Source: an uncultured Micrococcales bacterium
GTDB lineage: Bacteria > Actinomycetota > Actinomycetes > Actinomycetales > Microbacteriaceae
Direction: 5' to 3'
Length of the DNA stretch: 64,000 nucleotides
Assembly: GCA_903909605.1 (NCBI GenBank)
Contig: CAIVWH010000018.1
Location: 25,305-89,304, forward strand
Of the stretch, positions 1 through 64,000 are shown one piece after another; the stretch's first letter is position 1; each line of letters starts with the position of its first letter. The translations under genes and the position numbers were made by a program. The notes beneath the pieces were generated by a model that worked only from the letters and a program-made list of their open reading frames with translations, did not search any database and was not told where the DNA came from.

Positions 1-1071
1 ATCGCAAACCGCGCGCTCGAGATTTCGGGCCGGGCCAAAGGCGACTACGAGCACATTCACCCGCTAAACCATGTAAATATGTCGCAGTCGACCAACGACG
101 TTTACCCAACCGCAATCAAGGTGGCGCTCATCCTTGAATTGCGTGAACTGGTAAAGGCGATGGATCACCTTCGCAATTCCTTCGCTTCTAAGGCAACCGA
201 GTTTCGCGACGTCATCAAGATGGGTCGCACCCAGTTGCAGGACGCCGTGCCGATGACGCTCGGTCAAGAGTTCGCAACCTTCGCTCGCATGGTGATGGAA
301 GACGAGCAGCGACTTCGGGAACTCGTTCCGCTGCTTTGCGAAATTAACCTCGGTGGCACGGCAATCGGAACGCAGTTGAATGCACCGATCGGCTACGTTG
401 CATCGGTGACGAAACGACTGGGCGAGCTCACCGGAATTGATTTCGTTTCGGCCGCCGACATGATTGAAGCCACCCAGGATGCCGGCGTATTCGTGATGGT
501 AAGCGGAGTGCTCAAGCGGGTTGCGGTGAAGCTCTCGAAGACTTCGAACGACCTTCGACTGCTCTCCAGCGGGCCTCGTGCCGGCTTCGGCGAGATCAAC
601 CTGCCGGCAATGCAGGCGGGCTCGTCGATCATGCCAGGCAAGGTGAACCCGGTAATTCCAGAGGTGGTCAACCAGGTGGCCTTCGCGGTCATCGGCTATG
701 ACATGACTGTGACCATGGCCGCCGAGGGCGGTCAGCTGCAGCTCAACGCCTTCGAACCAATCATCACGCGAGCACTAATGATGGGCATCACCCAGCTGCG
801 CCAGGCCTGCTACACGCTTGCCGACCGATGCGTCGATGGCATCACCGCCAATCGTGAGAAGTTGCGCGAGAGCGTAGAAAACTCAATTGGTCTGGTTACT
901 GCGCTTTCGCCGATGCTTGGCTACGAAAACGCCACCGAGGTCGCAAAGCGTGCGCTGCTCGAAGACAAGACGGTTCGCGAAGTGGTTCTTGAACTTGGCC
1001 TGATGACCGCAGAAGAATTCAGCCAGGTGCTCGGCGACGTCGACCGCCTGGCCGGCCCGTTGCAAATGTAA
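1..1071 (+). CDS. aspA: Aspartate ammonia-lyase, 3' part (partial at window start)
   Basis: Reversibly deaminates L-aspartate to fumarate and ammonia in the cytoplasm. The frame is open from base 1, so the tracked ORF start at base 79 is internal. About 356 residues are visible; the family is usually near 470, so roughly 110-120 N-terminal residues lie upstream. The superfamily signature loop GSSIMPGKVNP is present (bases about 619-651), and an HVNMSQSTNDVYPTA stretch lies near the 5' end. The continuation PVIPEVVNQV after the signature favours aspartase over class II fumarase, which usually has a different sequence there. Fumarase or another superfamily member is the main alternative. A hairpin follows the stop codon and faces the convergent copC-like gene. 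Confidence 0.85.
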   Translation: MANRALEISGRAKGDYEHIHPLNHVNMSQSTNDVYPTAIKVALILELRELVKAMDHLRNSFASKATEFRDVIKMGRTQLQDAVPMTLGQEFATFARMVMEDEQRLRELVPLLCEINLGGTAIGTQLNAPIGYVASVTKRLGELTGIDFVSAADMIEATQDAGVFVMVSGVLKRVAVKLSKTSNDLRLLSSGPRAGFGEINLPAMQAGSSIMPGKVNPVIPEVVNQVAFAVIGYDMTVTMAAEGGQLQLNAFEPIITRALMMGITQLRQACYTLADRCVDGITANREKLRESVENSIGLVTALSPMLGYENATEVAKRALLEDKTVREVVLELGLMTAEEFSQVLGDVDRLAGPLQM

Positions 1072-1073
1072 AA

Positions 1074-1099
1074 CGCCGGCTCGTTTTCACGAACCGGCG
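1074..1099. terminator. Hairpin between convergent aspA and copC-like gene
   Basis: Inverted repeat CGCCGG-c-TCG / CGA-a-CCGGCG with a six-base loop, three bases after the aspA stop codon. The downstream T tract is poor (a few T about 12 bases later), so it is a weak intrinsic terminator or a bidirectional stop between converging genes. Confidence 0.5.
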
Positions 1100-1117
1100 C
1101 TTCCGCAATTTTCTCGA

Positions 1118-1777
1118 CTACTTCTGTTCAGGTTCGTCGTCTGTCAATATCTCAGGGTCGGCTTCCTGCTTGCGCTCTTTCGCTCGCAGGCGGATTGCAC
1201 CAAAGACCGAACCGAGGATGATCAAACCGGCACCGATGCCAAGCCCAATCCAGGTCAGCGAAGAGTTTGAATCAGACTTCGCAGCATCATCGTAGGCAAC
1301 CGGGGCAGGGGCGATCAAAGGCATCGGGGTCACGCCACCGATTGCTGTGCGTGCTGAATCGCAAGCCAAGTCAGGAGCTTCAGCAACAAAACTGCTGGTG
1401 TTAGTCAGGGTGAACTTGAAGGTTCCCGAATTCGGGTGACCGTCGTTAGAAACCGAGCGCCAATCGACTGTGTAGTCACCGGCTTTGTCGAGTGAGAACA
1501 GCGAACTGATTTGTGGGCCATCCACAGAGAGGCAGGCGGTTGGTTCGGTGGCCCCATCCGGCCCGGTGATGGCGATGGCAATGCCAGCGTTGTCTGCGAC
1601 CTGCATCACGTCTTCGTTGAAGGTCACGCTAACAGCGAAGGTGCCTGCTTCAACAGTCGAGTTTGCCTCGGGGTAGGTGCCGGTCACCTCATCGTGTGCA
1701 GCTGCTGGTGCGGCCGGAACGGCAATGGAAAATACGAGGGCGAGTGCGGCAAACAGGGGTGCAAGGAACTTCTTCAT
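1118..1777 (-). CDS. CopC-domain copper-binding protein with C-terminal membrane anchor
   Basis: Predicted secreted and membrane-tethered copper-binding protein. It has a signal peptide ending near PAAAHDE, so the mature chain would begin at or beside a histidine. This is the usual N-terminal copper ligand of CopC-like Ig folds. A second conserved ligand region is NDGHPNSGTF. A transmembrane helix (WIGLGIGAGLIILGSVFGAI) and a charged cytoplasmic tail close the protein. The track starts at a TTG (1795), but the ATG six codons later gives a normal signal peptide; neither has a clear Shine-Dalgarno site. No CopD partner lies adjacent, although many relatives are found beside one. Role in copper handling is inferred from the fold only. 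Confidence 0.8.
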   Translation of the reverse strand: MKKFLAPLFAALALVFSIAVPAAPAAAHDEVTGTYPEANSTVEAGTFAVSVTFNEDVMQVADNAGIAIAITGPDGATEPTACLSVDGPQISSLFSLDKAGDYTVDWRSVSNDGHPNSGTFKFTLTNTSSFVAEAPDLACDSARTAIGGVTPMPLIAPAPVAYDDAAKSDSNSSLTWIGLGIGAGLIILGSVFGAIRLRAKERKQEADPEILTDDEPEQK

Positions 1778-1840
1778 AGTGGTAAGTCTATTCAACGGCC
1801 GCCGAGCCTAAACTTGTCGAGGAACCACGGAAGGGTTGTT

Positions 1841-3220
1841 TTGGCAAAGAAGTTCGCCTACATAAAAGAGGTATTAATCGGCATTGGCTCGGGTCTGGTT
1901 GCCCTGCTGCTGCTCATCCTTGGTTTTAGTGTTAGCGGGGGTCAAATTGCCCACACCTCAAGCCCAGTGACGCTGCCAAGCAGCCAAACTTCGGCAAACG
2001 CCTCGCCTTCGGCGTCGCCTACCGGTTCGCTTGCCCGCACCTGTTCAATCAACGCCCAGGCTACAGACCCATTGCTCGGAACTTTCTCTGGCGTGATCAT
2101 CAACTCGGGCACCAACGAAGTGCTTTTCAATCGAAACGCGGATGTTCCTGCCGCAACTGCCTCAACGCTGAAACTCTTGACCGCTGCAGCCGCGGTTCAG
2201 GTTCTCGGCCCGAATTACCGCGTCGAAACCAAGGTCTACCAAGACCCCGCCAACCCAGGCAGCATCTTTTTGGTTGGCGCTGGCGACCCAACGCTCTCGC
2301 GCACGGTTCCAGGCAAGCAGTCGGTTTACCTGAATGCCCCGAAGCTCTCCGACCTCGCCGTTGGAGTGAACGCGAAGGTTGGCACCACTCCGATTACCAA
2401 GATCACCTTGGATTCAACACTGTTCAACGGCCCAAGCTGGGAGCCAACCTGGGAACGCAGCGAGCAGACCCAGGGATTTATGTCAGAGGTCACCGCGCTT
2501 GAGGTCGATGGCGATCGCGCTAATCCAGGTGCTGAGACTTCAGCGCGAAGCACCACGCCGGTTGCAAATGCGGGCAAGTACTTCAAGGCAGCTCTCGGCG
2601 CTTCTGCCGCAAACGCGACTATCGTGCAGGGCAAAGTGCCTGCCGGCATGACTCAGCTCACCAGCGTGCTGTCGCAGCCCATCAGCGTTTGGATTCAGCA
2701 CATGTTGCTTGTGTCAGACAACACCGAAGCCGAATACCTTGCGCGCCTGGTCTCGCTCAAAGAGGGCATGGATGGTTCGTTCAGTTCGCTAGACGCTGCA
2801 ATCAAGCAGGCGCTCAGCTACACGAACCTGCCTTCATCGAACCTAGTTATCAAGGATGGCAGCGGTCTTTCAAACCTCAACGCCGTGCCGCCTACCTATC
2901 TGGCAAAGCTTGCCCAGCTGATCGGCAGTGGTCTCGGCAACTGGAACGTGCTGATGAATGGCATGCCGGTTGCTCACGAAACCGGCTCGCTGACCGACCG
3001 CTTTGGCGGTGCCAACCTCGATGCCGACGGCAAGGTCGTTGCCAAGACCGGCTGGATCAAGCACGGCTATACACTGGCCGGCCTCATCTATGCCAAGGAT
3101 GGCACCAAGATGGTCTTTGCCGTCTATGCCCTTGGCAACGTAAGTGACAGCGCCAAGGGAGCCATCGACAATCTGATTGCCGCCGCCTACCGCTGCGGCA
3201 ATACCTTGAGCAACAACTAG
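1841..3220 (+). CDS. dacB: D-alanyl-D-alanine carboxypeptidase/endopeptidase, PBP4 (DacB) family
   Basis: Peptidase S13 enzyme acting on peptidoglycan stem peptides outside the membrane. About 459 residues from a TTG start preceded by an AAGGG site; the longer tracked ORF runs back into the divergent copC-like gene and has no support. An N-terminal membrane segment lies at residues 12-31, followed by a Ser/Pro/Thr linker. The three penicillin-binding motifs are present and correctly ordered: STLK at 108-111, SDN at 292-294 and KTG at 402-404. Divergent from copC-like and just upstream of the exchanger gene, with a 20-base gap. Expected to be inhibited by beta-lactams, as known for the family. 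Confidence 0.9.
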   Translation: MAKKFAYIKEVLIGIGSGLVALLLLILGFSVSGGQIAHTSSPVTLPSSQTSANASPSASPTGSLARTCSINAQATDPLLGTFSGVIINSGTNEVLFNRNADVPAATASTLKLLTAAAAVQVLGPNYRVETKVYQDPANPGSIFLVGAGDPTLSRTVPGKQSVYLNAPKLSDLAVGVNAKVGTTPITKITLDSTLFNGPSWEPTWERSEQTQGFMSEVTALEVDGDRANPGAETSARSTTPVANAGKYFKAALGASAANATIVQGKVPAGMTQLTSVLSQPISVWIQHMLLVSDNTEAEYLARLVSLKEGMDGSFSSLDAAIKQALSYTNLPSSNLVIKDGSGLSNLNAVPPTYLAKLAQLIGSGLGNWNVLMNGMPVAHETGSLTDRFGGANLDADGKVVAKTGWIKHGYTLAGLIYAKDGTKMVFAVYALGNVSDSAKGAIDNLIAAAYRCGNTLSNN

Positions 3221-3240
3221 GCCAGAACGGCAGCGCACAA

Positions 3241-4482
3241 ATGAGCCTCAAGTTTGAGAACACCACCCGTTACTGGATGCGCCTGCTCGCGCCTTTCGTA
3301 ATTACCTCGGTTTTGTGCCTGCCTGCCGCGATTGCGGTTTTGGGCCATGTTGAACTGCAGCCCGTCACTGGTGCACTGGTGTTTGGACTTGCCATAATTT
3401 CCTCGGCTTTCATGCTTGGCTGGCTGGCCGAGGCGGCCGAACTCGATTTGTCTGGCGGACTCTCGATTGGTTTGCTGGCCATCATCGCAATTCTTCCCGA
3501 ATACGTGGTGAGCATTTATTTCGCTTACGCCGCTGGCAAGACTCCATCGTTCGCGCCGTATGCATCTGCAAACCTGACCGGGTCCAACCGTCTGCTGCTC
3601 GGCTTCGGTTGGCCCATGGTGATTTTCCTCGGCTTCTTTGCCTACCTGGCAGCTCGTCGTCGCGGCGAAGCAAAGCAGAAGCACTTCACTGTGCACCTTG
3701 AACGACAGGCTCGCCTCGACATTGGCTTTCTTTTTATCGGCAGCGTGCTTGCTCTCATCGTTCCGCTAACCGGCCAGTATCCACTTCTGCTCGGCGTCAT
3801 TCAGATCGCACTTTTTGTTGCCTACCTCTGGCGCGCTTCGATGCTGGAAAAGGAAGAGCCAGAACTCGAAGGCACCGCCGCTTACATCGGCGCTCTGCCG
3901 AAGGTTGGTCGTCGAGTGTTCTTGCTCGTCATGGTTGCAATCTCGGCAACTTTCATTTTGCTCTCGGCAGAGCCGTTTGCCGATTACCTGATCAAGGCGG
4001 GCACCGCCACCGGCATCGACAAGTACGTATTGGTGCAGTGGCTCGCGCCGATTGCCTCTGAGGCGCCGGAGTTCATCCTGGCTTTGATGTTTGGTTTCAA
4101 GGGCAAGCCGGGCGTTGGCCTTGCGATTCTGCTGAGCTCAAAGATCAACCAGTGGACGGCCCTGGCCGGCTCAATGCCGCTTGCCTACGTAATCGGTGGC
4201 GGCAGCGGCGCTGCCCTGCCAATGGACGCCCGCCAGCTCGAGGAGTTCTCGCTGACCGCCGCCCAGGCATTGCTTGGCGTCGCCATCCTGCTGGCCCTGC
4301 GCATCCGGCTGGTTGAAGGCATCGTGCTGTTCGGCCTGTTCGCGGCCTCGTTTGCCATCACCGACACCGGTTTCCGCTGGACGATGGTGGCTATCTATTC
4401 GGTGCTGGCTGCGGTCTACTACTACGTGCACCGCAAGGGGTTCTTGCCCGCGATTCGGGCGCCGTTTAGCAAGCGCATCTAG
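3241..4482 (+). CDS. Sodium/calcium (cation/proton) exchanger family membrane protein
   Basis: Integral membrane protein of 413 residues with about ten or more hydrophobic segments. It has two repeat-like halves: one contains AIIAILPEYVVSI, the other PIASEAPEFILAL followed by SSKINQWTALAGSMP. The acidic Pro-Glu positions in these segments match the alpha-repeats that form the ion site in Ca2+/cation antiporters. Likely exports Ca2+ or Na+ in exchange for another cation; the actual ion cannot be read from the sequence. The next gene starts inside its stop codon (TAGTG), so the two are translationally coupled. Confidence 0.7.
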   Translation: MSLKFENTTRYWMRLLAPFVITSVLCLPAAIAVLGHVELQPVTGALVFGLAIISSAFMLGWLAEAAELDLSGGLSIGLLAIIAILPEYVVSIYFAYAAGKTPSFAPYASANLTGSNRLLLGFGWPMVIFLGFFAYLAARRRGEAKQKHFTVHLERQARLDIGFLFIGSVLALIVPLTGQYPLLLGVIQIALFVAYLWRASMLEKEEPELEGTAAYIGALPKVGRRVFLLVMVAISATFILLSAEPFADYLIKAGTATGIDKYVLVQWLAPIASEAPEFILALMFGFKGKPGVGLAILLSSKINQWTALAGSMPLAYVIGGGSGAALPMDARQLEEFSLTAAQALLGVAILLALRIRLVEGIVLFGLFAASFAITDTGFRWTMVAIYSVLAAVYYYVHRKGFLPAIRAPFSKRI

Positions 4483-5819
4483 TGGGCTTTGAATTTCGCG
4501 ACTCAAGCGGTCGGGTTTGTGGCTCGACCGAATTTGCGAAGTCTTTGCTCGCCGATCAGCTTAAACAAATCGATGGCGAGCTTGCCACCTCAATTCGCGC
4601 TGAGACAAATTGGCGCAAAAACTATCAGCACTATTTTTATGAGCTGACTCGCCTCGAGGTAATTCGCCCCGATGTCAATTGGTCAAAATTCACGGATGCC
4701 CTTGCCTCACGAATCACGAATGATGCAGGCGAGTCGCTCTCAAATTTGGCCGCGCGCGGTTTCGCAAATCGCAACGACATTAAGTTCGTGCGGGTGGTGG
4801 GCACCGGCCAGCGCAAGTTAATCGAATTGCCGCAGGAGGCATCGGCGTTGACTGAACACCAGGCAACGCTCGACGCACTTCGTGCACTAGATTTTGTGCG
4901 GGCCAATGCCGCGCTCGACATCTCAGGCGACATTCTGGTTGCGCTTGCCGGTTACGCCGAGTTGTCTGCCAGCAAGGCTTGGCTCGATTGGGGTGGAACG
5001 GTCACAGTGATTGCGCGCAGGAATGATGCTGCGCACAGCGAACTTCTTGCTCACGCGAAGCAGAGTGCAGGCACGCTGCTCTTTGTTGAAGGCGGCATCG
5101 ACCTGGTTTCAGAGGTCGAAAAGGCGGGGCACTTCTTGCGCACAGTTTCGCGTGAGGGCAAGCGAATTGTTGTTGCGAGTTTTGGTTATGCGGGCGGCGC
5201 AAACCAGATCAAACTGCAAGCGGCGCAGCTCGCGCTGACCCAGGTTGCCCTGCAGTTGCCAAAGGCCCAGGTTGCCCTTGCCTGGTTGGCAACCCCGCTG
5301 GATGTGATCGTGACCGACGCCCAGACGGCCGAGTCTCAGATTGCTAGCTATCGCAATCGCGGTTTGGGAACCAGGTTGCGAGATGCCTTCTGGCAGACTT
5401 TCGGTTCGCTGGTTCCCTGCGCACCCGAGGTGATTGACGGCGATGTCGGCATCTTCGATGCCAGCTCGAATCGCCAGGGCTCGAGCTACATTTTGGCCAA
5501 GCACTCCGAGCGCTGGGCTGCAATGGCCGCGGTCAGGGCGGGCGTGCGAATCTCGTTCGTGGTCGCCCCTCCGGCCGAAACCCAATCTGTGCTCGGGGCT
5601 AAACGGGTGCTTACCCGCACCTACAAGGGGTTGGCGCGCTTCGGGGTTCGACCTCTTGGCGCAAAGGCCACCGCCACCCTTATGGCGGCTGTGCTGGTGC
5701 GCAGCCTGCACGACCCGGCTGCACCGCAGAGCACATCGGCCACGGCCATCCATGCCGGCCTTTGGCGATTGCCTTATCGAGTCGACTCGATTTGGGTGCC
5801 CGCCAGCCTGCTTGGCTAG
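4482..5819 (+). CDS. Atypical short-chain dehydrogenase-like protein of unknown function
   Basis: I do not recognise a named family for this 445-residue protein. From about residue 145 it has a Rossmann-like pattern: a strand-turn-helix-strand stretch ending GGTVTVIARR, then a later GSSYILAK segment that fits the SDR catalytic YxxxK, followed by RAGVRISFVVAPPAET, which resembles the strand after the SDR active site. The glycine-rich nucleotide motif TGxxxGxG is not intact; the equivalent place reads LAGYAELSASK. About 140 N-terminal residues are charged, helical and without known motifs. It starts with GTG overlapping the exchanger stop codon. The product may be an SDR-derived protein with altered or no cofactor binding. 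Confidence 0.5.
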   Translation: MGFEFRDSSGRVCGSTEFAKSLLADQLKQIDGELATSIRAETNWRKNYQHYFYELTRLEVIRPDVNWSKFTDALASRITNDAGESLSNLAARGFANRNDIKFVRVVGTGQRKLIELPQEASALTEHQATLDALRALDFVRANAALDISGDILVALAGYAELSASKAWLDWGGTVTVIARRNDAAHSELLAHAKQSAGTLLFVEGGIDLVSEVEKAGHFLRTVSREGKRIVVASFGYAGGANQIKLQAAQLALTQVALQLPKAQVALAWLATPLDVIVTDAQTAESQIASYRNRGLGTRLRDAFWQTFGSLVPCAPEVIDGDVGIFDASSNRQGSSYILAKHSERWAAMAAVRAGVRISFVVAPPAETQSVLGAKRVLTRTYKGLARFGVRPLGAKATATLMAAVLVRSLHDPAAPQSTSATAIHAGLWRLPYRVDSIWVPASLLG

Positions 5820-5853
5820 CGAATCTCGCGACACGGTTGCAGCAGTAGTCTGA

Positions 5854-5886
5854 ATTCACCTGCTGTTTACCTTGGGTTTCTAATCT
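5854..5886 (+). promoter_or_regulatory. Pho-box-like direct repeat upstream of the PiT gene
   Basis: Three consecutive 11-base units: ATTCACC-TGCT, GTTTACC-TTGG and GTTTCTA-ATCT. The actinobacterial PhoP box consists of 11-base repeats with a GTTCACC core, so the first two units match well and the third is degenerate. It lies 43 bases before the phosphate transporter start codon, a sensible place for control by the RegX3/PhoP-type regulator coded near 31 kb. Confidence 0.6.
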
Positions 5887-5929
5887 GAACGGGCGTTAAA
5901 CGTTAGGTAACCAACTCCGAAAGGTCCAA

Positions 5930-7156
5930 ATGGATTCGATCTCTGTGGTCGTTGGGGCAGTTGTTGTAATTGCACTGTTCTTCGACTTCACCAACGGCTT
6001 CCATGACACGGCAAATGCCATGGCTACGCCAATCGCAACCGGTGCACTTCGCCCGCGAATGGCTGTGGCACTTGCTGCGCTGATGAACCTAGCGGGAGCA
6101 TTCCTTGGCACAGCTGTTGCCAAGACTCTTTCCACCGGAATGTTTAATGACGGAATCAAAGTTGTTCCGGAGATGGTGTTCGCAGGTCTAACCGGTGCAA
6201 TCACCTGGAACCTAATCACCTGGTTCCTCGGTTTGCCTTCGTCTTCATCACACGCACTTGTTGGTGGCCTGGTTGGTGCCGGCATCGCATACTCGGGATA
6301 CAACTCAATCAACGTCGCAAACCTTGTCGAGAAGGTAGTCGTACCTGCGCTTACCGCTCCACTCGTTGCTGCAATTGCCGCCGCTCTCGCGACGCGTCTT
6401 GCCTACGCAATTACCTACCGCGGCGACAACAAGGATGGACTGCGCACAGGACGTGGAAAATACCGAGTGGGCCAGTGGTTCTCATCCTCGCTGGTTGCAA
6501 TCGCACACGGCACAAACGACGGGCAGAAGACCATGGGTGTCATCACGCTTGGATTGATTGCCGGCGGATTTGTAACCAAGGATGCGGGCATTCCACTTTG
6601 GGTAATGCTCGCCGCTGCAATCGCAATCGCTGCCGGAACCTATGCAGGTGGATGGCGAATCATCAAGACCCTCGGCTCTGGCCTGGCCGAGATCAAGCCT
6701 GCTCAGGGTTTCGCCGCCGAGATGTCGACCAGTGCGTCGATTCTGGCATCGAGCATCTTCGGTTTTGCCCTTTCCACCACTCAGGTGGCTTCGGGCTCGG
6801 TCATCGGAGCAGGCCTTGGTCGCAAGGGCGGTTCGGTCAAGTGGGGTAAGGCCGGTCAGATCGTGATCGCCTGGTTCCTCACCCTGCCAGCAGCTGGTCT
6901 GGTTGGCGCCGCTTCGGCTTCGCTCACCCACATCGGCACCGTCGGCATCGTGCTTGACGCCGTGCTGATGGCAGCGGTCTCGATCGCTATCTTCCAGATG
7001 TCTCGTCGCAACCGCGTCAGCCACCACAACGTTCGCAGCGAGGTAGAGGGCGCAGCAAAGGCCGTCACCTCACCTCGTCAGGTTCGTCAGGCTGCAAAGG
7101 CTGCCGAAAAGGCGGCTAAGGCCGCCAAGGCAAAGGCCAAGAAGGGAAAGAAGTAA
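5930..7156 (+). CDS. pit: Inorganic phosphate transporter, PiT family
   Basis: Low-affinity phosphate permease in the cytoplasmic membrane, 408 residues. The duplicated PiT signatures are visible: FDFTNGFHDTANAMAT near residues 20-35, and VAIAHGTNDGQKTMGV in the second half, both with the conserved Asn-Asp/His pattern. GLPSSSSHALVGGL also matches the family. The C-terminus is a Lys/Ala-rich basic tail (KAAKAAKAKAKKGKK) that probably faces the cytoplasm. The stop codon is followed directly by the next start codon (TAAATG), giving a two-gene operon behind a Pho-box-like promoter and before a strong terminator. Confidence 0.93.
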   Translation: MDSISVVVGAVVVIALFFDFTNGFHDTANAMATPIATGALRPRMAVALAALMNLAGAFLGTAVAKTLSTGMFNDGIKVVPEMVFAGLTGAITWNLITWFLGLPSSSSHALVGGLVGAGIAYSGYNSINVANLVEKVVVPALTAPLVAAIAAALATRLAYAITYRGDNKDGLRTGRGKYRVGQWFSSSLVAIAHGTNDGQKTMGVITLGLIAGGFVTKDAGIPLWVMLAAAIAIAAGTYAGGWRIIKTLGSGLAEIKPAQGFAAEMSTSASILASSIFGFALSTTQVASGSVIGAGLGRKGGSVKWGKAGQIVIAWFLTLPAAGLVGAASASLTHIGTVGIVLDAVLMAAVSIAIFQMSRRNRVSHHNVRSEVEGAAKAVTSPRQVRQAAKAAEKAAKAAKAKAKKGKK

Positions 7157-7414
7157 ATGAACATCGACTGGACCAAATTTGAGCAGGTTGCTCTTGGCGC
7201 GATCGGCTTCTCTGCCTTCGTGGTCATTGTTTACTCGCTCGGCGTTCGCTTCTTGACCTCGGCTCAGCACCTGGCCGGCAAGGGCAACAAGGCAGCAAGT
7301 TCTCGCGAGCTCGCTCTGCGCGTGCTGTCTTATGCGTTGTTCGCTGTGGCGGCTGTGGCAGTTGCCTGGGCAGTCATCTGGATGTTCCAGGTGATGTACA
7401 CCCCAGCCAAGTAA
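7157..7414 (+). CDS. Small two-helix membrane protein in the PiT operon
   Basis: An 85-residue protein starting immediately after the pit stop codon. Two membrane helices are visible, at about residues 11-30 and 58-78, separated by a short basic loop. No motif identifies a function. Its strict coupling to pit and the shared terminator suggest an accessory role in phosphate transport, or simply co-expression. Similar small membrane proteins follow pit genes in other actinobacteria; that comparison is from memory and was not searched. Confidence 0.75.
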   Translation: MNIDWTKFEQVALGAIGFSAFVVIVYSLGVRFLTSAQHLAGKGNKAASSRELALRVLSYALFAVAAVAVAWAVIWMFQVMYTPAK

Positions 7415-7430
7415 CTCGTTTCAAAGTGAA

Positions 7431-7460
7431 GACCCCGTCGTGTTGACGGGGTCTTTGCTT
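7431..7460 (+). terminator. Intrinsic terminator of the pit operon
   Basis: Nine-pair stem GACCCCGTC/GACGGGGTC with a five-base loop, followed by TTTGCTTT. It lies 16 bases after the last gene of the operon, in the short gap to the convergent CoA-transferase gene. Confidence 0.85.
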
Positions 7461-7483
7461 TAAGCGCTGGGCTTGCGGCTCGG

Positions 7484-8713
7484 TTAGAACAGGCCGAACT
7501 TGTGGGCTGCCTCGGTCAGCTCTTCGCGAGCACTTGGATGCGCTGCCTGAGTGATCAAGTTGTGTGCCTGCTCTGACTGTGAGCGCCCAAAGATATCGGC
7601 GACGCCGTTTTCGGTCACCACGTGACTGTGCTGAAAGCTGGTGATGTTCTCGGTGAGCCGAGGCACGATGGTGCTGACGTTTGCCTTTGGGTGCCAAGAC
7701 TGCAGCGCCATAAACGATGCGCCACCGCGAGCGTGAAGCGCGCCAACGATGAAGTCGGTGGAGCCGCCGAAGCCAGAGTAGATCTGACCGCGCACGTGCG
7801 ATGCGTTGGCCTGGTCATACAAGTCGATTTGCAGCGCCGAGTTGATCGAGGTCATTCGCGCCTGTTTGGCAATGAGCCCAGGGTCGTTGGTCTTCTCTGT
7901 GCGGAACATGCGCACCTGACGATTCAGGTCGAGCCAGTCATAGAGCTCTTGCGAGCCGAAGATGAACGACGCCGTCAGCGGCAGCTCTGGGTCAAGCGCA
8001 CCAGCTTTGTGCATTGCCAGCACGCCATCTGAGAACATCTCTGTCCAGATGCGCATGCCCTTTCGACCGGTGAGGGTTGCGAGCACCGAGTCGGGAATGC
8101 CGCCGATGCCGAGTTGCAGGGTAGAGCCATCCTTGATCAGTGCACCGATGCGCTCGCCGATGTTGCGAGTCTCGTCGGTGAAGGCGACCTCGGGTTTTTC
8201 GGCTAGCGGCTCGCTGACCTCGATGAGGTAATCGATCTCGTGTTCGTACAGCTGCGCGTCGCCGTAGGTGTATGGCATCTTGTCGTTGGCCTGCGCAATT
8301 ACCAGGCCGCCTCGCTCACGCACAGCCTCGATGGCGGCAGGCAAGATGTTGACCTCGGTGCCGAGGCTCACGGTGTCGTGGCGCTGGCTCGAGGTGTTGA
8401 GAAGCACCACATCAGGCACGTAGTGGTCGCGGAACAGAATCGGCACAAGACTCAGGCGGCTTGGAATGTAGTTCAGGCGCTGGCTGCCGCGCATCCCTGG
8501 CCCGACGAATGGCGACTCAAAGGTGACGCCTTCGCGATCTGGGATGCCCGGATGCGCGTTCAGCATGAACAACGTGAATTCGGCGATGTTCTCATCGGCC
8601 AGGCGAAGCAGGGTCTTGGGGGCCGCAAAATTGCCAGAGGCAACGATTCGGGGGTTCTTGGTTGGCAGGCTGGCCAACAGGGTTGCCAGTTGAGCTTCGG
8701 TGATTTTGCGCAT
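7484..8713 (-). CDS. Acetyl-CoA hydrolase/transferase family protein
   Basis: Family I CoA-transferase/hydrolase that moves or releases CoA from short acyl-CoAs such as acetyl-, succinyl- or 4-hydroxybutyryl-CoA. The 409-residue length is normal for the single-chain subgroup. Recognisable segments are LGIGGIPDSVL (CoA-binding loop), WTEMFSDGV, YSGFGGSTDF and ENGVADIFGRS near the C-terminus. The catalytic glutamate is probably in the WTEMFSDGV or TENGVAD segment. Substrate cannot be assigned from sequence alone. It is followed downstream by the pit terminator, read from the other strand. Confidence 0.85.
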   Translation of the reverse strand: MRKITEAQLATLLASLPTKNPRIVASGNFAAPKTLLRLADENIAEFTLFMLNAHPGIPDREGVTFESPFVGPGMRGSQRLNYIPSRLSLVPILFRDHYVPDVVLLNTSSQRHDTVSLGTEVNILPAAIEAVRERGGLVIAQANDKMPYTYGDAQLYEHEIDYLIEVSEPLAEKPEVAFTDETRNIGERIGALIKDGSTLQLGIGGIPDSVLATLTGRKGMRIWTEMFSDGVLAMHKAGALDPELPLTASFIFGSQELYDWLDLNRQVRMFRTEKTNDPGLIAKQARMTSINSALQIDLYDQANASHVRGQIYSGFGGSTDFIVGALHARGGASFMALQSWHPKANVSTIVPRLTENITSFQHSHVVTENGVADIFGRSQSEQAHNLITQAAHPSAREELTEAAHKFGLF

Positions 8714-8755
8714 GATGCCTATCCCAGGCGCCTTGAGTCTGCGCCTAGTTTGAGC

Positions 8756-10795
8756 CTAGCCCTGTGGGTTGATTGCCGCGGTCAAAATTGCGGCCAAGCG
8801 CGGCGCAAGGGTTTTTACGAAAGTGTTGGTGAGGTGGTTGTCGTCGCGATAGACCACCACATTGCCGATGATTGGCAGGCACTCGGTCTTGCCGCAGAAC
8901 ACATCATCGAAGTTTGCAACCGTGATTAGCGGGATGTTGATTTGTGTGATCGCTGTGAGAGCCGGTTCATCCTCGAATGCATTCGCGCGAGCGACAGCGC
9001 ACTTGCCCGGGTTCTTGCCCTGCGTTGCGCTCAGGCATTGCTCCATGCTGCCGAGTGGCTTTGGGTTGTCTTTGATGTAAATCACCGGGATGCGCGTTGC
9101 CGAAATGTCTTCGAGCAACTGCTTAGTTCCGGCAATCGGGGTTGGCTCGGTCGGATAGTTCGCCTTGCTGTGCCACTCGACACCAGACTTCATCGATATG
9201 ACGATGAGTTTGTAGTCATGCTTGTCGAGATAGGTGACGACTGCGCCGACCCATTTTTCGCAGGCAGCGGTCAGCGGCGCGTTCTGCACACGTTGGGCAT
9301 AGGTCAATGGGCAGCCACCCTTGGCAATCACATCGACAGACCAGTGCTGCTGTTTGCCGATCACGTCGAGCGCGGCTGCGTATTGATTTGCGTGGGAGTC
9401 GCCAACAAGAGCAACTTTGATTTTCGAAGTTGTGTCGCCAAGTGCGCAGATTCGCGCCTCACTAGAACCTTGAGTCTCACCAGGGCACTTCGGATATGCG
9501 TGAACCATGGTGTCTTGCGCGGCAAGGTCGACCGGTGGAATCACCACGCCCGCGAAAGTCGGGTTGCTGCAGATCGAGCCATCGGGTTGAACCGCGGCAG
9601 CGCCGACGCAGGCTGGTAGTTCTGCGCCAATCTTGGCTGCAAGAGCCAAGCCTCGGTTGATCTCGGCCTGAGCCGGCACGGTTGCCGCTGCACTTCCGCC
9701 AATCAGCAGGGCTGCGGCTGCGGCCATAGCGGCGAAGGTGCCCCACTGTGGGGCCTTGCGGGCGATGAGCGGCAGCTCGACAAAGCGACGGGTCAGCCAG
9801 GCCAGCAGCAGGGTCGCGACGATCTCAAGCCAGAGCCACTCCGGCGCAATCCCTCCGGCTGCGCCAAGCACGACCGGGGTCAGAACCAGAATCGGCCAGT
9901 GCCAGAGGTACACCGAATACGAAATGTCTCCCAGAACTTGTATGGGCTTCCAACCCAAAACGCGACCGACCAATCCGCCTTCCGCGCCGAACCAGATCGC
10001 GGCGGCTGTCGCAAGCGTTGGCCAGAGTGCAAGTGCGCCGGGGAATGCATCCGTTGGTTTGATTTGAATTGCCGCCCAGATGATCGCACCAAAAGCCAAC
10101 ACAAAACCCATGCGAGCGAACCATGCCGAAATGCGAGCACGCGGCACGAATGCGACGAGCGCACCGATGCCGAATTCCCAGACTCGGGTCGGCGTCACGA
10201 AGTAAGCCATCGCGGCATCTTTGTGCGTGTAATAAGTCGAATAGGCGAGCGAAGCCGCGGTTAGCACTGCGAGCCCGACAAAAAACAAGACGCGCTTGTT
10301 CGCGCGCAACTTGCCCGCCAACCAAACGCCGATCGCAATAAGCAACGGCCAGACGAAATAGAACTGCTCCTCAGCCGAGAGCGACCAGAAGTGCTGCACC
10401 GGCGATGGCGCATTGCCGAGAGCCAGATAGTCGACCGCGTTGAACGCGAGTTTCCAGTTTTCGAAATAGCCGGCGGCCGCTCCAACCTCTGGCAACCAAA
10501 TCACTCGGTTGTTGGCCGAAGCGAAGACTGCAATCACGACCGCCGTAACAAATAGCACCAAAAACGCTGCCGGGATGAGTCGCCGAATTCTGCGCGACCA
10601 GAACTCGGTCACCGAGAATTGCCCTGCCGCCACATCGCGAAGCAGGTGACCGGTGATCAGAAAGCCCGAAATTACAAAAAAGACATCCACTCCGATAAAG
10701 CCGCCTGCCAGAGTGCCGGCCCAGAAGTGAAAGATGACCACCAGGATCACGGCCAGCGCGCGAAGGGCCTGAATGTCTGCTCTGAGCTCGCGCAC
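8756..10795 (-). CDS. Acyltransferase-3/SGNH fusion (OafA-like O-acyltransferase)
   Basis: A 679-residue two-part surface-modification enzyme. Residues 1 to about 370 form a polytopic acyltransferase-3 domain (start RELRADIQALRALAVILVV, with FFVISGFLITGHLL). The C-terminal part is a periplasm-facing SGNH domain with GDSHANQYA as the nucleophile block and a DDNHLT block holding the Asp/His pair. This architecture transfers acyl groups, usually acetyl, to cell-envelope glycans. It starts with GTG and has a good AAAGGTG site. The acceptor here is unknown; no glycan-synthesis genes lie next to it. Confidence 0.9.
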   Translation of the reverse strand: MRELRADIQALRALAVILVVIFHFWAGTLAGGFIGVDVFFVISGFLITGHLLRDVAAGQFSVTEFWSRRIRRLIPAAFLVLFVTAVVIAVFASANNRVIWLPEVGAAAGYFENWKLAFNAVDYLALGNAPSPVQHFWSLSAEEQFYFVWPLLIAIGVWLAGKLRANKRVLFFVGLAVLTAASLAYSTYYTHKDAAMAYFVTPTRVWEFGIGALVAFVPRARISAWFARMGFVLAFGAIIWAAIQIKPTDAFPGALALWPTLATAAAIWFGAEGGLVGRVLGWKPIQVLGDISYSVYLWHWPILVLTPVVLGAAGGIAPEWLWLEIVATLLLAWLTRRFVELPLIARKAPQWGTFAAMAAAAALLIGGSAAATVPAQAEINRGLALAAKIGAELPACVGAAAVQPDGSICSNPTFAGVVIPPVDLAAQDTMVHAYPKCPGETQGSSEARICALGDTTSKIKVALVGDSHANQYAAALDVIGKQQHWSVDVIAKGGCPLTYAQRVQNAPLTAACEKWVGAVVTYLDKHDYKLIVISMKSGVEWHSKANYPTEPTPIAGTKQLLEDISATRIPVIYIKDNPKPLGSMEQCLSATQGKNPGKCAVARANAFEDEPALTAITQINIPLITVANFDDVFCGKTECLPIIGNVVVYRDDNHLTNTFVKTLAPRLAAILTAAINPQG

Positions 10796-10940
10796 GGTTC
10801 ACCTTTGTCTAATTCGGTCAAGTTTAAGGACGGTCAACAATTTGTAACAAAGTGGACCCGACCCCTTTACTGTGGGCGGTCGTGGCTAGGCTATGGACAA
10901 TGGCCCTGGCAGAGCGCCGGGGCACAACTCAAGGAGAGTC

Positions 10941-12542
10941 ATGACTATGAGCAAGATCGCACTTCGCGCTCTTGGTGTTGCGGCTGTCGCCTCACTGAGC
11001 ATCGCCGGCCTTGCCGGTTGCGCTTCGGTTGGCGGCTCGTCGGCAATCACCGTAGGCACCACCGACCAGGTGGTCTCGCTAGACCCAGCTGGTGAATACG
11101 ACAACGGTTCGTTCGCGGTCGTAAACCAGGTTTACCCATTCCTGCTCAACTCGGTTCAGGGCAAGGCTGAGGTGTCTCCAGACATCGCTACTTCTGCATC
11201 GTTCACCTCGCCAACCGAATACACCGTGGTTCTGAAGAAGGGCCTCAAGTTCGCAAACGGCCACGACCTCACCGCGTCAGACGTCAAGTTCAGCTTCGAC
11301 CGCGTTCTAAAGATCGCCGACGAGAACGGCCCTTCGTCGTTGCTCTGGAACCTCGCATCAACCACCGTCAAGGATGACCTCACCGTCGTATTCACCTTGA
11401 AGAGTGCAAACGACCAGACCTTCCCTGCGACTCTTTCGAGCCCAGCTGGTCCGATCGTTGACGAACAGTCATTCCCAGTCAACAAGCTGCTTGGCGACAA
11501 CGAAATCGCCGCTGCTCATCCGTTCGCTGGTCAGTACGACATCACCTCATACAAGAAGAATGAGTTGGTCAGTTTCAAGAAGTTCGATGGCTACAACGGA
11601 AACCTGGGCCTCGCTCAGAACTCGGTTGTAAACCTGAAGTACTACACCGATGCAAGCAACCTGAAGCTTGATGTTCAGAAGGGCAACATCGACGTTGCTG
11701 CCCGCAGCCTTTCGGCAACCGACATCCAGTCACTCAGCAGCGACAGCAACCTCACCGTTCACCAGGGCCCTGGCGGCGAGATTCGCTACATCGTGTTCAA
11801 CTTCAACACCCAGCCATTCGGTGCAAAGACCGCAACTCCAAGCGCAGCTAAGGCACTCGCAGTTCGCCAGGCAGTTGCAAACCTGATCGACCGTCAGGCA
11901 ATCAGCGACCAGGTCTACAAGGGCACCTACACCCCGCTTTACAGCTACGTTCCAACCGGCATCCCAGGTGCGGTCACCCCACTCAAGGATCTCTACGGCA
12001 AGGATGGCGGCCCTGACGCTGCCGCAGCTGCCGCGGTTCTAAAGGCCGCTGGCGTCACCGCGCCGGTAACCCTGAACATCCAGTGGACTCCTGCGCACTA
12101 CGGCCCATCATCGGGCGACGAGTACGCCCTGATCAAGAGCCAGCTCGAGTCGAGCGGTCTGTTCAAGGTCAACCTGCAGTCGACCGAGTGGACCACCTAC
12201 TCGAAGGAGCGCACCGCGGATGCCTACCCTGCCTACCAGCTGGGTTGGTTCCCTGACTACTCAGACGCCGACAACTGGCTGACTCCGTTCTTCCTTCAGG
12301 GCGGGTTCTTGGGCAACCACTACGACAACGCAGCGGTGGACACCTTGATCAAGGCTCAGGGAGTCGAGACCGACGCAACCAAGCGCCAGCAAGACATCGA
12401 AGCAATTCAGCTTGCCGTCGCGAAAGACCTTTCGACCTTGCCGCTGTTGCAGGGCTCACAGGTTGTCGTTGCCGGCAAGAGCGTGAAGGGCGTAATTCTC
12501 GACCCTTCGTTCAAGCTGCGTTTCGCATCGCTAACCAAGTAA
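10941..12542 (+). CDS. Peptide/oligopeptide ABC transporter substrate-binding lipoprotein
   Basis: Extracytoplasmic solute-binding protein of family 5 (DppA/OppA type), 533 residues. The signal peptide ends in the lipobox LAGC, so the mature protein should be lipid-anchored. The family pattern TASDVKFSFDRVL follows at about residue 115. The start is the ATG behind AAGGAGAG; the earlier tracked start adds a tail without support. An attenuating hairpin follows the stop, then the permease and ATPase genes in the same direction. Ligand is probably peptides, but nickel, sugars and other ligands are known for this family. Confidence 0.92.
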   Translation: MTMSKIALRALGVAAVASLSIAGLAGCASVGGSSAITVGTTDQVVSLDPAGEYDNGSFAVVNQVYPFLLNSVQGKAEVSPDIATSASFTSPTEYTVVLKKGLKFANGHDLTASDVKFSFDRVLKIADENGPSSLLWNLASTTVKDDLTVVFTLKSANDQTFPATLSSPAGPIVDEQSFPVNKLLGDNEIAAAHPFAGQYDITSYKKNELVSFKKFDGYNGNLGLAQNSVVNLKYYTDASNLKLDVQKGNIDVAARSLSATDIQSLSSDSNLTVHQGPGGEIRYIVFNFNTQPFGAKTATPSAAKALAVRQAVANLIDRQAISDQVYKGTYTPLYSYVPTGIPGAVTPLKDLYGKDGGPDAAAAAAVLKAAGVTAPVTLNIQWTPAHYGPSSGDEYALIKSQLESSGLFKVNLQSTEWTTYSKERTADAYPAYQLGWFPDYSDADNWLTPFFLQGGFLGNHYDNAAVDTLIKAQGVETDATKRQQDIEAIQLAVAKDLSTLPLLQGSQVVVAGKSVKGVILDPSFKLRFASLTK

Positions 12543-12553
12543 GTCAATTGAGG

Positions 12554-12579
12554 CAGGGGGTCGGTTCGCCGGCCCCCTG
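12554..12579 (+). terminator. Hairpin between binding-protein and permease genes
   Basis: CAGGGGG/CCCCCTG stem with an imperfect inner stem, followed by TTTCGCTTTT. It probably ends part of the transcripts, giving more binding protein than permease, as is common in such operons. Confidence 0.6.
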
Positions 12580-12654
12580 TTTCGCTTTTCACCGGGTTCA
12601 TGGCACCCCCGCCTCGCTCAATAGACTTGAGGCAACTTTCAACGAAGAACGAGT

Positions 12655-13713
12655 ATGAGCAAGAGCAAAGTTTCACTGGTCGGCTTTTTCAAGTCGCCAC
12701 TGCTTCGCTACCTCGCAATCAGATTTCTGCTGATTCTGCCAACCGTCTTCATCCTGGTTTCGATGGTGTTCTTCGTAATGCGCGCCATCGGCGACCCGAT
12801 CACCGCTGCACTCGGAGGTCGACTCACTCCCGACGAACTCCACAAGAGAATTCACGCAGCCGGTTATGACCGTCCGGTCTGGGTGCAGTACCTCGAGTTT
12901 CTTGGTCAGGTTGCCAGGCTCGATTTTGGTCGCACGCTAACCACCAACCAATCGATCGGTGAAGTCTTTGCCACATATGGCATGGCGACTCTCGAGTTGA
13001 GCGTTTACGCAATCATCATTGCTCTGCTGGTTGGCATACCGCTTGGCATGATTGCGGCCAGAAACCGCGACACCGTCAAGGATGCCTCGGCCCGACTGTT
13101 CGCAATTCTCGCTTACGCCACCCCGGTCTTCTTCGTGGGCCTGCTGCTCAAGCTGATCTTTGGCGTGGCCATCCCGATTCTTCCGATCGCCGGCCGCGCC
13201 TCGGTGAGCGACGAGCTGCTGCTGCAGACCGTGCCCAACGCCTCGGGCTTCTTTTTGATTGACGCTCTGCGCACGGGCGATGCCGGCCTAATTCTCGATG
13301 TGCTCAGCCACGCAGTGCTGCCGGCACTGGCGCTAGGGCTGCTCACCGCGGGCATATTCCTGCGCCTGGTGCGCACCAACATGATCGGCACCCTGAGCAT
13401 GGACTACGTCGATGCCGCCCGTTCGCGTGGCGTCAGCGAGTACCGGCTCACCAGAAAGCACGCATACAAGCCGGCGCTCATCCCGGTGATTACCGTCATT
13501 GGCATGCAAATCGCGGTCTTGCTCAGCGGTGCTGTGCTTACCGAAACCACCTTCGAGTGGAAGGGGCTGGGCTTCCAACTGTCGTCGTTCTTGAACGCCC
13601 GCGACTTCGTTGCCGTTCAGGGAATCGTGGCCCTGCTCGCGGTAATCGTGGCGGTCACCAACTTCATCGTCGACGTCATCGCGGCGCTGATCGACCCAAG
13701 GATCAAGTTCTGA
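12655..13713 (+). CDS. Peptide ABC transporter permease, DppB type
   Basis: Membrane permease of 352 residues with six expected helices. The long extracytoplasmic region after the first helix (with GDPITAALGG) is typical of DppB/OppB. The coupling-loop region DYVDAARSRGVSEYRLTRKH carries the EAA-like motif that docks to the ATPase. It overlaps the next permease by one base (TGATG). Subunit of the importer coded by the flanking genes. Confidence 0.92.
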   Translation: MSKSKVSLVGFFKSPLLRYLAIRFLLILPTVFILVSMVFFVMRAIGDPITAALGGRLTPDELHKRIHAAGYDRPVWVQYLEFLGQVARLDFGRTLTTNQSIGEVFATYGMATLELSVYAIIIALLVGIPLGMIAARNRDTVKDASARLFAILAYATPVFFVGLLLKLIFGVAIPILPIAGRASVSDELLLQTVPNASGFFLIDALRTGDAGLILDVLSHAVLPALALGLLTAGIFLRLVRTNMIGTLSMDYVDAARSRGVSEYRLTRKHAYKPALIPVITVIGMQIAVLLSGAVLTETTFEWKGLGFQLSSFLNARDFVAVQGIVALLAVIVAVTNFIVDVIAALIDPRIKF

Positions 13714-14675
13714 TGCGCGGCTTGAAGAAACTTTTCACCACCGGGCTCATCGGTTCGGCGAGACGCTCGCGCGGAGTGCAGCGCTTTATGCTCATCACCG
13801 GGTTGGTGCTGACCGCGGCGTTCTTGCTGCTTGCTGCTTTGGCACCGATTCTTGCGCCGTACGGATTTGCTCAGCTGCAAGATTCACACGGATACTTTGG
13901 CTCTCAGCAACCACCATCGAGTGCGCATCTGCTTGGCACAACAGTCGGTGGCATGGATGTGCTCAGCCGCGTTCTCTGGGGAAGCCAAACCGCGCTGCTG
14001 GTGATTGTGTTCGCGGTTGCCATGTCAATATTCGCAGGAGTGATTCTCGGTTTGCTGTCGGGTTACTTCGGTGGCTGGCTCGATCGCATTTTGGTAGTGG
14101 TCGCCGACGCAGTCTTTGCATTTCCTTCGCTGCTATTGGCGATTGCGCTCTCGATTGTAATCAGCGGGGGCCGAAGCGGGCTCTTTAGCGGCATCTTGGC
14201 AACGGCATCTTCGATCACCGTGGTTTACATTCCGCAGTACTTCCGAGTGGTGCGCGCCGAAACTCTGCGCACCAAGAACGAGGCTTTCGTTGAATCGGCA
14301 AAGGTGCTTGGAGCCAGCCACACCAGAATCATGTTCCGCCACATTTTTAGAAACGCCACTCGCACACTGCCGCTGATCATGACGCTGAACGCATCCGAGG
14401 CGATTTTGACCCTGGCCGGCCTTGGCTTCCTGGGCTTCGGTATCGACCCCACCATGGGCGCCGAGTGGGGCTACGACCTGAACCGCTCGGTGGCCGACGT
14501 TTCGGCTGGCATCTGGTGGACCTCGGTCTTCCCGGGCGTGGCGATCGTCTTGGTGGTGCTCGGCATCACGCTGGTTGGCGAGAGCCTGAACGACCTTGCC
14601 GACCCGCGCCTGCGCAACCGCCGAGCAGCCAACCTCGACGAGCTCGAGGTGGCCCAGGGCGGTGATAGCGCATGA
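13713..14675 (+). CDS. Peptide ABC transporter permease, DppC type
   Basis: Second permease subunit, 320 residues from the ATG that overlaps the dppB-like stop codon. The tracked ORF begins about 50 codons earlier inside dppB and is not the real start. The ATPase docking segment is NEAFVESAKVLGASHTRIMF, followed by the LGFLGFGIDP region typical of DppC. It pairs with the upstream permease to form the channel. The ATPase gene begins inside its stop codon (ATGA). Confidence 0.92.
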   Translation: MRGLKKLFTTGLIGSARRSRGVQRFMLITGLVLTAAFLLLAALAPILAPYGFAQLQDSHGYFGSQQPPSSAHLLGTTVGGMDVLSRVLWGSQTALLVIVFAVAMSIFAGVILGLLSGYFGGWLDRILVVVADAVFAFPSLLLAIALSIVISGGRSGLFSGILATASSITVVYIPQYFRVVRAETLRTKNEAFVESAKVLGASHTRIMFRHIFRNATRTLPLIMTLNASEAILTLAGLGFLGFGIDPTMGAEWGYDLNRSVADVSAGIWWTSVFPGVAIVLVVLGITLVGESLNDLADPRLRNRRAANLDELEVAQGGDSA

Positions 14676-16330
14676 CCAGCAAGCCAGGCGAACAGGTTCT
14701 GAGCATCGAAAACCTGCAGGTGGCATTTGCCACGGATGCCGGCACCGTCAACGCGGTCAACGGCGTGAGCCTCGAGGTGCGTGCGGGCGAGGTGCTTGCC
14801 GTGGTCGGTGAATCTGGCTCGGGCAAGTCGGTTACGGCGCGTTCGGTTTTGCGCCTGCTGCCTTCAACTGCGGTTACCCGCGGCGCCATTTATCTTGCAG
14901 GCCGCGATGTGTTGAAGCTCGACAGAGAGCAACTGCGGCAGGCACGCGGTCGCGACGCCGCGATGGTTTTCCAAGAGCCGAGCCTCGCGCTGAATCCGGT
15001 TTACACGGTTGGTTGGCAGATCATCGAGGGGCTGCGTGCGCACACTCCGAAGGGTCAAAGGTTTGACGCAAAGGCAGCGCGCGCCAAGGCAATAGAGATA
15101 TTGGGCAAGGTCGGCATTCCAGAGCCCGAGGTTCGCATCGACTACTACCCGCACCAGTTCTCTGGCGGTCAAAAGCAGCGCGTAGTAATTGCCTGCGCAC
15201 TCGTGCTCGAACCCAAGTTGATTCTCGCCGATGAGCCAACCACCGCACTCGACGTAACTGTGCAGGCTGAGATTCTCGACCTGCTTCGCACCGCACGCGA
15301 ACTCACCGGCGCCGCCATTGTTCTCATCACTCACAACATGGGTGTCGTCGCCGATATGGCCGATCGTGTTGCCGTGATGTATCAGGGCCAGTTGGTTGAG
15401 CAGGCCGAAGTGCACGAGCTATTCGCAAACCCAAAGCAGCAGTACACCAAGCGTTTGCTCGCTGCCGTTCCTCGCATCGGTCAGTCGGCTAAGCCAGCCT
15501 TCACCGCGGATGCGAGTGTGCCACCCACGGTTCGAGCAGAAAATCTCGAGGTGGTTTATCCGGGTCGATTTGGTCGCCCAGGCTTCAAGGCGGTTGCCGG
15601 CGTGAACTTCGAGATTCACGCTGGCGAGGTGGTCGGCCTGGTTGGCGAGAGTGGCTCGGGCAAGACCACCATCGGTCGAGCCATGGTTGGGCTTGCCAAG
15701 GCGACCGGCGGCAGCATGAAGGTGCTCGGCTTCGACGTGGTTGGGGCCAAAGCCCGCCAGTTCAAGGCCGTGGCCGACCAGGTTGGCTTCGTCTTCCAAG
15801 ACCCTGCCTCGAGCTTCAACCCGCTGCTGACAGTGGGCGAGGCCATCGCCGAGCCGATGCTGGTGCACAAGGTTCAGGCGTCGGTGGCCGCCGCCCGAGC
15901 CGACATAGAGGCGTTGCTTGCCGCTGTGCAGTTGCCAGTCGAATACTTCGATCGCTACCCGCACGAACTGTCGGGTGGTCAGCGTCAGCGAGCCTCGCTC
16001 GCCAGGGCCCTGGCCCTAAAGCCAAAGCTCGTCATCGCCGACGAGCCAACCAGTGCGCTCGATGTTTCGGTGCAGGCCAAGGTTCTCGAACTGTTCGCCA
16101 AGTTGCAGCGCGAATTCGGCTTCGCCTGCCTGTTCATCACCCACGACCTTGCCGTCGTCGATCAGATCGCTCACCGGGTGCTCGTGATGCACCGAGGCGA
16201 ACTTGTCGAACAGGGTGAAACCCGCGATGTGCTCACCAACCCGCAGCAGCAATACACCAAGCGGTTGGTTCAGAGCTCTCCGATCGCCGACCCGACACTC
16301 CAGCGCGCCAAGGCTGCCGCTCGACACTAA
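14672..16330 (+). CDS. Peptide ABC transporter ATP-binding protein, fused DppD-DppF type
   Basis: Two complete ABC ATPase domains in one 552-residue chain. Domain 1 has Walker A GESGSGKS, signature FSGGQKQR and Walker B LILADEPTTALD. Domain 2, from about residue 290, has GESGSGKTT, LSGGQRQR and LVIADEPTSALD. Each domain ends with the oligopeptide-type C-terminal extension (PKQQYTKRLLAAVP; PQQQYTKRLVQSSP). It powers the importer and removes the need for separate DppD and DppF subunits. Last gene of the operon. Confidence 0.94.
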   Translation: MTSKPGEQVLSIENLQVAFATDAGTVNAVNGVSLEVRAGEVLAVVGESGSGKSVTARSVLRLLPSTAVTRGAIYLAGRDVLKLDREQLRQARGRDAAMVFQEPSLALNPVYTVGWQIIEGLRAHTPKGQRFDAKAARAKAIEILGKVGIPEPEVRIDYYPHQFSGGQKQRVVIACALVLEPKLILADEPTTALDVTVQAEILDLLRTARELTGAAIVLITHNMGVVADMADRVAVMYQGQLVEQAEVHELFANPKQQYTKRLLAAVPRIGQSAKPAFTADASVPPTVRAENLEVVYPGRFGRPGFKAVAGVNFEIHAGEVVGLVGESGSGKTTIGRAMVGLAKATGGSMKVLGFDVVGAKARQFKAVADQVGFVFQDPASSFNPLLTVGEAIAEPMLVHKVQASVAAARADIEALLAAVQLPVEYFDRYPHELSGGQRQRASLARALALKPKLVIADEPTSALDVSVQAKVLELFAKLQREFGFACLFITHDLAVVDQIAHRVLVMHRGELVEQGETRDVLTNPQQQYTKRLVQSSPIADPTLQRAKAAARH

Positions 16331-16367
16331 CTAGCAGCCCGCAGCGCGCGAGGTTTATGCTCAGGGT

Positions 16368-16973
16368 GTGAAAGAAATCGCTAAGCCTGCGGTAGTTGCA
16401 GCCATTCTGGGTCCAATCCAATCTGTTCTCGGTTGGTTCATCTGCGGCTTTTTGTTTGCCGGCTACGACCCGATTCGCCAGACCATCAGCGAGCTGGCGG
16501 CGCCGGGTTCGCCCGCCCAACCGATACAGTCGAGTTTCTTCATCCTTGGTGGCACACTCACTCTGATTGCCTCGATCTATGCCCGAACCATCCCGATGGC
16601 TGGGCGAATTGCGCTGTTTGTTTCGGCGCTTTGCACCTATGGCCTCACTATCTTTCCGACCTCGCTCACCGGGCACGCCCCGATTCACACCACCTTCGCC
16701 GCAACCTCGTTCGTGCTCTCGGCAGGTTGGATGCTCGGCGCGATGCGCAAGGGCGCAGATGCACCGTGGATCATTCGCCCGAAGTGGGTGCTGATTCAGA
16801 CTGCCTACCAGGCAGTTGTCGCCATCGTCTTCTTGATTGTCTGGGCCGACCCAAACTCGGCAGTCGCCGGATTCTGGGAGCGCGTGGTGACGACATCCCA
16901 GTCGCTGCAGGTTTCAATCGTGGTGCTAGTCATCTATCGCTTGCAGCAATCGCGCAACAAACAGCTCAGCTAA
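16368..16973 (+). CDS. DUF998 family membrane protein
   Basis: A 201-residue integral membrane protein with about six helices and a GTG start. The DPIRQTISELAAPGS stretch after the first helix and the PIHTTFAATSFV stretch in the middle match DUF998 proteins. The role of the family is unknown; distant similarity to other six-helix membrane proteins gives no reliable function. It follows the ABC operon by 37 bases and converges on the YCII-domain gene. Confidence 0.7.
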   Translation: MKEIAKPAVVAAILGPIQSVLGWFICGFLFAGYDPIRQTISELAAPGSPAQPIQSSFFILGGTLTLIASIYARTIPMAGRIALFVSALCTYGLTIFPTSLTGHAPIHTTFAATSFVLSAGWMLGAMRKGADAPWIIRPKWVLIQTAYQAVVAIVFLIVWADPNSAVAGFWERVVTTSQSLQVSIVVLVIYRLQQSRNKQLS

Positions 16974-16982
16974 AACCTTCGG

Positions 16983-17327
16983 TTAGTTGACCGACTCAGG
17001 GTCATCGATAAACTCGCGCACCTCTTGCGGGCAGCGGCACGACTTGGCGATCTTCGCGGCCCAGTAGTACGCCTGCTCTTTGTCGGCAACGTCAACGATT
17101 GAGAAGCCGCCAAGCACCACATCGCTCTTCGCGATTGGCCCAGGCATGACCACGCCATCCTCGGTTACGGTCTCGGTGCGAAAGCCTTGAAAGCCGCCAC
17201 CGAAAACCCAGACACCGGCGGCCTTGGCTTCTCGCACCACAGCATGCGCTTCTTCGCCCACCTGCTCCCACTCGTGGTCGGCAACCTGCATGTTGCCATC
17301 GTTGAAGGAAATCATGAATCTGGGCAT
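16983..17327 (-). CDS. YCII-related (DGPF) domain protein
   Basis: A 114-residue soluble protein. MPRFMISFNDGNM at the start and an alpha-beta ferredoxin-like pattern with GVWVFGGGF and GGFSIVDVADKEQA match the YCII-related family. Members are small proteins, sometimes beside ECF sigma factors, and their activity is not settled. No sigma gene lies here. The short C-terminal SCRCPQEVREF segment with two cysteines is less usual. Confidence 0.75.
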   Translation of the reverse strand: MPRFMISFNDGNMQVADHEWEQVGEEAHAVVREAKAAGVWVFGGGFQGFRTETVTEDGVVMPGPIAKSDVVLGGFSIVDVADKEQAYYWAAKIAKSCRCPQEVREFIDDPESVN

Positions 17328-17368
17328 CGGCGTTCCGTCTCTCGTGTTCTCTGGGTAAATTGGTTCGC

Positions 17369-17737
17369 ATGACTAATTTAGAACGCCCTGAAATTGAACC
17401 AATGCTCGAGCCGGCACCTGAGGTGCTAACCATCAAGGATGTCGTCGTCGGCGACGGCGCCGAGGCTCCAGCGAACTCGGTAGTCAACGTGCACTACCTC
17501 GGTGTCGACTATGAGTCCGGCGAAGAGTTCGACTCTTCGTGGGGTCGCGGTGAGTCAATCGAATTCCCGCTCAACCGCCTGATCAAGGGTTGGCAAGAGG
17601 GCATTCCTGGCATGAAGGTAGGCGGACGCCGCCTGCTCATCTGCCCACCTGAGTTGGCATACGGACCAGCCGGCGCCGGTCACCACCTTTCTGGCCGCAC
17701 ACTGGTCTTCATGATCGACCTGCTTGGCGTGAAGTAA
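17369..17737 (+). CDS. FKBP-type peptidyl-prolyl cis-trans isomerase
   Basis: Speeds cis-trans isomerisation of X-Pro bonds during protein folding. A single FKBP domain in 122 residues: VNVHYLGVDYESGEEFDSSW, the VGGRRLLICPPELAYGPAGAG active-site flap region and TLVFMIDLLGV at the end. No signal peptide, so it acts in the cytoplasm. Start chosen at ATG 17369, not the TTG three codons earlier. A strong terminator follows. Confidence 0.92.
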   Translation: MTNLERPEIEPMLEPAPEVLTIKDVVVGDGAEAPANSVVNVHYLGVDYESGEEFDSSWGRGESIEFPLNRLIKGWQEGIPGMKVGGRRLLICPPELAYGPAGAGHHLSGRTLVFMIDLLGVK

Positions 17738-17756
17738 ACACTGATTCTTAAAGCAA

Positions 17757-17790
17757 AGACCTCCGGCACATAACGTGTCGGAGGTCTTTT
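17757..17790 (+). terminator. Intrinsic terminator after the FKBP gene
   Basis: Thirteen-pair stem AGACCTCCGGCAC/GTGTCGGAGGTCT with one G-T pair and a five-base loop, followed by TTTT. It also separates the FKBP gene from tRNA-Lys on the other strand. Confidence 0.88.
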
Positions 17791-17794
17791 GCTG

Positions 17795-17868
17795 TAGGCC
17801 CCGTCGGGATCGAACCGACGACCCACGGATTAAAAGTCCGTTGCTCTAACCAACTGAGCTAGAGGCCC
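17795..17868 (-). tRNA. tRNA-Lys (anticodon TTT)
   Basis: Full cloverleaf on the minus strand: acceptor GGGCCTC pairs with GGGGCCT (two wobble pairs), D-arm GCTCAGTTGGTTAGAGC, anticodon stem ACGGA/TCCGT with loop CTTTTAA, T-arm with TTCGATC. The 3' CCA is not encoded. The fold was done by hand. Confidence 0.95.
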
Positions 17869-17893
17869 TTGCACAACCGCTCCAGTTTAGCCG

Positions 17894-18787
17894 CTACTCG
17901 AGGTGCGGGGTCGAGAGCAGCTCGGCCGCGACCCGCGACCCGCGCCTCGGCCATTCGACCATGAGCATCGCTGTTACCATCAGGATGCCGCCGAGTGTGG
18001 TTTTCAGCGAGAGGCTCTCCTGGCCAACCAGCACTGCAATCAAAGCGGCGAAAACGATCTCGCTGGTCAAAATGATTGCCACACGCGAGGCATCCATCTT
18101 GGATTGCGCCCAGGTCTGCACGAAAAACGCCAGGGCGGTGGCCAGAACGGCGGTGAACCCGATTGCCAACCAGACATCTAGCGATGGGGGAGGCTGATAA
18201 CCATCAGGCAACGCGAACAGCCAAGTCAGCAGCGCAACGGCGGCCAGTTGCAAAACGGTCATCGCGTAGATGTCTCGGCCGCGGCTCCAAACCCCGAGCC
18301 CCACGATGTGCGCGGCATAAAGAAGTGCGCAGAGCAACCCCCAGAGCTGCCCGGCCTCGATAGTGAACCCGTTCATTGAGATGAGCGCGAGCCCAACCGT
18401 GGCAAGGGCCACACCCCAGAAAACTTTGCGGTCGAGGCGTTGGCGCAAGACCACCCAACCGAGAATCGGGGTAAGCACAACATAGAGCCCGGTCAAAAAC
18501 GCAGTGACGGCGGCGGTCGTGGCCTGCAGTGCAATGGTCTGCGTGATGTAGCCGCCACCGAGCATCAGGCCAAGCGGCACGGCGGTGCGCAGCACATCCC
18601 AGTTAATTTTTTTCAGCACGGATGGTCGGGCAAGCACCATCACGATGGTCGCGACGGTGAAGCGGGTAGCCAGAAAGTCGTTGATCGGCTCTTTGTCGAT
18701 GGCTGGTTTCATGATTACGAAGCCTGCGCCCCAGAAAGCAGCGACAGTGATCAGCGCTGGCGTGGCAAATGCGGGGGTCTTCTTCAC
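17894..18787 (-). CDS. EamA/DMT family transporter
   Basis: Ten-helix drug/metabolite transporter of 297 residues, with two EamA repeats. Landmarks are TVAAFWGAGFVIMKPA in helix 1 and TSEIVFAALIAVLVGQE in the second repeat, the latter typical of the family. Substrate unknown; relatives export amino acids and other metabolites. Nine bases separate it from the upstream SDR/DUF2867 gene, so the two are probably co-transcribed. Confidence 0.88.
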   Translation of the reverse strand: MKKTPAFATPALITVAAFWGAGFVIMKPAIDKEPINDFLATRFTVATIVMVLARPSVLKKINWDVLRTAVPLGLMLGGGYITQTIALQATTAAVTAFLTGLYVVLTPILGWVVLRQRLDRKVFWGVALATVGLALISMNGFTIEAGQLWGLLCALLYAAHIVGLGVWSRGRDIYAMTVLQLAAVALLTWLFALPDGYQPPPSLDVWLAIGFTAVLATALAFFVQTWAQSKMDASRVAIILTSEIVFAALIAVLVGQESLSLKTTLGGILMVTAMLMVEWPRRGSRVAAELLSTPHLE

Positions 18788-18796
18788 CCCGCAAGT

Positions 18797-20305
18797 CTAG
18801 TTTCGGCGACCCTTGGCTGCGGTTTTCGCCATCGACGGAAAGACCAGGCCGTGCATCGGCCACACCGACCACCAGTAGAGGTGACCCCACAATCCCTTCG
18901 GCACATAGATCGCGCGCTGGATGAGCATGCTGCCGGTTCCGCTCACATCGGGAGTAACAACAAACTCGAGCCAGGCGCGACCAGGCATCTTCATCTCGGC
19001 ACGAAGACGCAAAAGCGTTGGGCGTTCGAGTGCTTCGACCCGCCAAAAGTCGAGCGCATCACCAACGGCAAGGTGATTCGGGTCGCGTCGACCGCGTCGA
19101 AGTCCGACTCCACCGACTACTCGATCCAACAGGCCGCGCAGTTGCCAGGCCCAGGTCGCGGTCGAGTAGCCGTTGTCGCCGCCGATTGATTCAACGCGAG
19201 CGAATACCGTTTCGACCGAATCCGCGCTGTAAACCTTTCGCACATCGGTGTAAACCGTGCCGCCGGCCCAGGCGGGGTCGGTTGGCAGAGGGTCAGAGGG
19301 CGCGCTCGGCACAGTTGCGTCTGACCAGCGGGTCTCGACGGCAGCCAGGTTCACCTTGGCAAGCGCCAACTTCACCGCGTTCTTGAAGGTGGTAAGGCCA
19401 TTTTCCGGGTCTGGGATGAGCTGCCGAATTTCGCGAGTATCTGCAATCACGTCGTTTTTGAGGCTGTCCACGAGGCGGCGGGCGAGTTGGAAAGGAACCG
19501 GGGTAACCAGACCAACCCATCCGCTGGATAGGCGAGGGGTGAGCACCGGAATAGGAATGATGATGCGACGGTGAAGCCCGGCAACTTCGGCATACTGCTG
19601 CATCATTTCGGCGTAGGTAAAGAGGTCTGGGCCGGCAACGTCGAAGGCGCCGCTGATCTTCGGGTCAATCGCGGCTGCGCCGACCAGGTAGCGAAGCACG
19701 TCGCGCACGGCGATTGGTTGAATCTTGTTCAGCACCCACTTCGGTGTGGTCATGATTGGCAGGCGCTCGGTGAGGTAGCGAAGCATTTCGAAGGATGCTG
19801 AACCAGAACCAATCACTACACCGGCGCGAAGTTCAATTGTCGGCACTCCAGAGCCACGCAGAATCTCGCCCGTCTCGGCTCGCGAGGCCAGGTGCGGCGA
19901 GAGAGTTTGGTTCGGGGTGATGATGCCACCGAGGTAGACAATTCGTTTGACCTTGTTCGCCACGGATGCGCTTGCGAAGGTGGTGGCCAGTTCGCGCTCG
20001 GCTTCCTCGAAGTCCTTTGGAATATTCAGCGCGTGCAGCAAGTAGTAGGCGACATCGACACCCTTGAGTGCGGCCGAGATTTGTGCTGACTTGGTTGCAT
20101 CACCCTCGGCAACTTCAACCCGACTAATCCACGGATAGTCGCGAAGGCGATCTGCGCTGCGAGCAAGCACTCGCACGCGATAACCAATTTCGAGAAGTTC
20201 CTTTACCAGGCGTCCGCCGATGTAGCCGGTTGCGCCAGTTACCAACACCAGCGGTTTCTTGCTTGTTGTTTTGAACAACTTCAGACCCGCGGTGATTTCG
20301 CTCAT
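18797..20305 (-). CDS. NAD(P)-binding SDR/epimerase-like protein with DUF2867 domain
   Basis: A 502-residue cytoplasmic protein in two parts. Residues about 18-300 are an extended (atypical) SDR with the nucleotide motif TGATGYIGGRL, related to NAD-dependent epimerases and NmrA-like proteins. The C-terminal 150-170 residues form a DUF2867 domain (YSTATWAWQLRGLLDRVVGG; LRAEMKMPGRAWLEFVV). This fusion is common in actinobacteria and has no assigned reaction. Only 4 bases separate it from the upstream Nudix gene, so it belongs to the ppk operon. Confidence 0.85.
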   Translation of the reverse strand: MSEITAGLKLFKTTSKKPLVLVTGATGYIGGRLVKELLEIGYRVRVLARSADRLRDYPWISRVEVAEGDATKSAQISAALKGVDVAYYLLHALNIPKDFEEAERELATTFASASVANKVKRIVYLGGIITPNQTLSPHLASRAETGEILRGSGVPTIELRAGVVIGSGSASFEMLRYLTERLPIMTTPKWVLNKIQPIAVRDVLRYLVGAAAIDPKISGAFDVAGPDLFTYAEMMQQYAEVAGLHRRIIIPIPVLTPRLSSGWVGLVTPVPFQLARRLVDSLKNDVIADTREIRQLIPDPENGLTTFKNAVKLALAKVNLAAVETRWSDATVPSAPSDPLPTDPAWAGGTVYTDVRKVYSADSVETVFARVESIGGDNGYSTATWAWQLRGLLDRVVGGVGLRRGRRDPNHLAVGDALDFWRVEALERPTLLRLRAEMKMPGRAWLEFVVTPDVSGTGSMLIQRAIYVPKGLWGHLYWWSVWPMHGLVFPSMAKTAAKGRRN

Positions 20306-20309
20306 GGTT

Positions 20310-21260
20310 CTAGTCTCCTACCAGAATCGACTCGTGAAGTTCGCAGGCAACCACGCGCGGTTTTTTACCGGTGCGATTGACATGCACTACGAGCATCTGC
20401 CCTGGGCGAAGTGACGAGGCTGCGGTGATTTCGCCGCGAAGCGCCAAAGGTGCATAGCCGGCGATGGTGCGCAGGATGGTCGGCAGCGACGGCCGATGCG
20501 AGCAGACGACCACTGCCATGTTGTCGAGCAGGATATCGTCGAGCACGTCTGAGGTTCGGGTTGGTCGCTTGGCGTTGCCAAGTTCGCTGAGCTGGTGACG
20601 TTCCACTAGCTTGAGTTTGCGCTTCTCGGCGAACGGGGCCACGGTGTCGCGGCAGCGCTTCCAAGGTGAGGTAATCACGAGTTTCGGGCCAAATGCGGCC
20701 AGCGGCTTGATCAGCGCCTTGGCCTGCTGCTTGCCGAAGTCGTGCAATGGGCGCTTGCCGTCGTCGAGAACCTTGCCGCCCTTCCAATCTGCGCGGGGCA
20801 TGGCCTTGGCGTGACGAAGGATGATCACTGGCTTGGTGTCGAGTAGGCCGGCGTCGAATAGCGCCTCTAGCTCATTCAGCGGCTGGTAGTCGAACTCGTA
20901 ACTCAGTAGCTTTCGAGCCTGCTGCGGGGTTTTCCAGTCGACCTTCTCGACCTCTTCACTCGGCTTGAAGTTCGAGGCGGCGAGTGCCTTGTCGGTAACC
21001 TTGGCGGCCCAGTAGTGCACTTCCTTGTCGTCGCCGTTTGACAGCGGGTAGTGAATCTCGGCAAGGTGAACACCAAGCGCAACCTTGAGGCCGGTCTCCT
21101 CGCGAATTTCGCGAACAGCAGCCTCGGTTACGGTCTCGCCCTTATCGACCTTGCCCTTTGGCCACGACCAGTCGTCGTAGCGAGCGCGATGAATCAGTGC
21201 GACCTTAAGTTGACCTTTTTCTAGGCGCCACAAAATTGCGCCGGCTGCGACAACACTCAC
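20310..21260 (-). CDS. Nudix hydrolase/histidine phosphatase fusion, MutT1 type
   Basis: A 316-residue two-domain protein. The N-terminal Nudix domain has the full box GKVDKGETVTEAAVREIREE. The C-terminal part is a histidine phosphatase domain with the RHAKAMPRADW motif (RHG type). Mycobacterial MutT1 has the same layout, and there it removes oxidised guanine nucleotides and diadenosine polyphosphates. Its pairing with polyphosphate kinase (3 bases upstream of it in this operon) is also seen in mycobacteria. The substrate range is inferred from that likeness. Confidence 0.88.
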   Translation of the reverse strand: MSVVAAGAILWRLEKGQLKVALIHRARYDDWSWPKGKVDKGETVTEAAVREIREETGLKVALGVHLAEIHYPLSNGDDKEVHYWAAKVTDKALAASNFKPSEEVEKVDWKTPQQARKLLSYEFDYQPLNELEALFDAGLLDTKPVIILRHAKAMPRADWKGGKVLDDGKRPLHDFGKQQAKALIKPLAAFGPKLVITSPWKRCRDTVAPFAEKRKLKLVERHQLSELGNAKRPTRTSDVLDDILLDNMAVVVCSHRPSLPTILRTIAGYAPLALRGEITAASSLRPGQMLVVHVNRTGKKPRVVACELHESILVGD

Positions 21261-21263
21261 CGA

Positions 21264-23378
21264 TTAGCGTTTCTTCGAGTGAATCTGACGCATGAGCTGA
21301 TCCTGAACATCCACCAAGCGAACGCCGCCCTCACCAAATTGATGTCTGGCCCACTCGCCACTCGAACTTAGATGCCAGGATGCAGATTCATCACTCATTG
21401 CCAAATCGAAAAGTTCGTCGACTTCTTGGATGTGATCTGGCTGTACCAAACGCACCAGTGCTTCGACTCGACGGTCGAGGTTTCGATGCATCATGTCGGC
21501 GCTTCCTATGTAAACGGCAGGGTCGCCGCCACCCATAAACGTGAAGGCTCGTGAGTGCTCAAGGTAGCGACCGAGCACCGAGCGAACCGTGATGTTTTCG
21601 CTGAGGCCAGCGACCCCAGGCTTGAGCGAGCACATTCCGCGAACCACAACCTCGACTCGCACACCGGCCTGAGATGCTCGGTAAAGCGCGTCGATGACGA
21701 GCTCGTCGACCATCGCGTTTACCTTCACACGGATGCGCGCATCCTTGCCCTCGCGCTTGAATTCGATCTCGCGCTCGACGTGTTCGATCAGGCCATCGCG
21801 AACGCCATGCGGCGAAACCAGCAGTGTCTTGAACGAGGCATCTGGCGCGAAGCCGCTAAGCCGGTTAAACAATTTGGTTAGGTCTTCGCCGACCTGCTCG
21901 CGCGAGGTGAGCAGACCGAAGTCTTCGTAGAACCGGGCGGTTTTCGGGTTGTAGTTACCCGTACCGATGTGGCAGTAGCGACGCAGCTGGCCGCCTTCTT
22001 GGCGAATGACCAGGGCAAGCTTGCAGTGGGTCTTCAGGCCAACGATGCCGTAAACCACGTGCACGCCGGCGGCCTCGAGCTTGCGGGCCCACGAGATGTT
22101 GGCCTGCTCGTCGAAACGGGCCTTGATCTCGACCAGGGCCAAGACCTGCTTGCCAGCCTCGGCCGCCTGAATCAGGGCGTCGACAATCGGGCTGTCTCCC
22201 GAGGTGCGGTAGAGAGTCTGCTTGATGGCAAGCACCTGCGGGTCGGCTGCGGCCTGTTGCAGAAACGCAACCACCGATGTGGTGAACGACTCGTATGGGT
22301 GGTGTAGCAAGATTTCGCGCTGGCGAATAGCGCCAAAGATGTCGACCCGCTCATCCTCGTGTGCGGTGAGGTAGCGGTTGGTTACGCGTGGGTGCGGTGG
22401 GTAGCGAAGTTCGGGGCGGTTCAGCCCCGCAAGCCCAAACAGCCCGGTCAGGTCGAGCGGCCTTGGCAACGCGTAGACATCTTCATCTGTGATGTCGAGT
22501 TCGCGCATCAATAGGTCGAGCACCTGCGGGTTGATGTCGTCGGCGACCTCGAGGCGAACCGGAGGGCCAAAGCGTCTGCGCAGCAATTCTTTTTCGAGCG
22601 CGACAAGTAGGTTTTCACCCTCATCTTCGTCGACCTCGAGATCTTCGTTGCGAGTCACGCGGAACAGGTGATGCTGCAAAACCTGCATGCCCGGGAACAA
22701 CTGACCCAAGAACTCACCGATGATGTCTTCGAGCGCAACGTAGCGCGCGTCGTGTACGGCTTGATTTCCTGGGATGCGCACAAAACGCGGAAGCAGCGGA
22801 GGCACCTTGACGCGGGCAAAGTGTTCGGAATCGCTGTTTGGATTCTTGAGCACCACCGCGAGGTTTAGCGACAGACCCGAAATGTATGGGAACGGGTGCG
22901 CCGGGTCGACCGCCAGTGGGGTGAGTACGGGGAAGATCTGATTCTGAAAATACGTGTGCAGCGCACCGCGCTCGAGGTCACTGAGTTCGTGCCAACGCAA
23001 AATGCGAATGCCGTTTGCACGCATGGCCGGTTCGATCTGCTCTGCAAAAAGTTTTGCGTGACGAATCTGCAGTCGGTGCGCCTCCTGGCTGATCTCAGAA
23101 AGCACAGCCTCGGGGCCAAGGCCACTTGCCGCAGTTACTGCAAGACCGGTGGCGATTCGACGCTTGAGGCCAGCCACCCGCACCATGAAAAATTCGTCAA
23201 GGTTTGAGGCGAAGATGCTCAGAAAGTTGACCCGCTCAAGCAAAAACAGGTTTGGGTCTTCGGCCAGTTCGAGCACGCGCTGATTGAAGGCAAGCCAGCT
23301 GACTTCGCGGTCTAGAAAGCGGTCTGCAGGCAGGTCGCCGCCCTGAGGCAGGGTGATGACCATGGTTTCGTCAGACAT
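21264..23378 (-). CDS. ppk1: Polyphosphate kinase 1
   Basis: Makes inorganic polyphosphate from ATP, reversibly. The 704-residue length and domain order are normal for PPK1: N domain ([19 protein letters not shown]), head domain, then two C domains. The autophosphorylated histidine lies in [11 protein letters not shown] (about residue 451), and the second conserved histidine in [27 protein letters not shown] is also conserved. First gene of a four-gene operon with the Nudix, SDR and EamA genes. No clear Pho box was found in the short upstream gap. Confidence 0.96.
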
Positions 23379-23445
23379 AAAGGTAAGTCTGCCAGTTTGC
23401 GCTTAACGGCGCATTAAGCCCTGTTGAATCTAGACCCGGCTGAGG

Positions 23446-24123
23446 CTAGGACTTTGTGACCACTCCGACATCAGTGGTGAAGCGGTAGCCCACGTTGTGA
23501 ACCGTGCCGATCAGGGCCTCGAGGTCGCCAAGTTTGGCGCGCAGTCGACGAATGTGCACATCCACGGTTCTGGTGCCCCCGAAGTAGTCGTAGCCCCACA
23601 CTTCGCTCAGCAGCTGATCACGGGTGAATACCCGGCCAGGATGCTGGGCCAAGAATTTCAACAACGCAAACTCTTTGAAGGTGAGATCAAGTGGCTTGCC
23701 GTGCAGTTTGGCGGTGTAGGAGGCCTCGTCGATAACGACGTTCGCTTCGGCTTCGGCATCCTGGTCGTTACGGGCCTCGAGGGCTCGGGCTATTGCCAGG
23801 CGCACCCTGGCGTCAATCTCGGCCGGGCCAGCCGAATCCAGGATGATGTCTGAGACGCCCCAGTCATTCGAGATGCCGATCAGGCCGCCCTCGGTGACCA
23901 CCGCAACCAGTGGGGCGCTGAGTCCGGTGGTGTGCAAGATCTTGGCGATGGATTTAGCCGAGGCGAGGTCGCGACGGGCATCCAGGAAGATTAGGTCTGC
24001 GACTGGGGCATTCACCAGGGCTGCCGGTTCGGCGGGAATTACACGCACCTTGTGCCCGAGCAAACTCAGGGCGGGCAGAACCTCTGATTCGGCCGTGGCC
24101 GCGAGTACAAGCAGTTGAGCCAT
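23446..24123 (-). CDS. glnR: GlnR-like orphan OmpR-family regulator
   Basis: A 225-residue DNA-binding regulator with an atypical receiver (residues 1-120) and a winged-helix domain ([21 protein letters not shown]). The receiver resembles mycobacterial GlnR as I remember it: [20 protein letters not shown] with the aspartate at 48, and [23 protein letters not shown]. GlnR controls nitrogen assimilation genes such as glnA and amtB, and lacks a cognate kinase. No kinase gene is adjacent here. The nearby divergent nitrobindin and YgfZ genes also fit the mycobacterial glnR neighbourhood. A different orphan regulator is the alternative. Confidence 0.78.
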
Positions 24124-24164
24124 TGTTCTCCAGAGGTTTGCCTCAAGTTTGGCATGATTGGGCT

Positions 24165-24422
24165 GTGAAGCAAAACTGGTTCGAGATCATTTCCATCTGG
24201 GTGCTGGTTGCCATTGGGGCAACCGTGGCGCTGATGAGCCTCACCAGTTCCGAGATCTATGGCGCATTCGCGATTCTGCTCGCCGGTTCGCTTGCCCTAG
24301 TTTCGCTCGTGCAACTTTTTCGAGCTCAGCCGGCCGGCTTCGTTCGTCGACTGGTCTACGTCGGCGGTGGCTCCTACCTCATCCTGGCGATTGCCACGGT
24401 CGTCTTCTGGCTTCGCGGTTAG
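24165..24422 (+). CDS. Small three-helix membrane protein, function unknown
   Basis: An 85-residue hydrophobic protein with about three membrane helices and almost no charged loops. The GTG at 24165 ([12 protein letters not shown]) is preferred to the tracked 24123 start, which lies over the divergent regulator promoter. No recognised family. It sits divergent from the glnR-like gene and 9 bases before the tiny ORF that follows; the set continues into nitrobindin and YgfZ with no room for another promoter. Confidence 0.65.
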
Positions 24423-24431
24423 ACTTAAGCC

Positions 24432-24542
24432 ATGAAGCTATCCTTCGAAATCTTCTTCACCGGCCTGTTGATTCTCGCCGCGTTGTCCATCGCCAGCATC
24501 TCGGTTCTCGTTCTCTACCGTCTCTTCAAGGGGCAGAAGTAG
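24432..24542 (+). CDS. 36-residue single-helix membrane microprotein
   Basis: Too short for the ORF track. ATG at 24432, ending TAG at 24542 one base before the next start. The product reads MKLSFEIFFTGLLILAALSI and continues ASISVLVLYRLFKGQK: one hydrophobic helix of about 22 residues, with basic residues after it that would keep the C-terminus inside. Its exact fit between two co-directional genes argues that it is translated. Function unknown; it could be a regulator or subunit of the preceding membrane protein. Confidence 0.6.
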   Translation: MKLSFEIFFTGLLILAALSIASISVLVLYRLFKGQK

Positions 24543-25166
24543 TTGTTCGTCATCCCTGATGACCTGCCAATCGAAGTAACCCCGTTCTCCTTCCTGCTCG
24601 GCAAGTGGCAGGGCGCCGGCAAAATTGTCACCCGTGAGCACGACGATGCACCTGCAGTCGAAGTCGGCTTCGTGCAAACCGCAGAGTTCACCCACAATGG
24701 TCAAGACGCCGTTACCTACGTATCCCAGGTCAAACTCGAAGACGGCCGGGTGCTTCCCGGCGAGGTTGGCTTTTGGCGTTTGACTCGTGCGACGCACGAC
24801 TCGGATGCCGGCCCAGGATTACTTCCGGGCAAAGGCCCACGCGCTATTCAAACTCGCGAAGACCTCGAGACTTTGCGCAACGAAGATGGTGGCTTCGACA
24901 TCCAAGTTTCGATTCTGCACTCGGGCGGAGTCGCTGAGCTTTACAACGGCAAGATCAAAGGTGCACGCATCGATTTGGCATCGTATGCGGGCACGGCATT
25001 CGATGGCGCTAAAACCTATCGCCACTCGATGCGCGTGTATGGCTTTGTGAATCACAACCTGATGTGGGCCTGGGATATCGCAACGCGCAGCTCGCAGACC
25101 GAGTCCCACGCATCGGCAGAGCTTCGCAAGATCGATGCGGCTGTCGACGAGATTCCGGCCGACTAA
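24543..25166 (+). CDS. FABP-family nitrobindin-like heme-binding protein
   Basis: A 207-residue beta-barrel protein with the family signature LLGKWQGAGK near the N-terminus. VNHNLMWAWDI near residue 180 holds a histidine likely to ligate heme iron. Nitrobindins isomerise peroxynitrite to nitrate and bind NO; mycobacterial Rv2717c is the reference I have in mind. It starts at TTG directly after the stop of the microprotein, and its own stop abuts the next ATG (TAAATG). The extra 25 N-terminal residues are usual. Confidence 0.85.
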   Translation: MFVIPDDLPIEVTPFSFLLGKWQGAGKIVTREHDDAPAVEVGFVQTAEFTHNGQDAVTYVSQVKLEDGRVLPGEVGFWRLTRATHDSDAGPGLLPGKGPRAIQTREDLETLRNEDGGFDIQVSILHSGGVAELYNGKIKGARIDLASYAGTAFDGAKTYRHSMRVYGFVNHNLMWAWDIATRSSQTESHASAELRKIDAAVDEIPAD

Positions 25167-26198
25167 ATGAAAAGTCATTTCGACAACCCTCTGGTTGAAC
25201 AGCGTGAACTGCTTGCCGGAAAACGCGTTATCGAACTCGACGACCGAGCAGTAATTCGCATCACCGGAAGCGATCGCCACGAGTGGCTAAATGCCATGCT
25301 CTCGCAGCGCCTCGACAGGCTAGGAGTAGGCGATTCGGCAGAGGCGCTTCAGCTCGATGCGCAGGGGCACATCGAACAAGACTTTCAACTCATCGAAGAC
25401 GGCGAGAGCACCTGGCTGATTTGCTATTCGGCAAATGCAAGCAAATTGCTGCGCTGGTTCGACATGGTGATTTTTCGCAGCAAGGTCGAAGTGGCCGACG
25501 CCAGCGGCGACTTCGCCGTGGTTGCCAGTTTCGGGCATCCGATTGCCGATGCCGCCAAGGGCAATGCCAGCTCGCTGACTTGGCAAGACCCTTGGATGAG
25601 CGAACCGAGCGGATCGGTGCGCTATGCGGACGCGGCCGGCCGTGAACCCTGGCCGCTGTACCTGAACTTGATTGCCAAGCACGAACTGGCTGAGATTCTC
25701 GGCCAGTATCAGCCGGCGGGGTCGCTGGCCTTTGATGCTCTGCGTGTTGCTGCCCAGCGGCCCTGGCAGCCGAACGAGATCGATGAGAAGACCCTGCCCC
25801 ACGAACTCGATTGGCTCTCCAGCGCGGTTCACCTGAGCAAGGGGTGCTATCGCGGGCAAGAGGCCGTGGCCAAGGTGCACAACCTCGGCCACCCTCCGCG
25901 CCGCATTGTCATGCTGCACCTCGACGGCACCGCCGACGTTGATGCCGCGGCAGGCGATAGCGTTTGGCAGGGCGAACGCGAGATCGGCCTAGTCACCACT
26001 GCCAGTCAGCACTTCGAGCTCGGGCCAATCGCGCTCGCGGTGGTTGCCAGAACCGCCGATGACACTGTTGAGTGGCAGGTTCGCTCGGCAGGCATCGAGA
26101 ACGCGCATCCGATTGCGGCAACCGCGCAAACCATCGTGCCCCCCACGGCGGGAGCCGCAGCGGGCATCCGTGAAAAGCGCAGCGGGCTGCTCGGTTAG
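25167..26198 (+). CDS. ygfZ: YgfZ/GcvT-type folate-binding protein
   Basis: Tetrahydrofolate-dependent factor for the maintenance or assembly of iron-sulfur proteins, cytoplasmic. The diagnostic motif is KGCYRGQEAVAKVHNLGHPPR, shortened here to KGCYRGQE, with the conserved cysteine. Length 343 residues is normal. GcvT-like N-terminal features are present (RITGSDRHEWLNAMLSQ). It is the last gene in tight linkage with nitrobindin; the FUSC-type gene starts 9 bases later. Confidence 0.92.
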   Translation: MKSHFDNPLVEQRELLAGKRVIELDDRAVIRITGSDRHEWLNAMLSQRLDRLGVGDSAEALQLDAQGHIEQDFQLIEDGESTWLICYSANASKLLRWFDMVIFRSKVEVADASGDFAVVASFGHPIADAAKGNASSLTWQDPWMSEPSGSVRYADAAGREPWPLYLNLIAKHELAEILGQYQPAGSLAFDALRVAAQRPWQPNEIDEKTLPHELDWLSSAVHLSKGCYRGQEAVAKVHNLGHPPRRIVMLHLDGTADVDAAAGDSVWQGEREIGLVTTASQHFELGPIALAVVARTADDTVEWQVRSAGIENAHPIAATAQTIVPPTAGAAAGIREKRSGLLG

Positions 26199-26207
26199 CT
26201 GTTAGTT

Positions 26208-27281
26208 ATGCCTAAGAAACTGCATTGGAGTTTTCGCGAATCGATTCAGCGAGTAATCGAGGCGCTGCCGCCGATTATCCAAATCGTGCTCGCGGTGCTC
26301 GGCGCGTACTCGTTTGCACATTTTGCACTTGGCCACGAGATCCCGTTGTTTGCCGTCACGGTTACGATTTCGTCGCTCGGTTTCACCAGGGATGCCCGCC
26401 CCCGCAGAGTGATCGAAACCGCCGCCGGCATGGTGCTCGGCATTGCGCTGAGCGAAGTTCTGGTGATGGTATTCGGTCAGGGTGTTTGGCAAATTGCGGT
26501 CACACTTCTGATCTCATTTTTGCTCGCGCGTTTTATTTCGCCGAGCGCGGCTTTTGCAATCACCGTGGGCATTCAGTCGATGCTGGTGCAGTTGCTCGCG
26601 GCTCCTCCGGGTGGTTCGTTTGTGCGCAGCGTCGACGGTTTAATCGGCGGTGTCACCGCGCTGCTGGTCACTGCCCTGATTCCCCGCGATCCTCGAGGCG
26701 CCGCCATCAAGGATGCCGACAAGCTCTTCGACGTTTTCCTCGATTCGCTACGTTCGCTTCGGGTGGCGCTGCAGAACTCAGACTTCAAGGTCGCCGACGA
26801 AGCGCTCTCAAGAGTTCGGCGCAGCCAGCCACTGATTGATAACTGGCGTATGTCACTCGATAGCGCAATCGCAATCTCGCGAATCTCCCCTTTTCTGCGC
26901 AAATACAGGGATGACCTTGGCGAGCAGGTTCGCCTACTGCGCGGCATGGACCTGGCCACCAGAAACCTGCGAGTTGTGGTTCGCCGCATCGACTTTTTGC
27001 TGCGCGACAAGCAGCCAAGGCCATACCTGGCCGAGCTAATCGAGCAAATATTCATCGGCACCATGAGCCTGGCGCAGGGGCTGGAGAGCCCGGCCAAGCT
27101 CGAGGCTGCCCAGCAGAAGTATCTCGAGGTAATCCATCAGCTCGACCCGAAGCGCTTCGGCATTGCCGACGAGCTTCGCGAGGCCAGCGTGCTTCTGCTT
27201 CTTCGCCCGCTAATGGTTGACCTGCTCTGTGCCAGCGGGATGAGCGAAGACGAGGCCCGCGAGGAACTGCCTAAGGTCTAG
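26208..27281 (+). CDS. FUSC/aromatic acid exporter family membrane protein
   Basis: A 357-residue protein with a membrane part of about five helices (residues 20-160), followed by a long soluble helical region with repeated charged segments. The RDARPRRVIETAAGMVLGIALSE stretch is typical of FUSC/ArAE-type half transporters. Probable exporter; substrate unknown. Its last codons, CCTAAGGTCTAG, are part of a 26-base sequence repeated 38 bases later (see the repeat entry). Confidence 0.75.
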   Translation: MPKKLHWSFRESIQRVIEALPPIIQIVLAVLGAYSFAHFALGHEIPLFAVTVTISSLGFTRDARPRRVIETAAGMVLGIALSEVLVMVFGQGVWQIAVTLLISFLLARFISPSAAFAITVGIQSMLVQLLAAPPGGSFVRSVDGLIGGVTALLVTALIPRDPRGAAIKDADKLFDVFLDSLRSLRVALQNSDFKVADEALSRVRRSQPLIDNWRMSLDSAIAISRISPFLRKYRDDLGEQVRLLRGMDLATRNLRVVVRRIDFLLRDKQPRPYLAELIEQIFIGTMSLAQGLESPAKLEAAQQKYLEVIHQLDPKRFGIADELREASVLLLLRPLMVDLLCASGMSEDEAREELPKV

Positions 27282-27334
27282 GCCGATTAGCGGCGGCTTG
27301 CCGTCGCGCTAAGGTCTAGGCCGATTAGCGGCGG
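27271..27334. repeat. Tandem duplication, 26-base repeat with 38-base period
   Basis: CTAAGGTCTAGGCCGATTAG followed by CGGCGG occurs exactly at 27271-27296 and again at 27309-27334. The first copy contains the stop codon of the FUSC-type gene, and the second contains the last codons of the convergent methyltransferase gene. The pattern suggests a recent local duplication that pushed two formerly closer or overlapping 3' ends apart. Confidence 0.9.
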
Positions 27335-28116
27335 GGTGCGACTGCATTCCAGTCGACCGTGATCTCACCGAGTCGCCAGCGCTTGGCGTCGTTCACCACG
27401 GGCCAACCAGCCGCTCGCAAGTCTTTGCACACTTCAACCCAACGCTGAACCGGCGAGAACACCCCGAGTGCAGAGTGGTTGCGCCATGCGGCATCTAAGG
27501 CGTTCAGGTAGTCGTGAATCTTTTCGCCTGTCACATTGCGGTGAATCAAAACCTTTGGCAGCCGCTCGGCCACCTTGCTCGGTTCGTCGAGCCCGAGCAG
27601 ACGAAGCGAAATCGTGAAACTAAGTGGTTGCTCTCGGTCGAGGGTTACCCAACTGCTAATTCGCCCAATTTCATCGCAGGTGCCCTCGACTACAACTCCA
27701 TCAATGCTCAATCGCGATTGCATCTTTGCCCAGGCGTCGGCGACTTGGCTCTCGTCGTATTGGCGAAGCACATTGAACGCGCGAATCAAATCTGCGGTCT
27801 CTGCAAATTCGCTCGGCAACGGCGTTTCGAAACCGCCGTGCATGAATCGCAGAGCATCACTCTCGTATGGCCTGCCGCGTTCAACGCGTTCACGATCAAT
27901 CTCGATGCCGACCACTCGCGCGCTTTGATTGCGCTCGCGAAGTCGAGCTAGCAATTCGAGGGCCGTGATTGGGCTGGCGCCGAAGCCGAGATCGACGGCA
28001 ATCATCCCGGGTTTAGATGCAATCGGCAGCGCGGCGATGTATCGATCGACCCGACGAAGTCGATTGGGATTGGTCGTGCCTCGGGTGATGTTGCCAAGGG
28101 GTTTGCGCATAGCCAC
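27325..28116 (-). CDS. Class I SAM-dependent methyltransferase-like protein
   Basis: A 263-residue protein with a methyltransferase motif I at VDLGFGASPIT and a following acidic loop VVGIEIDRERVE. RVVGIEIDRERVERGRP resembles post-I regions of class I enzymes. The conserved core is about residues 35-150; the remaining C-terminal half is specific to this group. No substrate can be named. Start could be GTG 28116 or ATG 28110. Divergent from the phosphoglycerate mutase gene by 16 bases. Confidence 0.7.
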   Translation of the reverse strand: MAMRKPLGNITRGTTNPNRLRRVDRYIAALPIASKPGMIAVDLGFGASPITALELLARLRERNQSARVVGIEIDRERVERGRPYESDALRFMHGGFETPLPSEFAETADLIRAFNVLRQYDESQVADAWAKMQSRLSIDGVVVEGTCDEIGRISSWVTLDREQPLSFTISLRLLGLDEPSKVAERLPKVLIHRNVTGEKIHDYLNALDAAWRNHSALGVFSPVQRWVEVCKDLRAAGWPVVNDAKRWRLGEITVDWNAVAPRR

Positions 28117-28132
28117 GGGCTAAAATTAGCTC

Positions 28133-28876
28133 ATGACTTACACCTTGATTTTGTTGCGCCACGGCAACAGCGTTTGGAACCAAGAAAACCTCTTCACCGG
28201 CTGGGTTGATGTCGACCTGAGCGACCAGGGGCGAGCCGAGGCCAAGCGTGCCGGAGAGTTGCTGGCGGAGTCGGGGCTAAAGCCAGACCTGCTCTACACC
28301 TCGCGCCTTAAGCGCGCCATCAACACGGCTCACATCGCCCTAAATGCCGCCGACCGCAGCTGGATCGACGTGAAGCGCGACTGGCGCCTAAACGAGCGTC
28401 ACTACGGCGCTTTGCAGGGCAAAGACAAGGCTCAGACCCTGGCCGAGTATGGCGCCGAGCAGTTCCAGATTTGGCGCCGCTCATACGACGTGCCGCCGCC
28501 ACCAATCGACGACAACGACCAGTACTCGCAGGCTCACGATGAGCGCTATGCCGACCTCGCCGAGATTCCAAAAACCGAATGCCTCAAGGATGTGCTCGAG
28601 CGCATGCTGCCATTCTGGATGAGCGACATCCAGCCTGACCTCAAAGCCGGCAAGACAGTGCTGGTCACCGCTCACGGCAACTCGCTGCGCGCGCTGGTCA
28701 AACACCTCGATGGAATCTCAGATGACGATATTGCCGAGCTCAACATTCCAACCGGAATTCCGCTGGTCTACAAGCTCGACGAGAATTTCAAGCCTTTGGT
28801 CAAAGGTGGCGAATACCTCGACCCAGAGGCAGCCGCAGCCGGAGCCGCAGCTGTGGCCAACCAGGGCAAGAAGTAA
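28133..28876 (+). CDS. gpmA: 2,3-bisphosphoglycerate-dependent phosphoglycerate mutase
   Basis: Interconverts 2- and 3-phosphoglycerate in glycolysis. The phosphohistidine motif [10 protein letters not shown] is at residues 6-15. [34 protein letters not shown] and [15 protein letters not shown] (second catalytic histidine) follow in the correct order. The 247-residue length is normal. The Ala-rich C-terminus ([15 protein letters not shown]) is typical of actinobacterial forms. Mycobacterial gpm1 also lies next to senX3-regX3. Confidence 0.96.
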
Positions 28877-28897
28877 AACTCAGCTTCAAAAAGAAAT

Positions 28898-28920
28898 ACC
28901 TCCCAGTTCGGGAGGTCTTT
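28898..28920. terminator. Hairpin between gpmA and phoU
   Basis: ACCTCC/GGAGGT stem with loop CAGTTCG, followed by CTTTCTG on the plus strand. Placed between convergent genes; the A-rich flank on the left could also make it work for phoU. Confidence 0.7.
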
Positions 28921-28957
28921 CTGTTTGTGAAGTCTCTTTGCTAAAACAAAAGCGAAA

Positions 28958-29638
28958 CTACTCTTGCTCGTTCCACTCTCCGGTGGTGAGGTAAGAAACC
29001 TTGGCGCTGATGTCGACAACGTGATCTGCAAAACGCTCGTGGTAGCGCGACGCCAAAGTCACGTCAACGGTAAACATCGCGTTTTCGTTCCAGTCGTCTG
29101 AAAGCACCACGTCGAAAACGTGACGGTGCAATTCATCGACGCGGGCATCCTCGGCCTGAATTTCGCGAGCGAAATCGACATCGGTGTTGCGAAGCAACTG
29201 CACACACTTTCGACCTAGCTCAACATCGAGCGAACCCATCTCGACGAAGGTCGAGTGAAGCGCCGCAGGGATGGCCGAACCTGGAAAGCGGTAGCGCGCA
29301 ATGGCGGCGATGTGGCCCGAAAGGGCACCCATGCGCTCGAGCGATGCCGAAATGCGAAGTGCCGAAACCAGGATGCGCAGATCGCGTGCAACCGGCGACT
29401 GCTTGGCGAGAATGCGAATGACAAGTTCGTCGAGGGCGAGCGCCTTGTTGCCGGTTTGATCTGCGATGGCGATTGCCTCATCGGCAAGCTGCACGTTCGA
29501 TTCAGTGAATGCCTTCGTGGCCTTCTCCATGATTCGCACGGTGTCTTCGGCCATCTCGACCAGTCGAACCTGAACCTCTTGGAGTTGGGTCTGGAAAACT
29601 TCGCGCATGCGGTGGCCCCTGTCTGGTTGCTCTGCCAT
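28958..29638 (-). CDS. phoU: Phosphate signalling complex protein PhoU
   Basis: Two PhoU repeats of helices in 226 residues. Conserved patterns are RDLRILVSALRISASLERMGAL and HIAAIARYRF, including the E/D-rich metal-binding segments. PhoU links phosphate transporters to the SenX3/PhoR-type kinase and represses signalling when phosphate is plentiful. The start is ATG 29638 behind GGGAGGG; the tracked ORF is 11 codons longer and would run into the Pho-box-like repeat. No pst genes are visible in this window. Confidence 0.95.
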   Translation of the reverse strand: MAEQPDRGHRMREVFQTQLQEVQVRLVEMAEDTVRIMEKATKAFTESNVQLADEAIAIADQTGNKALALDELVIRILAKQSPVARDLRILVSALRISASLERMGALSGHIAAIARYRFPGSAIPAALHSTFVEMGSLDVELGRKCVQLLRNTDVDFAREIQAEDARVDELHRHVFDVVLSDDWNENAMFTVDVTLASRYHERFADHVVDISAKVSYLTTGEWNEQE

Positions 29639-29655
29639 TGACCCTCCCAGCACTA

Positions 29656-29684
29656 GGTAAACATTTGCCAAACAGCCATCGAAC
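29656..29684 (-). promoter_or_regulatory. Pho-box-like repeat in the phoU promoter
   Basis: Read on the minus strand, three units spaced exactly 11 bases: GTTCGAT-GGCT, GTTTGGC-AAAT, GTTTACC. The plus-strand cores are GGTAAAC at 29656, GCCAAAC at 29667 and ATCGAAC at 29678. The pattern matches the PhoP box (GTTCACC repeated every 11 bases). It sits 18 bases upstream of the phoU start, beside the divergent senX3-like gene. A further GTTTACC (29723) lies nearer that gene but without 11-base phasing. Confidence 0.58.
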
Positions 29685-29755
29685 TTTGCCGTAATTCGGC
29701 TTATTTACTGACCTACAGGAGAGTTTACCTAGTTAACCAGCCTTAGTCTTGAGGC

Positions 29756-30775
29756 ATGGACCAGCAGGCTCGCTTAGATGTCGCAGCAGAGGTCTTGCAC
29801 GCGCTGGGTCGGCCAGCCGTCATCCTGGATTCAATCAACGTCATGGTTCGCGCCACCGACGAAGCCGTGCCCTTTGGCCTGATGCAGGACCGCCCGCTCA
29901 TCGAGCTCGAGCTGTTGAACCTGGTCGACTGGGCTCGCAAGGCTGGCAAGACCGAGACCTTTGAAGGCGCTGTGAACCTTGGCGGTCGAGCCGCCAAGAC
30001 CTGGGTGTTGGCAACCGCCGCGCCAATCGGTCAGGGCCTGATCGCACTGAGCATCGAAGATCGCACCGAGGCCCGTCGCCTTGACGAAACTCGCCGCGAC
30101 TTCGTTGCCAACATCTCGCACGAACTGAAAACCCCGATTGGTGCAATCAGTTTGCTTGCCGAAACTCTTCAGGGCGCAACCGACGATACGGATGCAGTTA
30201 CCAAGTTCGCCGGCAGCCTGCAGCGAGAGGCCACTCGGCTCAGTCAAATCGTTCAAGACATAATCGAACTATCCCGATTGCAGTCGGCCTCGATCGTTGA
30301 TCACAATGACGAAGTCGACATCAGCGACGTCATCCAAGAATCAATCGAGCGCACTCGCGTGCTCGCCGAAGTTAAGCGCACCCGTGTGTTTGCAAATCTC
30401 GAACCGGGATGCGCTCTCGGCAATCGCGAGCAGCTGATCACCGCGGTCACCAACCTGATCGAGAACGCAATCAACTACTCCGATGCAAATTCGCAGGTTG
30501 GCGTTGCGGTCGTTCACCGCAGCGACTTCATCGACATCGTGGTTACAGACAGCGGAGTGGGAATCGCACTCGAAGACCAGGCCCGAATTTTCGAGCGTTT
30601 CTATCGAGCCGACCCATCGCGCTCGCGTGACACGGGCGGCACCGGCCTCGGCCTGGCAATCGTCAAGCACATCGCCCAGAATCACCGCGGCGACATCGCC
30701 GTATTTTCGAAACCCGGACTCGGCTCGACCTTCACCCTCACGCTTCCCGAGTGCGGCAGGAGCCACAGCGAATGA
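29756..30775 (+). CDS. senX3: SenX3/PhoR-type sensor histidine kinase, without membrane segments
   Basis: Phosphate-responsive kinase of the two-gene pair with regX3. A PAS-like N-terminal region (1-105) is followed by HisKA with FVANISHELKTPIGAIS (His 122) and HATPase_c with NLIENAIN (233-240), DSGVGI (265-270) and GGTGLGL (294-300). All catalytic boxes are intact. Mycobacterial SenX3 begins with membrane helices; none is present here. A stop codon (TGA) lies in frame just 6 bases upstream of the ATG, so a hidden N-terminal part is unlikely. Its last 4 bases overlap the regulator gene (ATGA). Confidence 0.9.
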   Translation: MDQQARLDVAAEVLHALGRPAVILDSINVMVRATDEAVPFGLMQDRPLIELELLNLVDWARKAGKTETFEGAVNLGGRAAKTWVLATAAPIGQGLIALSIEDRTEARRLDETRRDFVANISHELKTPIGAISLLAETLQGATDDTDAVTKFAGSLQREATRLSQIVQDIIELSRLQSASIVDHNDEVDISDVIQESIERTRVLAEVKRTRVFANLEPGCALGNREQLITAVTNLIENAINYSDANSQVGVAVVHRSDFIDIVVTDSGVGIALEDQARIFERFYRADPSRSRDTGGTGLGLAIVKHIAQNHRGDIAVFSKPGLGSTFTLTLPECGRSHSE

Positions 30776-31452
30776 CCAAGATTCTTGTAGTCGAAGACGA
30801 GCAGGGCCTGCGCGAACCGCTGGTTTACCTTCTGAAAAAGGAGGGCTACGAGGTCTTCGAGGCGGCCGACGGTGATGCGGCCATCCATGAATTTAAGGCA
30901 AAGAAGCCAGACCTGATCTTGCTCGACCTGATGTTGCCAAAGCGCAGCGGCAACGAGGTTTGCCAGATCATTCGCCAAACCTCGAATGTTCGAATCATCA
31001 TGGTCACGGCTAAAGACAGCCCAATCGACAAGGTGGTTGGTCTCGAAATTGGCGCGGATGACTACATCACCAAGCCCTATGAGACCCCGGAGTTGTTTGC
31101 TCGCATCAAGGCGGTGCTGCGCCGAGGCGTCGACCCGCTGGTCGAGGTTGAGTCAGTGCTCGAGGCTGGCGGAGTGCGGATGGACGTCGAGCGGCATGAA
31201 GTAGAGGTCAACGGCCAGAAGGTGCAGATGCCACTGAAGGAGTTCGAGTTGCTCGAGCTGCTTCTCGAAAATGTGAATCGCGTTCTTACTCGCGGTCAGA
31301 TCATCGACCGGGTTTGGGGCAGCGACTACTTCGGCGACACCAAAACCTTGGATGTGCACGTCAAGCGCATCCGTTCAAAGATTGAAGAAGACCCGTCGAG
31401 GCCGAAGCATCTGGTTACGGTTCGTGGCTTGGGCTACAAGTTCGAAGCCTGA
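30772..31452 (+). CDS. regX3: RegX3/PhoP-type response regulator
   Basis: OmpR-family transcription factor of 226 residues. The receiver has the acidic pair VVEDE, phosphorylation site Asp 52 (LILLDLMLP) and conserved KPYETPELFAR. The winged-helix part includes VNRVLTRGQIIDRVWGSDYF and TVRGLGYKFEA. Started at the ATG overlapping the kinase stop; the tracked start is seven codons too early. Probably binds the two Pho-box-like sites described here. Confidence 0.94.
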   Translation: MTKILVVEDEQGLREPLVYLLKKEGYEVFEAADGDAAIHEFKAKKPDLILLDLMLPKRSGNEVCQIIRQTSNVRIIMVTAKDSPIDKVVGLEIGADDYITKPYETPELFARIKAVLRRGVDPLVEVESVLEAGGVRMDVERHEVEVNGQKVQMPLKEFELLELLLENVNRVLTRGQIIDRVWGSDYFGDTKTLDVHVKRIRSKIEEDPSRPKHLVTVRGLGYKFEA

Positions 31453-31491
31453 TTAGCCTCGAAGCGTACTTAACCTAGAAGCCTGAACTGG

Positions 31492-31989
31492 CTAGTTCTT
31501 AGGTTTGGCCGCAGGGGTTGGGTTAGAAGGAATCAAGCCCGCGTATTCGGTGAAGGTGCCGTCGAGAACCGGCACGTTTACATCCTTGCTATCGCCAGCG
31601 CCGTCGGCAACGGTCAGCTTGATGAGCGTGCCCGGAGCTGAGGTGACGCCGAGGTCGAGAGCCGCTGCGCCGTTGTAACCGAAGTCAAGTTTGCCCGCTG
31701 CTGGAACCTTCACGCTCGAGCTGACGGTGCCGGTAGAGATGGTCAAGTTTGTCTCTTGTGAACCCTGGTTGATCACAGAGCCGATGAGCGCACCGGTTCC
31801 GCTTGCGTTGACCAGGTAGACAAAGTTACGAGCCGATACGAGTGAGGGCATCATGCCGAGATCAACGTTCACACCGTCGCCAGGCTGGTAGGCATTCTGG
31901 GTGGCGACCGGGGTCATGAATGTGCATCCTGCGGTTCCGAATGCGACCGATGCGGCCACTGCCACTGCGGCAAGCTTGCGAACTAGCAT
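31492..31989 (-). CDS. LpqE-like lipoprotein
   Basis: A 165-residue secreted lipoprotein with a signal peptide and lipobox FGTAGC. The mature part is a beta-rich domain without obvious enzyme motifs, ending in a Pro/Lys/Asn-rich tail. Mycobacterial LpqE is the gene next to carD, divergent in the same way, and this is why I suggest that name. The function of LpqE is not certain. It is divergent from carD with 104 bases between starts. Confidence 0.68.
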   Translation of the reverse strand: MLVRKLAAVAVAASVAFGTAGCTFMTPVATQNAYQPGDGVNVDLGMMPSLVSARNFVYLVNASGTGALIGSVINQGSQETNLTISTGTVSSSVKVPAAGKLDFGYNGAAALDLGVTSAPGTLIKLTVADGAGDSKDVNVPVLDGTFTEYAGLIPSNPTPAAKPKN

Positions 31990-32093
31990 TTGTTCCTCTC
32001 GAGGGTGTTACCAGAGGCCATTTTACCCACTGATTCCCTTGGATTCAGGCCTGTGCCGTGGTAATCTGGGGGTTTCCGGGAGGAATTCTCACC

Positions 32094-32585
32094 ATGAATC
32101 TTGCAGTTGGCGAAATCATCGTCTACCCGCACCACGGCGCCGCCAAAATCGTAAAAATCGAGAAGCGCGAGTTCCTTGGCGTGAAGGAGCAGCACCTGCA
32201 GCTTCACGTCACCCAGGGCGATCTGACCATCTGGTTGCCATTCTCGAAAATCGAGAGTGTGGGCATCCGTGAAGTAATCGATGCAAAGGGCCTGAAAAAG
32301 GTCGTCACGATTCTGCAAGAAGAGTTCGTCGACGAGCCAACCAACTGGTCACGTCGCTACAAGGCAAACCTCGAGAAGGTTCAGTCTGGCGATGTCTACA
32401 AGATTTCCGAGGTCGTGCGCGACCTGTGGCGCCGCGAGCTAGACAAGGTGCTTTCGGCAGGCGAGAAGCGCATGCTGGCCAAGGCCCGCCAGTTCCTGGT
32501 CGACGAGATCGCCCTCTCGAAGAAGACCGACGCCGAGAAGGCCAACGCTTACCTCGACACTCAGCTGGCCGGCAAGAAGAAGTAA
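32094..32585 (+). CDS. carD: CarD family RNA polymerase-binding transcription regulator
   Basis: Stabilises open promoter complexes by binding RNA polymerase beta and upstream DNA. A Tudor-like N-terminal domain (LAVGEIIVYPHHGAAKIVKIE) is followed by a helical C-terminal domain containing NWSRRYKANLEKVQSGDVYKISEVVRDLWRRE; W is at the usual DNA-wedge position. Length 163 is normal. Start ATG 32094 with AGGA upstream. It leads a carD-ispDF-cysS-rlmB operon of the standard actinobacterial order. Confidence 0.95.
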   Translation: MNLAVGEIIVYPHHGAAKIVKIEKREFLGVKEQHLQLHVTQGDLTIWLPFSKIESVGIREVIDAKGLKKVVTILQEEFVDEPTNWSRRYKANLEKVQSGDVYKISEVVRDLWRRELDKVLSAGEKRMLAKARQFLVDEIALSKKTDAEKANAYLDTQLAGKKK

Positions 32586-32587
32586 CC

Positions 32588-33772
32588 ATGACCGCCCGCG
32601 ATCTTGCGGTGATCGTTGTCGCCGCCGGTCGCGGTGAGCGATTGGGCGCAAATACTCCCAAGGCTTTCGTCGAAATTCTCGGCCGCAGCATTCTCGAACA
32701 CTCTTTGTCGGTGCTTTCAAACTTGGATGCTCTCGCCCAGGTAATCGTCGCCGCTCCAGCCACTCACCGCGAAGCTTCTCTCGACATCGCAGACTCTGTT
32801 TTGGGTCAGGCCGGAATCCGCATCGACGTGGTGGTCGGCGGTGAAACTCGTCAGCAGTCGATTGCCAACGCGCTCGCGGTTGTCGATTCGGCAGCCGATT
32901 TAGTTTTGGTTCACGACGCAGCCCGTGCGTTTGCCAGCCAGAGTCTTTTCGCACGAGTTGCAAGTGCCGTTCGCGAAACTCGCACCGCGTGCATCCCGGC
33001 GTTGGCAATCGCAGACACCATCAAGCGCGTCGAAGGTGAGAACGTGCTTGAAACCGTCGACCGCTCGACATTGCGAGCGGCGCAGACCCCGCAAGGGTTC
33101 GTTGCGAGCGAATTGATTGCCGCGTATCGCGTGGCCGGCGCAGACTTCACCGATGACGCAGCGCTCATGCAATCGCTCGGGCACCGAGTCTTGTTTGTCG
33201 AGGGCGAGGCCGCTGCCGAAAAGATCACCGTTGCGTCCGACCTGGTTCGAGCAGTTGCTCGACTGAGCTCGGGCGGGGCTGAAACCCGCACCGGCATTGG
33301 GGTAGACGTGCATCGTTTCTCGGCAGATCCTGCCAAGCCGCTCTACCTTGGAACCATCGAATGGCCCGGTGTGCCTGGCCTCGACGGTCACAGCGATGGC
33401 GACGCCGTCTCACACGCCATCGTCGATGCGCTACTTTCTGCGGCGGGCCTCGGCGACATCGGCAGCAACTTCGGCGTCGACCGCCCAGAGTTTGCCGGTG
33501 CAAATGGCGCGGTGTTCATCCAATCCACCATCGCCCTGCTCTCTAAGGTGGGTTACCGCCCCGTCAACGTTTCCGTCGAACTCGTCGGCAATCGCCCAAA
33601 GGTTTCGACTCAGCGCGAAGCCACCGAACGCGCACTCACCGCGTTGGTAGGCGCACCGGTTTCATTCGGCGCAACCACCACCGACGGGTTGGGATTCCTC
33701 GGCAACGACGAGGGAGTTGCGGCAATGGCATCCGCGTTGATTATTAAGACCGAAGCTAGGCTGACCTCGTGA
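32588..33772 (+). CDS. ispDF: Bifunctional IspD/IspF isoprenoid enzyme
   Basis: Two steps of the MEP isoprenoid pathway in one 394-residue chain. Residues 1-225 are IspD (2-C-methyl-D-erythritol 4-phosphate cytidylyltransferase): VVAAGRGERLGANTPKAF and VLVHDAARAF. Residues 236-394 are IspF (MECDP synthase): GIGVDVHRF, GLDGHSDGDAVSHAIVDALL and GLGDIGSNF carry the metal and active-site residues. It starts 2 bases after carD; the longer tracked ORF runs through carD and is rejected. Overlaps cysS by 4 bases (GTGA). Confidence 0.95.
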   Translation: MTARDLAVIVVAAGRGERLGANTPKAFVEILGRSILEHSLSVLSNLDALAQVIVAAPATHREASLDIADSVLGQAGIRIDVVVGGETRQQSIANALAVVDSAADLVLVHDAARAFASQSLFARVASAVRETRTACIPALAIADTIKRVEGENVLETVDRSTLRAAQTPQGFVASELIAAYRVAGADFTDDAALMQSLGHRVLFVEGEAAAEKITVASDLVRAVARLSSGGAETRTGIGVDVHRFSADPAKPLYLGTIEWPGVPGLDGHSDGDAVSHAIVDALLSAAGLGDIGSNFGVDRPEFAGANGAVFIQSTIALLSKVGYRPVNVSVELVGNRPKVSTQREATERALTALVGAPVSFGATTTDGLGFLGNDEGVAAMASALIIKTEARLTS

Positions 33773-35190
33773 CCGCGCAGATGAGCCTGAGTCTTTACGA
33801 CTCGAAGCGTCAGCAAAAAGTTGCGTTCAACCCAATCGCCTCGGGCAAGGTTGGCATTTACGTTTGCGGCCCGACCGTGCAGAGCGAACCACACGCTGGC
33901 CACCTTCGCAGCGCTCTGGTCTACGACTTTTTTAGCAACTGGATGAGAGCCCTCGGCTACGACGTGACGCTGGTTCGCAACGTCACCGACATCGACGACA
34001 AGATTCTCGACAACGCTGCTGCGCAAGGCACCCAGTGGCAGTCGCTCGCTAAGTCGATGCACGCATCCTTCAATGAGGCATACGCCAAGATCGGTATCGC
34101 GGCCCCGAGCATCGAGCCGCTTGCCACCGAGCACATCGACGGCATGCAGCGCATCATCTCGTTGCTGATCGAGCGCGGACACGCCTATCAGGCCACCGAT
34201 GGCTCGGCGAATGTCTACTTTGATTCGGCCAGCTGGCCTGCCTATGGCGAGCTCACCAATCAAAAACTTGCCGACATGGATGGCGAAGATGCGATGATCG
34301 GCAAAAAGGCGGCCCACGACTTTGCGCTCTGGAAAGCGCACAAGCCAGTGGAGCCTGAGAGCGCTGCGTGGCAGTCTCCGTGGGGGCTTGGTCGCCCAGG
34401 CTGGCACATCGAGTGCAGCGCGATGTCGACTGAGGCGCTTGGCTCACACTTCGACATTCATGGTGGCGGAATCGACCTGAGATTCCCACATCACGAGAAT
34501 GAACTTGCTCAGTCGCGTGCAGCTGGATTCGAATATGCCAACCACTGGGTGCACAACGGCCTGGTGAACGCTAACGGCACCAAGATGTCGAAGTCGCTTG
34601 GCAACTTTGTCTCGGCAGCCGACCTGTTTGCTCAAGACCCCCGTGGTCTTGCGGTGCGATACTACTTGCTCACCGCGCATTACCGCGCCAACCTCGAGTA
34701 CCACGACGGCATTCTGGCCGAGGCTCGCGCCAACATCGATCGAATCGAAACCTTCCTTCGACGTTGCAGCGAATTCTTTAGCGCAACCATTGACGAGTCA
34801 GCAACCTTGCCTGCGCACATGCACTGGTTGGGCGACGACTTTGTTGCCGCGATGAACGACGATCTGAACGTACCAGCCGCACTAGCCGTGCTGCACGAGA
34901 GCATTCGCGAAGGCAATGCGGCAATCGACCGAGAAGACCTTGGCAACATCGAGCAGTCGATGGTTCGAGTAGTTTCCATCTTGAACATTTTGAACATCAA
35001 CCCGATGGCTACGCACTGGCGCAAACGCGTTTCAGTCGATGCCGCCAAGGTTGAGCAACTAATCGCACAGCGCAACGAAGCGCGTGCACGAAAAGACTTC
35101 GCGGCGGCAGACGCCATCCGTGATGAATTGACCAGGATGGGCGTCACAATTGAAGACGCCGCCGACAAAACGCATTGGAGTGCTGACTAA
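33769..35190 (+). CDS. cysS: Cysteine-tRNA ligase
   Basis: Class I aminoacyl-tRNA synthetase charging tRNA-Cys. The HIGH-type motif is HAGH at 42-45 and the KMSKS loop is at 272-276. Zinc-binding positions appear as YVCGPT, WHIECSAMS and HHENE. The DALR and C-terminal helical regions follow normally. Length 473 is typical. A GTG start overlaps ispDF; an ATG four codons later is an alternative. Its stop overlaps the rlmB start (TAATG). Confidence 0.96.
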   Translation: MTAQMSLSLYDSKRQQKVAFNPIASGKVGIYVCGPTVQSEPHAGHLRSALVYDFFSNWMRALGYDVTLVRNVTDIDDKILDNAAAQGTQWQSLAKSMHASFNEAYAKIGIAAPSIEPLATEHIDGMQRIISLLIERGHAYQATDGSANVYFDSASWPAYGELTNQKLADMDGEDAMIGKKAAHDFALWKAHKPVEPESAAWQSPWGLGRPGWHIECSAMSTEALGSHFDIHGGGIDLRFPHHENELAQSRAAGFEYANHWVHNGLVNANGTKMSKSLGNFVSAADLFAQDPRGLAVRYYLLTAHYRANLEYHDGILAEARANIDRIETFLRRCSEFFSATIDESATLPAHMHWLGDDFVAAMNDDLNVPAALAVLHESIREGNAAIDREDLGNIEQSMVRVVSILNILNINPMATHWRKRVSVDAAKVEQLIAQRNEARARKDFAAADAIRDELTRMGVTIEDAADKTHWSAD

Positions 35191-36416
35191 TGGCCAAACT
35201 AGGACGCCCGGGAGCCGCTAAGGGCAAAAAGGGAGCAACCAAGGGAACCGGTGGAAACAACAAGCGCCGACTCGAGGGCAAGGGCCCGACCCCCAAGGCC
35301 GAGGATCGCAAGAACCACAAGGCCTACAAGGCCAAGGAGCTTCGTGCGCGCAGCGAGGCAAAGCACGGCAAGCCGGTTCGTGGGGCCTCTGCCGCTGCGG
35401 CAAAGCCCGGTGCTCGCGCCGCTGCGGGGGCTACTCGCTCAGCTGCAGGCGCTAGTCGCTCAGCTGCAGGCGCAACCCGTTCGACGGCAGGGGCGACTCG
35501 AGGTGCAGCCGAGGCTCGCACTCCGCGGCCAACCAGCCGCTCGGCAAACAAGACCGTCGGCAAGGGCGTAAAGCCTGTTGCTCGTCGCGGTGAGTTCCTC
35601 GCCCCGAGTGCTCGCACAGCCGGCAATGCCGGGGCCGCCAAGCGCTCGGGTGCACGAGTCACTAAGGCCGAGAACGCCAGCGAAGTTCTTTCTGGCCGCA
35701 ACTCGGTGCTCGAGGCATTGCGTGCGAAGGTTCCGGCAACTGCGCTCTACATCGCCCAGCGAATCGAAATGGATGACCGCGTCAAAGAGGCCCTCCTAAT
35801 CGCCAACGCGCGCAATCTTCCGATCAGCGAAGTAACTCGCCCAGAGATCGATCGCTTGACCGGCTTCGACTCGGTGCACCAGGGCATCGCGCTCGCGACT
35901 CCGCCTTACTCGTATGCGCACCCGCAAGAACTTCTCGACACAATCCTCGGTCGCGGTCAGACTCCACTGATTGTTGCGCTCGATGGCATCACCGACCCAC
36001 GAAACCTCGGAGCCATCATCCGTTCGGTTGCGGCATTTGGTGGCCAGGGCGTGATTGTTCCCCAACGTCGTTCGACCGGTGTGACCGCGGCCGCCTGGAA
36101 AACTTCGGCAGGCGCGGCCGCGCGCATCCCGGTTGCATTGGCTGCAAACCTCACGGCAACGCTCAAGGAATACAAAAAGCGTGGGCTTTTCGTTGTCGGT
36201 CTCGACGGTGGTGGCGACATGGATCTGCACGACTTCAAACTCGGCACCGAGCCGTTGGTCATCGTGGTCGGCAGCGAGGGCAAGGGCCTATCGCGTTTGG
36301 TGCAGGAGAACTGTCACGCTGTAGTTTCGATTCCAATCAGCGCCTCGACCGAGTCGCTCAACGCCGGAATCGCCGCCAGCGTTGCGCTCTACGAAATCTC
36401 GAAGCGTCGCGCCTAA
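35190..36416 (+). CDS. rlmB: 23S rRNA (guanosine-2'-O-)-methyltransferase RlmB, with long disordered N-terminus
   Basis: SpoU/TrmH family enzyme that methylates 23S rRNA. The three SPOUT motifs are intact: DPRNLGAIIRSVAAFG, VGSEGKGLSRLV and SIPISASTESLNAGIAASVA. Typical RlmB is near 250 residues. Here about 160 extra N-terminal residues are basic and Ala-, Lys-, Arg-rich, with four 7-residue repeats of the type TRSAAGA at residues 82-109. Such tails are common in actinobacterial RlmB and may bind RNA. Last gene of the carD operon. Confidence 0.93.
   Translation: MAKLGRPGAAKGKKGATKGTGGNNKRRLEGKGPTPKAEDRKNHKAYKAKELRARSEAKHGKPVRGASAAAAKPGARAAAGATRSAAGASRSAAGATRSTAGATRGAAEARTPRPTSRSANKTVGKGVKPVARRGEFLAPSARTAGNAGAAKRSGARVTKAENASEVLSGRNSVLEALRAKVPATALYIAQRIEMDDRVKEALLIANARNLPISEVTRPEIDRLTGFDSVHQGIALATPPYSYAHPQELLDTILGRGQTPLIVALDGITDPRNLGAIIRSVAAFGGQGVIVPQRRSTGVTAAAWKTSAGAAARIPVALAANLTATLKEYKKRGLFVVGLDGGGDMDLHDFKLGTEPLVIVVGSEGKGLSRLVQENCHAVVSIPISASTESLNAGIAASVALYEISKRRA
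35433..35516 (+). repeat. Four 21-base in-frame repeats in rlmB
   Basis: Units of 7 codons read TRSAAGA, SRSAAGA, TRSTAGA and TRGAAEA. The first two DNA units share CGCTCAGCTGCAGGCG exactly; the later two have diverged. The repeats extend the disordered basic tail without breaking the frame. Confidence 0.8.
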
Positions 36417-36447
36417 GCCAACTCTTGTCTGGCGGCCAAGCCAACTG

Positions 36448-37761
36448 CTAGACCAGATCGCGCCAGTCGGGCAGATTGTCTTCGTCGTCTTCTGCCACGA
36501 TTAGGCCGGTAGGCACGGCATCCGGCATCGTGATAATTCCCGAGGTAGCGGGCTCCAAAAAGGTTTCCTCATCGCGTCGATTCACTAGGATCTCATTCAC
36601 GTAGGCCTGAACGGCCTCGAGCAGGGGAATTCCGTGATCGACCTTCTCGGCCATGTACCAGCGGTGTTCCAGCACCTGGTGGAAGATTTCCGCAGGCTCT
36701 AGCTTGCCGCGCAGGTCTGGCGGAATGGCGCCGATCACAGGCTCGAACACCTTGCTCATCCACTCGTGAGCCAGCATCTCTTCATCCGCGCCGGGTCTTT
36801 GATGCTTCAGCCGGTATTCGTCAATTGAGTTGAGCAGGCGACGAGCCTGGTTTTCTTCAACATCGAGGCCGGATAGCTGAAGCAGGCGGCGGGCGTGATG
36901 GCCCGAGTCAACCACCTTTGGCTGAATCTTCACCTTGTTGCCGGCTGAGTCTGCTCGAATCGCCAGCTCACCCACGTCGAATCCCAACTCGTTGAGTTTC
37001 TGAATTCTGCGGCTGATCTTCCAACGTTCATTACTTTCGAAAACTTCTTCGCCGGTGATGACCTGCCAGAGCTGTTCATACTTGTCGACAATGCGTTGCG
37101 AAATCTCGACCGGGTTTACCCCGGCGTGTGCGTTGCCACTGGCAACTAAATCCATCAGCTCGCCTGCGATATTTACTCGCGCGATTTCGAGGTCGTTGTC
37201 GCGTTGCCCCTGCGATAGCCCAGTCTCGTAAAGTTGCCCGGTTTCGGCATCAACCAGATAGGCCGCAAACGCACCGGCATCTCGGCGAAAAAGCGTATTG
37301 GAGAGCGAAACGTCTCCCCAGAAAAACCCGACATTGTGCAGTCGAACCAGCAGAAGCGCGAGTGCATCGACCAATCGTTTTGCAGTTTCAGGTCGCAACC
37401 CCTGCGACCACATGGCTCGATAGGGCAGTGAAAATTTGAGGTGGCGGGTGACCAGCGCGGCCATCAGTTCTTCGCCCTTTTCATCCGTGCGCTTTCGAAC
37501 CACGGCGAATGGTTCAACACATGGAATGCCGAGGCGGCCAAGTGACTGCAGCAATTCGAACTCGCGGCGAGCAAGCTCGGGCAGCGTCTCTTTGATTGCG
37601 ATTACATAGTCGTTCAGGTGCGCAAAGCGCACAATGTGGCGGCTAAGCCCCTTTGGCAGGGCGGCAATGTTCTCGGCGGGCCAGGCCTCTAATGGCAACT
37701 GCCACGGCAGATCCAGGAGTGCTGGCTCTACCGTGGCAGCTGTGATGTCTAGTTGTGACAA
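36448..37761 (-). CDS. DUF4032 protein with kinase-like (WaaP/Kdo-kinase type) fold
   Basis: A 437-residue cytoplasmic protein. Residues about 45-230 show a protein-kinase-like pattern: a possible ATP lysine in YVIAIKETLPE, a catalytic-loop-like GFFWGDVSLSNTLF (Asp and Asn as in LPS/heptose kinases) and a metal-site-like LVDAETG. The C-terminal half is helical, with the region typical of DUF4032 (HRWYMAEKVDHGIPLLEAVQ). Function unknown. It starts 6 bases after the UgpC/MsmK-type ATPase gene, so the two are co-expressed and may act together in sugar metabolism. Confidence 0.75.
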   Translation of the reverse strand: MSQLDITAATVEPALLDLPWQLPLEAWPAENIAALPKGLSRHIVRFAHLNDYVIAIKETLPELARREFELLQSLGRLGIPCVEPFAVVRKRTDEKGEELMAALVTRHLKFSLPYRAMWSQGLRPETAKRLVDALALLLVRLHNVGFFWGDVSLSNTLFRRDAGAFAAYLVDAETGQLYETGLSQGQRDNDLEIARVNIAGELMDLVASGNAHAGVNPVEISQRIVDKYEQLWQVITGEEVFESNERWKISRRIQKLNELGFDVGELAIRADSAGNKVKIQPKVVDSGHHARRLLQLSGLDVEENQARRLLNSIDEYRLKHQRPGADEEMLAHEWMSKVFEPVIGAIPPDLRGKLEPAEIFHQVLEHRWYMAEKVDHGIPLLEAVQAYVNEILVNRRDEETFLEPATSGIITMPDAVPTGLIVAEDDEDNLPDWRDLV

Positions 37762-37767
37762 AGTGCC

Positions 37768-38847
37768 TTAGTTGATGCGGTCGCCCGACTCGGCGTCGAA
37801 CAGGTGAACGATCGCCTCGCCCGATGGCTTCAAGAAAATCTTGTCGCCGTGCATTGGGTGGTTACGAGCGTCAACGCGCGATACGACGTCGGTGCTGGTG
37901 CCCTGCACATCGGTGTTGCCGTAGAGGTAACCGTCTGAGCCGAGCTCTTCGATTACGTCGACAGCAACCGGGATGCCCTTCGACTTGTCGACGTCAAGGT
38001 TCTCTGGACGCAGGCCGACAACGATGGTGTCTCCCTTTGCCTTGTTCAGGATGGCGTTGGTGATTGGAATCACAACGTTTCCGAACTGAGCGCCGCCGTC
38101 AACCTTCTTCAAGGTGAGCAGGTTCATGGCTGGCGAACCGATGAAGCCAGCAACGAACAGGTTGTTTGGCTTCTCGTAGAGTGCACGTGGAGTGTCCACC
38201 TGCTGAAGAACGCCGTCCTTCATGACTGCAACGCGGTCACCCATGGTCATTGCCTCGACCTGGTCGTGAGTTACGTAGACAGTGGTAACTCCGAGGCGAC
38301 GCTGCAGCGAGGCGATCTGAGTACGGGTCTGAACACGAAGCTTCGCATCCAAGTTTGATAGTGGCTCATCCATGAGGAAGACCTGTGGCTTACGCACGAT
38401 TGCGCGACCCATTGCTACACGCTGGCGCTGACCACCCGAAAGTGCCTTTGGCTTGCGTGATAGGTATGGCTCGAGGTCGAGCAGCTTGGCAGCCTCGAGA
38501 ACACGCTCTGCGCGCTCTTCCTTGCTTACGCCGGCGATCTTCAGAGCGAAGCCCATGTTCTCTGCCACGGTCATGTGTGGGTAGAGAGCGTAGTTCTGGA
38601 ACACCATTGCGATGTCGCGGTCTTTTGGTGGAACGTCTGTGACGTCGCGGTCGCCGATGCGAATGTGTCCTTCGTTGACCTCTTCAAGTCCTGCAAGCAT
38701 GCGCAGGGAGGTCGACTTGCCACAACCCGAAGGACCAACAAGAACCAAAAACTCGCCGTCGGCGATTTCGAGGTTGAGCTTGTCGACTGCCGCGCGGGCG
38801 CCACCTGGGTACACGCGGGTGGCGTGGTCGAATGTTACTGATGCCAT
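37768..38847 (-). CDS. Sugar ABC transporter ATPase, UgpC/MsmK/MalK type
   Basis: ATPase that serves carbohydrate importers; in actinobacteria one such protein often powers several. Walker A is GPSGCGKST, signature LSGGQRQRVAMGRA and Walker B VFLMDEPLSNLDAKL. The C-terminal OB-like regulatory domain of the MalK class begins near residue 235 and includes VVGLRPENLDV. Start at ATG 38847 behind GGTGAGGAG; the tracked ORF adds 33 unsupported residues. No permease or binding-protein gene is adjacent, as expected for a shared ATPase. Confidence 0.93.
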   Translation of the reverse strand: MASVTFDHATRVYPGGARAAVDKLNLEIADGEFLVLVGPSGCGKSTSLRMLAGLEEVNEGHIRIGDRDVTDVPPKDRDIAMVFQNYALYPHMTVAENMGFALKIAGVSKEERAERVLEAAKLLDLEPYLSRKPKALSGGQRQRVAMGRAIVRKPQVFLMDEPLSNLDAKLRVQTRTQIASLQRRLGVTTVYVTHDQVEAMTMGDRVAVMKDGVLQQVDTPRALYEKPNNLFVAGFIGSPAMNLLTLKKVDGGAQFGNVVIPITNAILNKAKGDTIVVGLRPENLDVDKSKGIPVAVDVIEELGSDGYLYGNTDVQGTSTDVVSRVDARNHPMHGDKIFLKPSGEAIVHLFDAESGDRIN

Positions 38848-38994
38848 GATTCTCCTCACCGGCAGGTACGTGCCGGACGATCCGTTTTGATAGAGCCGCG
38901 GGCAGGCGCCTGCGGTATCTCTATTATTCACGCTCAGGAGGGGCAATTAGACTATGAAGCCGGTCCGATACCAAATCGAGACGAAAGGCAGTTC

Positions 38995-39849
38995 ATGAAC
39001 CAGAATCCTCGTCCTACCCGCTCAGAGCAGCGTGAAGAGGCCCGCGCCAAGGCTAAGGCCTTGCGCGAGCAGTCCAAAAAGAACGAACGACGTCGTGGCG
39101 TGCTGGTCAAGGGTGGAATCGCCCTGGCTATCATCGGCGTATTCGCCATCATTGCAGCCGTAGTTATCGGCGGCATGAATTCCGGCAGTGCCAAGGCACA
39201 GGTGCCAGGCAACCTGACCGCCGACTACGGCATCAAGATCGGCGCAAACGAGCAGGCATTCACCGACACCCAGACTCCAACCCCGTCAGCCAACCCTGGC
39301 GGCGTGAAGCTCCCATCAAACGCACCGCTGTCGATCGTCACCTACATCGACTACCAGTGCCCTTACTGCCAGCTTTTCGAGTCGGCAAACCTTGACCAGA
39401 TCAAGGGCTGGCTCGACTCGGGTGCTGCGACCCTCGAGGTTCGCCCGCTTTCCTTCTTGGATGGCCGTGACACTCCAAACGAATACTCGTCACGTGCGGC
39501 TGCCCTCGCGCTCGCGGTTGCAACCTATGACCCGAACCACTTCTTTGCAGTGAACAAGTACCTCTATGACAACCAGCCACAGACGGGAACCTACGGCCCA
39601 GAGAACGCAGTTCTGCTGACCAAGGTTTCTGGTCTCGGTGTTCAGAACATGGACAAGATCACTGCAGCCGTAAACGACGGACGCTTCAAGAAGTGGGTTC
39701 TTTCAAACACCACCTTGGCGTTCAAGTCGAATGCTGAACTGGCTGCAACCGGAACTCCGTTTGTAACCGTCAACGGCAAGAAGTACACCGGTGCTCTCGA
39801 CAACGCTGCGCAGTTTGCGCAGTTCGTGACCAGCCAGTACTCAAAGTAG
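38995..39849 (+). CDS. Membrane-anchored DsbA-like thioredoxin-fold protein
   Basis: A 284-residue protein with a charged N-terminus, one membrane helix (about residues 38-60) and an extracellular thioredoxin-fold domain. The redox motif is CPYC in YIDYQCPYCQLFE, and the cis-proline segment is GTPFVTVNGK. It likely forms or repairs disulfides in exported proteins. A Pro/Thr/Ser-rich linker precedes the domain. Start ATG 38995 with AAAGG upstream; the tracked start 38887 is not supported. Confidence 0.9.
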   Translation: MNQNPRPTRSEQREEARAKAKALREQSKKNERRRGVLVKGGIALAIIGVFAIIAAVVIGGMNSGSAKAQVPGNLTADYGIKIGANEQAFTDTQTPTPSANPGGVKLPSNAPLSIVTYIDYQCPYCQLFESANLDQIKGWLDSGAATLEVRPLSFLDGRDTPNEYSSRAAALALAVATYDPNHFFAVNKYLYDNQPQTGTYGPENAVLLTKVSGLGVQNMDKITAAVNDGRFKKWVLSNTTLAFKSNAELAATGTPFVTVNGKKYTGALDNAAQFAQFVTSQYSK

Positions 39850-39877
39850 TTCGAGAGACACGAGACATCGGGGATAA

Positions 39878-40357
39878 ATGTTTTGCGTTAAGTGCGGCGA
39901 ATCGCTGTCAGATCAGATTTCATTTTGTCCGAATTGCGGCACTCCTCGAATGAATGTTTCTCCCGCCTCTGAGGCGCCGGGTGAGCCGGTCTTCACGCCA
40001 CCTCAGAAGTCCAATAAATTCTGGACTTCCTGGTCGCCAGCTAGGCGGGGTTGGTTCGTAATGATCATGGTTCTGACTGTCTTGGCTGGCTTGAACGGGC
40101 AAAACATCTTCCAGTATGTAACTGGCATTGCTACCGGTCAGGTCACCCTGTCGGTTTCCTCAGTCGAGAATGAAATCGAATCTGGGGTTCAGAAACAGGC
40201 TGGCATTACCGTAACGGCAACGTGCCCAAACCCACTCATGGGCAAGCCTGGCGAAGTTCGACAGTGCACAGTTCAAGACTCAACGGGCTCAACTGCCTTC
40301 GTCGATATCACAATCCAGAACACCGCCGGTGATGTGACGTGGCAGGTGCGCAACTAA
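39878..40357 (+). CDS. Zinc-ribbon membrane protein with DUF4333-like C-terminus
   Basis: A 159-residue protein. The N-terminus is a zinc ribbon with two CxxC pairs (MFCVKCGESLSD and SFCPNCGTPR). A membrane helix lies near residues 65-82, and the extracellular part has two cysteines in TVTATCPNPLMGKPGEVRQCTV, the typical DUF4333 arrangement with a likely disulfide. Function unknown. It follows the DsbA-like gene by 28 bases, which may supply the disulfide. Confidence 0.72.
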   Translation: MFCVKCGESLSDQISFCPNCGTPRMNVSPASEAPGEPVFTPPQKSNKFWTSWSPARRGWFVMIMVLTVLAGLNGQNIFQYVTGIATGQVTLSVSSVENEIESGVQKQAGITVTATCPNPLMGKPGEVRQCTVQDSTGSTAFVDITIQNTAGDVTWQVRN

Positions 40358-40455
40358 ACTATTCGAGTTCACCACTGGTGATCGATAGACACAGATTGCG
40401 CGGGTAATCGCGTAAGAAGAGTGGTCAAAGTCTCTTCTGCAAATCATGTGCCTAG

Positions 40456-40528
40456 GCCGACCTGGCGCAATTGGTAGCGCATCGCACTTGTAATGCGAGG
40501 GTTAGGGGTTCGAGTCCCCTGGTCGGCT
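40456..40528 (+). tRNA. tRNA-Thr (anticodon TGT)
   Basis: Cloverleaf on the plus strand: acceptor GCCGACC/GGTCGGC, anticodon stem CGCA/TGCG with loop CTTGTAA, and T-arm AGGGGTTCGAGTCCCCT. No CCA in the gene. Folded by hand. Confidence 0.95.
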
Positions 40529-40533
40529 CTCAG

Positions 40534-40782
40534 TTATCCAAGCAGTTTGGCGAAGGCCTCGTAAACGAGGAACGCTGGCCAAACAAACGACTTCAAAACA
40601 CCTAAAACGCCATCCCAGAAGCCGGTAGCGGTTGAGACGAAGTAAATCACCGAGCCCAGGAATCCCAAGAAATAGAAGGTGTTGCCCTGCTTGGTGATTC
40701 GAATGTTCGAACCCTTGCCAACGCTCTTCTTAATCTTCTTCTTGAGTTTCTTCTTGAACTTTTCGCTTTTGAAATCAGTCAT
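40534..40782 (-). CDS. Small basic membrane protein, function unknown
   Basis: An 82-residue protein with a very Lys-rich N-terminus (KFKKKLKKKIKKS) followed by two hydrophobic stretches (FYFLGFLGSVIYFV and SFVWPAFLVYEAFAKLLG). Such a layout fits a small inner-membrane protein whose basic end binds nucleic acid or phospholipid. Similar short proteins are common in Microbacteriaceae by my recollection. It lies 5 bases after tRNA-Thr in the opposite direction and 9 bases after msrB, so it shares the msrB transcript. Confidence 0.65.
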   Translation of the reverse strand: MTDFKSEKFKKKLKKKIKKSVGKGSNIRITKQGNTFYFLGFLGSVIYFVSTATGFWDGVLGVLKSFVWPAFLVYEAFAKLLG

Positions 40783-40791
40783 GGATGAAAT

Positions 40792-41190
40792 CTACTGCTC
40801 GGTGAAGGAAATGCTCACCGAGTTGATGCAGTATCGATCGCCAGTTGGGGTCTGCGGGGCATCCTCGAAAACATGGCCAAGGTGACAACCGCAGGCGGCG
40901 CAGCGGACTTCGACGCGGTGGTGGCCGAGTGAGTCGTCGTCGAGAAGCTCGACCGCATCGCCGGCCTTTGGCTCATAGAAGCTTGGCCAGCCGCAGTGCG
41001 AGTCGAACTTGGTGGTCGAGCGGAACAGTTCGGCGCCGCATCCCTTGCATGAGTAAACGCCAGTGCGCTCCTCGTTTAGCAGTTCGCCGGTGAATGGCAA
41101 CTCGGTGCCGGCTTCGCGCAGCACGTGGTATTCGAAGTCGCTCAGCTGCTCGCGCCATTCATCGTCATTTTTGTTTACTGAGTAATTCAT
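40792..41190 (-). CDS. msrB: Peptide-methionine (R)-S-oxide reductase
   Basis: Repairs oxidised methionine (R form) in proteins. The zinc site is formed by CKGC and CAAC pairs. CGWPSF and the catalytic cysteine in RYCINSVSISF complete the active site. The resolving cysteine is not obvious, but SHCGWPSF supplies a candidate. Length 132 is normal. Start ATG 41190 has a GAGG site; the adjacent TTG is the track start. Co-directional with the small membrane protein downstream. Confidence 0.94.
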   Translation of the reverse strand: MNYSVNKNDDEWREQLSDFEYHVLREAGTELPFTGELLNEERTGVYSCKGCGAELFRSTTKFDSHCGWPSFYEPKAGDAVELLDDDSLGHHRVEVRCAACGCHLGHVFEDAPQTPTGDRYCINSVSISFTEQ

Positions 41191-41258
41191 CAAAACCTCG
41201 CTCGTGTGCGTTTGCTCACTTAATATAAATTGTTGCTCAATTCGAAAGAAGCACTCTT

Positions 41259-41768
41259 TTGGCAGATAAATTCCCGATGGATGAATTCGACACCGCGCCG
41301 CAGCACGGTGGCCGTCACCGCATCCGCCGCACTGCCAAGCACCGAGTCAACGAGTTTCTCAAGATCGTTGTGATTTCGGCGGTTGTGGCTCTGGTCGGTT
41401 TCGGCGGCCTGAAGCTGATCGACAACCTCAACTCTTTTGACAGCACCACCGTTGTGGTTGCCCAAAACACGGATGACCTCAACCGCCCAGTTGTTGTGGT
41501 GCTTGACGGCACCACGGCCCAGGGCCTTGCGACCAAGTGGGCCACGAAGCTGGCCAACAACTACAACGTGGCCACTGCCGCAAACTACGTGCCGACCACC
41601 GGCGGTCAGGTTGCCACCACCACCGTTTACTACCGCGACTCTTCGAATGCCTTCACCGCCGCCGCGATTGCCAAGCTGATCGGCACTAAGACCGGCACTG
41701 CAGTTGTGACTCAATCAAACGACTTCACGGATGCGATCACGGTCGTTTTGGGCACCGACCTGAAGTAA
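41259..41768 (+). CDS. LytR_C domain membrane protein
   Basis: A 169-residue single-pass protein. A basic cytoplasmic N-terminus and helix at 33-53 are followed by an extracellular alpha/beta LytR_C domain (VVVLDGTTAQGLATKWATKL). This domain also ends LytR-CpsA-Psr wall-ligation proteins; standalone forms are of unknown role. The TTG start at 41259 follows a GAAAGAAG stretch; ATG 41277 is an alternative. Its placement upstream of cspA and groEL resembles the region around mycobacterial Rv0431 and groEL2. Confidence 0.8.
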   Translation: MADKFPMDEFDTAPQHGGRHRIRRTAKHRVNEFLKIVVISAVVALVGFGGLKLIDNLNSFDSTTVVVAQNTDDLNRPVVVVLDGTTAQGLATKWATKLANNYNVATAANYVPTTGGQVATTTVYYRDSSNAFTAAAIAKLIGTKTGTAVVTQSNDFTDAITVVLGTDLK

Positions 41769-41940
41769 ACCAGGCCTCGGCTTCGGGCTCTGGCGGTGAA
41801 ACCAGGCCAAATCTGGCTTTATCACGCTTAGATAACAAAGGCACATTGGGTACTTTGCCCATTTATTACTGAGCGTTATGTCGCTACTGTTGAAAACAGT
41901 CGTTGCAGTACACACGGCGCTAGCTTCATGCTGTGCGACT

Positions 41941-41963
41941 CGATGCCGGAATTGCCGGCATCG
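41941..41963 (+). promoter_or_regulatory. Hairpin in the cspA leader
   Basis: CGATGCCGG and CCGGCATCG form a perfect 9-pair stem with loop AATTG, ending 24 bases before the cold shock start codon. There is no T run, so it is not a terminator. It may be a temperature-responsive or stabilising element of the mRNA leader. Confidence 0.55.
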
Positions 41964-41987
41964 CGAAACACAGCAACAGGAGTAACA

Positions 41988-42188
41988 ATGGCAACTGGAA
42001 CCGTAAAGTGGTTCAACTCTGAGAAGGGCTTCGGCTTCATCACTGAAGACGGCGGCAGCGACGTATTCGTCCACTTCTCAGCCATCCAGACCGATGGCTA
42101 CAAGGAGCTCAAGGAAAACCAGCGCGTTCAGTTCGACGTCAAAGACGGCGACAAGGGCAAGCAGGCCGACAACGTGACTCTTCTCTAG
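41988..42188 (+). CDS. cspA: Cold shock protein, CspA family
   Basis: RNA chaperone of 66 residues. The RNP-1 motif KGFGFI and RNP-2 motif VFVHF are intact. The ATG at 41988 follows ACAGGAGTAAC; the tracked start at 41928 is upstream in the leader. The 219-base upstream gap holds a leader with the hairpin described. A terminator follows 20 bases after the stop. Confidence 0.96.
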
Positions 42189-42208
42189 TCACTAAAGTCA
42201 TCCCCGGG

Positions 42209-42226
42209 ATCCCGCTTCGGCGGGAT
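42209..42226 (+). terminator. Intrinsic terminator after cspA
   Basis: ATCCCGC-TTCG-GCGGGAT, a 7-pair stem with a stable UUCG tetraloop, followed by TTTCGGCATTT. Confidence 0.85.
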
Positions 42227-42238
42227 TTCGGCATTTAA

Positions 42239-43969
<1,731 letters not shown>

Positions 43970-43992
43970 ACATTTCAGTTGCAGAAATGCGC

Positions 43993-44022
43993 AATGCGGG
44001 TGGCCTGTTGGTCACCCGCATT
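43993..44022 (+). terminator. Intrinsic terminator after groEL
   Basis: AATGCGGGTGGCC/GGTCACCCGCATT, a 13-position stem with one mismatch and loop TGTT, followed by TTGCTTT. Confidence 0.88.
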
Positions 44023-44047
44023 TGCTTTAAGCGCTTTTCAAATTCGC

Positions 44048-44335
44048 CTACAGGAACAATCGGACGTTTGCGGCTTCGATCTCTTCGTATTGCGTGGCCG
44101 CGAGGGTAAGTGCCGTGCCGAGTTCGCCGAGCTGATGTTGCACGGCGCTGGCCGTTGCACCCCAGCGCTGAGCGAGTGATTGAAACTCACCCGCAGCCAG
44201 GCCGCGCCAGCTGTCGTTGAGTGAAACCAACTGACTCTGCAGTGCGTTGATTTCGCTGTTGATCTGTTGAATGGAATTTTGGATCGCCGAATTGGCTGCG
44301 TGCACCAGTTCGCTATCGACTTGAAATTGGGTCAT
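44048..44335 (-). CDS. WXG100 family (ESAT-6-like) protein
   Basis: A 95-residue helical hairpin protein. The WRG turn at residues 43-45 fits the WXG motif; flanking helices are rich in Q, A and L. The C-terminal YEEIEAANVR region partly resembles the YxxxD/E secretion signal. WXG100 proteins are exported by type VII systems (EccC/EssC ATPase). No other type VII gene lies nearby and no second WXG100 gene is paired with it. Confidence 0.85.
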   Translation of the reverse strand: MTQFQVDSELVHAANSAIQNSIQQINSEINALQSQLVSLNDSWRGLAAGEFQSLAQRWGATASAVQHQLGELGTALTLAATQYEEIEAANVRLFL

Positions 44336-44433
44336 GGCATGAGTGTTGCCGCTGGTGAACGCTTGTGGGCAGCCAAGGCAAAATCTGTGGATGGTTCGCC
44401 TGCAAATCAGCTTGTGCAGCGCTCAGGTGAAAG

Positions 44434-45906
44434 TTAGAGCGGCAATGTGAACCGGAAGGTTGCGCCGCCGCCAGGCGTCTCGATTGCCCTAATCTGCCCG
44501 CCGTGACGCTCGACTATGGTCTTCACGATTGAAAGGCCGATTCCGTTGCCGCCCGTTTCACGGTTACGTGAATTGTCGGCGCGGAAGAATCGCTCAAAGA
44601 CTTTTTCGCGCAGCGACTCGGGGATCCCCTCGCCGTGATCGCGTACCTCAACCACCAAATCGGTTGGGGTCTTGCCAAGGGCAACTTCAACCTGGCCGGC
44701 TGGCTTCGAGAACCTGGATGCATTGGCAAGCAGGTTGGTCAGCACCTGTTTCATGCCGGCCGCTTCGCACATTGCGTCGACGTGAGCATTTTCTTCGAGC
44801 AGGTTGCCGGCAAGGTCGGTCAAGACGATCTTTCGGCCGCCATCCGCCACGCTGATGTCGCGCGCCGTGTTGCTAGCAATTTCGACGAGGTCGTGGCTTC
44901 CCTTCACGATTGGGGCGGCCTCATCCAGGCGCGCAAGGGCCAGCAGGCTCTCGACCAATTCGGTCATGCGCTTGGCTTCGCTCTCGATTCGGCTCATGGC
45001 ATCGTCAAGTTCACCCGTCTTATCTAGGGCTCCGATTCGGTAGAGCTCGGCATAGCCGCGCAGCGAAACCAGCGGGGTGCGCAGCTCGTGGCTGGCGTCT
45101 GCGACAAACTGACGCATTCGCCCAAGCGTGGCATTGCGAGCGACCATTGCGTTGTCGATCGAGTCGAGCATTGTGTTCAGCGAAGAGTTCAGGCGACCGA
45201 TTTCGGTTGCGGGGCTGTGTTCAACAAGTCGCTGGGATGTGTCTCCCGCCGCGACCTTGGCGGCCGTGCGCTCCACCTCGCGCAGCGGTCGCAGTGCTGA
45301 GGTGATTGTGAGCCAAATCGCGATGGCGCTGAGCACGAGAAGCAGCAGTCCAAAACTCGTTCCAATCGCCGTGTAGCGATTGATCAGCGCGGTGTTCGCG
45401 CTATCGGGTAGTGCAACTACCACCGAGCCCGAGAGTGTCGTAAGCGGCAGCGCAAGCATTCGCCAGGTGCCCAGCGAGCCAGAGCCGTTTTTGCCGAGCA
45501 CGTTGATTTCAAACGGAATGCCGCGCAGGCTGGCGACCTTGTCTGCGGTTAGTTTGCTGAGGTTTGGCACATCCGAGGTGCCGCTGGCGCTTGAAACCAG
45601 GCCAATCAGCAGGGTGCCAGCAGGGTTTAGGTAGGCGATATAGTAGTCGGAAGGTAGGCGCGGCAGGGTCACGATGTGTGCAGCCAGGCGAGCCTCGAGC
45701 AGAGCTGGGTCTTCGTGGGCGAGAGCCACCGCAGTCTGGCTCAGCATCGAGTCTGTGTTTTGCTGCAGGTATGTGCGAAGTAGCGAAATTGTGCCAATGC
45801 TCGAAACCGCAACCAGGATGCCAATCAACGCAACGCTCAGTGCGGTCAACTTGGTGCGCAGCGAGATGCGATCCCAAATCTGCCCAAAGCTTTGATTGAC
45901 TGTCAT
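44434..45906 (-). CDS. Membrane sensor histidine kinase (HAMP type)
   Basis: A 490-residue kinase with helices at about 20-42 and 182-204 bracketing an extracellular sensor domain, then HAMP and HisKA with FVADASHELRTPLVSLRGYA (His 273). The ATP-binding part has VEVRDHGEGIP and GGNGIGLSIVKTIVERHGG. It works with the response regulator 34 bases upstream (minus strand). The stimulus is unknown; relatives include TcrY and CutS-like kinases. Confidence 0.92.
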   Translation of the reverse strand: MTVNQSFGQIWDRISLRTKLTALSVALIGILVAVSSIGTISLLRTYLQQNTDSMLSQTAVALAHEDPALLEARLAAHIVTLPRLPSDYYIAYLNPAGTLLIGLVSSASGTSDVPNLSKLTADKVASLRGIPFEINVLGKNGSGSLGTWRMLALPLTTLSGSVVVALPDSANTALINRYTAIGTSFGLLLLVLSAIAIWLTITSALRPLREVERTAAKVAAGDTSQRLVEHSPATEIGRLNSSLNTMLDSIDNAMVARNATLGRMRQFVADASHELRTPLVSLRGYAELYRIGALDKTGELDDAMSRIESEAKRMTELVESLLALARLDEAAPIVKGSHDLVEIASNTARDISVADGGRKIVLTDLAGNLLEENAHVDAMCEAAGMKQVLTNLLANASRFSKPAGQVEVALGKTPTDLVVEVRDHGEGIPESLREKVFERFFRADNSRNRETGGNGIGLSIVKTIVERHGGQIRAIETPGGGATFRFTLPL

Positions 45907-45940
45907 GTTTGAACTCTAGGCGAGGCCGAGGCCGGCTGGC

Positions 45941-46648
45941 CTATTTCTTGTGGCCTGGAACAACCAACTTGTAGCCGACGCCACGCTTGGTTTGAATCAG
46001 GGGCTCATCGGTTAGCGGATCGAGCTTCTTGCGAATGTAAGAAACGTAGGATTCCACGATTCCCAGTTCGCCATTGAAGTCGTAGTGCCAAACATGATCG
46101 ATGATTTTCTGCTTCGAAAGCACCTGATTTGGATTTTCCATGAAGAAGCGCACAAGTTCGAACTCGGTGGGCGAGAACTCGACCAACTCGTCGTTCACGA
46201 AGATGTCGTGGCCATCCTCATCGAGACGCAGCGGGCCAACCTCGATAACGCCGGTTGGCGCTGGGGTGGTTTCGGTAGCGAGTTTGTGGCCGACCAACTT
46301 TTTTACTCGGGCGACTAGCACCTCTAGGCTAAATGGTTTGGTGACATAGTCGTCGCCACCGATGGTCAGGCCGGCAACCTCATCCGAGGGAGAGTCTTTG
46401 GCGGTTAGAAAAAGAATTGGAATGTCGATGCCTTTGGCACGCAGAGCCTGGGTGACGCTGAAGCCGCTCATGTCGGGAAGCATCACGTCGAGGACTATGA
46501 GATCTGGCTTGGCTTCGGTTGCTACTTTGATGGCCTCGTTGCCAGTGCCAACCGAAGCTACGTTGTAGCCGCTGTGGCGGAGGGTCTTGCCAACGACGTC
46601 GCGGATGTTTGGCTCGTCGTCGACGACCAGTACCTTGATGTTTTCCAT
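45941..46648 (-). CDS. OmpR-family response regulator
   Basis: Partner of the downstream kinase, 235 residues. The receiver has VVDDEPN and phosphorylation site Asp 54 (IVLDVMLPDMSG), with GGDDYVTKPFSLEVLVARV close to the M. tuberculosis PhoP/TcrX-type pattern. The winged-helix domain ends GVGYKLVVPG. Started at ATG 46648; the tracked 18 extra residues are not supported. It sits 65 bases downstream of the XPB helicase gene. Confidence 0.93.
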   Translation of the reverse strand: MENIKVLVVDDEPNIRDVVGKTLRHSGYNVASVGTGNEAIKVATEAKPDLIVLDVMLPDMSGFSVTQALRAKGIDIPILFLTAKDSPSDEVAGLTIGGDDYVTKPFSLEVLVARVKKLVGHKLATETTPAPTGVIEVGPLRLDEDGHDIFVNDELVEFSPTEFELVRFFMENPNQVLSKQKIIDHVWHYDFNGELGIVESYVSYIRKKLDPLTDEPLIQTKRGVGYKLVVPGHKK

Positions 46649-46713
46649 GGGCTCAGTTTCAGCATATTGGCTGTGCGAAGGCTGAGAGCACCCTGCGTGC
46701 AACGTAAGAAAAG

Positions 46714-48348
46714 TTAGACAGCGAAGTCGTCGAGGATTGTGTAGGCGTAGCCCTGCTCGGCAAGGAATCGCTGGCGGTTTTGGGCGAAGTCCTGATCGAC
46801 AGTGTCGCGGGCAATCAACGTATAGAAGGCGGCGGCCCGGCCATCGGCCTTTGGGCGAAGCAGCCGGCCAAGGCGCTGGGCTTCCTCTTGGCGCGAGCCA
46901 TATGAGCCAGAAATCTGGATGGCCACCGACGCCTCGGGCAGGTCAACCGAGAAATTGGCGACCTTGCTGACCACCAGCTGGGTGAGCTGGCCCGAGCGGA
47001 ATTGCTCGAAAAGGCGCTCGCGCTCATCGACAGGAGTTTCGCCGGTGATGAGCGGAACCTGTAGGGCATCCGAGATGGTGTGCAGCTGGTCGAGGTATTG
47101 CCCGATGATCAGAGTCGGTTCGCCCTGGTGCTTGGCAAGCAATTTGCGGATGATTGGGATCTTGACCGGGGAGGTGGCCGCGATGCGGTAGCGGTCATCC
47201 TGGTTGGCCATTGCGTATTCGAATCGCTCCATCTCTTCGAGGTCGATTCGAATTTCAAAACATTCGGCAGGTGCGATGTAGCCCTGGGCTTCGATCTCTT
47301 TCCAGGGCGCATCGAATCGCTTTGGGCCGATAAGCGAAAAGACATCGCCCTCTTTGCCATCCTCGCGAACCAAAGTTGCGGTGAGGCCGAGTCGACGCTT
47401 GGCCTGAAGTTCGGCGGTCATCTTGAAAATTGGCGCGGGCAGCAAATGAACTTCGTCGTAAATGATGAGACCCCAGTCGTTTGCGTTGAGCAACGATAGG
47501 TGCGCATACTCGGTTTTTCTCTTTGTGGTGAGAATTTGATAAGTCGCAATCGTGATTGGCTTGATCTCTTTGATTGACCCCGAGTATTCACCGATTTCAT
47601 CCTCGGTGAGCGTGGTGCGGCGCAGCAGTTCTTTTTTCCACTGGCGTGCGCTCACGGTGTTTGTCACCAGGATGAGCGTGTTGGTCTTTGCAGTCGCCAT
47701 TGCAGCCGCGCCAACGATTGTTTTGCCGGCACCACAAGGGAGCACGACGACTCCAGAGCCGCCTTGCCAAAACTTTTCGACGGCCTGCTCTTGATAGCCG
47801 CGGATCGCCCAGTCTTTGCCGCCGAGTTCGATGGCGTGCGGGGTGCCCTCGGCGTAACCGGCCAGGTCTTCGGCGGGCCATCCCAGTTTGAGCAGTTCTT
47901 GCTTGAGCGCACCTCGGGCCCACGGCTGGATGCGGAAGGCCAATTCGCTGATGCGCCCGTCGAGCAGCTCGGCAATCTTCTTGTGCTTGGTGGCCTCGAT
48001 GAGCACCGGGTATTGGTCGCTGACCAGCTCGAGCTCTCCGGCTGCATCGCGGCGAATGACGAGTCGGCCGTAGCGGCCCATGGTCTCGGCGATGTCTTTG
48101 CGGATGGTGCTTGGCACATCGAACTTGGCAAAACGGTCGAGAACACCAAGCACGAAATCGGCGTCGTGGCCAGCTGCGCGGGCGTTCCACAGCCCGAGGC
48201 GGGTGATTCGGTAGGTGTGGATGTGCTCGGGCGCGCGCTCAAGTTCGGCGAAAATGGCCAGCTCGTGACGGGCGTCTGCGGCCTGCGGGTGATCGACTTC
48301 AAGCAGGGCGGTCTTGTCGCTCTGCACAATCAGTGGTCCGCCGGTCAT
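46714..48348 (-). CDS. xpb: DNA repair helicase XPB
   Basis: SF2 helicase of 544 residues. The N-terminal 130 residues form the damage-recognition-like domain of bacterial XPB. GAGKT (206-210) and the DEVH box (298-301) give ATPase motifs I and II. QEEAQRLGRLLRPK is motif VI. RED/Thumb-like insertions lie between the lobes. The archaeal/eukaryal XPB acts in nucleotide excision repair and transcription; the bacterial role is not settled. The associated DUF-type helicase partner lies 63 bases upstream on the same strand. Confidence 0.93.
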   Translation of the reverse strand: MTGGPLIVQSDKTALLEVDHPQAADARHELAIFAELERAPEHIHTYRITRLGLWNARAAGHDADFVLGVLDRFAKFDVPSTIRKDIAETMGRYGRLVIRRDAAGELELVSDQYPVLIEATKHKKIAELLDGRISELAFRIQPWARGALKQELLKLGWPAEDLAGYAEGTPHAIELGGKDWAIRGYQEQAVEKFWQGGSGVVVLPCGAGKTIVGAAAMATAKTNTLILVTNTVSARQWKKELLRRTTLTEDEIGEYSGSIKEIKPITIATYQILTTKRKTEYAHLSLLNANDWGLIIYDEVHLLPAPIFKMTAELQAKRRLGLTATLVREDGKEGDVFSLIGPKRFDAPWKEIEAQGYIAPAECFEIRIDLEEMERFEYAMANQDDRYRIAATSPVKIPIIRKLLAKHQGEPTLIIGQYLDQLHTISDALQVPLITGETPVDERERLFEQFRSGQLTQLVVSKVANFSVDLPEASVAIQISGSYGSRQEEAQRLGRLLRPKADGRAAAFYTLIARDTVDQDFAQNRQRFLAEQGYAYTILDDFAV

Positions 48349-48410
48349 CCTTCTAGCCTATTGCCGAGGGCGACATCGTTGCTCGCGCGCTGTGATTTGC
48401 GAGCTTCGGT

Positions 48411-50180
48411 TTAGAGCAGTTCGATGGAGACGATGGAGCTGATTGGGAGTGTGCGCTCGACGTCGGCTTTTCGGTCTTTGGCGCGCAGTCGTCCGTTGGC
48501 CAATCCGACCGGTTCGACAACATAGGTGACCTGCTTTTTCGAACCAAGGTCGAGCACCACCGAAATCTTGGACTTCAGTTTGATTGCCAGCTGCAGCTGA
48601 CGCAGGAAATCGTCGTCATCGGGCTCGCTGCCGATCTTGTCGTCTGCCTCGCGGATGCGCGCAATGTCTTCGCGAATTCGCGAATCATCATCGGTAGAAA
48701 AAGCAGGCGTTGCGATGTTCTTTGGCGAGATCACATTGCCGGCATCGTCGATGCGCACCGCGGCGAAGCCCGCTTCGCGAAGTGAGTAGTAGAGCACATC
48801 CGGTTCGAATCGACTCATCAGAGAACCGGTTTCGTTGAAGTGAAGCGAAAGCGGCTTTAGCTTTACGTCGTTGTATAGCTGAGTCAAAATGACGCTGTCT
48901 TCGCTCGCCACGACCGAAATGCCTCTAGCGCTGTCGGCCCGAACCGCAATCTTGCCGAATTTGCGCTCGGCATCTTTCAGCAAATAATCCACCGGTTGCG
49001 GCAAGGCTTTGCCAGACATCTCCTCTAACAATCCACGGATGCGCGACATCGGCATTCCGCATTCGAGGCCGTTCGAAATCGACATCGCGGTAAGTCGGTA
49101 GCTCGAGGCCAGCCCAATCTTTTCGGTCTCGGCGAAGGTTCGCAGTTCAACCTCGATCTCGGTGGCCAGCGGGTTTGGGGCAATCAGCGAGAGGTCTGCC
49201 TGAACGGTTAGGCGGCCGTCGGTTTTGGGCAATCCGGCCGCCATCTGGCCTGACGCCTGCTCGACGCCCGCGCCCATCAGAGTCTCGAACCATGAGGTGG
49301 CCGCCAGCTCGCTGGTTAGGCCGATGGCCTCGGCGAGACTAACCACCTTCTCTATGTGCGCCTCGGTCTCGGATGCCTGCTGCCAGTAAACGAAGCGCAG
49401 GCGTTGGTAAAACAGCTCGCCGGCAGTCATTTGCAGCAGGCCGCTGTCGAATGGGCCACCCGGCTGAAAGTGATTCAGCAGCGCGCTTGGGTTTGCCGTT
49501 TCAACCCAGGTCTCGGCAAGCAGCGACCAGCGTGCACTATCGGTTGAAGTCAACCAAGGCCCAGCATTTGGTCCGAGCTGCCAACGCGAATTTTCGATGG
49601 TGGCAACCTGCGACCAAAGTGCCAGTTCGAAAACTTGCTTTGCGTAGGCCACATCCTTGCCAAGGTGTGAGGCGAGCCGCTTTACCTCCGGCAGACCAAT
49701 TGAGCGTTTACTTACCTCGCGAATGAAGCGCTGTTCAAGATCGAGCACGACCTCGGTGATTGCCTGGATGATCTCAAAGATGTGCATCCTGGCATCTCGG
49801 TCGATGTCTTCGATCGGCCTTGTGCTCTGTTCGATGTGGCTGCCTTCAGGGCGATTCAGTGGCAACTCGCGACCTACCCTTTCGACAGTTTCAAAGAGGG
49901 TGCCCGTCTCCGGGTCGAGCAGGAGCAGTGCAGTCAACTCTGGCTGTGCCTGATGATTCTTGATCACTTGTTTGTCATAGCCGCTCCAAATTGCGGAGAG
50001 GGCGGAGATCGGAAGAGTTGCAAGTGCGAGTCGAATCGACTTTTCGTTGGCCAGGTGTTCGGCGAAGTCGAAGAAGTCGCGCAGATTGGCGGTGTTTATT
50101 TTGCGCCGCTTGGCTAGCGCAATCAGCTGCTCGTCGGTCAGCTTTCGCAGAGCCCCCGCCATGCGCAACTGGTCAGACAA
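48411..50180 (-). CDS. Helicase-associated protein, partner of XPB
   Basis: A 589-residue protein. In actinobacteria a helicase C3-type protein regularly accompanies xpb, as here. Residues 1-200 are helical. A C-terminal region (KQVTYVVEPVGLANGRLRAKDR) has a WYL/SH3-like beta pattern that could bind nucleic acid. It has no Walker motifs, so it is not itself a helicase. The TTG at 50180 (SDQLRMAGALRKLTD) is preferred; it is 9 bases after the upstream stop and follows AGGCGAA. ATG 50162 is an alternative. The tracked start overlaps the upstream gene. Confidence 0.82.
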   Translation of the reverse strand: MSDQLRMAGALRKLTDEQLIALAKRRKINTANLRDFFDFAEHLANEKSIRLALATLPISALSAIWSGYDKQVIKNHQAQPELTALLLLDPETGTLFETVERVGRELPLNRPEGSHIEQSTRPIEDIDRDARMHIFEIIQAITEVVLDLEQRFIREVSKRSIGLPEVKRLASHLGKDVAYAKQVFELALWSQVATIENSRWQLGPNAGPWLTSTDSARWSLLAETWVETANPSALLNHFQPGGPFDSGLLQMTAGELFYQRLRFVYWQQASETEAHIEKVVSLAEAIGLTSELAATSWFETLMGAGVEQASGQMAAGLPKTDGRLTVQADLSLIAPNPLATEIEVELRTFAETEKIGLASSYRLTAMSISNGLECGMPMSRIRGLLEEMSGKALPQPVDYLLKDAERKFGKIAVRADSARGISVVASEDSVILTQLYNDVKLKPLSLHFNETGSLMSRFEPDVLYYSLREAGFAAVRIDDAGNVISPKNIATPAFSTDDDSRIREDIARIREADDKIGSEPDDDDFLRQLQLAIKLKSKISVVLDLGSKKQVTYVVEPVGLANGRLRAKDRKADVERTLPISSIVSIELL

Positions 50181-50188
50181 CGATTCGC

Positions 50189-50434
50189 CTATCGACGCTG
50201 GCGGTTTTCTTTGGAACGTCGGTTGATGCTGGCAATCAGCAAACCAATGATCAAAAGGAAGCCGATAGGTAGGCCGATTAGCGGAATCTGAAACAGCACG
50301 GCCCACGGCTTGACTGAAATCAGCTGAAGAAGCAGGGATGCCAGCATATCGACCAGCGAAAAGCCCACAACGCCCGCTGCCATGAATGCGAGGGTGGTTT
50401 CTACTCGAGAAATCTTTGGTTCAGGATTGGCCAT
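50189..50434 (-). CDS. Small two-helix membrane protein
   Basis: An 81-residue protein with hydrophobic segments at about 14-38 and 42-68 and a basic C-terminus (NRRSKENRQRR). No recognisable family. It is the first gene of the transcription unit leading into the helicase-associated protein and XPB, and divergent from the cold shock gene. Confidence 0.62.
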   Translation of the reverse strand: MANPEPKISRVETTLAFMAAGVVGFSLVDMLASLLLQLISVKPWAVLFQIPLIGLPIGFLLIIGLLIASINRRSKENRQRR

Positions 50435-50516
50435 CTTTCAAGACTACAAGTGCAAAGCGCCCCTAGGAATGGTCGGTGGCTTTGGCTAAACTTTTTAGGT
50501 TAGAAAGAGGTGGCAA

Positions 50517-50900
50517 ATGCCAACCGGCAAGGTCAAGTTTTACGACGAAGACAAGGGCTTCGGCTTCATCGCATCGGATGAGGGCGCTGAGGTATTCCTG
50601 CACGCTTCTGCACTTCCAGCCGGCACCACCTCGGTCAAGCCAGGCACCCGCGTTGACTTCAGCATCGTTGATGGCAAGCGTGGCGCCCAGGCAATGGGTG
50701 TCCGCATCCTTGAAGCGCCAATCAGCCTTGTGCAGCGCTCACGCAAGCCAGCCGACGAAATGTCGATCATTGTCGAAGACCTGATTCGCCTGCTCGACGG
50801 CATTGGCAGTGGCCTCAAGCGCGGAAAGCACCCTGAGCCAGCACCGGCCAAGAAGATTGCCACTCTGTTGCGCAAACTTGCCGACGAGCTCGATGCCTAA
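50517..50900 (+). CDS. Cold shock domain protein with C-terminal extension
   Basis: A 127-residue protein. Residues 1-66 form a cold shock domain with RNP-1 KGFGFI and RNP-2 VFLHA. The remaining 60 residues (SIIVEDLIRLLDGIGSGLKRGK; KKIATLLRKLADELDA) form a helical extension absent from CspA. The RBS AGAGGTGGCAA precedes the ATG. Mycobacterial CspB has the same longer form and lies in the same neighbourhood. It overlaps the DUF3027 gene by 8 bases. Confidence 0.92.
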   Translation: MPTGKVKFYDEDKGFGFIASDEGAEVFLHASALPAGTTSVKPGTRVDFSIVDGKRGAQAMGVRILEAPISLVQRSRKPADEMSIIVEDLIRLLDGIGSGLKRGKHPEPAPAKKIATLLRKLADELDA

Positions 50901-51486
50901 GCCAACCGCAGAACAACTTCACGATCGCGCCCGTCAGGCTGCGATTGAAACCGCGCCAATTGCCGGCGTCGGCGACTTCATTGGTTTCGTCGATGAGGCC
51001 GAAGACGTAATCACAATGAAATTCGCCTCGCGCCAAAAGGGCTACGTTGGTTGGCAGTGGCACGTCACCATGTTTGTCAGCGAAGACGACGTCACCGTCA
51101 GCGAGGTAAACCTGTTGCCAGGTGAAACTTCTCTGTTGGCACCAGAATGGGTGCCTTGGGCAGATCGCCTTGCCGACTGGAAAGCGCTTCAGGCTGAGCT
51201 CGAGGCTCAGGCCGCGGCAGAGGCGGCTGAAGCCGCTGAGGCAGACGACGAAGAAAACTCTGATGACACCGAAGACTCGGTTGAAGTTGACAACAACGAT
51301 GATTCAGTCGAAGTTGATGACAGCGACGACGAGCCCGAGATCGAAGAGTCGTCTGCTAGCGAAGAACTAGCGGTCGCGCTCGAAGAAGAGGGCGACGAGA
51401 CCGAGACCGATTCCGATGATGCAGGTAAGCGGCCACCACGTTTCCTTAGACGCCGTCTGGGCCGGCTCAACAAAAAGAAGAAATAG
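50893..51486 (+). CDS. DUF3027 domain protein with acidic tail
   Basis: A 197-residue protein. DUF3027 covers residues about 10-95 (FASRQKGYVGWQWHVTM; EVNLLPGETSLLAPEWVPW). The next 70 residues are Ala- and then Asp/Glu-rich with repeated VEVDD units, ending in a basic KRPPRFLRRRLGRLNKKKK tail. Function unknown. Start ATG 50893 overlaps the cold shock stop. Its last 120 bases overlap the DUF2530 gene on the other strand. Confidence 0.88.
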   Translation: MPKPTAEQLHDRARQAAIETAPIAGVGDFIGFVDEAEDVITMKFASRQKGYVGWQWHVTMFVSEDDVTVSEVNLLPGETSLLAPEWVPWADRLADWKALQAELEAQAAAEAAEAAEADDEENSDDTEDSVEVDNNDDSVEVDDSDDEPEIEESSASEELAVALEEEGDETETDSDDAGKRPPRFLRRRLGRLNKKKK

Positions 51487-51600
51487 CAGCGCAGCCATCC
51501 AGCCGATTAGGCCAACGATAATTGCCGCGCGAATGTTTACCTTTGGCGCTTCAGGCGCCGGTTTGCGATCTTCTGAGTTCAGAAAAAGCGGCATGGCCAA
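51367..51600 (-). CDS. DUF2530 membrane protein
   Basis: A 77-residue protein with two helices (AAIIVGLIGWMAALLFLLFV and WWPLTCIIGIGLGLVALFF), matching DUF2530, a family of unknown function found near serC and DUF3027 in actinobacteria. It begins one codon after the serC stop (TTG 51600 or ATG 51594) and probably shares the serC transcript. Its 3' end lies inside the DUF3027 gene. Confidence 0.85.
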   Translation of the reverse strand: MAMPLFLNSEDRKPAPEAPKVNIRAAIIVGLIGWMAALLFLLFVEPAQTASKETWWPLTCIIGIGLGLVALFFERDR

Positions 51601-52719
51601 CTAGCCCAAACGCGAGACGACGTAGTCGATTGCCGCAGTCAACTTCTGAACGTCGCCAAGTTCGGTTGCGGTAAAGGTCGCAATTCTAAGTTGATTGCGT
51701 CCGAGCTTGCGGTAGGGGTCGGTGTCAACGATTCCGTTAGCGCGAAGAACCTTGGCCACGGCTGCGGCATCTACCGACTCATCAAAGTCGATGGTGCAAA
51801 CCACCTGTGATCGGTGTTCGGGGTTTGAAACAAACGGGGTTGCAAAACTGCTGGCGTCTGCCCAGTCATACATGTGCTTAGAGGCCGCCTTGGTGCGAGC
51901 ATCGGCCCAAGCCAGGCCGCCATTTGCGTTCATCCAGTCGGTCTGTTCGGCCATCAAGAACAGCGTTGCGATGGCCGGGGTGTTCAAAGTCTGGTTAAGC
52001 CGCGAATTGTCGATCGCGGTCTTCACGCTCAAAAACTCTGGGATGTACCTTCCGCTGCCTGCAATGCGCTCGGCGCGCTCGATGGCCGCCGGTGACATGA
52101 GGCTGAACCAGAGTCCGCCATCCGAAGCGAAGTTTTTCTGCGGGGCGAAGTAGTAGACGTCGGTCTCGGTCGCATCAAAGTCGATGCCACCTGCCGCCGA
52201 GGTGGCGTCGGTGAACATGAGGGCGCCGGCATCTGCGCCAGGAACGCGCTTGACCGGAGCGACGACTCCGGTGGAAGTCTCGTTCTGCGGATAGACGTAT
52301 GAGTCGACGCCGGCTTCGGCGATCAGCTCGAGGCGAGCACCAGGCTCACCGGAAATCACGGTCGGCTTGTGCAACCAAGGGTTAGTTAGTGCGTTGGCAA
52401 ACTTCTGGCCGAACTCGCCGTGCACCAGTGCCTGCGCTTTGTTTTCGACGAGCGAGAAGGCGGCGACGTCCCAGAATGCTGTTGAGCCACCATTGCCGAT
52501 CACGATCTCGTAGCCATCGGGGTTGTGGAACAGATCGAGCAACCCCTCTTGCACGCGCTTGACGAGGTTCTTGACCGGGGCCTGTCGGTGCGAGGTGCCC
52601 ATCAGCTTGGCCCCCTCGCTGGCGAATGCCGATAGCTGCGCATCGCGAACTCGTGACGGGCCGCATCCGAAGCGACCATCGAGAGGTAAGAGTTCTGCAG
52701 GGATTTTGATGTCAGGCAC
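51601..52719 (-). CDS. serC: Phosphoserine transaminase
   Basis: PLP enzyme of serine synthesis (3-phosphohydroxypyruvate to phosphoserine), 372 residues. SRVRDAQLSAFAS and HRQAPVKNLVKRVQEGLLDLF lie in the N-terminal domain, and VYYFAPQKNFASDGGLW holds the PLP lysine in the PQKNF segment. SRLNQTLNTPAIAT fits the actinobacterial (Rv0884c-type) subgroup. Divergent from the IdeR-like gene. Confidence 0.93.
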   Translation of the reverse strand: MPDIKIPAELLPLDGRFGCGPSRVRDAQLSAFASEGAKLMGTSHRQAPVKNLVKRVQEGLLDLFHNPDGYEIVIGNGGSTAFWDVAAFSLVENKAQALVHGEFGQKFANALTNPWLHKPTVISGEPGARLELIAEAGVDSYVYPQNETSTGVVAPVKRVPGADAGALMFTDATSAAGGIDFDATETDVYYFAPQKNFASDGGLWFSLMSPAAIERAERIAGSGRYIPEFLSVKTAIDNSRLNQTLNTPAIATLFLMAEQTDWMNANGGLAWADARTKAASKHMYDWADASSFATPFVSNPEHRSQVVCTIDFDESVDAAAVAKVLRANGIVDTDPYRKLGRNQLRIATFTATELGDVQKLTAAIDYVVSRLG

Positions 52720-52783
52720 GTCTCAATTCTACGGATGTATCGAGAGGCTAGTCTTGGACAAGAACCGGGCAGGGATGGGAATC

Positions 52784-53476
52784 ATGGAACACGAAGACGA
52801 CCTCATTGACACCACCGAGATGTACTTGCGAACCATTCTCGAACTCGAGGAAGAGGGGCAGGTTCCGCTGCGCGCTCGCATCGCAGAGCGCCTGAACCAT
52901 GCCGGGCCAACTGTTTCGCAGACCGTTTCTCGAATGGAGCGCCTTGGCCTGGTCAACGTGACAGCGGACCGTCATCTGGTTCTCACTGAGCAGGGCCGCG
53001 TCGAGGCCGTCGGTGTCATGAGAAAGCACCGCCTAGCCGAGCGGCTGCTTGCAGACATAATCGGGCTTGAGTGGCAGTTCGTTCACGAAGAGGCCTGCCG
53101 CTGGGAGCACGTGATGAGCGAGCGCGTCGAGCGCAAGATCCTGTCGCTACTCAAGTCGACCGAGGTATCTCCATACGGCAACCCGATTCCGGGGTTGGCG
53201 GCACTTGGCGCCGACGAAAACCGCTCGTTCATCGAGGGCGTGGTCTCGATATCAACCCTGGTTGGCGAGAGCGATGGCAAGAGTTACACCCTTGCTCGCA
53301 TCGGCGAACCGCTGCAGGTCTTTCCCGAATTACTGCAAGACATGAAGGATGCGGGGCTACTGCCCGGTGCGAAATTGACCCTCGAGTTTGAACCGACCAT
53401 GGTCAAGGTGGTCAGTGCATCCGGGGCAATCGATTTGCGCAGAGATTTCGCAGCTCATCTATTTGTAAAGGCCTAG
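52784..53476 (+). CDS. ideR: Metal-dependent repressor, DtxR/IdeR family
   Basis: Iron-responsive repressor of siderophore and uptake genes; 230 residues. It starts MEHEDDLIDTTEMYLRTILE, then the helix-turn-helix RIAERLNHAGPTVSQTVSRM. Metal ligands are conserved: His 82 and Glu 86, and HEEACRWEHVMS with His 101, Cys 105, Glu 108 and His 109. The C-terminal SH3-like domain is present but its end differs from mycobacterial IdeR. ATG 52784 follows GGGA; the ATG at 52775 is an alternative. The tracked long ORF overlaps divergent serC. Confidence 0.93.
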   Translation: MEHEDDLIDTTEMYLRTILELEEEGQVPLRARIAERLNHAGPTVSQTVSRMERLGLVNVTADRHLVLTEQGRVEAVGVMRKHRLAERLLADIIGLEWQFVHEEACRWEHVMSERVERKILSLLKSTEVSPYGNPIPGLAALGADENRSFIEGVVSISTLVGESDGKSYTLARIGEPLQVFPELLQDMKDAGLLPGAKLTLEFEPTMVKVVSASGAIDLRRDFAAHLFVKA

Positions 53477-53497
53477 GCCTCGGTGATCGCCAGCGGC

Positions 53498-54574
53498 TTA
53501 GAGCTTGCCGGCAAGAAGATTGCCGATGAAGCGGTCGCGAACCATCAAGTGGTAAAGCCCGATTGAAATGCCGAAAACAAGGGGCAGCGAAATCCAGAAC
53601 GACAGAGCGACTCCGAGGTGCAACTGCGCAAACCAGCGCTGCAGCGCGACCATGATCGGCAAGTGAATCAGGTAAACCCAGTAGCTTGCGTCAGAGAGAT
53701 ATTTGACTAATCGGTTTTCGCGTTTTGCGAGAATCAGCGCAATCGCGATAATCGCCATGGAGAGCATCCAAGTCGATGTGACGTAGGCGAGCTTTGAGAA
53801 TTCTTGATTGACGCCGCCCCAAATGAACGATGCATAATACGCGAAGGCGATGACGCCGATTGCCAGGTAGCTGAGTGCAAATCTGCGCATCCATTTCAAT
53901 GCAGAAAAGATGTAGCGGCAAATCACGGTTCCGAATAGAAAAAACACCAAATAGAAAAGAAAGAGCCCGATTGGTGGAAACAGTGCCGAGCTTGGAGTCA
54001 GGGCAGAGGACTCTGCGCCAAACCAATCTGGGATGAAAAACGTGAGTGCAATCAGCAATCCAATCGAACCTGGGTTCACGATCCAGATTCCTAGGTCGCG
54101 TTTTGGCGCATCTTTGTTGCCGGCTCGGCGCACTGCCGGAATTTGGAAAATCAACATCAGTGTGAGACTGAAAAGCAAAAGGTATTCAATGAACCAGAGG
54201 TGGCCAAAGCCGGCAGTGAACAGATCGGCTGGCCCAGAAACCTGGATGTTTTCGACCCAATAGGTCAGCGGCACGATTGTGACCGTGGCCGCAATGAGTG
54301 GGTAGAGCAGTCGGCGCCTGCGCTGCAGCCAGAAGCCAGCGACACCACGCTTGGCAATCAGCAGGCCAGCAAGGATGCCCGACACCAAAAAGAATGCGGG
54401 CATTCTGAAGTTGTGGGCGAAGATTGAAAGGCCAATGGCAATGTCGTCTGGGCCCGCGTTTGTGATGGTCTGGAAGCTCGCTGCCAGAGAGCCGGCGTGC
54501 ACGACAAGGCCAAGCAGCATCAGGGTCGCGCGCGCGGCATCCAAGCCGTTTAAGCGCCCTGATAATCTCTTCAC
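53498..54574 (-). CDS. Acyltransferase family 3 membrane protein
   Basis: A 358-residue polytopic membrane protein with about ten helices. Family signs are RLNGLDAARATLMLLGLVVHAG (helix 1, with the conserved His) and HNFRMPAFFLVSGILAGLL. It transfers acyl groups to a surface sugar or lipid. Unlike the gene at 8.8 kb it lacks an SGNH domain. The substrate is unknown. Confidence 0.85.
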   Translation of the reverse strand: MKRLSGRLNGLDAARATLMLLGLVVHAGSLAASFQTITNAGPDDIAIGLSIFAHNFRMPAFFLVSGILAGLLIAKRGVAGFWLQRRRRLLYPLIAATVTIVPLTYWVENIQVSGPADLFTAGFGHLWFIEYLLLFSLTLMLIFQIPAVRRAGNKDAPKRDLGIWIVNPGSIGLLIALTFFIPDWFGAESSALTPSSALFPPIGLFLFYLVFFLFGTVICRYIFSALKWMRRFALSYLAIGVIAFAYYASFIWGGVNQEFSKLAYVTSTWMLSMAIIAIALILAKRENRLVKYLSDASYWVYLIHLPIMVALQRWFAQLHLGVALSFWISLPLVFGISIGLYHLMVRDRFIGNLLAGKL

Positions 54575-54749
54575 CTTCCTAGCGTTTCTGGGCTGCCCTT
54601 TAGAAATAAGGGTTCTAAGCCTTTTCCAAGGAGATTCTGTGGATTGGCAAAATCCTGTGGATGTCGAATTTTGCGGAAACGCTCAGTGGCCGGCGGGTAA
54701 AATTATGACTAAGTGGATGCCCGACCTATAAACCGATCGGAGAAACCCC

Positions 54750-55667
54750 GTGGCCAAACCAGGCACTGGCAGACACCGCGCACCGGTCGACACATCGATT
54801 CTCGATTTCGAACTGCGCAGTCGTCGAACAATTCGTGAAGCCGAACAGGCTCGCTTGACGCGCAAAGAGCGTCGCGATGCCAAACGCGCGGCACGACTTG
54901 ATGCCGAGTTCTTTGGCGTCGACGCGAACAAAACCACTCAAGCACTCGGAGTTTCGGCGAACATTGTTCGCGCCAAACCGAAACGCAAAATCACTCTCTT
55001 TTCTCGAAACTCGCTCAAGCACCTGATCACCATGTCGGTGGCTGCAGGCCTCTTCGCCACTTTCTCGCTGCCCGCATACGCATTCAACCCGGATGTCGCA
55101 GCCATCGCCCAATTCACCACGACCAGCGCAGAGGCTCTTGCCCGCGGCAAAGACACCCAGAATCTCACCGTTGCTGCGGTGAATACCGTGAAGTACCTGC
55201 GCGGAACCTACGCTTCGATCGCGGCCAGCGAGGTGCAGCGTCAACGCACACTGACCGCATACCGTTCCTACACCGGTCCTACCGCTGCCGACTATCTGAA
55301 CAACCCGCCATTCTCGAAGCTCGATGGTGCCGAGATTCTCGCGGTCGCCGCCAAGTATGTTGGCGTGCCATATGTCTTCGGTGGCGATACGCCGGCCGGC
55401 TTCGACTGCTCGGGCTACACCGAGTTCATCTTTGCTCAGTTCGGCATTGCGCTTCCGCACTCGGTGCACTCGCAAAACCGCCTCGGCGCACTGATCAAAC
55501 CCGAGGATGCACAGCCAGGTGACCTGGTCGTCTTCAATGACCTGAGCCACGTGGGTATCTATGCGGGTAACGGCAACTTCTATCACGCACCTCGCCCCGG
55601 CGACTCTGTCAAGCTGGCGCCAATCTTCACCAGCAACATCCACTTTGTGCGCCTTGCCACCAACTAA
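54750..55667 (+). CDS. NlpC/P60 family cell-wall hydrolase
   Basis: Peptidoglycan endopeptidase of 305 residues. The N-terminal 85 residues are basic and cytoplasmic; a helix at about 91-112 (LITMSVAAGLFATFSLPAYAF) is a signal anchor or late signal peptide. A linker to residue 185 leads to the NlpC/P60 domain with Cys 220 (FDCSGYTEF), His 267 (SHVGIYAG) and His 279 (FYHAP), the catalytic triad. GTG start, preceded by CGGAGAAA. The long basic part before the signal helix is common in actinobacteria. Confidence 0.92.
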   Translation: MAKPGTGRHRAPVDTSILDFELRSRRTIREAEQARLTRKERRDAKRAARLDAEFFGVDANKTTQALGVSANIVRAKPKRKITLFSRNSLKHLITMSVAAGLFATFSLPAYAFNPDVAAIAQFTTTSAEALARGKDTQNLTVAAVNTVKYLRGTYASIAASEVQRQRTLTAYRSYTGPTAADYLNNPPFSKLDGAEILAVAAKYVGVPYVFGGDTPAGFDCSGYTEFIFAQFGIALPHSVHSQNRLGALIKPEDAQPGDLVVFNDLSHVGIYAGNGNFYHAPRPGDSVKLAPIFTSNIHFVRLATN

Positions 55668-55968
55668 TCGGCAGCCCAGCGACCCCCACCACGTTCACCA
55701 ATTCGTTACCAACGAAAAACGTGTGTCAGCGCATCCCAGCCGACCAGCAGGCGTAATCTTCGAAACAGCAACTGTTTCGCACACCGGAGGTGACCGTGAC
55801 TCTTTGGAACTTGCCCGCCAAGCAAGCGATATTGCCCTGTCGCGGCAACTCGATCTGTCTGCGATCGGGCCTAACTTCGCGTCGTCTTAACTGACGGCGC
55901 GTTTTTTATTGCTCAGGCAGTTGTCACGAAAAACTCACAAGCCGTGTGGGTGATTTCGAAAGGACTGT
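55668..55968 (+). other. 301-base gap with hairpins and a possible leader peptide
   Basis: No certain gene. From left to right it holds a perfect inverted repeat CGAAACAG-CAA-CTGTTTCG (55761-55779), a strong ribosome site GGAGGTGACC, and two competing short frames (VTLWNLPAKQAILPCRGN..., and in another frame DRDSLELARQASDIALS...). It ends with a likely terminator hairpin GCGTCG/CGGCGC and six T at about 55879-55907. The HNH gene follows 60 bases later. An RNA leader or small RNA is possible. Confidence 0.45.
55879..55908 (+). terminator. Intrinsic terminator-like hairpin before the HNH gene
   Basis: GCGTCG and CGGCGC pair through six positions (one G-T), with loop TCTTAACTGA, then GTTTTTTATT. 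The short frame upstream ends inside the hairpin loop (AACTGA). It lies 61 bases before the HNH start codon. Confidence 0.65.
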
Positions 55969-56460
55969 ATGAAGACTCTGGTTTTGAATGCCGGTTACGA
56001 ACCACTCGCCGTCGTCTCGTTTCGCCGAGCGTTGGTTCTAGTGCTGAATCAGAAGGCGACCGTGCTCGAGGGCAATGGCGCCACCAAGGTGCACAGCGCA
56101 ACCGACGAATTTGAATTGCCATCTGTGATTTTGCTTTCGCGCTATGTGCGAATCCCGGGCTCTAGGAACATCCCGGTTTCGCGTCGCGGGGTGCTTCGGA
56201 GAGATGGACATCGATGTGCCTATTGCAAACGCAGCGCGAACACCATCGATCACGTGCAACCCAAGTCGCGAGGCGGTTCTGACAGCTGGGAGAACCTGGT
56301 GGCCTGCTGTCTGCGCTGCAATAACAAAAAAGGCGACAAGACCCTGGCCGAAATCGGCTGGGAGCTCAGCTACGCACCGAAGATGCCACACGGTTCAGCG
56401 TGGAACGTGCGCGGTGCCGAGCGGGTCGAACCGCAGTGGGAAAACTACCTCGCCGCTTGA
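55969..56460 (+). CDS. HNH endonuclease family protein
   Basis: A 163-residue protein that opens MKTLVLNAGYEPLAVVSFRRA, a typical start of the actinobacterial HNH group. The zinc pairs are CAYC (83-86) and CLRC (114-117). The catalytic Asp-His is at 94-95 (NTIDHVQPKS) and Asn at 109 (ENLVACC), so the active site is intact. Target DNA unknown; this is a chromosomally conserved group, not linked here to phage genes. RBS GAAAGGAC. Confidence 0.9.
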   Translation: MKTLVLNAGYEPLAVVSFRRALVLVLNQKATVLEGNGATKVHSATDEFELPSVILLSRYVRIPGSRNIPVSRRGVLRRDGHRCAYCKRSANTIDHVQPKSRGGSDSWENLVACCLRCNNKKGDKTLAEIGWELSYAPKMPHGSAWNVRGAERVEPQWENYLAA

Positions 56461-56519
56461 TTTGGTGGTGTGCTTTTGTGCTGGTTTGTTCAATGGTGTG
56501 ACGGGAAGTCTGGTCGTCT

Positions 56520-56699
56520 GTTAGAGATGCCATTTACTTCGTTGCTGAGCGCACCTTGGTAGCTCGTCACAAGACCGGACTAAACCGATTCGAGGAGATC
56601 ATCTTTGACACGCTGCACAGGAACGCTTCGACTGCCAGTCGCTACTACAAGTTGCCGGCTAGGCGAGTAATTACATTCGACGTGGGCGTTGATATCTAG
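56520..56699 (+). pseudogene. kup: C-terminal remnant of a Kup-type potassium transporter
   Basis: An open stretch of 59 codons, not in the ORF track because it has no start: VRDAIYFVAERTLVARH, then a region ending ASRYYKLPARRVITFDVGVDI and TAG. This resembles the last 60 residues of Kup proteins (RETL..., R..FAFLSRNA, PxxRVxELGxxVEI), which end with a similar LP-xRV-xxxG-xxVDI block. A TGA lies in frame just upstream (about 56502), and no other Kup sequence is visible before it. The 3' end overlaps the convergent MFS gene by 4 bases. Confidence 0.65.
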
Positions 56700-57871
56700 G
56701 CGTTTTGCGGCTTGACGCTTTTGCGCACCGTGAATGCCCAAACCAACGCCGCGAGCGGGAAGAGGAACGACAGGTAGTTGCCGACCATCGAGCTGATGAA
56801 GCCGAGCACCGGGCCAACTGTGAAGTTCGCGAAGTAAACGATTACCCAGAGCAGAGTCTGCTTGGCGTGCTGGCCGCGTGGGTCGTCTGACATCGCAGCA
56901 ACCGCCATAGAGATGCCAATCGAATCACCGATGCCCCAAAGTGCGATGCCAATATATGGCAGGTGAATTAGCGGCGTGCCCATAAAGACCAGGATGCCCG
57001 CTGCCGCGATGATGCAGAGCCAGAAGATCACTCGTTCGCGACCCAGCTTGTCGGCAATGCGGCCGCCGATTACTCGCATCAGTGCCATGCCGCCCGCGAA
57101 GAAGGTGAAGGCGAGGGCCGCGGCAGAGCGATCCATGCCGTCGCCAGTCAGGGTAATCGGAATCCAGAGCACGGCACAGCCTTCGGTTACTACGAAGGCG
57201 AAGGCGATAATCACGATCTTTCGATAGCGGGGATTGCGCAGAACGTCGATTACCTTCATGGCGGCACCTGCATCCTCGTGAGATTCAGACTTCAACTTGC
57301 CGTTGGCAGAGGGAATCAGATAGGAGCCGGCAACCGCTGCGACTGCAACGAATGCTGCGATGAAGATGAATTGCATCGAGGCTGACACGTTAGCGCTAAT
57401 CAAAGTGCCAGTCAGAGCGGCGCCGAGTAGCACGGCACCTGAGTAGCCAAAGTGCAGCATCGGAACCTGGTTGCGCCCCGACTTGCGATCAATTTCGCCG
57501 GCTTCGAAATTGTTGTCGAAATCGGCCATGCCGAATGGGGCACCGATTAGGGCGGTGAACACGCAGGCCATCACAACATCGTGGTTCGATACCGCAATTG
57601 CAAGCCCAACCAAACCAGCCGCCATGACTAGGTAGGAGACAAGTGAGATGTAGCGCGAGCCAAGCCGGTGCAGCACGCGACCGGCGAAAATCACGCCGAC
57701 GATCGAGCCGACGCTGATTACCATCTGGTAGAGCCCCATTGCCGAGTTGGTCAACCCGAGCGACCCCTTGATGGCCGGCCCCTGATTGCTCCAGGTCGAC
57801 ATCAGCACTCCACGGCATGCGAAGAGGATGAATACGCCTAGAAACCAGGCCCTTGATGTCTTATTGGTCAT
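56696..57871 (-). CDS. MFS transporter
   Basis: A 391-residue major facilitator protein with twelve hydrophobic segments. GRVLHRLGSRYIS between helices 2 and 3 and GRIADKLGRERVIFWLC between 8 and 9 fit the family loop motif. FACRGVLMSTWSNQGPAIK in helix 1 resembles bacterial FucP/YbjJ-like members. Substrate unknown. Start ATG 57871, which is one base from the 3' end of tRNA-Arg; the tracked ORF is translated through the tRNA and is rejected. Confidence 0.85.
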   Translation of the reverse strand: MTNKTSRAWFLGVFILFACRGVLMSTWSNQGPAIKGSLGLTNSAMGLYQMVISVGSIVGVIFAGRVLHRLGSRYISLVSYLVMAAGLVGLAIAVSNHDVVMACVFTALIGAPFGMADFDNNFEAGEIDRKSGRNQVPMLHFGYSGAVLLGAALTGTLISANVSASMQFIFIAAFVAVAAVAGSYLIPSANGKLKSESHEDAGAAMKVIDVLRNPRYRKIVIIAFAFVVTEGCAVLWIPITLTGDGMDRSAAALAFTFFAGGMALMRVIGGRIADKLGRERVIFWLCIIAAAGILVFMGTPLIHLPYIGIALWGIGDSIGISMAVAAMSDDPRGQHAKQTLLWVIVYFANFTVGPVLGFISSMVGNYLSFLFPLAALVWAFTVRKSVKPQNA

Positions 57872-57872
57872 G

Positions 57873-57944
57873 TGCCCCCGATAGGAATCGAACCTACGCA
57901 CATGGTTTAGGAAACCACTGCTCTATCCACTGAGCTACGAGGGC
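57873..57944 (-). tRNA. tRNA-Arg (anticodon CCT)
   Basis: Minus-strand cloverleaf: acceptor GCCCTCG with CGGGGGC, D-arm GCTCAGTGGATAGAGC, anticodon stem GTGGTT/AACCAT region with loop TTCCTAA, T-arm AGGTTCGATTCCT. CCA not encoded. Its 3' end abuts the MFS start codon (1 base between). tRNA-Arg genes are known insertion sites, but no integrase is visible. Confidence 0.94.
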
Positions 57945-58006
57945 GAACTTGGTCAGTTTAACCCAGCCTCCAAGGGCTCGAACTGGCCCGGTTCTAGGCT
58001 GTTAGC

Positions 58007-61000
58007 GTGTCCGACTCCGTTAACCGCGTTTCAGTGCCCCAGAGCACCTGGGATGCCTGGCTCAGCGAGTTGGAAAACCTCGGCTTCACCAATCCGCTGC
58101 GTAATTTTGAGCGCAACAGTTTCGGTCAAATTGACCTATCCAGCGCGCATCCCGGCGGCTTCTCGCAGTTTGTCGGAGGTGGCCAGACCACGCTGTCGAA
58201 CCTGGTGCGCGACTCTCAGTTGTTTACGGTCGCGCTCGCGGCGGCTCGACGCATCAAGGCCAAGAGTGATTTGCTCGCGTCGCAGTTCGGGCTTGACACC
58301 CTCGGCTTGCTCGGCGGCCTGCTAAATCTTCAACGTGACGGGCTTGATTATCAGCTGCCGATTTTCTTTTGGCCCGTGCGCCTGAATCACCGCCCAGACG
58401 ACTTTGAAGTTGAGCTTGCTGGAGCTGCACGCGTGAACCCGCTTCTGGTCAAAGCACTTCGCGAGAACTATCAGGTTGAACTCGATACCGCTGAATTGCT
58501 TCGACTGGCTGCAGCCTCGAGCGAGATCATGCCGCGCACTGTGGTCGAATACCTCGAGAACAAGATTGCCGGCAAGACCGACATCACCGTGCAGCGGTTG
58601 TTGGCCATCACCACTTTCACCACAGCAGCCATCGAAGCAGTTGGCGACTTTAGTCAAAGCGAAACCTCGGTGATCAGCCGCCTGGCAACTGGTGTTACCT
58701 TCGATGCTGCGACCGAAGTCGAGTCGCAGCGATTCACCCAGATAGTCGACTTGGATTCGGTTCAGACCAGAATCGTCAACCGCGCTCTTGCCGGGCAAAG
58801 TTTCGCTGTCGAGACGCTTCCGGGCTGTGGCTACACGCAAACGGTGCTCAACACGATTTCGGCGCTGGTCGAATCGGGCAAGCGAGTTGTGGTTGCCGCG
58901 CCTCGCACGCAAACGTTGAACGAACTTGCAGACCGCTTTGCCGCGCTCGAACTGCCCGGCTTCGTGGTTCGCTCAAAGTCGGCCTGGCTCGATTTGGTGT
59001 CGGCGATTTCGCGTACCGAGAAGGCCCAGCTGAGCTCGCTGCAGGCAGAGCAATCGGTGCTGGATGCGGCCACCGATGAGTTGGGTCGCTATCACGAGGC
59101 TTTAGCCAAGCAAGACCCGCAACTCGGTGTATCGATCGGACAGACTCTGCAGGAGTTGGCTCGCCTGAGTGGCATGCCACACGCGCCTTCGACGACCGCT
59201 CGTATCGAAAAACAGTTTCTGGTTGCCCACGCCGACCGCACACAGGGGCTAGAGCTGCTACGTCGTGCAGCCGAGGCTGGGTCACTCAGTTTTGGCCCTA
59301 GCGAGAACGCCTGGTTCGCCGCCAAATTTGATGGCAAAGAGCAGATGCTTCAGGTTCGGCAACTGGCACTTCGACTTCAGCGCGAGGATTTTCCCGCTCT
59401 TGCAAAACAGATGGCCGAGTTCGCAGATCGCGCCAAGTTCCGCGAGGCAACGACGGTGGAGCAGTGGGGCGACCAGATTCGACTATTCCTAGGCATTCGC
59501 GAAACTCTGGATCGTTTTGTCTCAGACGTTTTTGACCGGCCGCTGACCGAACTAATTGCGGCGACATCCGCTCGAAAAGAAGCTGGTGTCGGTCGAAGCG
59601 AAATGTCTGGCGGCACTCGTCGCAGGCTCAAGAAGCTTGCCAAAGAATATTTGCGACCAGGGATGCACGTCAGTGACCTCAATGCCTCACTGCGGCAGAT
59701 TCAAGAGCAGCGGGATGCCTGGCACCTGCAGACAACTTCTATCACCGCCCCGAGCGTTCCGGTTGGGCTGGTTGATGCGCAGGTTGCCTATCAAAAATTC
59801 TTGGCCGACATTGAGCAGTTGCAGCGCCACCTCGATGCAGAAGTGAGTAGCTCTCCGCTCACCAAGATTTCTCTCGACGAATTGCAAAAGATTCTTGCCT
59901 CGCTCGAATCTGGAGTTGACGTCTTGGAAACTTACGGAGAGCGCGAGGCTGCGCTCGGCGAATTGAAAGCCGTGGGTCTTGAGCCATTGGCTCGCGATCT
60001 TGCTCGCCTGCATGCAAAGCGAGAGCATCTTGCCGCTGAGTTCGACCTGGCCTGGTGGCAGTCGGCGCTCGAAATTTTGGTTCAGCGAGATTCGACAATC
60101 TTGAAGTACAAGTCAGAGCAACTCGACGCACTCGAGGTTGCAGTTGCAACCGCGCAAGCTGCTCTAGTGCAGCGCGGGGCTGGCCTCCTAGCCTGGCAAC
60201 TCTCCGAGAGATGGCACGCTGCGCTCGCCCAGTACTCCACTCAGGTTGAGGCGCTCAAGCAGACGCTGCGCGGTGGTTCGGCAAGCCTGCTCCAGGTGTT
60301 CCGGGCAGCCAGACCTATTTATGAGGTGCTTGCGCCGGTCGTTTTGGTTTCGCCATTCGAAGCCACGCGCGAGCTTTACGGGCAGAAGTTTGATGTTGCG
60401 CTCATCCTGGATGCGGCAGGCACGACGATTGCCGAAAATCTGGCGGTCTTGAAGCGCGCCGACCAGGCCATATTCTTTGGCGATGAGGCGATCGCCGCCC
60501 CAGAAGGATTCGAGGTCGAGTGCCATGTTCGACCGCTCACTCGAACTGAGCCAGTCGAGTCAGTTTTTGCGGCGGCCCAGCGTGCGTTCGGTCGCGAGAC
60601 CCTGAGGGTCAGCTATCGACCAAACGGGCAGGTGCTGGCGGCGCTGATCAATCGCGAGTTCTATCAAAACCGAATTGTCTTTGAACCCACCGCCGCAGAG
60701 TTCGCAGGAACGCGCTCGCACAGCATCGAAATCATCACTGAGGGCGCCAAGTCGGGCGAGACCATCGGCGGGTCAAACGAAAGCCCCGAGGCTGAACTTC
60801 GCCGAGTGGTCGATCTGGTCTTGAACCACGCACTCTGGCATCCTGAGCAGTCGCTGTTCGTGGCAAGTGCATCCCAGGCCCACGTCGACCGCATTCGCGC
60901 CGCGCTCACCAAGGAGCTGAAGCAAAAGCCAGATCTAGCAACCTTCTTTGATGCCCACGGCAGAGAGAAATTCGAGGTCGTAGGCATTCGCGAACTCGCG

Positions 61001-61675
61001 CACCGACAGGCAGATCGCATCATCTTCTCGGTCGGGTTCGGGTTGTTGCCAGGCGGCGGCGTCGGAAACGACTTCGGTCAGCTGAGTTCATCAGAGGGTC
61101 GTCGATACCTAACCAACACACTGGTCAGCGCGCGCAAGCAAATCACGGTGGTTTCGTGCATCGCATCCCAGCAGATTCCAAATGACGTCACGGATGGCGC
61201 TGCACTGTTGAAGACCTTGCTCGGATCGGCCGAGGATGGCGGGCACCAGCCCGGCGACATCTCGAGTGACTCGTTGCTTGCCGACCTGGCCTCGCGTCTG
61301 CGCCGCCTCGGTGCTCGAGTAGACACCGGCTTCGCGCAGCGGCTGCCTTTGGTTGTCGGCTATGCCAACCAAGCCGCCGTGATCATGCCAGACAGCGCTC
61401 TCGAAGGACGCAACCTGATTGAGCGCTTTGTGCTTCGGCCAAATCTGCTCACCAGTCTCGGTTTCAAATATCTGCGAGTGCACAGCTTTGACCTGTTCAG
61501 CGACCCACAGGCGGTGACCACGCGAATTGCAGCTTGCCTCGGTATGCCAACAGCCCAGACCAACCCGCAACTATTTGATGGCGAGCGCGCTTTTGAAGAC
61601 ACCGACCTGGCCTGGGGTGATCGCTCAGCCGGAAACGACGACCAGCTGCGTCGCGACGTGCCGCCACACTACTAG
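58007..61675 (+). CDS. Helicase-like AAA/REase_MTES_1575-type protein with degenerate active sites
   Basis: A 1222-residue cytoplasmic protein with the layout of DUF4011/AAA helicases that end in a Vsr-like nuclease domain. Residues 1-240 are the N-terminal helicase-associated part. The Walker A site reads ETLPGCGYTQT (272-277 PGCGYT): Tyr replaces the catalytic Lys of PGTGKT. The Walker B region reads LILDAAGTT (802), with no DE pair. Residues 300-760 are coiled-coil-like. RYLTNTLVSARKQITVVSC (about 1035) resembles motif VI with its Arg. The C-terminal part LGFKYLRVHSFDLFSDP matches the end of the MTES_1575 nuclease domain, but the preceding acidic residues are missing. It is probably not an ATPase or nuclease. 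Confidence 0.78.
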   Translation: MSDSVNRVSVPQSTWDAWLSELENLGFTNPLRNFERNSFGQIDLSSAHPGGFSQFVGGGQTTLSNLVRDSQLFTVALAAARRIKAKSDLLASQFGLDTLGLLGGLLNLQRDGLDYQLPIFFWPVRLNHRPDDFEVELAGAARVNPLLVKALRENYQVELDTAELLRLAAASSEIMPRTVVEYLENKIAGKTDITVQRLLAITTFTTAAIEAVGDFSQSETSVISRLATGVTFDAATEVESQRFTQIVDLDSVQTRIVNRALAGQSFAVETLPGCGYTQTVLNTISALVESGKRVVVAAPRTQTLNELADRFAALELPGFVVRSKSAWLDLVSAISRTEKAQLSSLQAEQSVLDAATDELGRYHEALAKQDPQLGVSIGQTLQELARLSGMPHAPSTTARIEKQFLVAHADRTQGLELLRRAAEAGSLSFGPSENAWFAAKFDGKEQMLQVRQLALRLQREDFPALAKQMAEFADRAKFREATTVEQWGDQIRLFLGIRETLDRFVSDVFDRPLTELIAATSARKEAGVGRSEMSGGTRRRLKKLAKEYLRPGMHVSDLNASLRQIQEQRDAWHLQTTSITAPSVPVGLVDAQVAYQKFLADIEQLQRHLDAEVSSSPLTKISLDELQKILASLESGVDVLETYGEREAALGELKAVGLEPLARDLARLHAKREHLAAEFDLAWWQSALEILVQRDSTILKYKSEQLDALEVAVATAQAALVQRGAGLLAWQLSERWHAALAQYSTQVEALKQTLRGGSASLLQVFRAARPIYEVLAPVVLVSPFEATRELYGQKFDVALILDAAGTTIAENLAVLKRADQAIFFGDEAIAAPEGFEVECHVRPLTRTEPVESVFAAAQRAFGRETLRVSYRPNGQVLAALINREFYQNRIVFEPTAAEFAGTRSHSIEIITEGAKSGETIGGSNESPEAELRRVVDLVLNHALWHPEQSLFVASASQAHVDRIRAALTKELKQKPDLATFFDAHGREKFEVVGIRELAHRQADRIIFSVGFGLLPGGGVGNDFGQLSSSEGRRYLTNTLVSARKQITVVSCIASQQIPNDVTDGAALLKTLLGSAEDGGHQPGDISSDSLLADLASRLRRLGARVDTGFAQRLPLVVGYANQAAVIMPDSALEGRNLIERFVLRPNLLTSLGFKYLRVHSFDLFSDPQAVTTRIAACLGMPTAQTNPQLFDGERAFEDTDLAWGDRSAGNDDQLRRDVPPHY

Positions 61676-62238
61676 AACCAGAGCAGTTTGCCCGCGGTGA
61701 CTGCCCCATCAACCGGATGGTCGTGCTCTTCACGGGGCACCTGAATCAGAACCTCGTCGTCGAAGACCACCGCAACGACTTTGGCTCGACGCTTGCCGGC
61801 CGCAAAGACCTGGGCCAGGCTGCGGTCGTAGTAGCCCTTGCCCTTGCCTAGGCGATTGCCGCGCAGGTCGACAGCCATGGCAGGAACGAAGATCAAACCG
61901 GCATCGCCCAACTTTGCGGGCTTGCCTGCTGCCTCTTCAAATCCAAGTTCGCCGAACTCGGTGTTGCCGTCAAAAAAGACCCAGTGCAGGTCTTGGCCCC
62001 GCACACTCGGCAGCATTACCCGAAGCCCGTTCTTTAGCGCCCACTCCAAAAACTCACGGATGTCTGGCTCGCCCTCAATGGGAAAGTAGGCCGCGACCGT
62101 TTCGACCTTTTGGTCGATGCAGAGCTGGCCAAGGGCCTGGCTCAAGCGAGTTGAATAGCTGGCATCTGGCTCTCGAGACTTGCGAGCTTCACGCAGTTGT
62201 GATCGCAGATGCGCCTTCTGGTTGGCTAGTTCATCCAT
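61672..62238 (-). CDS. 5-formyltetrahydrofolate cyclo-ligase
   Basis: ATP-dependent conversion of 5-formyl-THF to 5,10-methenyl-THF. Length 188 is normal. The ATP/Mg region RLGKGKGYYDRSL and the N-terminal KAHLRSQLREARKSR match the family, as does VVFDDEVLIQVPREEHDHPVDG near the C-terminus. Its stop overlaps the stop of the convergent helicase-like gene by 4 bases. The gene sits beside a rimJ-like acetyltransferase as in mycobacteria (Rv0992c-Rv0995). Confidence 0.93.
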   Translation of the reverse strand: MDELANQKAHLRSQLREARKSREPDASYSTRLSQALGQLCIDQKVETVAAYFPIEGEPDIREFLEWALKNGLRVMLPSVRGQDLHWVFFDGNTEFGELGFEEAAGKPAKLGDAGLIFVPAMAVDLRGNRLGKGKGYYDRSLAQVFAAGKRRAKVVAVVFDDEVLIQVPREEHDHPVDGAVTAGKLLWF

Positions 62239-62255
62239 GCGACTAATCTAGCCAC

Positions 62256-62912
62256 GTGGTGCAATCAATCTCGCTGAATGACGGCGACGTTCGAGTCAGG
62301 CTGGCGAGCATGCGCGATGCTAAAGCGCTGCAGCAACTTATGCAGGGCAACCGTGAATGGTTGCGTCCATGGGAGGCCACTAATCCTTACGGGCCAAGTT
62401 CTTTTGACATGAAGTTGCAAATCAAAATTCTGCGCAAGCAGTACAAACTCGGCTCCGCCATTCCGATGGTGATTGAATACGGAAACCAAATCGTTGGTCA
62501 GTTAAATGTTGCAAACATGGTTTACGGATCTGTCTCTTCGTGCGTGATTGGTTACTGGGTAATTCCAGAAGTTGCCGGGCTTGGAATCACGCCGACCGCA
62601 GTTGGACTGATTGGCGATTACCTTGTTGACGAGTTGAAACTGCACCGCATCGAAATCGATATTCGCCCCGAGAATCTGCCAAGTCTTCGAGTAGTCGAGA
62701 AGCTCGGTTTCCGTTTCGAGGGAACCAAGCAGCGCTACATTCACATCAATGGCGCCTGGCGCGATCACTTTGTTTTTGCTCTCACCTCGGATGAGCTAAA
62801 CCAGTCGATTCTGGATCGATGGCTTAACGGGGAGGTTGGTGAAATGAATTACCCATTTCAGACCAAAATCGTTAAACACACCGAGGAAAATCACGAGCAC
62901 TTTGGCAGCTGA
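62256..62912 (+). CDS. GNAT N-acetyltransferase, RimJ-like
   Basis: A 218-residue acetyltransferase of the RimI/RimJ group, which acetylate N-termini of ribosomal and other proteins. The acetyl-CoA region is IGYWVIPEVAGLGITPTAVG, with less Gly than the classic Q/RxxGxG/A. DELKLHRIEIDIRPENLPSLRVVEKLGFRFEG closes the fold. GTG start, 17 bases from the divergent cyclo-ligase. The target protein is not known. Confidence 0.88.
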   Translation: MVQSISLNDGDVRVRLASMRDAKALQQLMQGNREWLRPWEATNPYGPSSFDMKLQIKILRKQYKLGSAIPMVIEYGNQIVGQLNVANMVYGSVSSCVIGYWVIPEVAGLGITPTAVGLIGDYLVDELKLHRIEIDIRPENLPSLRVVEKLGFRFEGTKQRYIHINGAWRDHFVFALTSDELNQSILDRWLNGEVGEMNYPFQTKIVKHTEENHEHFGS

Positions 62913-62928
62913 CTCATATCTTTGAGTC

Positions 62929-63594
62929 ATGACATTCTCACTCGACGGCGGCATCGGACTGGTTGTCATCGTCGCGCTGTGGCTCTTGGTCATGGTGCCG
63001 AGTTGGGGTCGCAACCAAGACTCTTCAAAGCGGGGTTCGACTTCTGGTCGAAACTTTTCGGGCAATCGCAATTCAACGGTGAAAAAACCTCGTGTCGGCG
63101 TGTCGAAAAGAGAAAATTTTCGCAATCGAAATCGGCGGTTGCGCCCACTGTTTGCATTCCTATTGGTCGCATCCGTTGCTATGACGGCGCAGGGTTTACT
63201 TGAAGTAGCTAGCAACGTTGTCTGGTTGATCGAGTCGGCGGCAGGTGTGCTGCTGTTCTCATTCAGTGCATCGGTGTTGCGCACCACGCGTGAAACTGCA
63301 CCACGAATTGCACGCCAAACTGAGGGCCAACGACACCAGGACCTAGCCCGGATGGCTTATTTTGTAAGGGAATCAGCCTTAACCGATGCTTCGCCCGATG
63401 AACTGTTTGATGAGCGTGCCTGGAGCGGTTCGCAGATTCCGGAGTCCTCACTGAACCGCCGAGTTGGCGCGATTGATATGTCGAAACTCGCGCAGGTCGT
63501 GTCGTTGGATGAAGCGCGCGGGGCATCCGAGCAGTCGGGCTTCGATTCGCAGCAGCTTGACCTCATCCTTAAGCGCCGCAGAAACTCAAATTAA
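62929..63594 (+). CDS. GlpR/SepX-like membrane protein (probable divisome factor)
   Basis: A 221-residue protein with a membrane helix at about 8-25, a basic linker (residues 26-70), two more helices at 72-112 and a long cytoplasmic tail. The order cyclo-ligase, rimJ, this gene matches the mycobacterial Rv0992c-Rv0996 region, where Rv0996/GlpR binds the gephyrin-like Glp at the septum, and SepX is the Streptomyces relative. That match rests on context and layout, since sequence likeness is weak. In mycobacteria galU and glp (moeA1) lie in between; they are absent here. Confidence 0.6.
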   Translation: MTFSLDGGIGLVVIVALWLLVMVPSWGRNQDSSKRGSTSGRNFSGNRNSTVKKPRVGVSKRENFRNRNRRLRPLFAFLLVASVAMTAQGLLEVASNVVWLIESAAGVLLFSFSASVLRTTRETAPRIARQTEGQRHQDLARMAYFVRESALTDASPDELFDERAWSGSQIPESSLNRRVGAIDMSKLAQVVSLDEARGASEQSGFDSQQLDLILKRRRNSN

Positions 63595-63682
63595 ATTTTT
63601 TTCCAAAATCGGCGTGTCGGTTGTTTTATCCGCTAAACCGCTAGTCTTTTTTTATCTGCAATTACACGTTGGGAGTAGACAA

Positions 63683-64000
63683 ATGACCATTTTCGATCGA
63701 GCCAAGAAGGTTTGGAATGCGAACGCCAAGGGTGTTCAACAGACCGTCGAGGCGATTGCAGAAGATGTCCGTGAGGAAGCTCAGGACGTTCTGCAAGATG
63801 CAGGAAAAAAAGTAGCAACCAAAGCAACTGAAATTGAGAGAAAGGCCACCATGGCTGTCAAGACCGCAACCAAGAAGGTAGTCAAGAAGGCTACCGCCGC
63901 AAAGAAGCCTGCTGCAAAGAAGGCTGTTGCAAAGAAGGCTGCCCCTAAGAAGGCAACCGCTGCAAAGAAGCCAGTAGCTAAGAAGGCTGTTGCAAAGAAG
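63683..64000 (+). CDS. Lys/Ala-rich histone-tail-like protein (partial at window end)
   Basis: Runs off the window, so it is not in the ORF track. ATG 63683 follows GGGAG. The first 55 residues are an amphipathic helical region (KVWNANAKGVQQTVEAIAEDV). From about residue 60 the sequence becomes repeats of the type AKKPAAKKAVAKKAAPKKA, as in histone H1-like and HupB-type C-terminal tails. The basic part probably binds DNA or RNA. The end is not visible, so total length is unknown. No HU domain is seen. Confidence 0.72.
   Translation, partial: MTIFDRAKKVWNANAKGVQQTVEAIAEDVREEAQDVLQDAGKKVATKATEIERKATMAVKTATKKVVKKATAAKKPAAKKAVAKKAAPKKATAAKKPVAKKAVAKK

Follow-up and report, generated by a model that had tools for sequence, protein, structure and literature searches.

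A conserved pseudo-enzyme with helicase-like and nuclease-like folds and lost catalytic residues in the Rhodoluna-like branch of Microbacteriaceae and in most families of its order

How a 3.7-kb gene stays open when its protein has lost the residues of both its ATPase and its nuclease is the question raised by one locus in the window, by which we mean the whole stretch of 64,000 nucleotides that was analysed. The genome concerned (1.34 Mb in 31 contigs) belongs to the Rhodoluna-like branch of the Microbacteriaceae, and the named records closest to it are those of Rhodoluna and of Microbacteriaceae MAGs. On translation, the reading frame at 58007-61675 of the forward strand has zero internal stops across 1222 residues, as the first-pass annotation had said in reporting 3.7 kb without a stop or frameshift, and its first codon, the GTG at 58007, is matched by a first-codon Met in a relative of 89% identity (L079). 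Sequencing error, frameshift or chance was rejected as the source of the unusual residues, since the same substitutions are common to the orthologs (Tyr276 in 54 of 54 sequences of the Rhodoluna-like set) and the frame is open in all relatives. Table 1 collects the features of the gene and its conserved neighbours.

Table 1. Features of the pseudo-helicase-nuclease gene and its neighbours, in window coordinates
Feature	Residues	Coordinates	Strand	Basis
CDS, pseudo-helicase-nuclease	1222 aa	58007..61675	+	GTG start 58007, stop 61673-61675; homolog searches
N-terminal DUF4011-like region	18-200	58058..58606	+	Conserved columns HPGG, NP; DUF4011 above cut-off in Lys-bearing orthologs, weak in dead ones
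Degenerate Walker A, PGCGYT (Tyr276 codon 58832-58834)	272-277	58820..58837	+	Alignment
Large helical insertion between the two halves of motor domain 1	about 320-770	58964..60316	+	Secondary structure of AF2 model; boundaries approximate
Degenerate Walker B, LDAA (DEAS in Lys-bearing homologs)	801-804	60407..60418	+	Alignment
Motif III remnant, GDEAIAAP (GDxxQLPP in Lys-bearing homologs)	825-832	60479..60502	+	Alignment
Motor 2 with degenerate motifs V and VI	987-1052	60965..61162	+	Alignment; omega 0.024 for aa 901-1085
Vsr/MTES_1575-like nuclease fold	1087-1180	61265..61546	+	Pfam, alignment; omega 0.028
C-terminal tail (FEDTDLAWGDRSAGNDDQLRRDVPPHY), fused form of relatives' separate small ORF	1196-1222	61592..61672	+	Motif comparison
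5-formyltetrahydrofolate cyclo-ligase-like gene (5-FCL), convergent conserved neighbour		61672..62238	-	Synteny
RimJ-like GNAT acetyltransferase, conserved neighbour		62256..62912	+	Synteny

The family assigned earlier (a DUF4011/SF1 helicase ending in a Vsr-like nuclease of MTES_1575 type) is supported by homology and predicted structure. A Pfam HMM search, which had been suggested as a check, gives matches above cut-off in orthologs but not in the window protein itself. All Pfam matches of the latter are sub-threshold (AAA_19; AAA_11 at 15.9 versus 27 bits; MTES_1575, PF18741, at 15.2 bits versus a gathering score of 38.2), and the Pfam search gave no match to DUF4011 (PF13195, gathering score 22.2 bits), whereas orthologs exceed the MTES_1575 gathering score (e.g. 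L043 with 44.7 and L046 with 75.7 bits) and DUF4011 scores 29-51 bits in those with the Walker A Lys (Lys-bearing) against 18.5 and 19.2 bits in dead ones. Similarly, the PADLOC model PDC-S37 gives 212 bits for the window protein and 820-940 for Lys-bearing homologs, and the NCBIfam equivalog cut-offs are missed (ProA 177 versus 1500 bits, Hhe 93 versus 2000). The homology to these anti-phage helicase-nucleases spans the motor and nuclease regions, and the proteins fall in a common tree with the Lys-bearing homologs. An AlphaFold2 model of residues 23-1222, made with 54 relatives (pLDDT 85.9, pTM 0.74), was used with Foldseek and the best PDB matches were Senataxin, IGHMBP2 and UPF1 (these three at E 6e-13 to 1e-9) and Dna2, Aquarius being found as well, with target TM-scores of at most 0.56 that fit the large helical insertion and a different domain spacing. 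Single-sequence search of the window protein found no solved structure; a profile search of the PDB finds SMUBP-2/UPF1, in agreement with Foldseek. Going by the model, the two RecA-like motor domains make up an SF1B helicase fold like that of UPF1/Senataxin, to which a DUF4011-type N-terminus and a nuclease fold of Vsr/MTES_1575 type are joined.

The register of the catalytic residues was set by alignment with relatives that keep PGTGKS and DEAS. The Walker A Lys is replaced by Tyr276, exactly as had been read in PGCGYT. For Walker B the earlier reading needed correction; the letters DAAG are indeed present at residues 802-805, but the acidic pair corresponds to Leu801-Asp802, as FDEAS of motif II aligns with ILDAA such that the Mg-binding Asp has become Leu801 and the catalytic Glu Asp802. 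To these we can add losses that the first-pass annotation did not list, namely the motif III Gln (now Ile829), the motif VI Arg (Ser1041 by alignment) and the motif V signature, where VQGDERD reads LAHRQAD. In most other Microbacteriaceae motif VI is TRAR, and therefore the loss of motifs is furthest advanced in the Rhodoluna-like branch. The claimed loss of nuclease residues from the Vsr-like C-terminus is also seen, with Pro1114 in place of the 'iDl' Asp and Met1127 in place of the 'IExD' Glu; Asp1129 is kept, as it is in all the sequences aligned at this position, and outside Rhodoluna the IExD Glu is a common residue. Also retained are Asp250 and Gln253 of the Q-motif, the P-loop glycines and the motif III GD (825-826), so that nucleotide may still be bound. 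The replacement residues are themselves conserved within the Rhodoluna-like set, Tyr276 without exception and Trp1130 in 46 of 50 sequences.

Homologs were found in all well-assembled genomes of each set, to which these counts are confined: 35 of 35 in a mixed genus/order set, 137 of 137 in the family and 119 of 119 in the order, and the few missing homologs are due to incomplete assemblies. A genome of only 927,303 bp (G072), about the size of that of Tropheryma whipplei, has a full-length copy with PGAQVT at Walker A, and a 0.8-Mb genome of family f4 also carries a homolog, which is cut short in the stretch examined. Across the phylum, homologs are sporadic and mostly have GKS/DEAS. dN/dS was estimated by the Nei-Gojobori method against L079, for which dS is 1.2 and the values hence approximate; omega is 0.056 for the gene, while 5-FCL has 0.068, GNAT 0.055 and the membrane protein that comes next 0.17. 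Within the gene, the N-terminus and helical insertion have an omega of 0.07 and motor 1B/2, nuclease and tail one of 0.021-0.029, so that on this estimate the most constrained parts are those supposedly dead. A decaying gene, i.e. an ortholog in the course of being lost, would account for the disappearance of most catalytic motifs, but the loss is older than the family, the gene is universal, omega is lowest in the dead core and the replacement residues are conserved. At the level of sequence evolution decay is refuted, and we give it next to no credence. The ortholog comparison that had been proposed to settle this point gave strong selection and syntenic GKS/DEAS orthologs in two families only, rather than intact PGTGKT and DE orthologs combined with relaxed selection. 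The earlier suggestion that the protein is kept although dead is thus upheld by universality and purifying selection, while the structural partner or decoy that it offered as examples of another job is a hypothesis. We are nearly certain that the protein is a conserved, non-decaying pseudo-enzyme, and very probably its function is a non-enzymatic one.

In the order as a whole, Lys276 is present in only 7 of 189 distinct sequences, all from 2 of about 20 families (f5 and f18). Elsewhere in the order the residue is G, Y, A, Q, V, R, H, T, S, P or D, and in some families the P-loop glycines are lost as well. In the maximum-likelihood tree most families have their dead sequences in a single clade (UFBoot 100) beside the Lys-bearing f5 and f18 orthologs, and within f18, which otherwise keeps GKS/DEAS, a second group (L249, L250 and L167) lost the Walker A Lys independently. 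The nesting of f5 and f18 is weak (62), which makes the basal branching order uncertain. It may be added that one f18 sequence (L244) keeps GKT/DEAS with the motif III Gln lost, possibly an intermediate stage of loss. Separately, Lys-bearing orthologs of the order (L034, L046 and L235) lack two nuclease residues that most out-of-order homologs have, the Glu of helix A and the His following IExDG, hinting that the nuclease may have degraded earlier than the ATPase.

The gene order in Microbacteriaceae, at all loci with enough flank, is helicase, (mscL), 5-FCL, (galU) and RimJ GNAT, and in most genomes of the order mscL or 5-FCL lies near the gene, including three Lys-bearing cases. Dead and Lys-bearing genes therefore occupy a common locus, and the gene is thus vertically inherited. 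In the window the helicase gene overlaps the convergent 5-FCL by 4 nt at their 3′ ends (61672-61675), whereas the gap is about 230 nt in most other Rhodoluna-like loci. Immediately upstream of the gene, at 57872-57944 on the reverse strand, is a tRNA-Arg(CCT), which is again found close by at other Rhodoluna/Aquiluna loci and at some loci of the order. At the loci compared, the gene does not form a conserved operon with genes of DNA repair. AdnA/AdnB-like and PcrA-like helicases are present in the window genome but unlinked to the gene, and a linked recombination partner was rejected as the UvrD-family genes sit elsewhere in the genome. A phage gene was also rejected, a pattern scan of IMG/VR having given no relatives, as was a dead copy next to an active paralog in Rhodoluna, where there is one match per intact genome.

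The last ~27 residues, of the form EDTDxAWGD..NDxxLxxDxPPH[WY], terminate the protein in the Rhodoluna-like branch and in several other families. Elsewhere, which is to say in most relatives, the helicase ends earlier and the motif closes a small ORF (median 76 aa) that follows directly downstream in the same direction; in 36 of 112 cases there is a 4-nt overlap between the helicase stop and the earliest start that this ORF could use. Of 110 non-fused loci, 98 have the motif; on the opposite strand it occurs at 2 of 110, and among 1015 control windows in 1. Codon-position bias and an omega of 0.07-0.38 show that the small ORF is coding; some of these ORFs overlap the helicase frame, which makes their start positions uncertain, and no Pfam or NCBIfam family matched. 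The tail is predicted to be disordered save for a short helix and is of low confidence in the AF2 model. The same peptide is found without the helicase, adjoining mscL, in Streptomyces-like genomes; it is present in 73 of the 148 class genomes sampled, usually in one copy. As it also occurs alone in other Actinomycetia, the peptide is older than its link to the helicase, to which it was repeatedly fused, and as Streptomyces has it without the helicase, its function need not depend on the latter. The stand-alone Streptomyces-like protein of ~58 aa ends in DDTDxGWGE...L..(E/D)(K/R)PPH[WH] (L308:8222-8405 and L309:8840-9212, both on the reverse strand, L310 and L311), and has the look of a class-wide microprotein that is as yet uncharacterised. 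The peptide is missing from all four of the Lys-bearing homologs that come from outside the class (L162, L163, L165 and L166), and from a few dead lineages such as the 927,303-bp genome. The idea that the tail is a docking tag shared by many proteins of one genome is not supported, since in Rhodoluna genomes this gene alone was matched at E<=1; further matches to PPH[WY]-stop are short chance frames, and the PPHYW ones belong to a conserved membrane protein.

Taken as a whole, the best explanation, which we hold to be probable, is an ancient vertically inherited pseudo-enzyme that acts as a catalysis-free nucleic-acid scaffold docked through its peptide to a putative partner. Sequence comparison establishes the losses and their depth, the universality, synteny and purifying selection, and the linkage and fusion of the peptide; the scaffold mechanism has an even or somewhat better than even chance. 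A helicase-nuclease of the DUF4011/PDC-S37 kind would have become a core gene in the ancestor of the order, and its sporadic occurrence outside the order suggests a mobile source of the defence type for the original acquisition. The ATPase and nuclease residues would then have been lost in most families, with fold and gene retained. The groove of the two motors together with the nuclease fold may grip nucleic acid or an RNP without catalysis, the large helical insertion may serve as a platform, and the WGD..PPH[WY] peptide, fused or as a separate small protein, would dock the protein to its putative partner, a logic like that of RecC/AddB subunits or pseudo-PriA. More speculatively, the catalysis-stripped defence-type helicase-nuclease and the class-wide PPH[WY] microprotein might, coupled or fused, form a two-part core complex that is universal in Actinomycetales, and possibly essential, as a non-catalytic hub of nucleic-acid metabolism. 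A literature search gave nothing on PDC-S37, on PPHW or on any pseudohelicase belonging to this family. Most pseudo-enzymes are isolated oddities, whereas here a 3.7-kb gene with both sites lost is present in all well-assembled genomes of the order that were searched, including those below 1 Mb. The syntenic orthologs with intact ATPase that survive in two families amount to a natural experiment in which a likely defence-type enzyme turned, twice, into non-catalytic housekeeping, and the conserved tail peptide offers a concrete handle for a partner search.

Other roles have to be weighed against this one. The protein could still be an enzyme or a nucleotide switch, binding nucleotide without the Lys or catalysing another reaction in a remodelled nuclease pocket, which would suit the retained Q-motif Asp250/Gln253, P-loop glycines and motif III GD as well as the invariant Asp1129 and the IExD Glu common outside Rhodoluna. 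Yet the Lys position is variable across the order, the glycines are missing from some families and the Rhodoluna-like lineage has lost the motif II Asp that binds Mg, and we regard this as improbable. The predominance of RNA helicases among the closest solved folds (Senataxin, UPF1, Aquarius and IGHMBP2) would rather suggest a scaffold on the RNA side, a UPF1/Senataxin-like pseudohelicase serving transcription, ribosomes or RNA decay and not DNA. But Dna2 was matched too and fold similarity does not fix the substrate; also the nuclease fold is of the Vsr-like, DNA type and there is no linkage to RNA genes, so that we consider an RNA role unlikely. An immune decoy or sensor, in which a dead copy of an anti-phage helicase-nuclease baits phage inhibitors, is very doubtful. 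The top PADLOC/NCBIfam matches are indeed anti-phage models (PDC-S37, Hhe and ProA), but decoys are usually patchy and fast-evolving, whereas this gene is universal, syntenic and slow-evolving amid housekeeping genes, has no active paralog to protect in Rhodoluna genomes (one match per intact genome) and is retained in strongly reduced genomes.

The catalysis-free scaffold that we prefer has counterparts among known systems. RecC and AddB are dead helicase-fold subunits of recombination complexes, in which helicase-like and nuclease-like folds are kept without catalysis as a scaffold or reader; these are of UvrD-like SF1A ancestry with fixed operon partners, while the window protein is of UPF1-like ancestry and has no linked motor. 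The PDC-S37/DUF4011 helicase-nucleases (also NCBIfam ProA and Hhe) have the identical domain order with alignable motor and nuclease, but they retain GKS/DEAS/GDxxQLPP as well as the nuclease residues and occur sporadically outside the order, whereas the window protein has no key ATPase residue left and is encoded by a core gene. The Vsr-like C-terminal fold is shared with the MTES_1575 REase (PF18741), whose founding protein in Microbacterium testaceum is about 2000 aa long and contains transglutaminase, HEPN and wHTH domains (PMC3710099); at 1222 aa, the window protein is without these three domains, and the nuclease Asp and Glu (positions 1114 and 1127) are gone. A DUF4011 gene of P. aeruginosa at the defence hotspot cDHS1 is described as a hotspot flank (PMC10250203), and it resembles the window gene in being core. 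The PriA of Deinococcus radiodurans has no ATPase but still binds DNA and makes contact with DnaB (PMC4504706), and Utp25 is a pseudohelicase that has lost its Walker motifs and retained its fold (PMC9539457). In both, as in the window protein, the Walker motifs are gone and the fold is kept, but they belong to other helicase superfamilies and have no dead nuclease domain, whereas here two activities have been lost, nearly order-wide.
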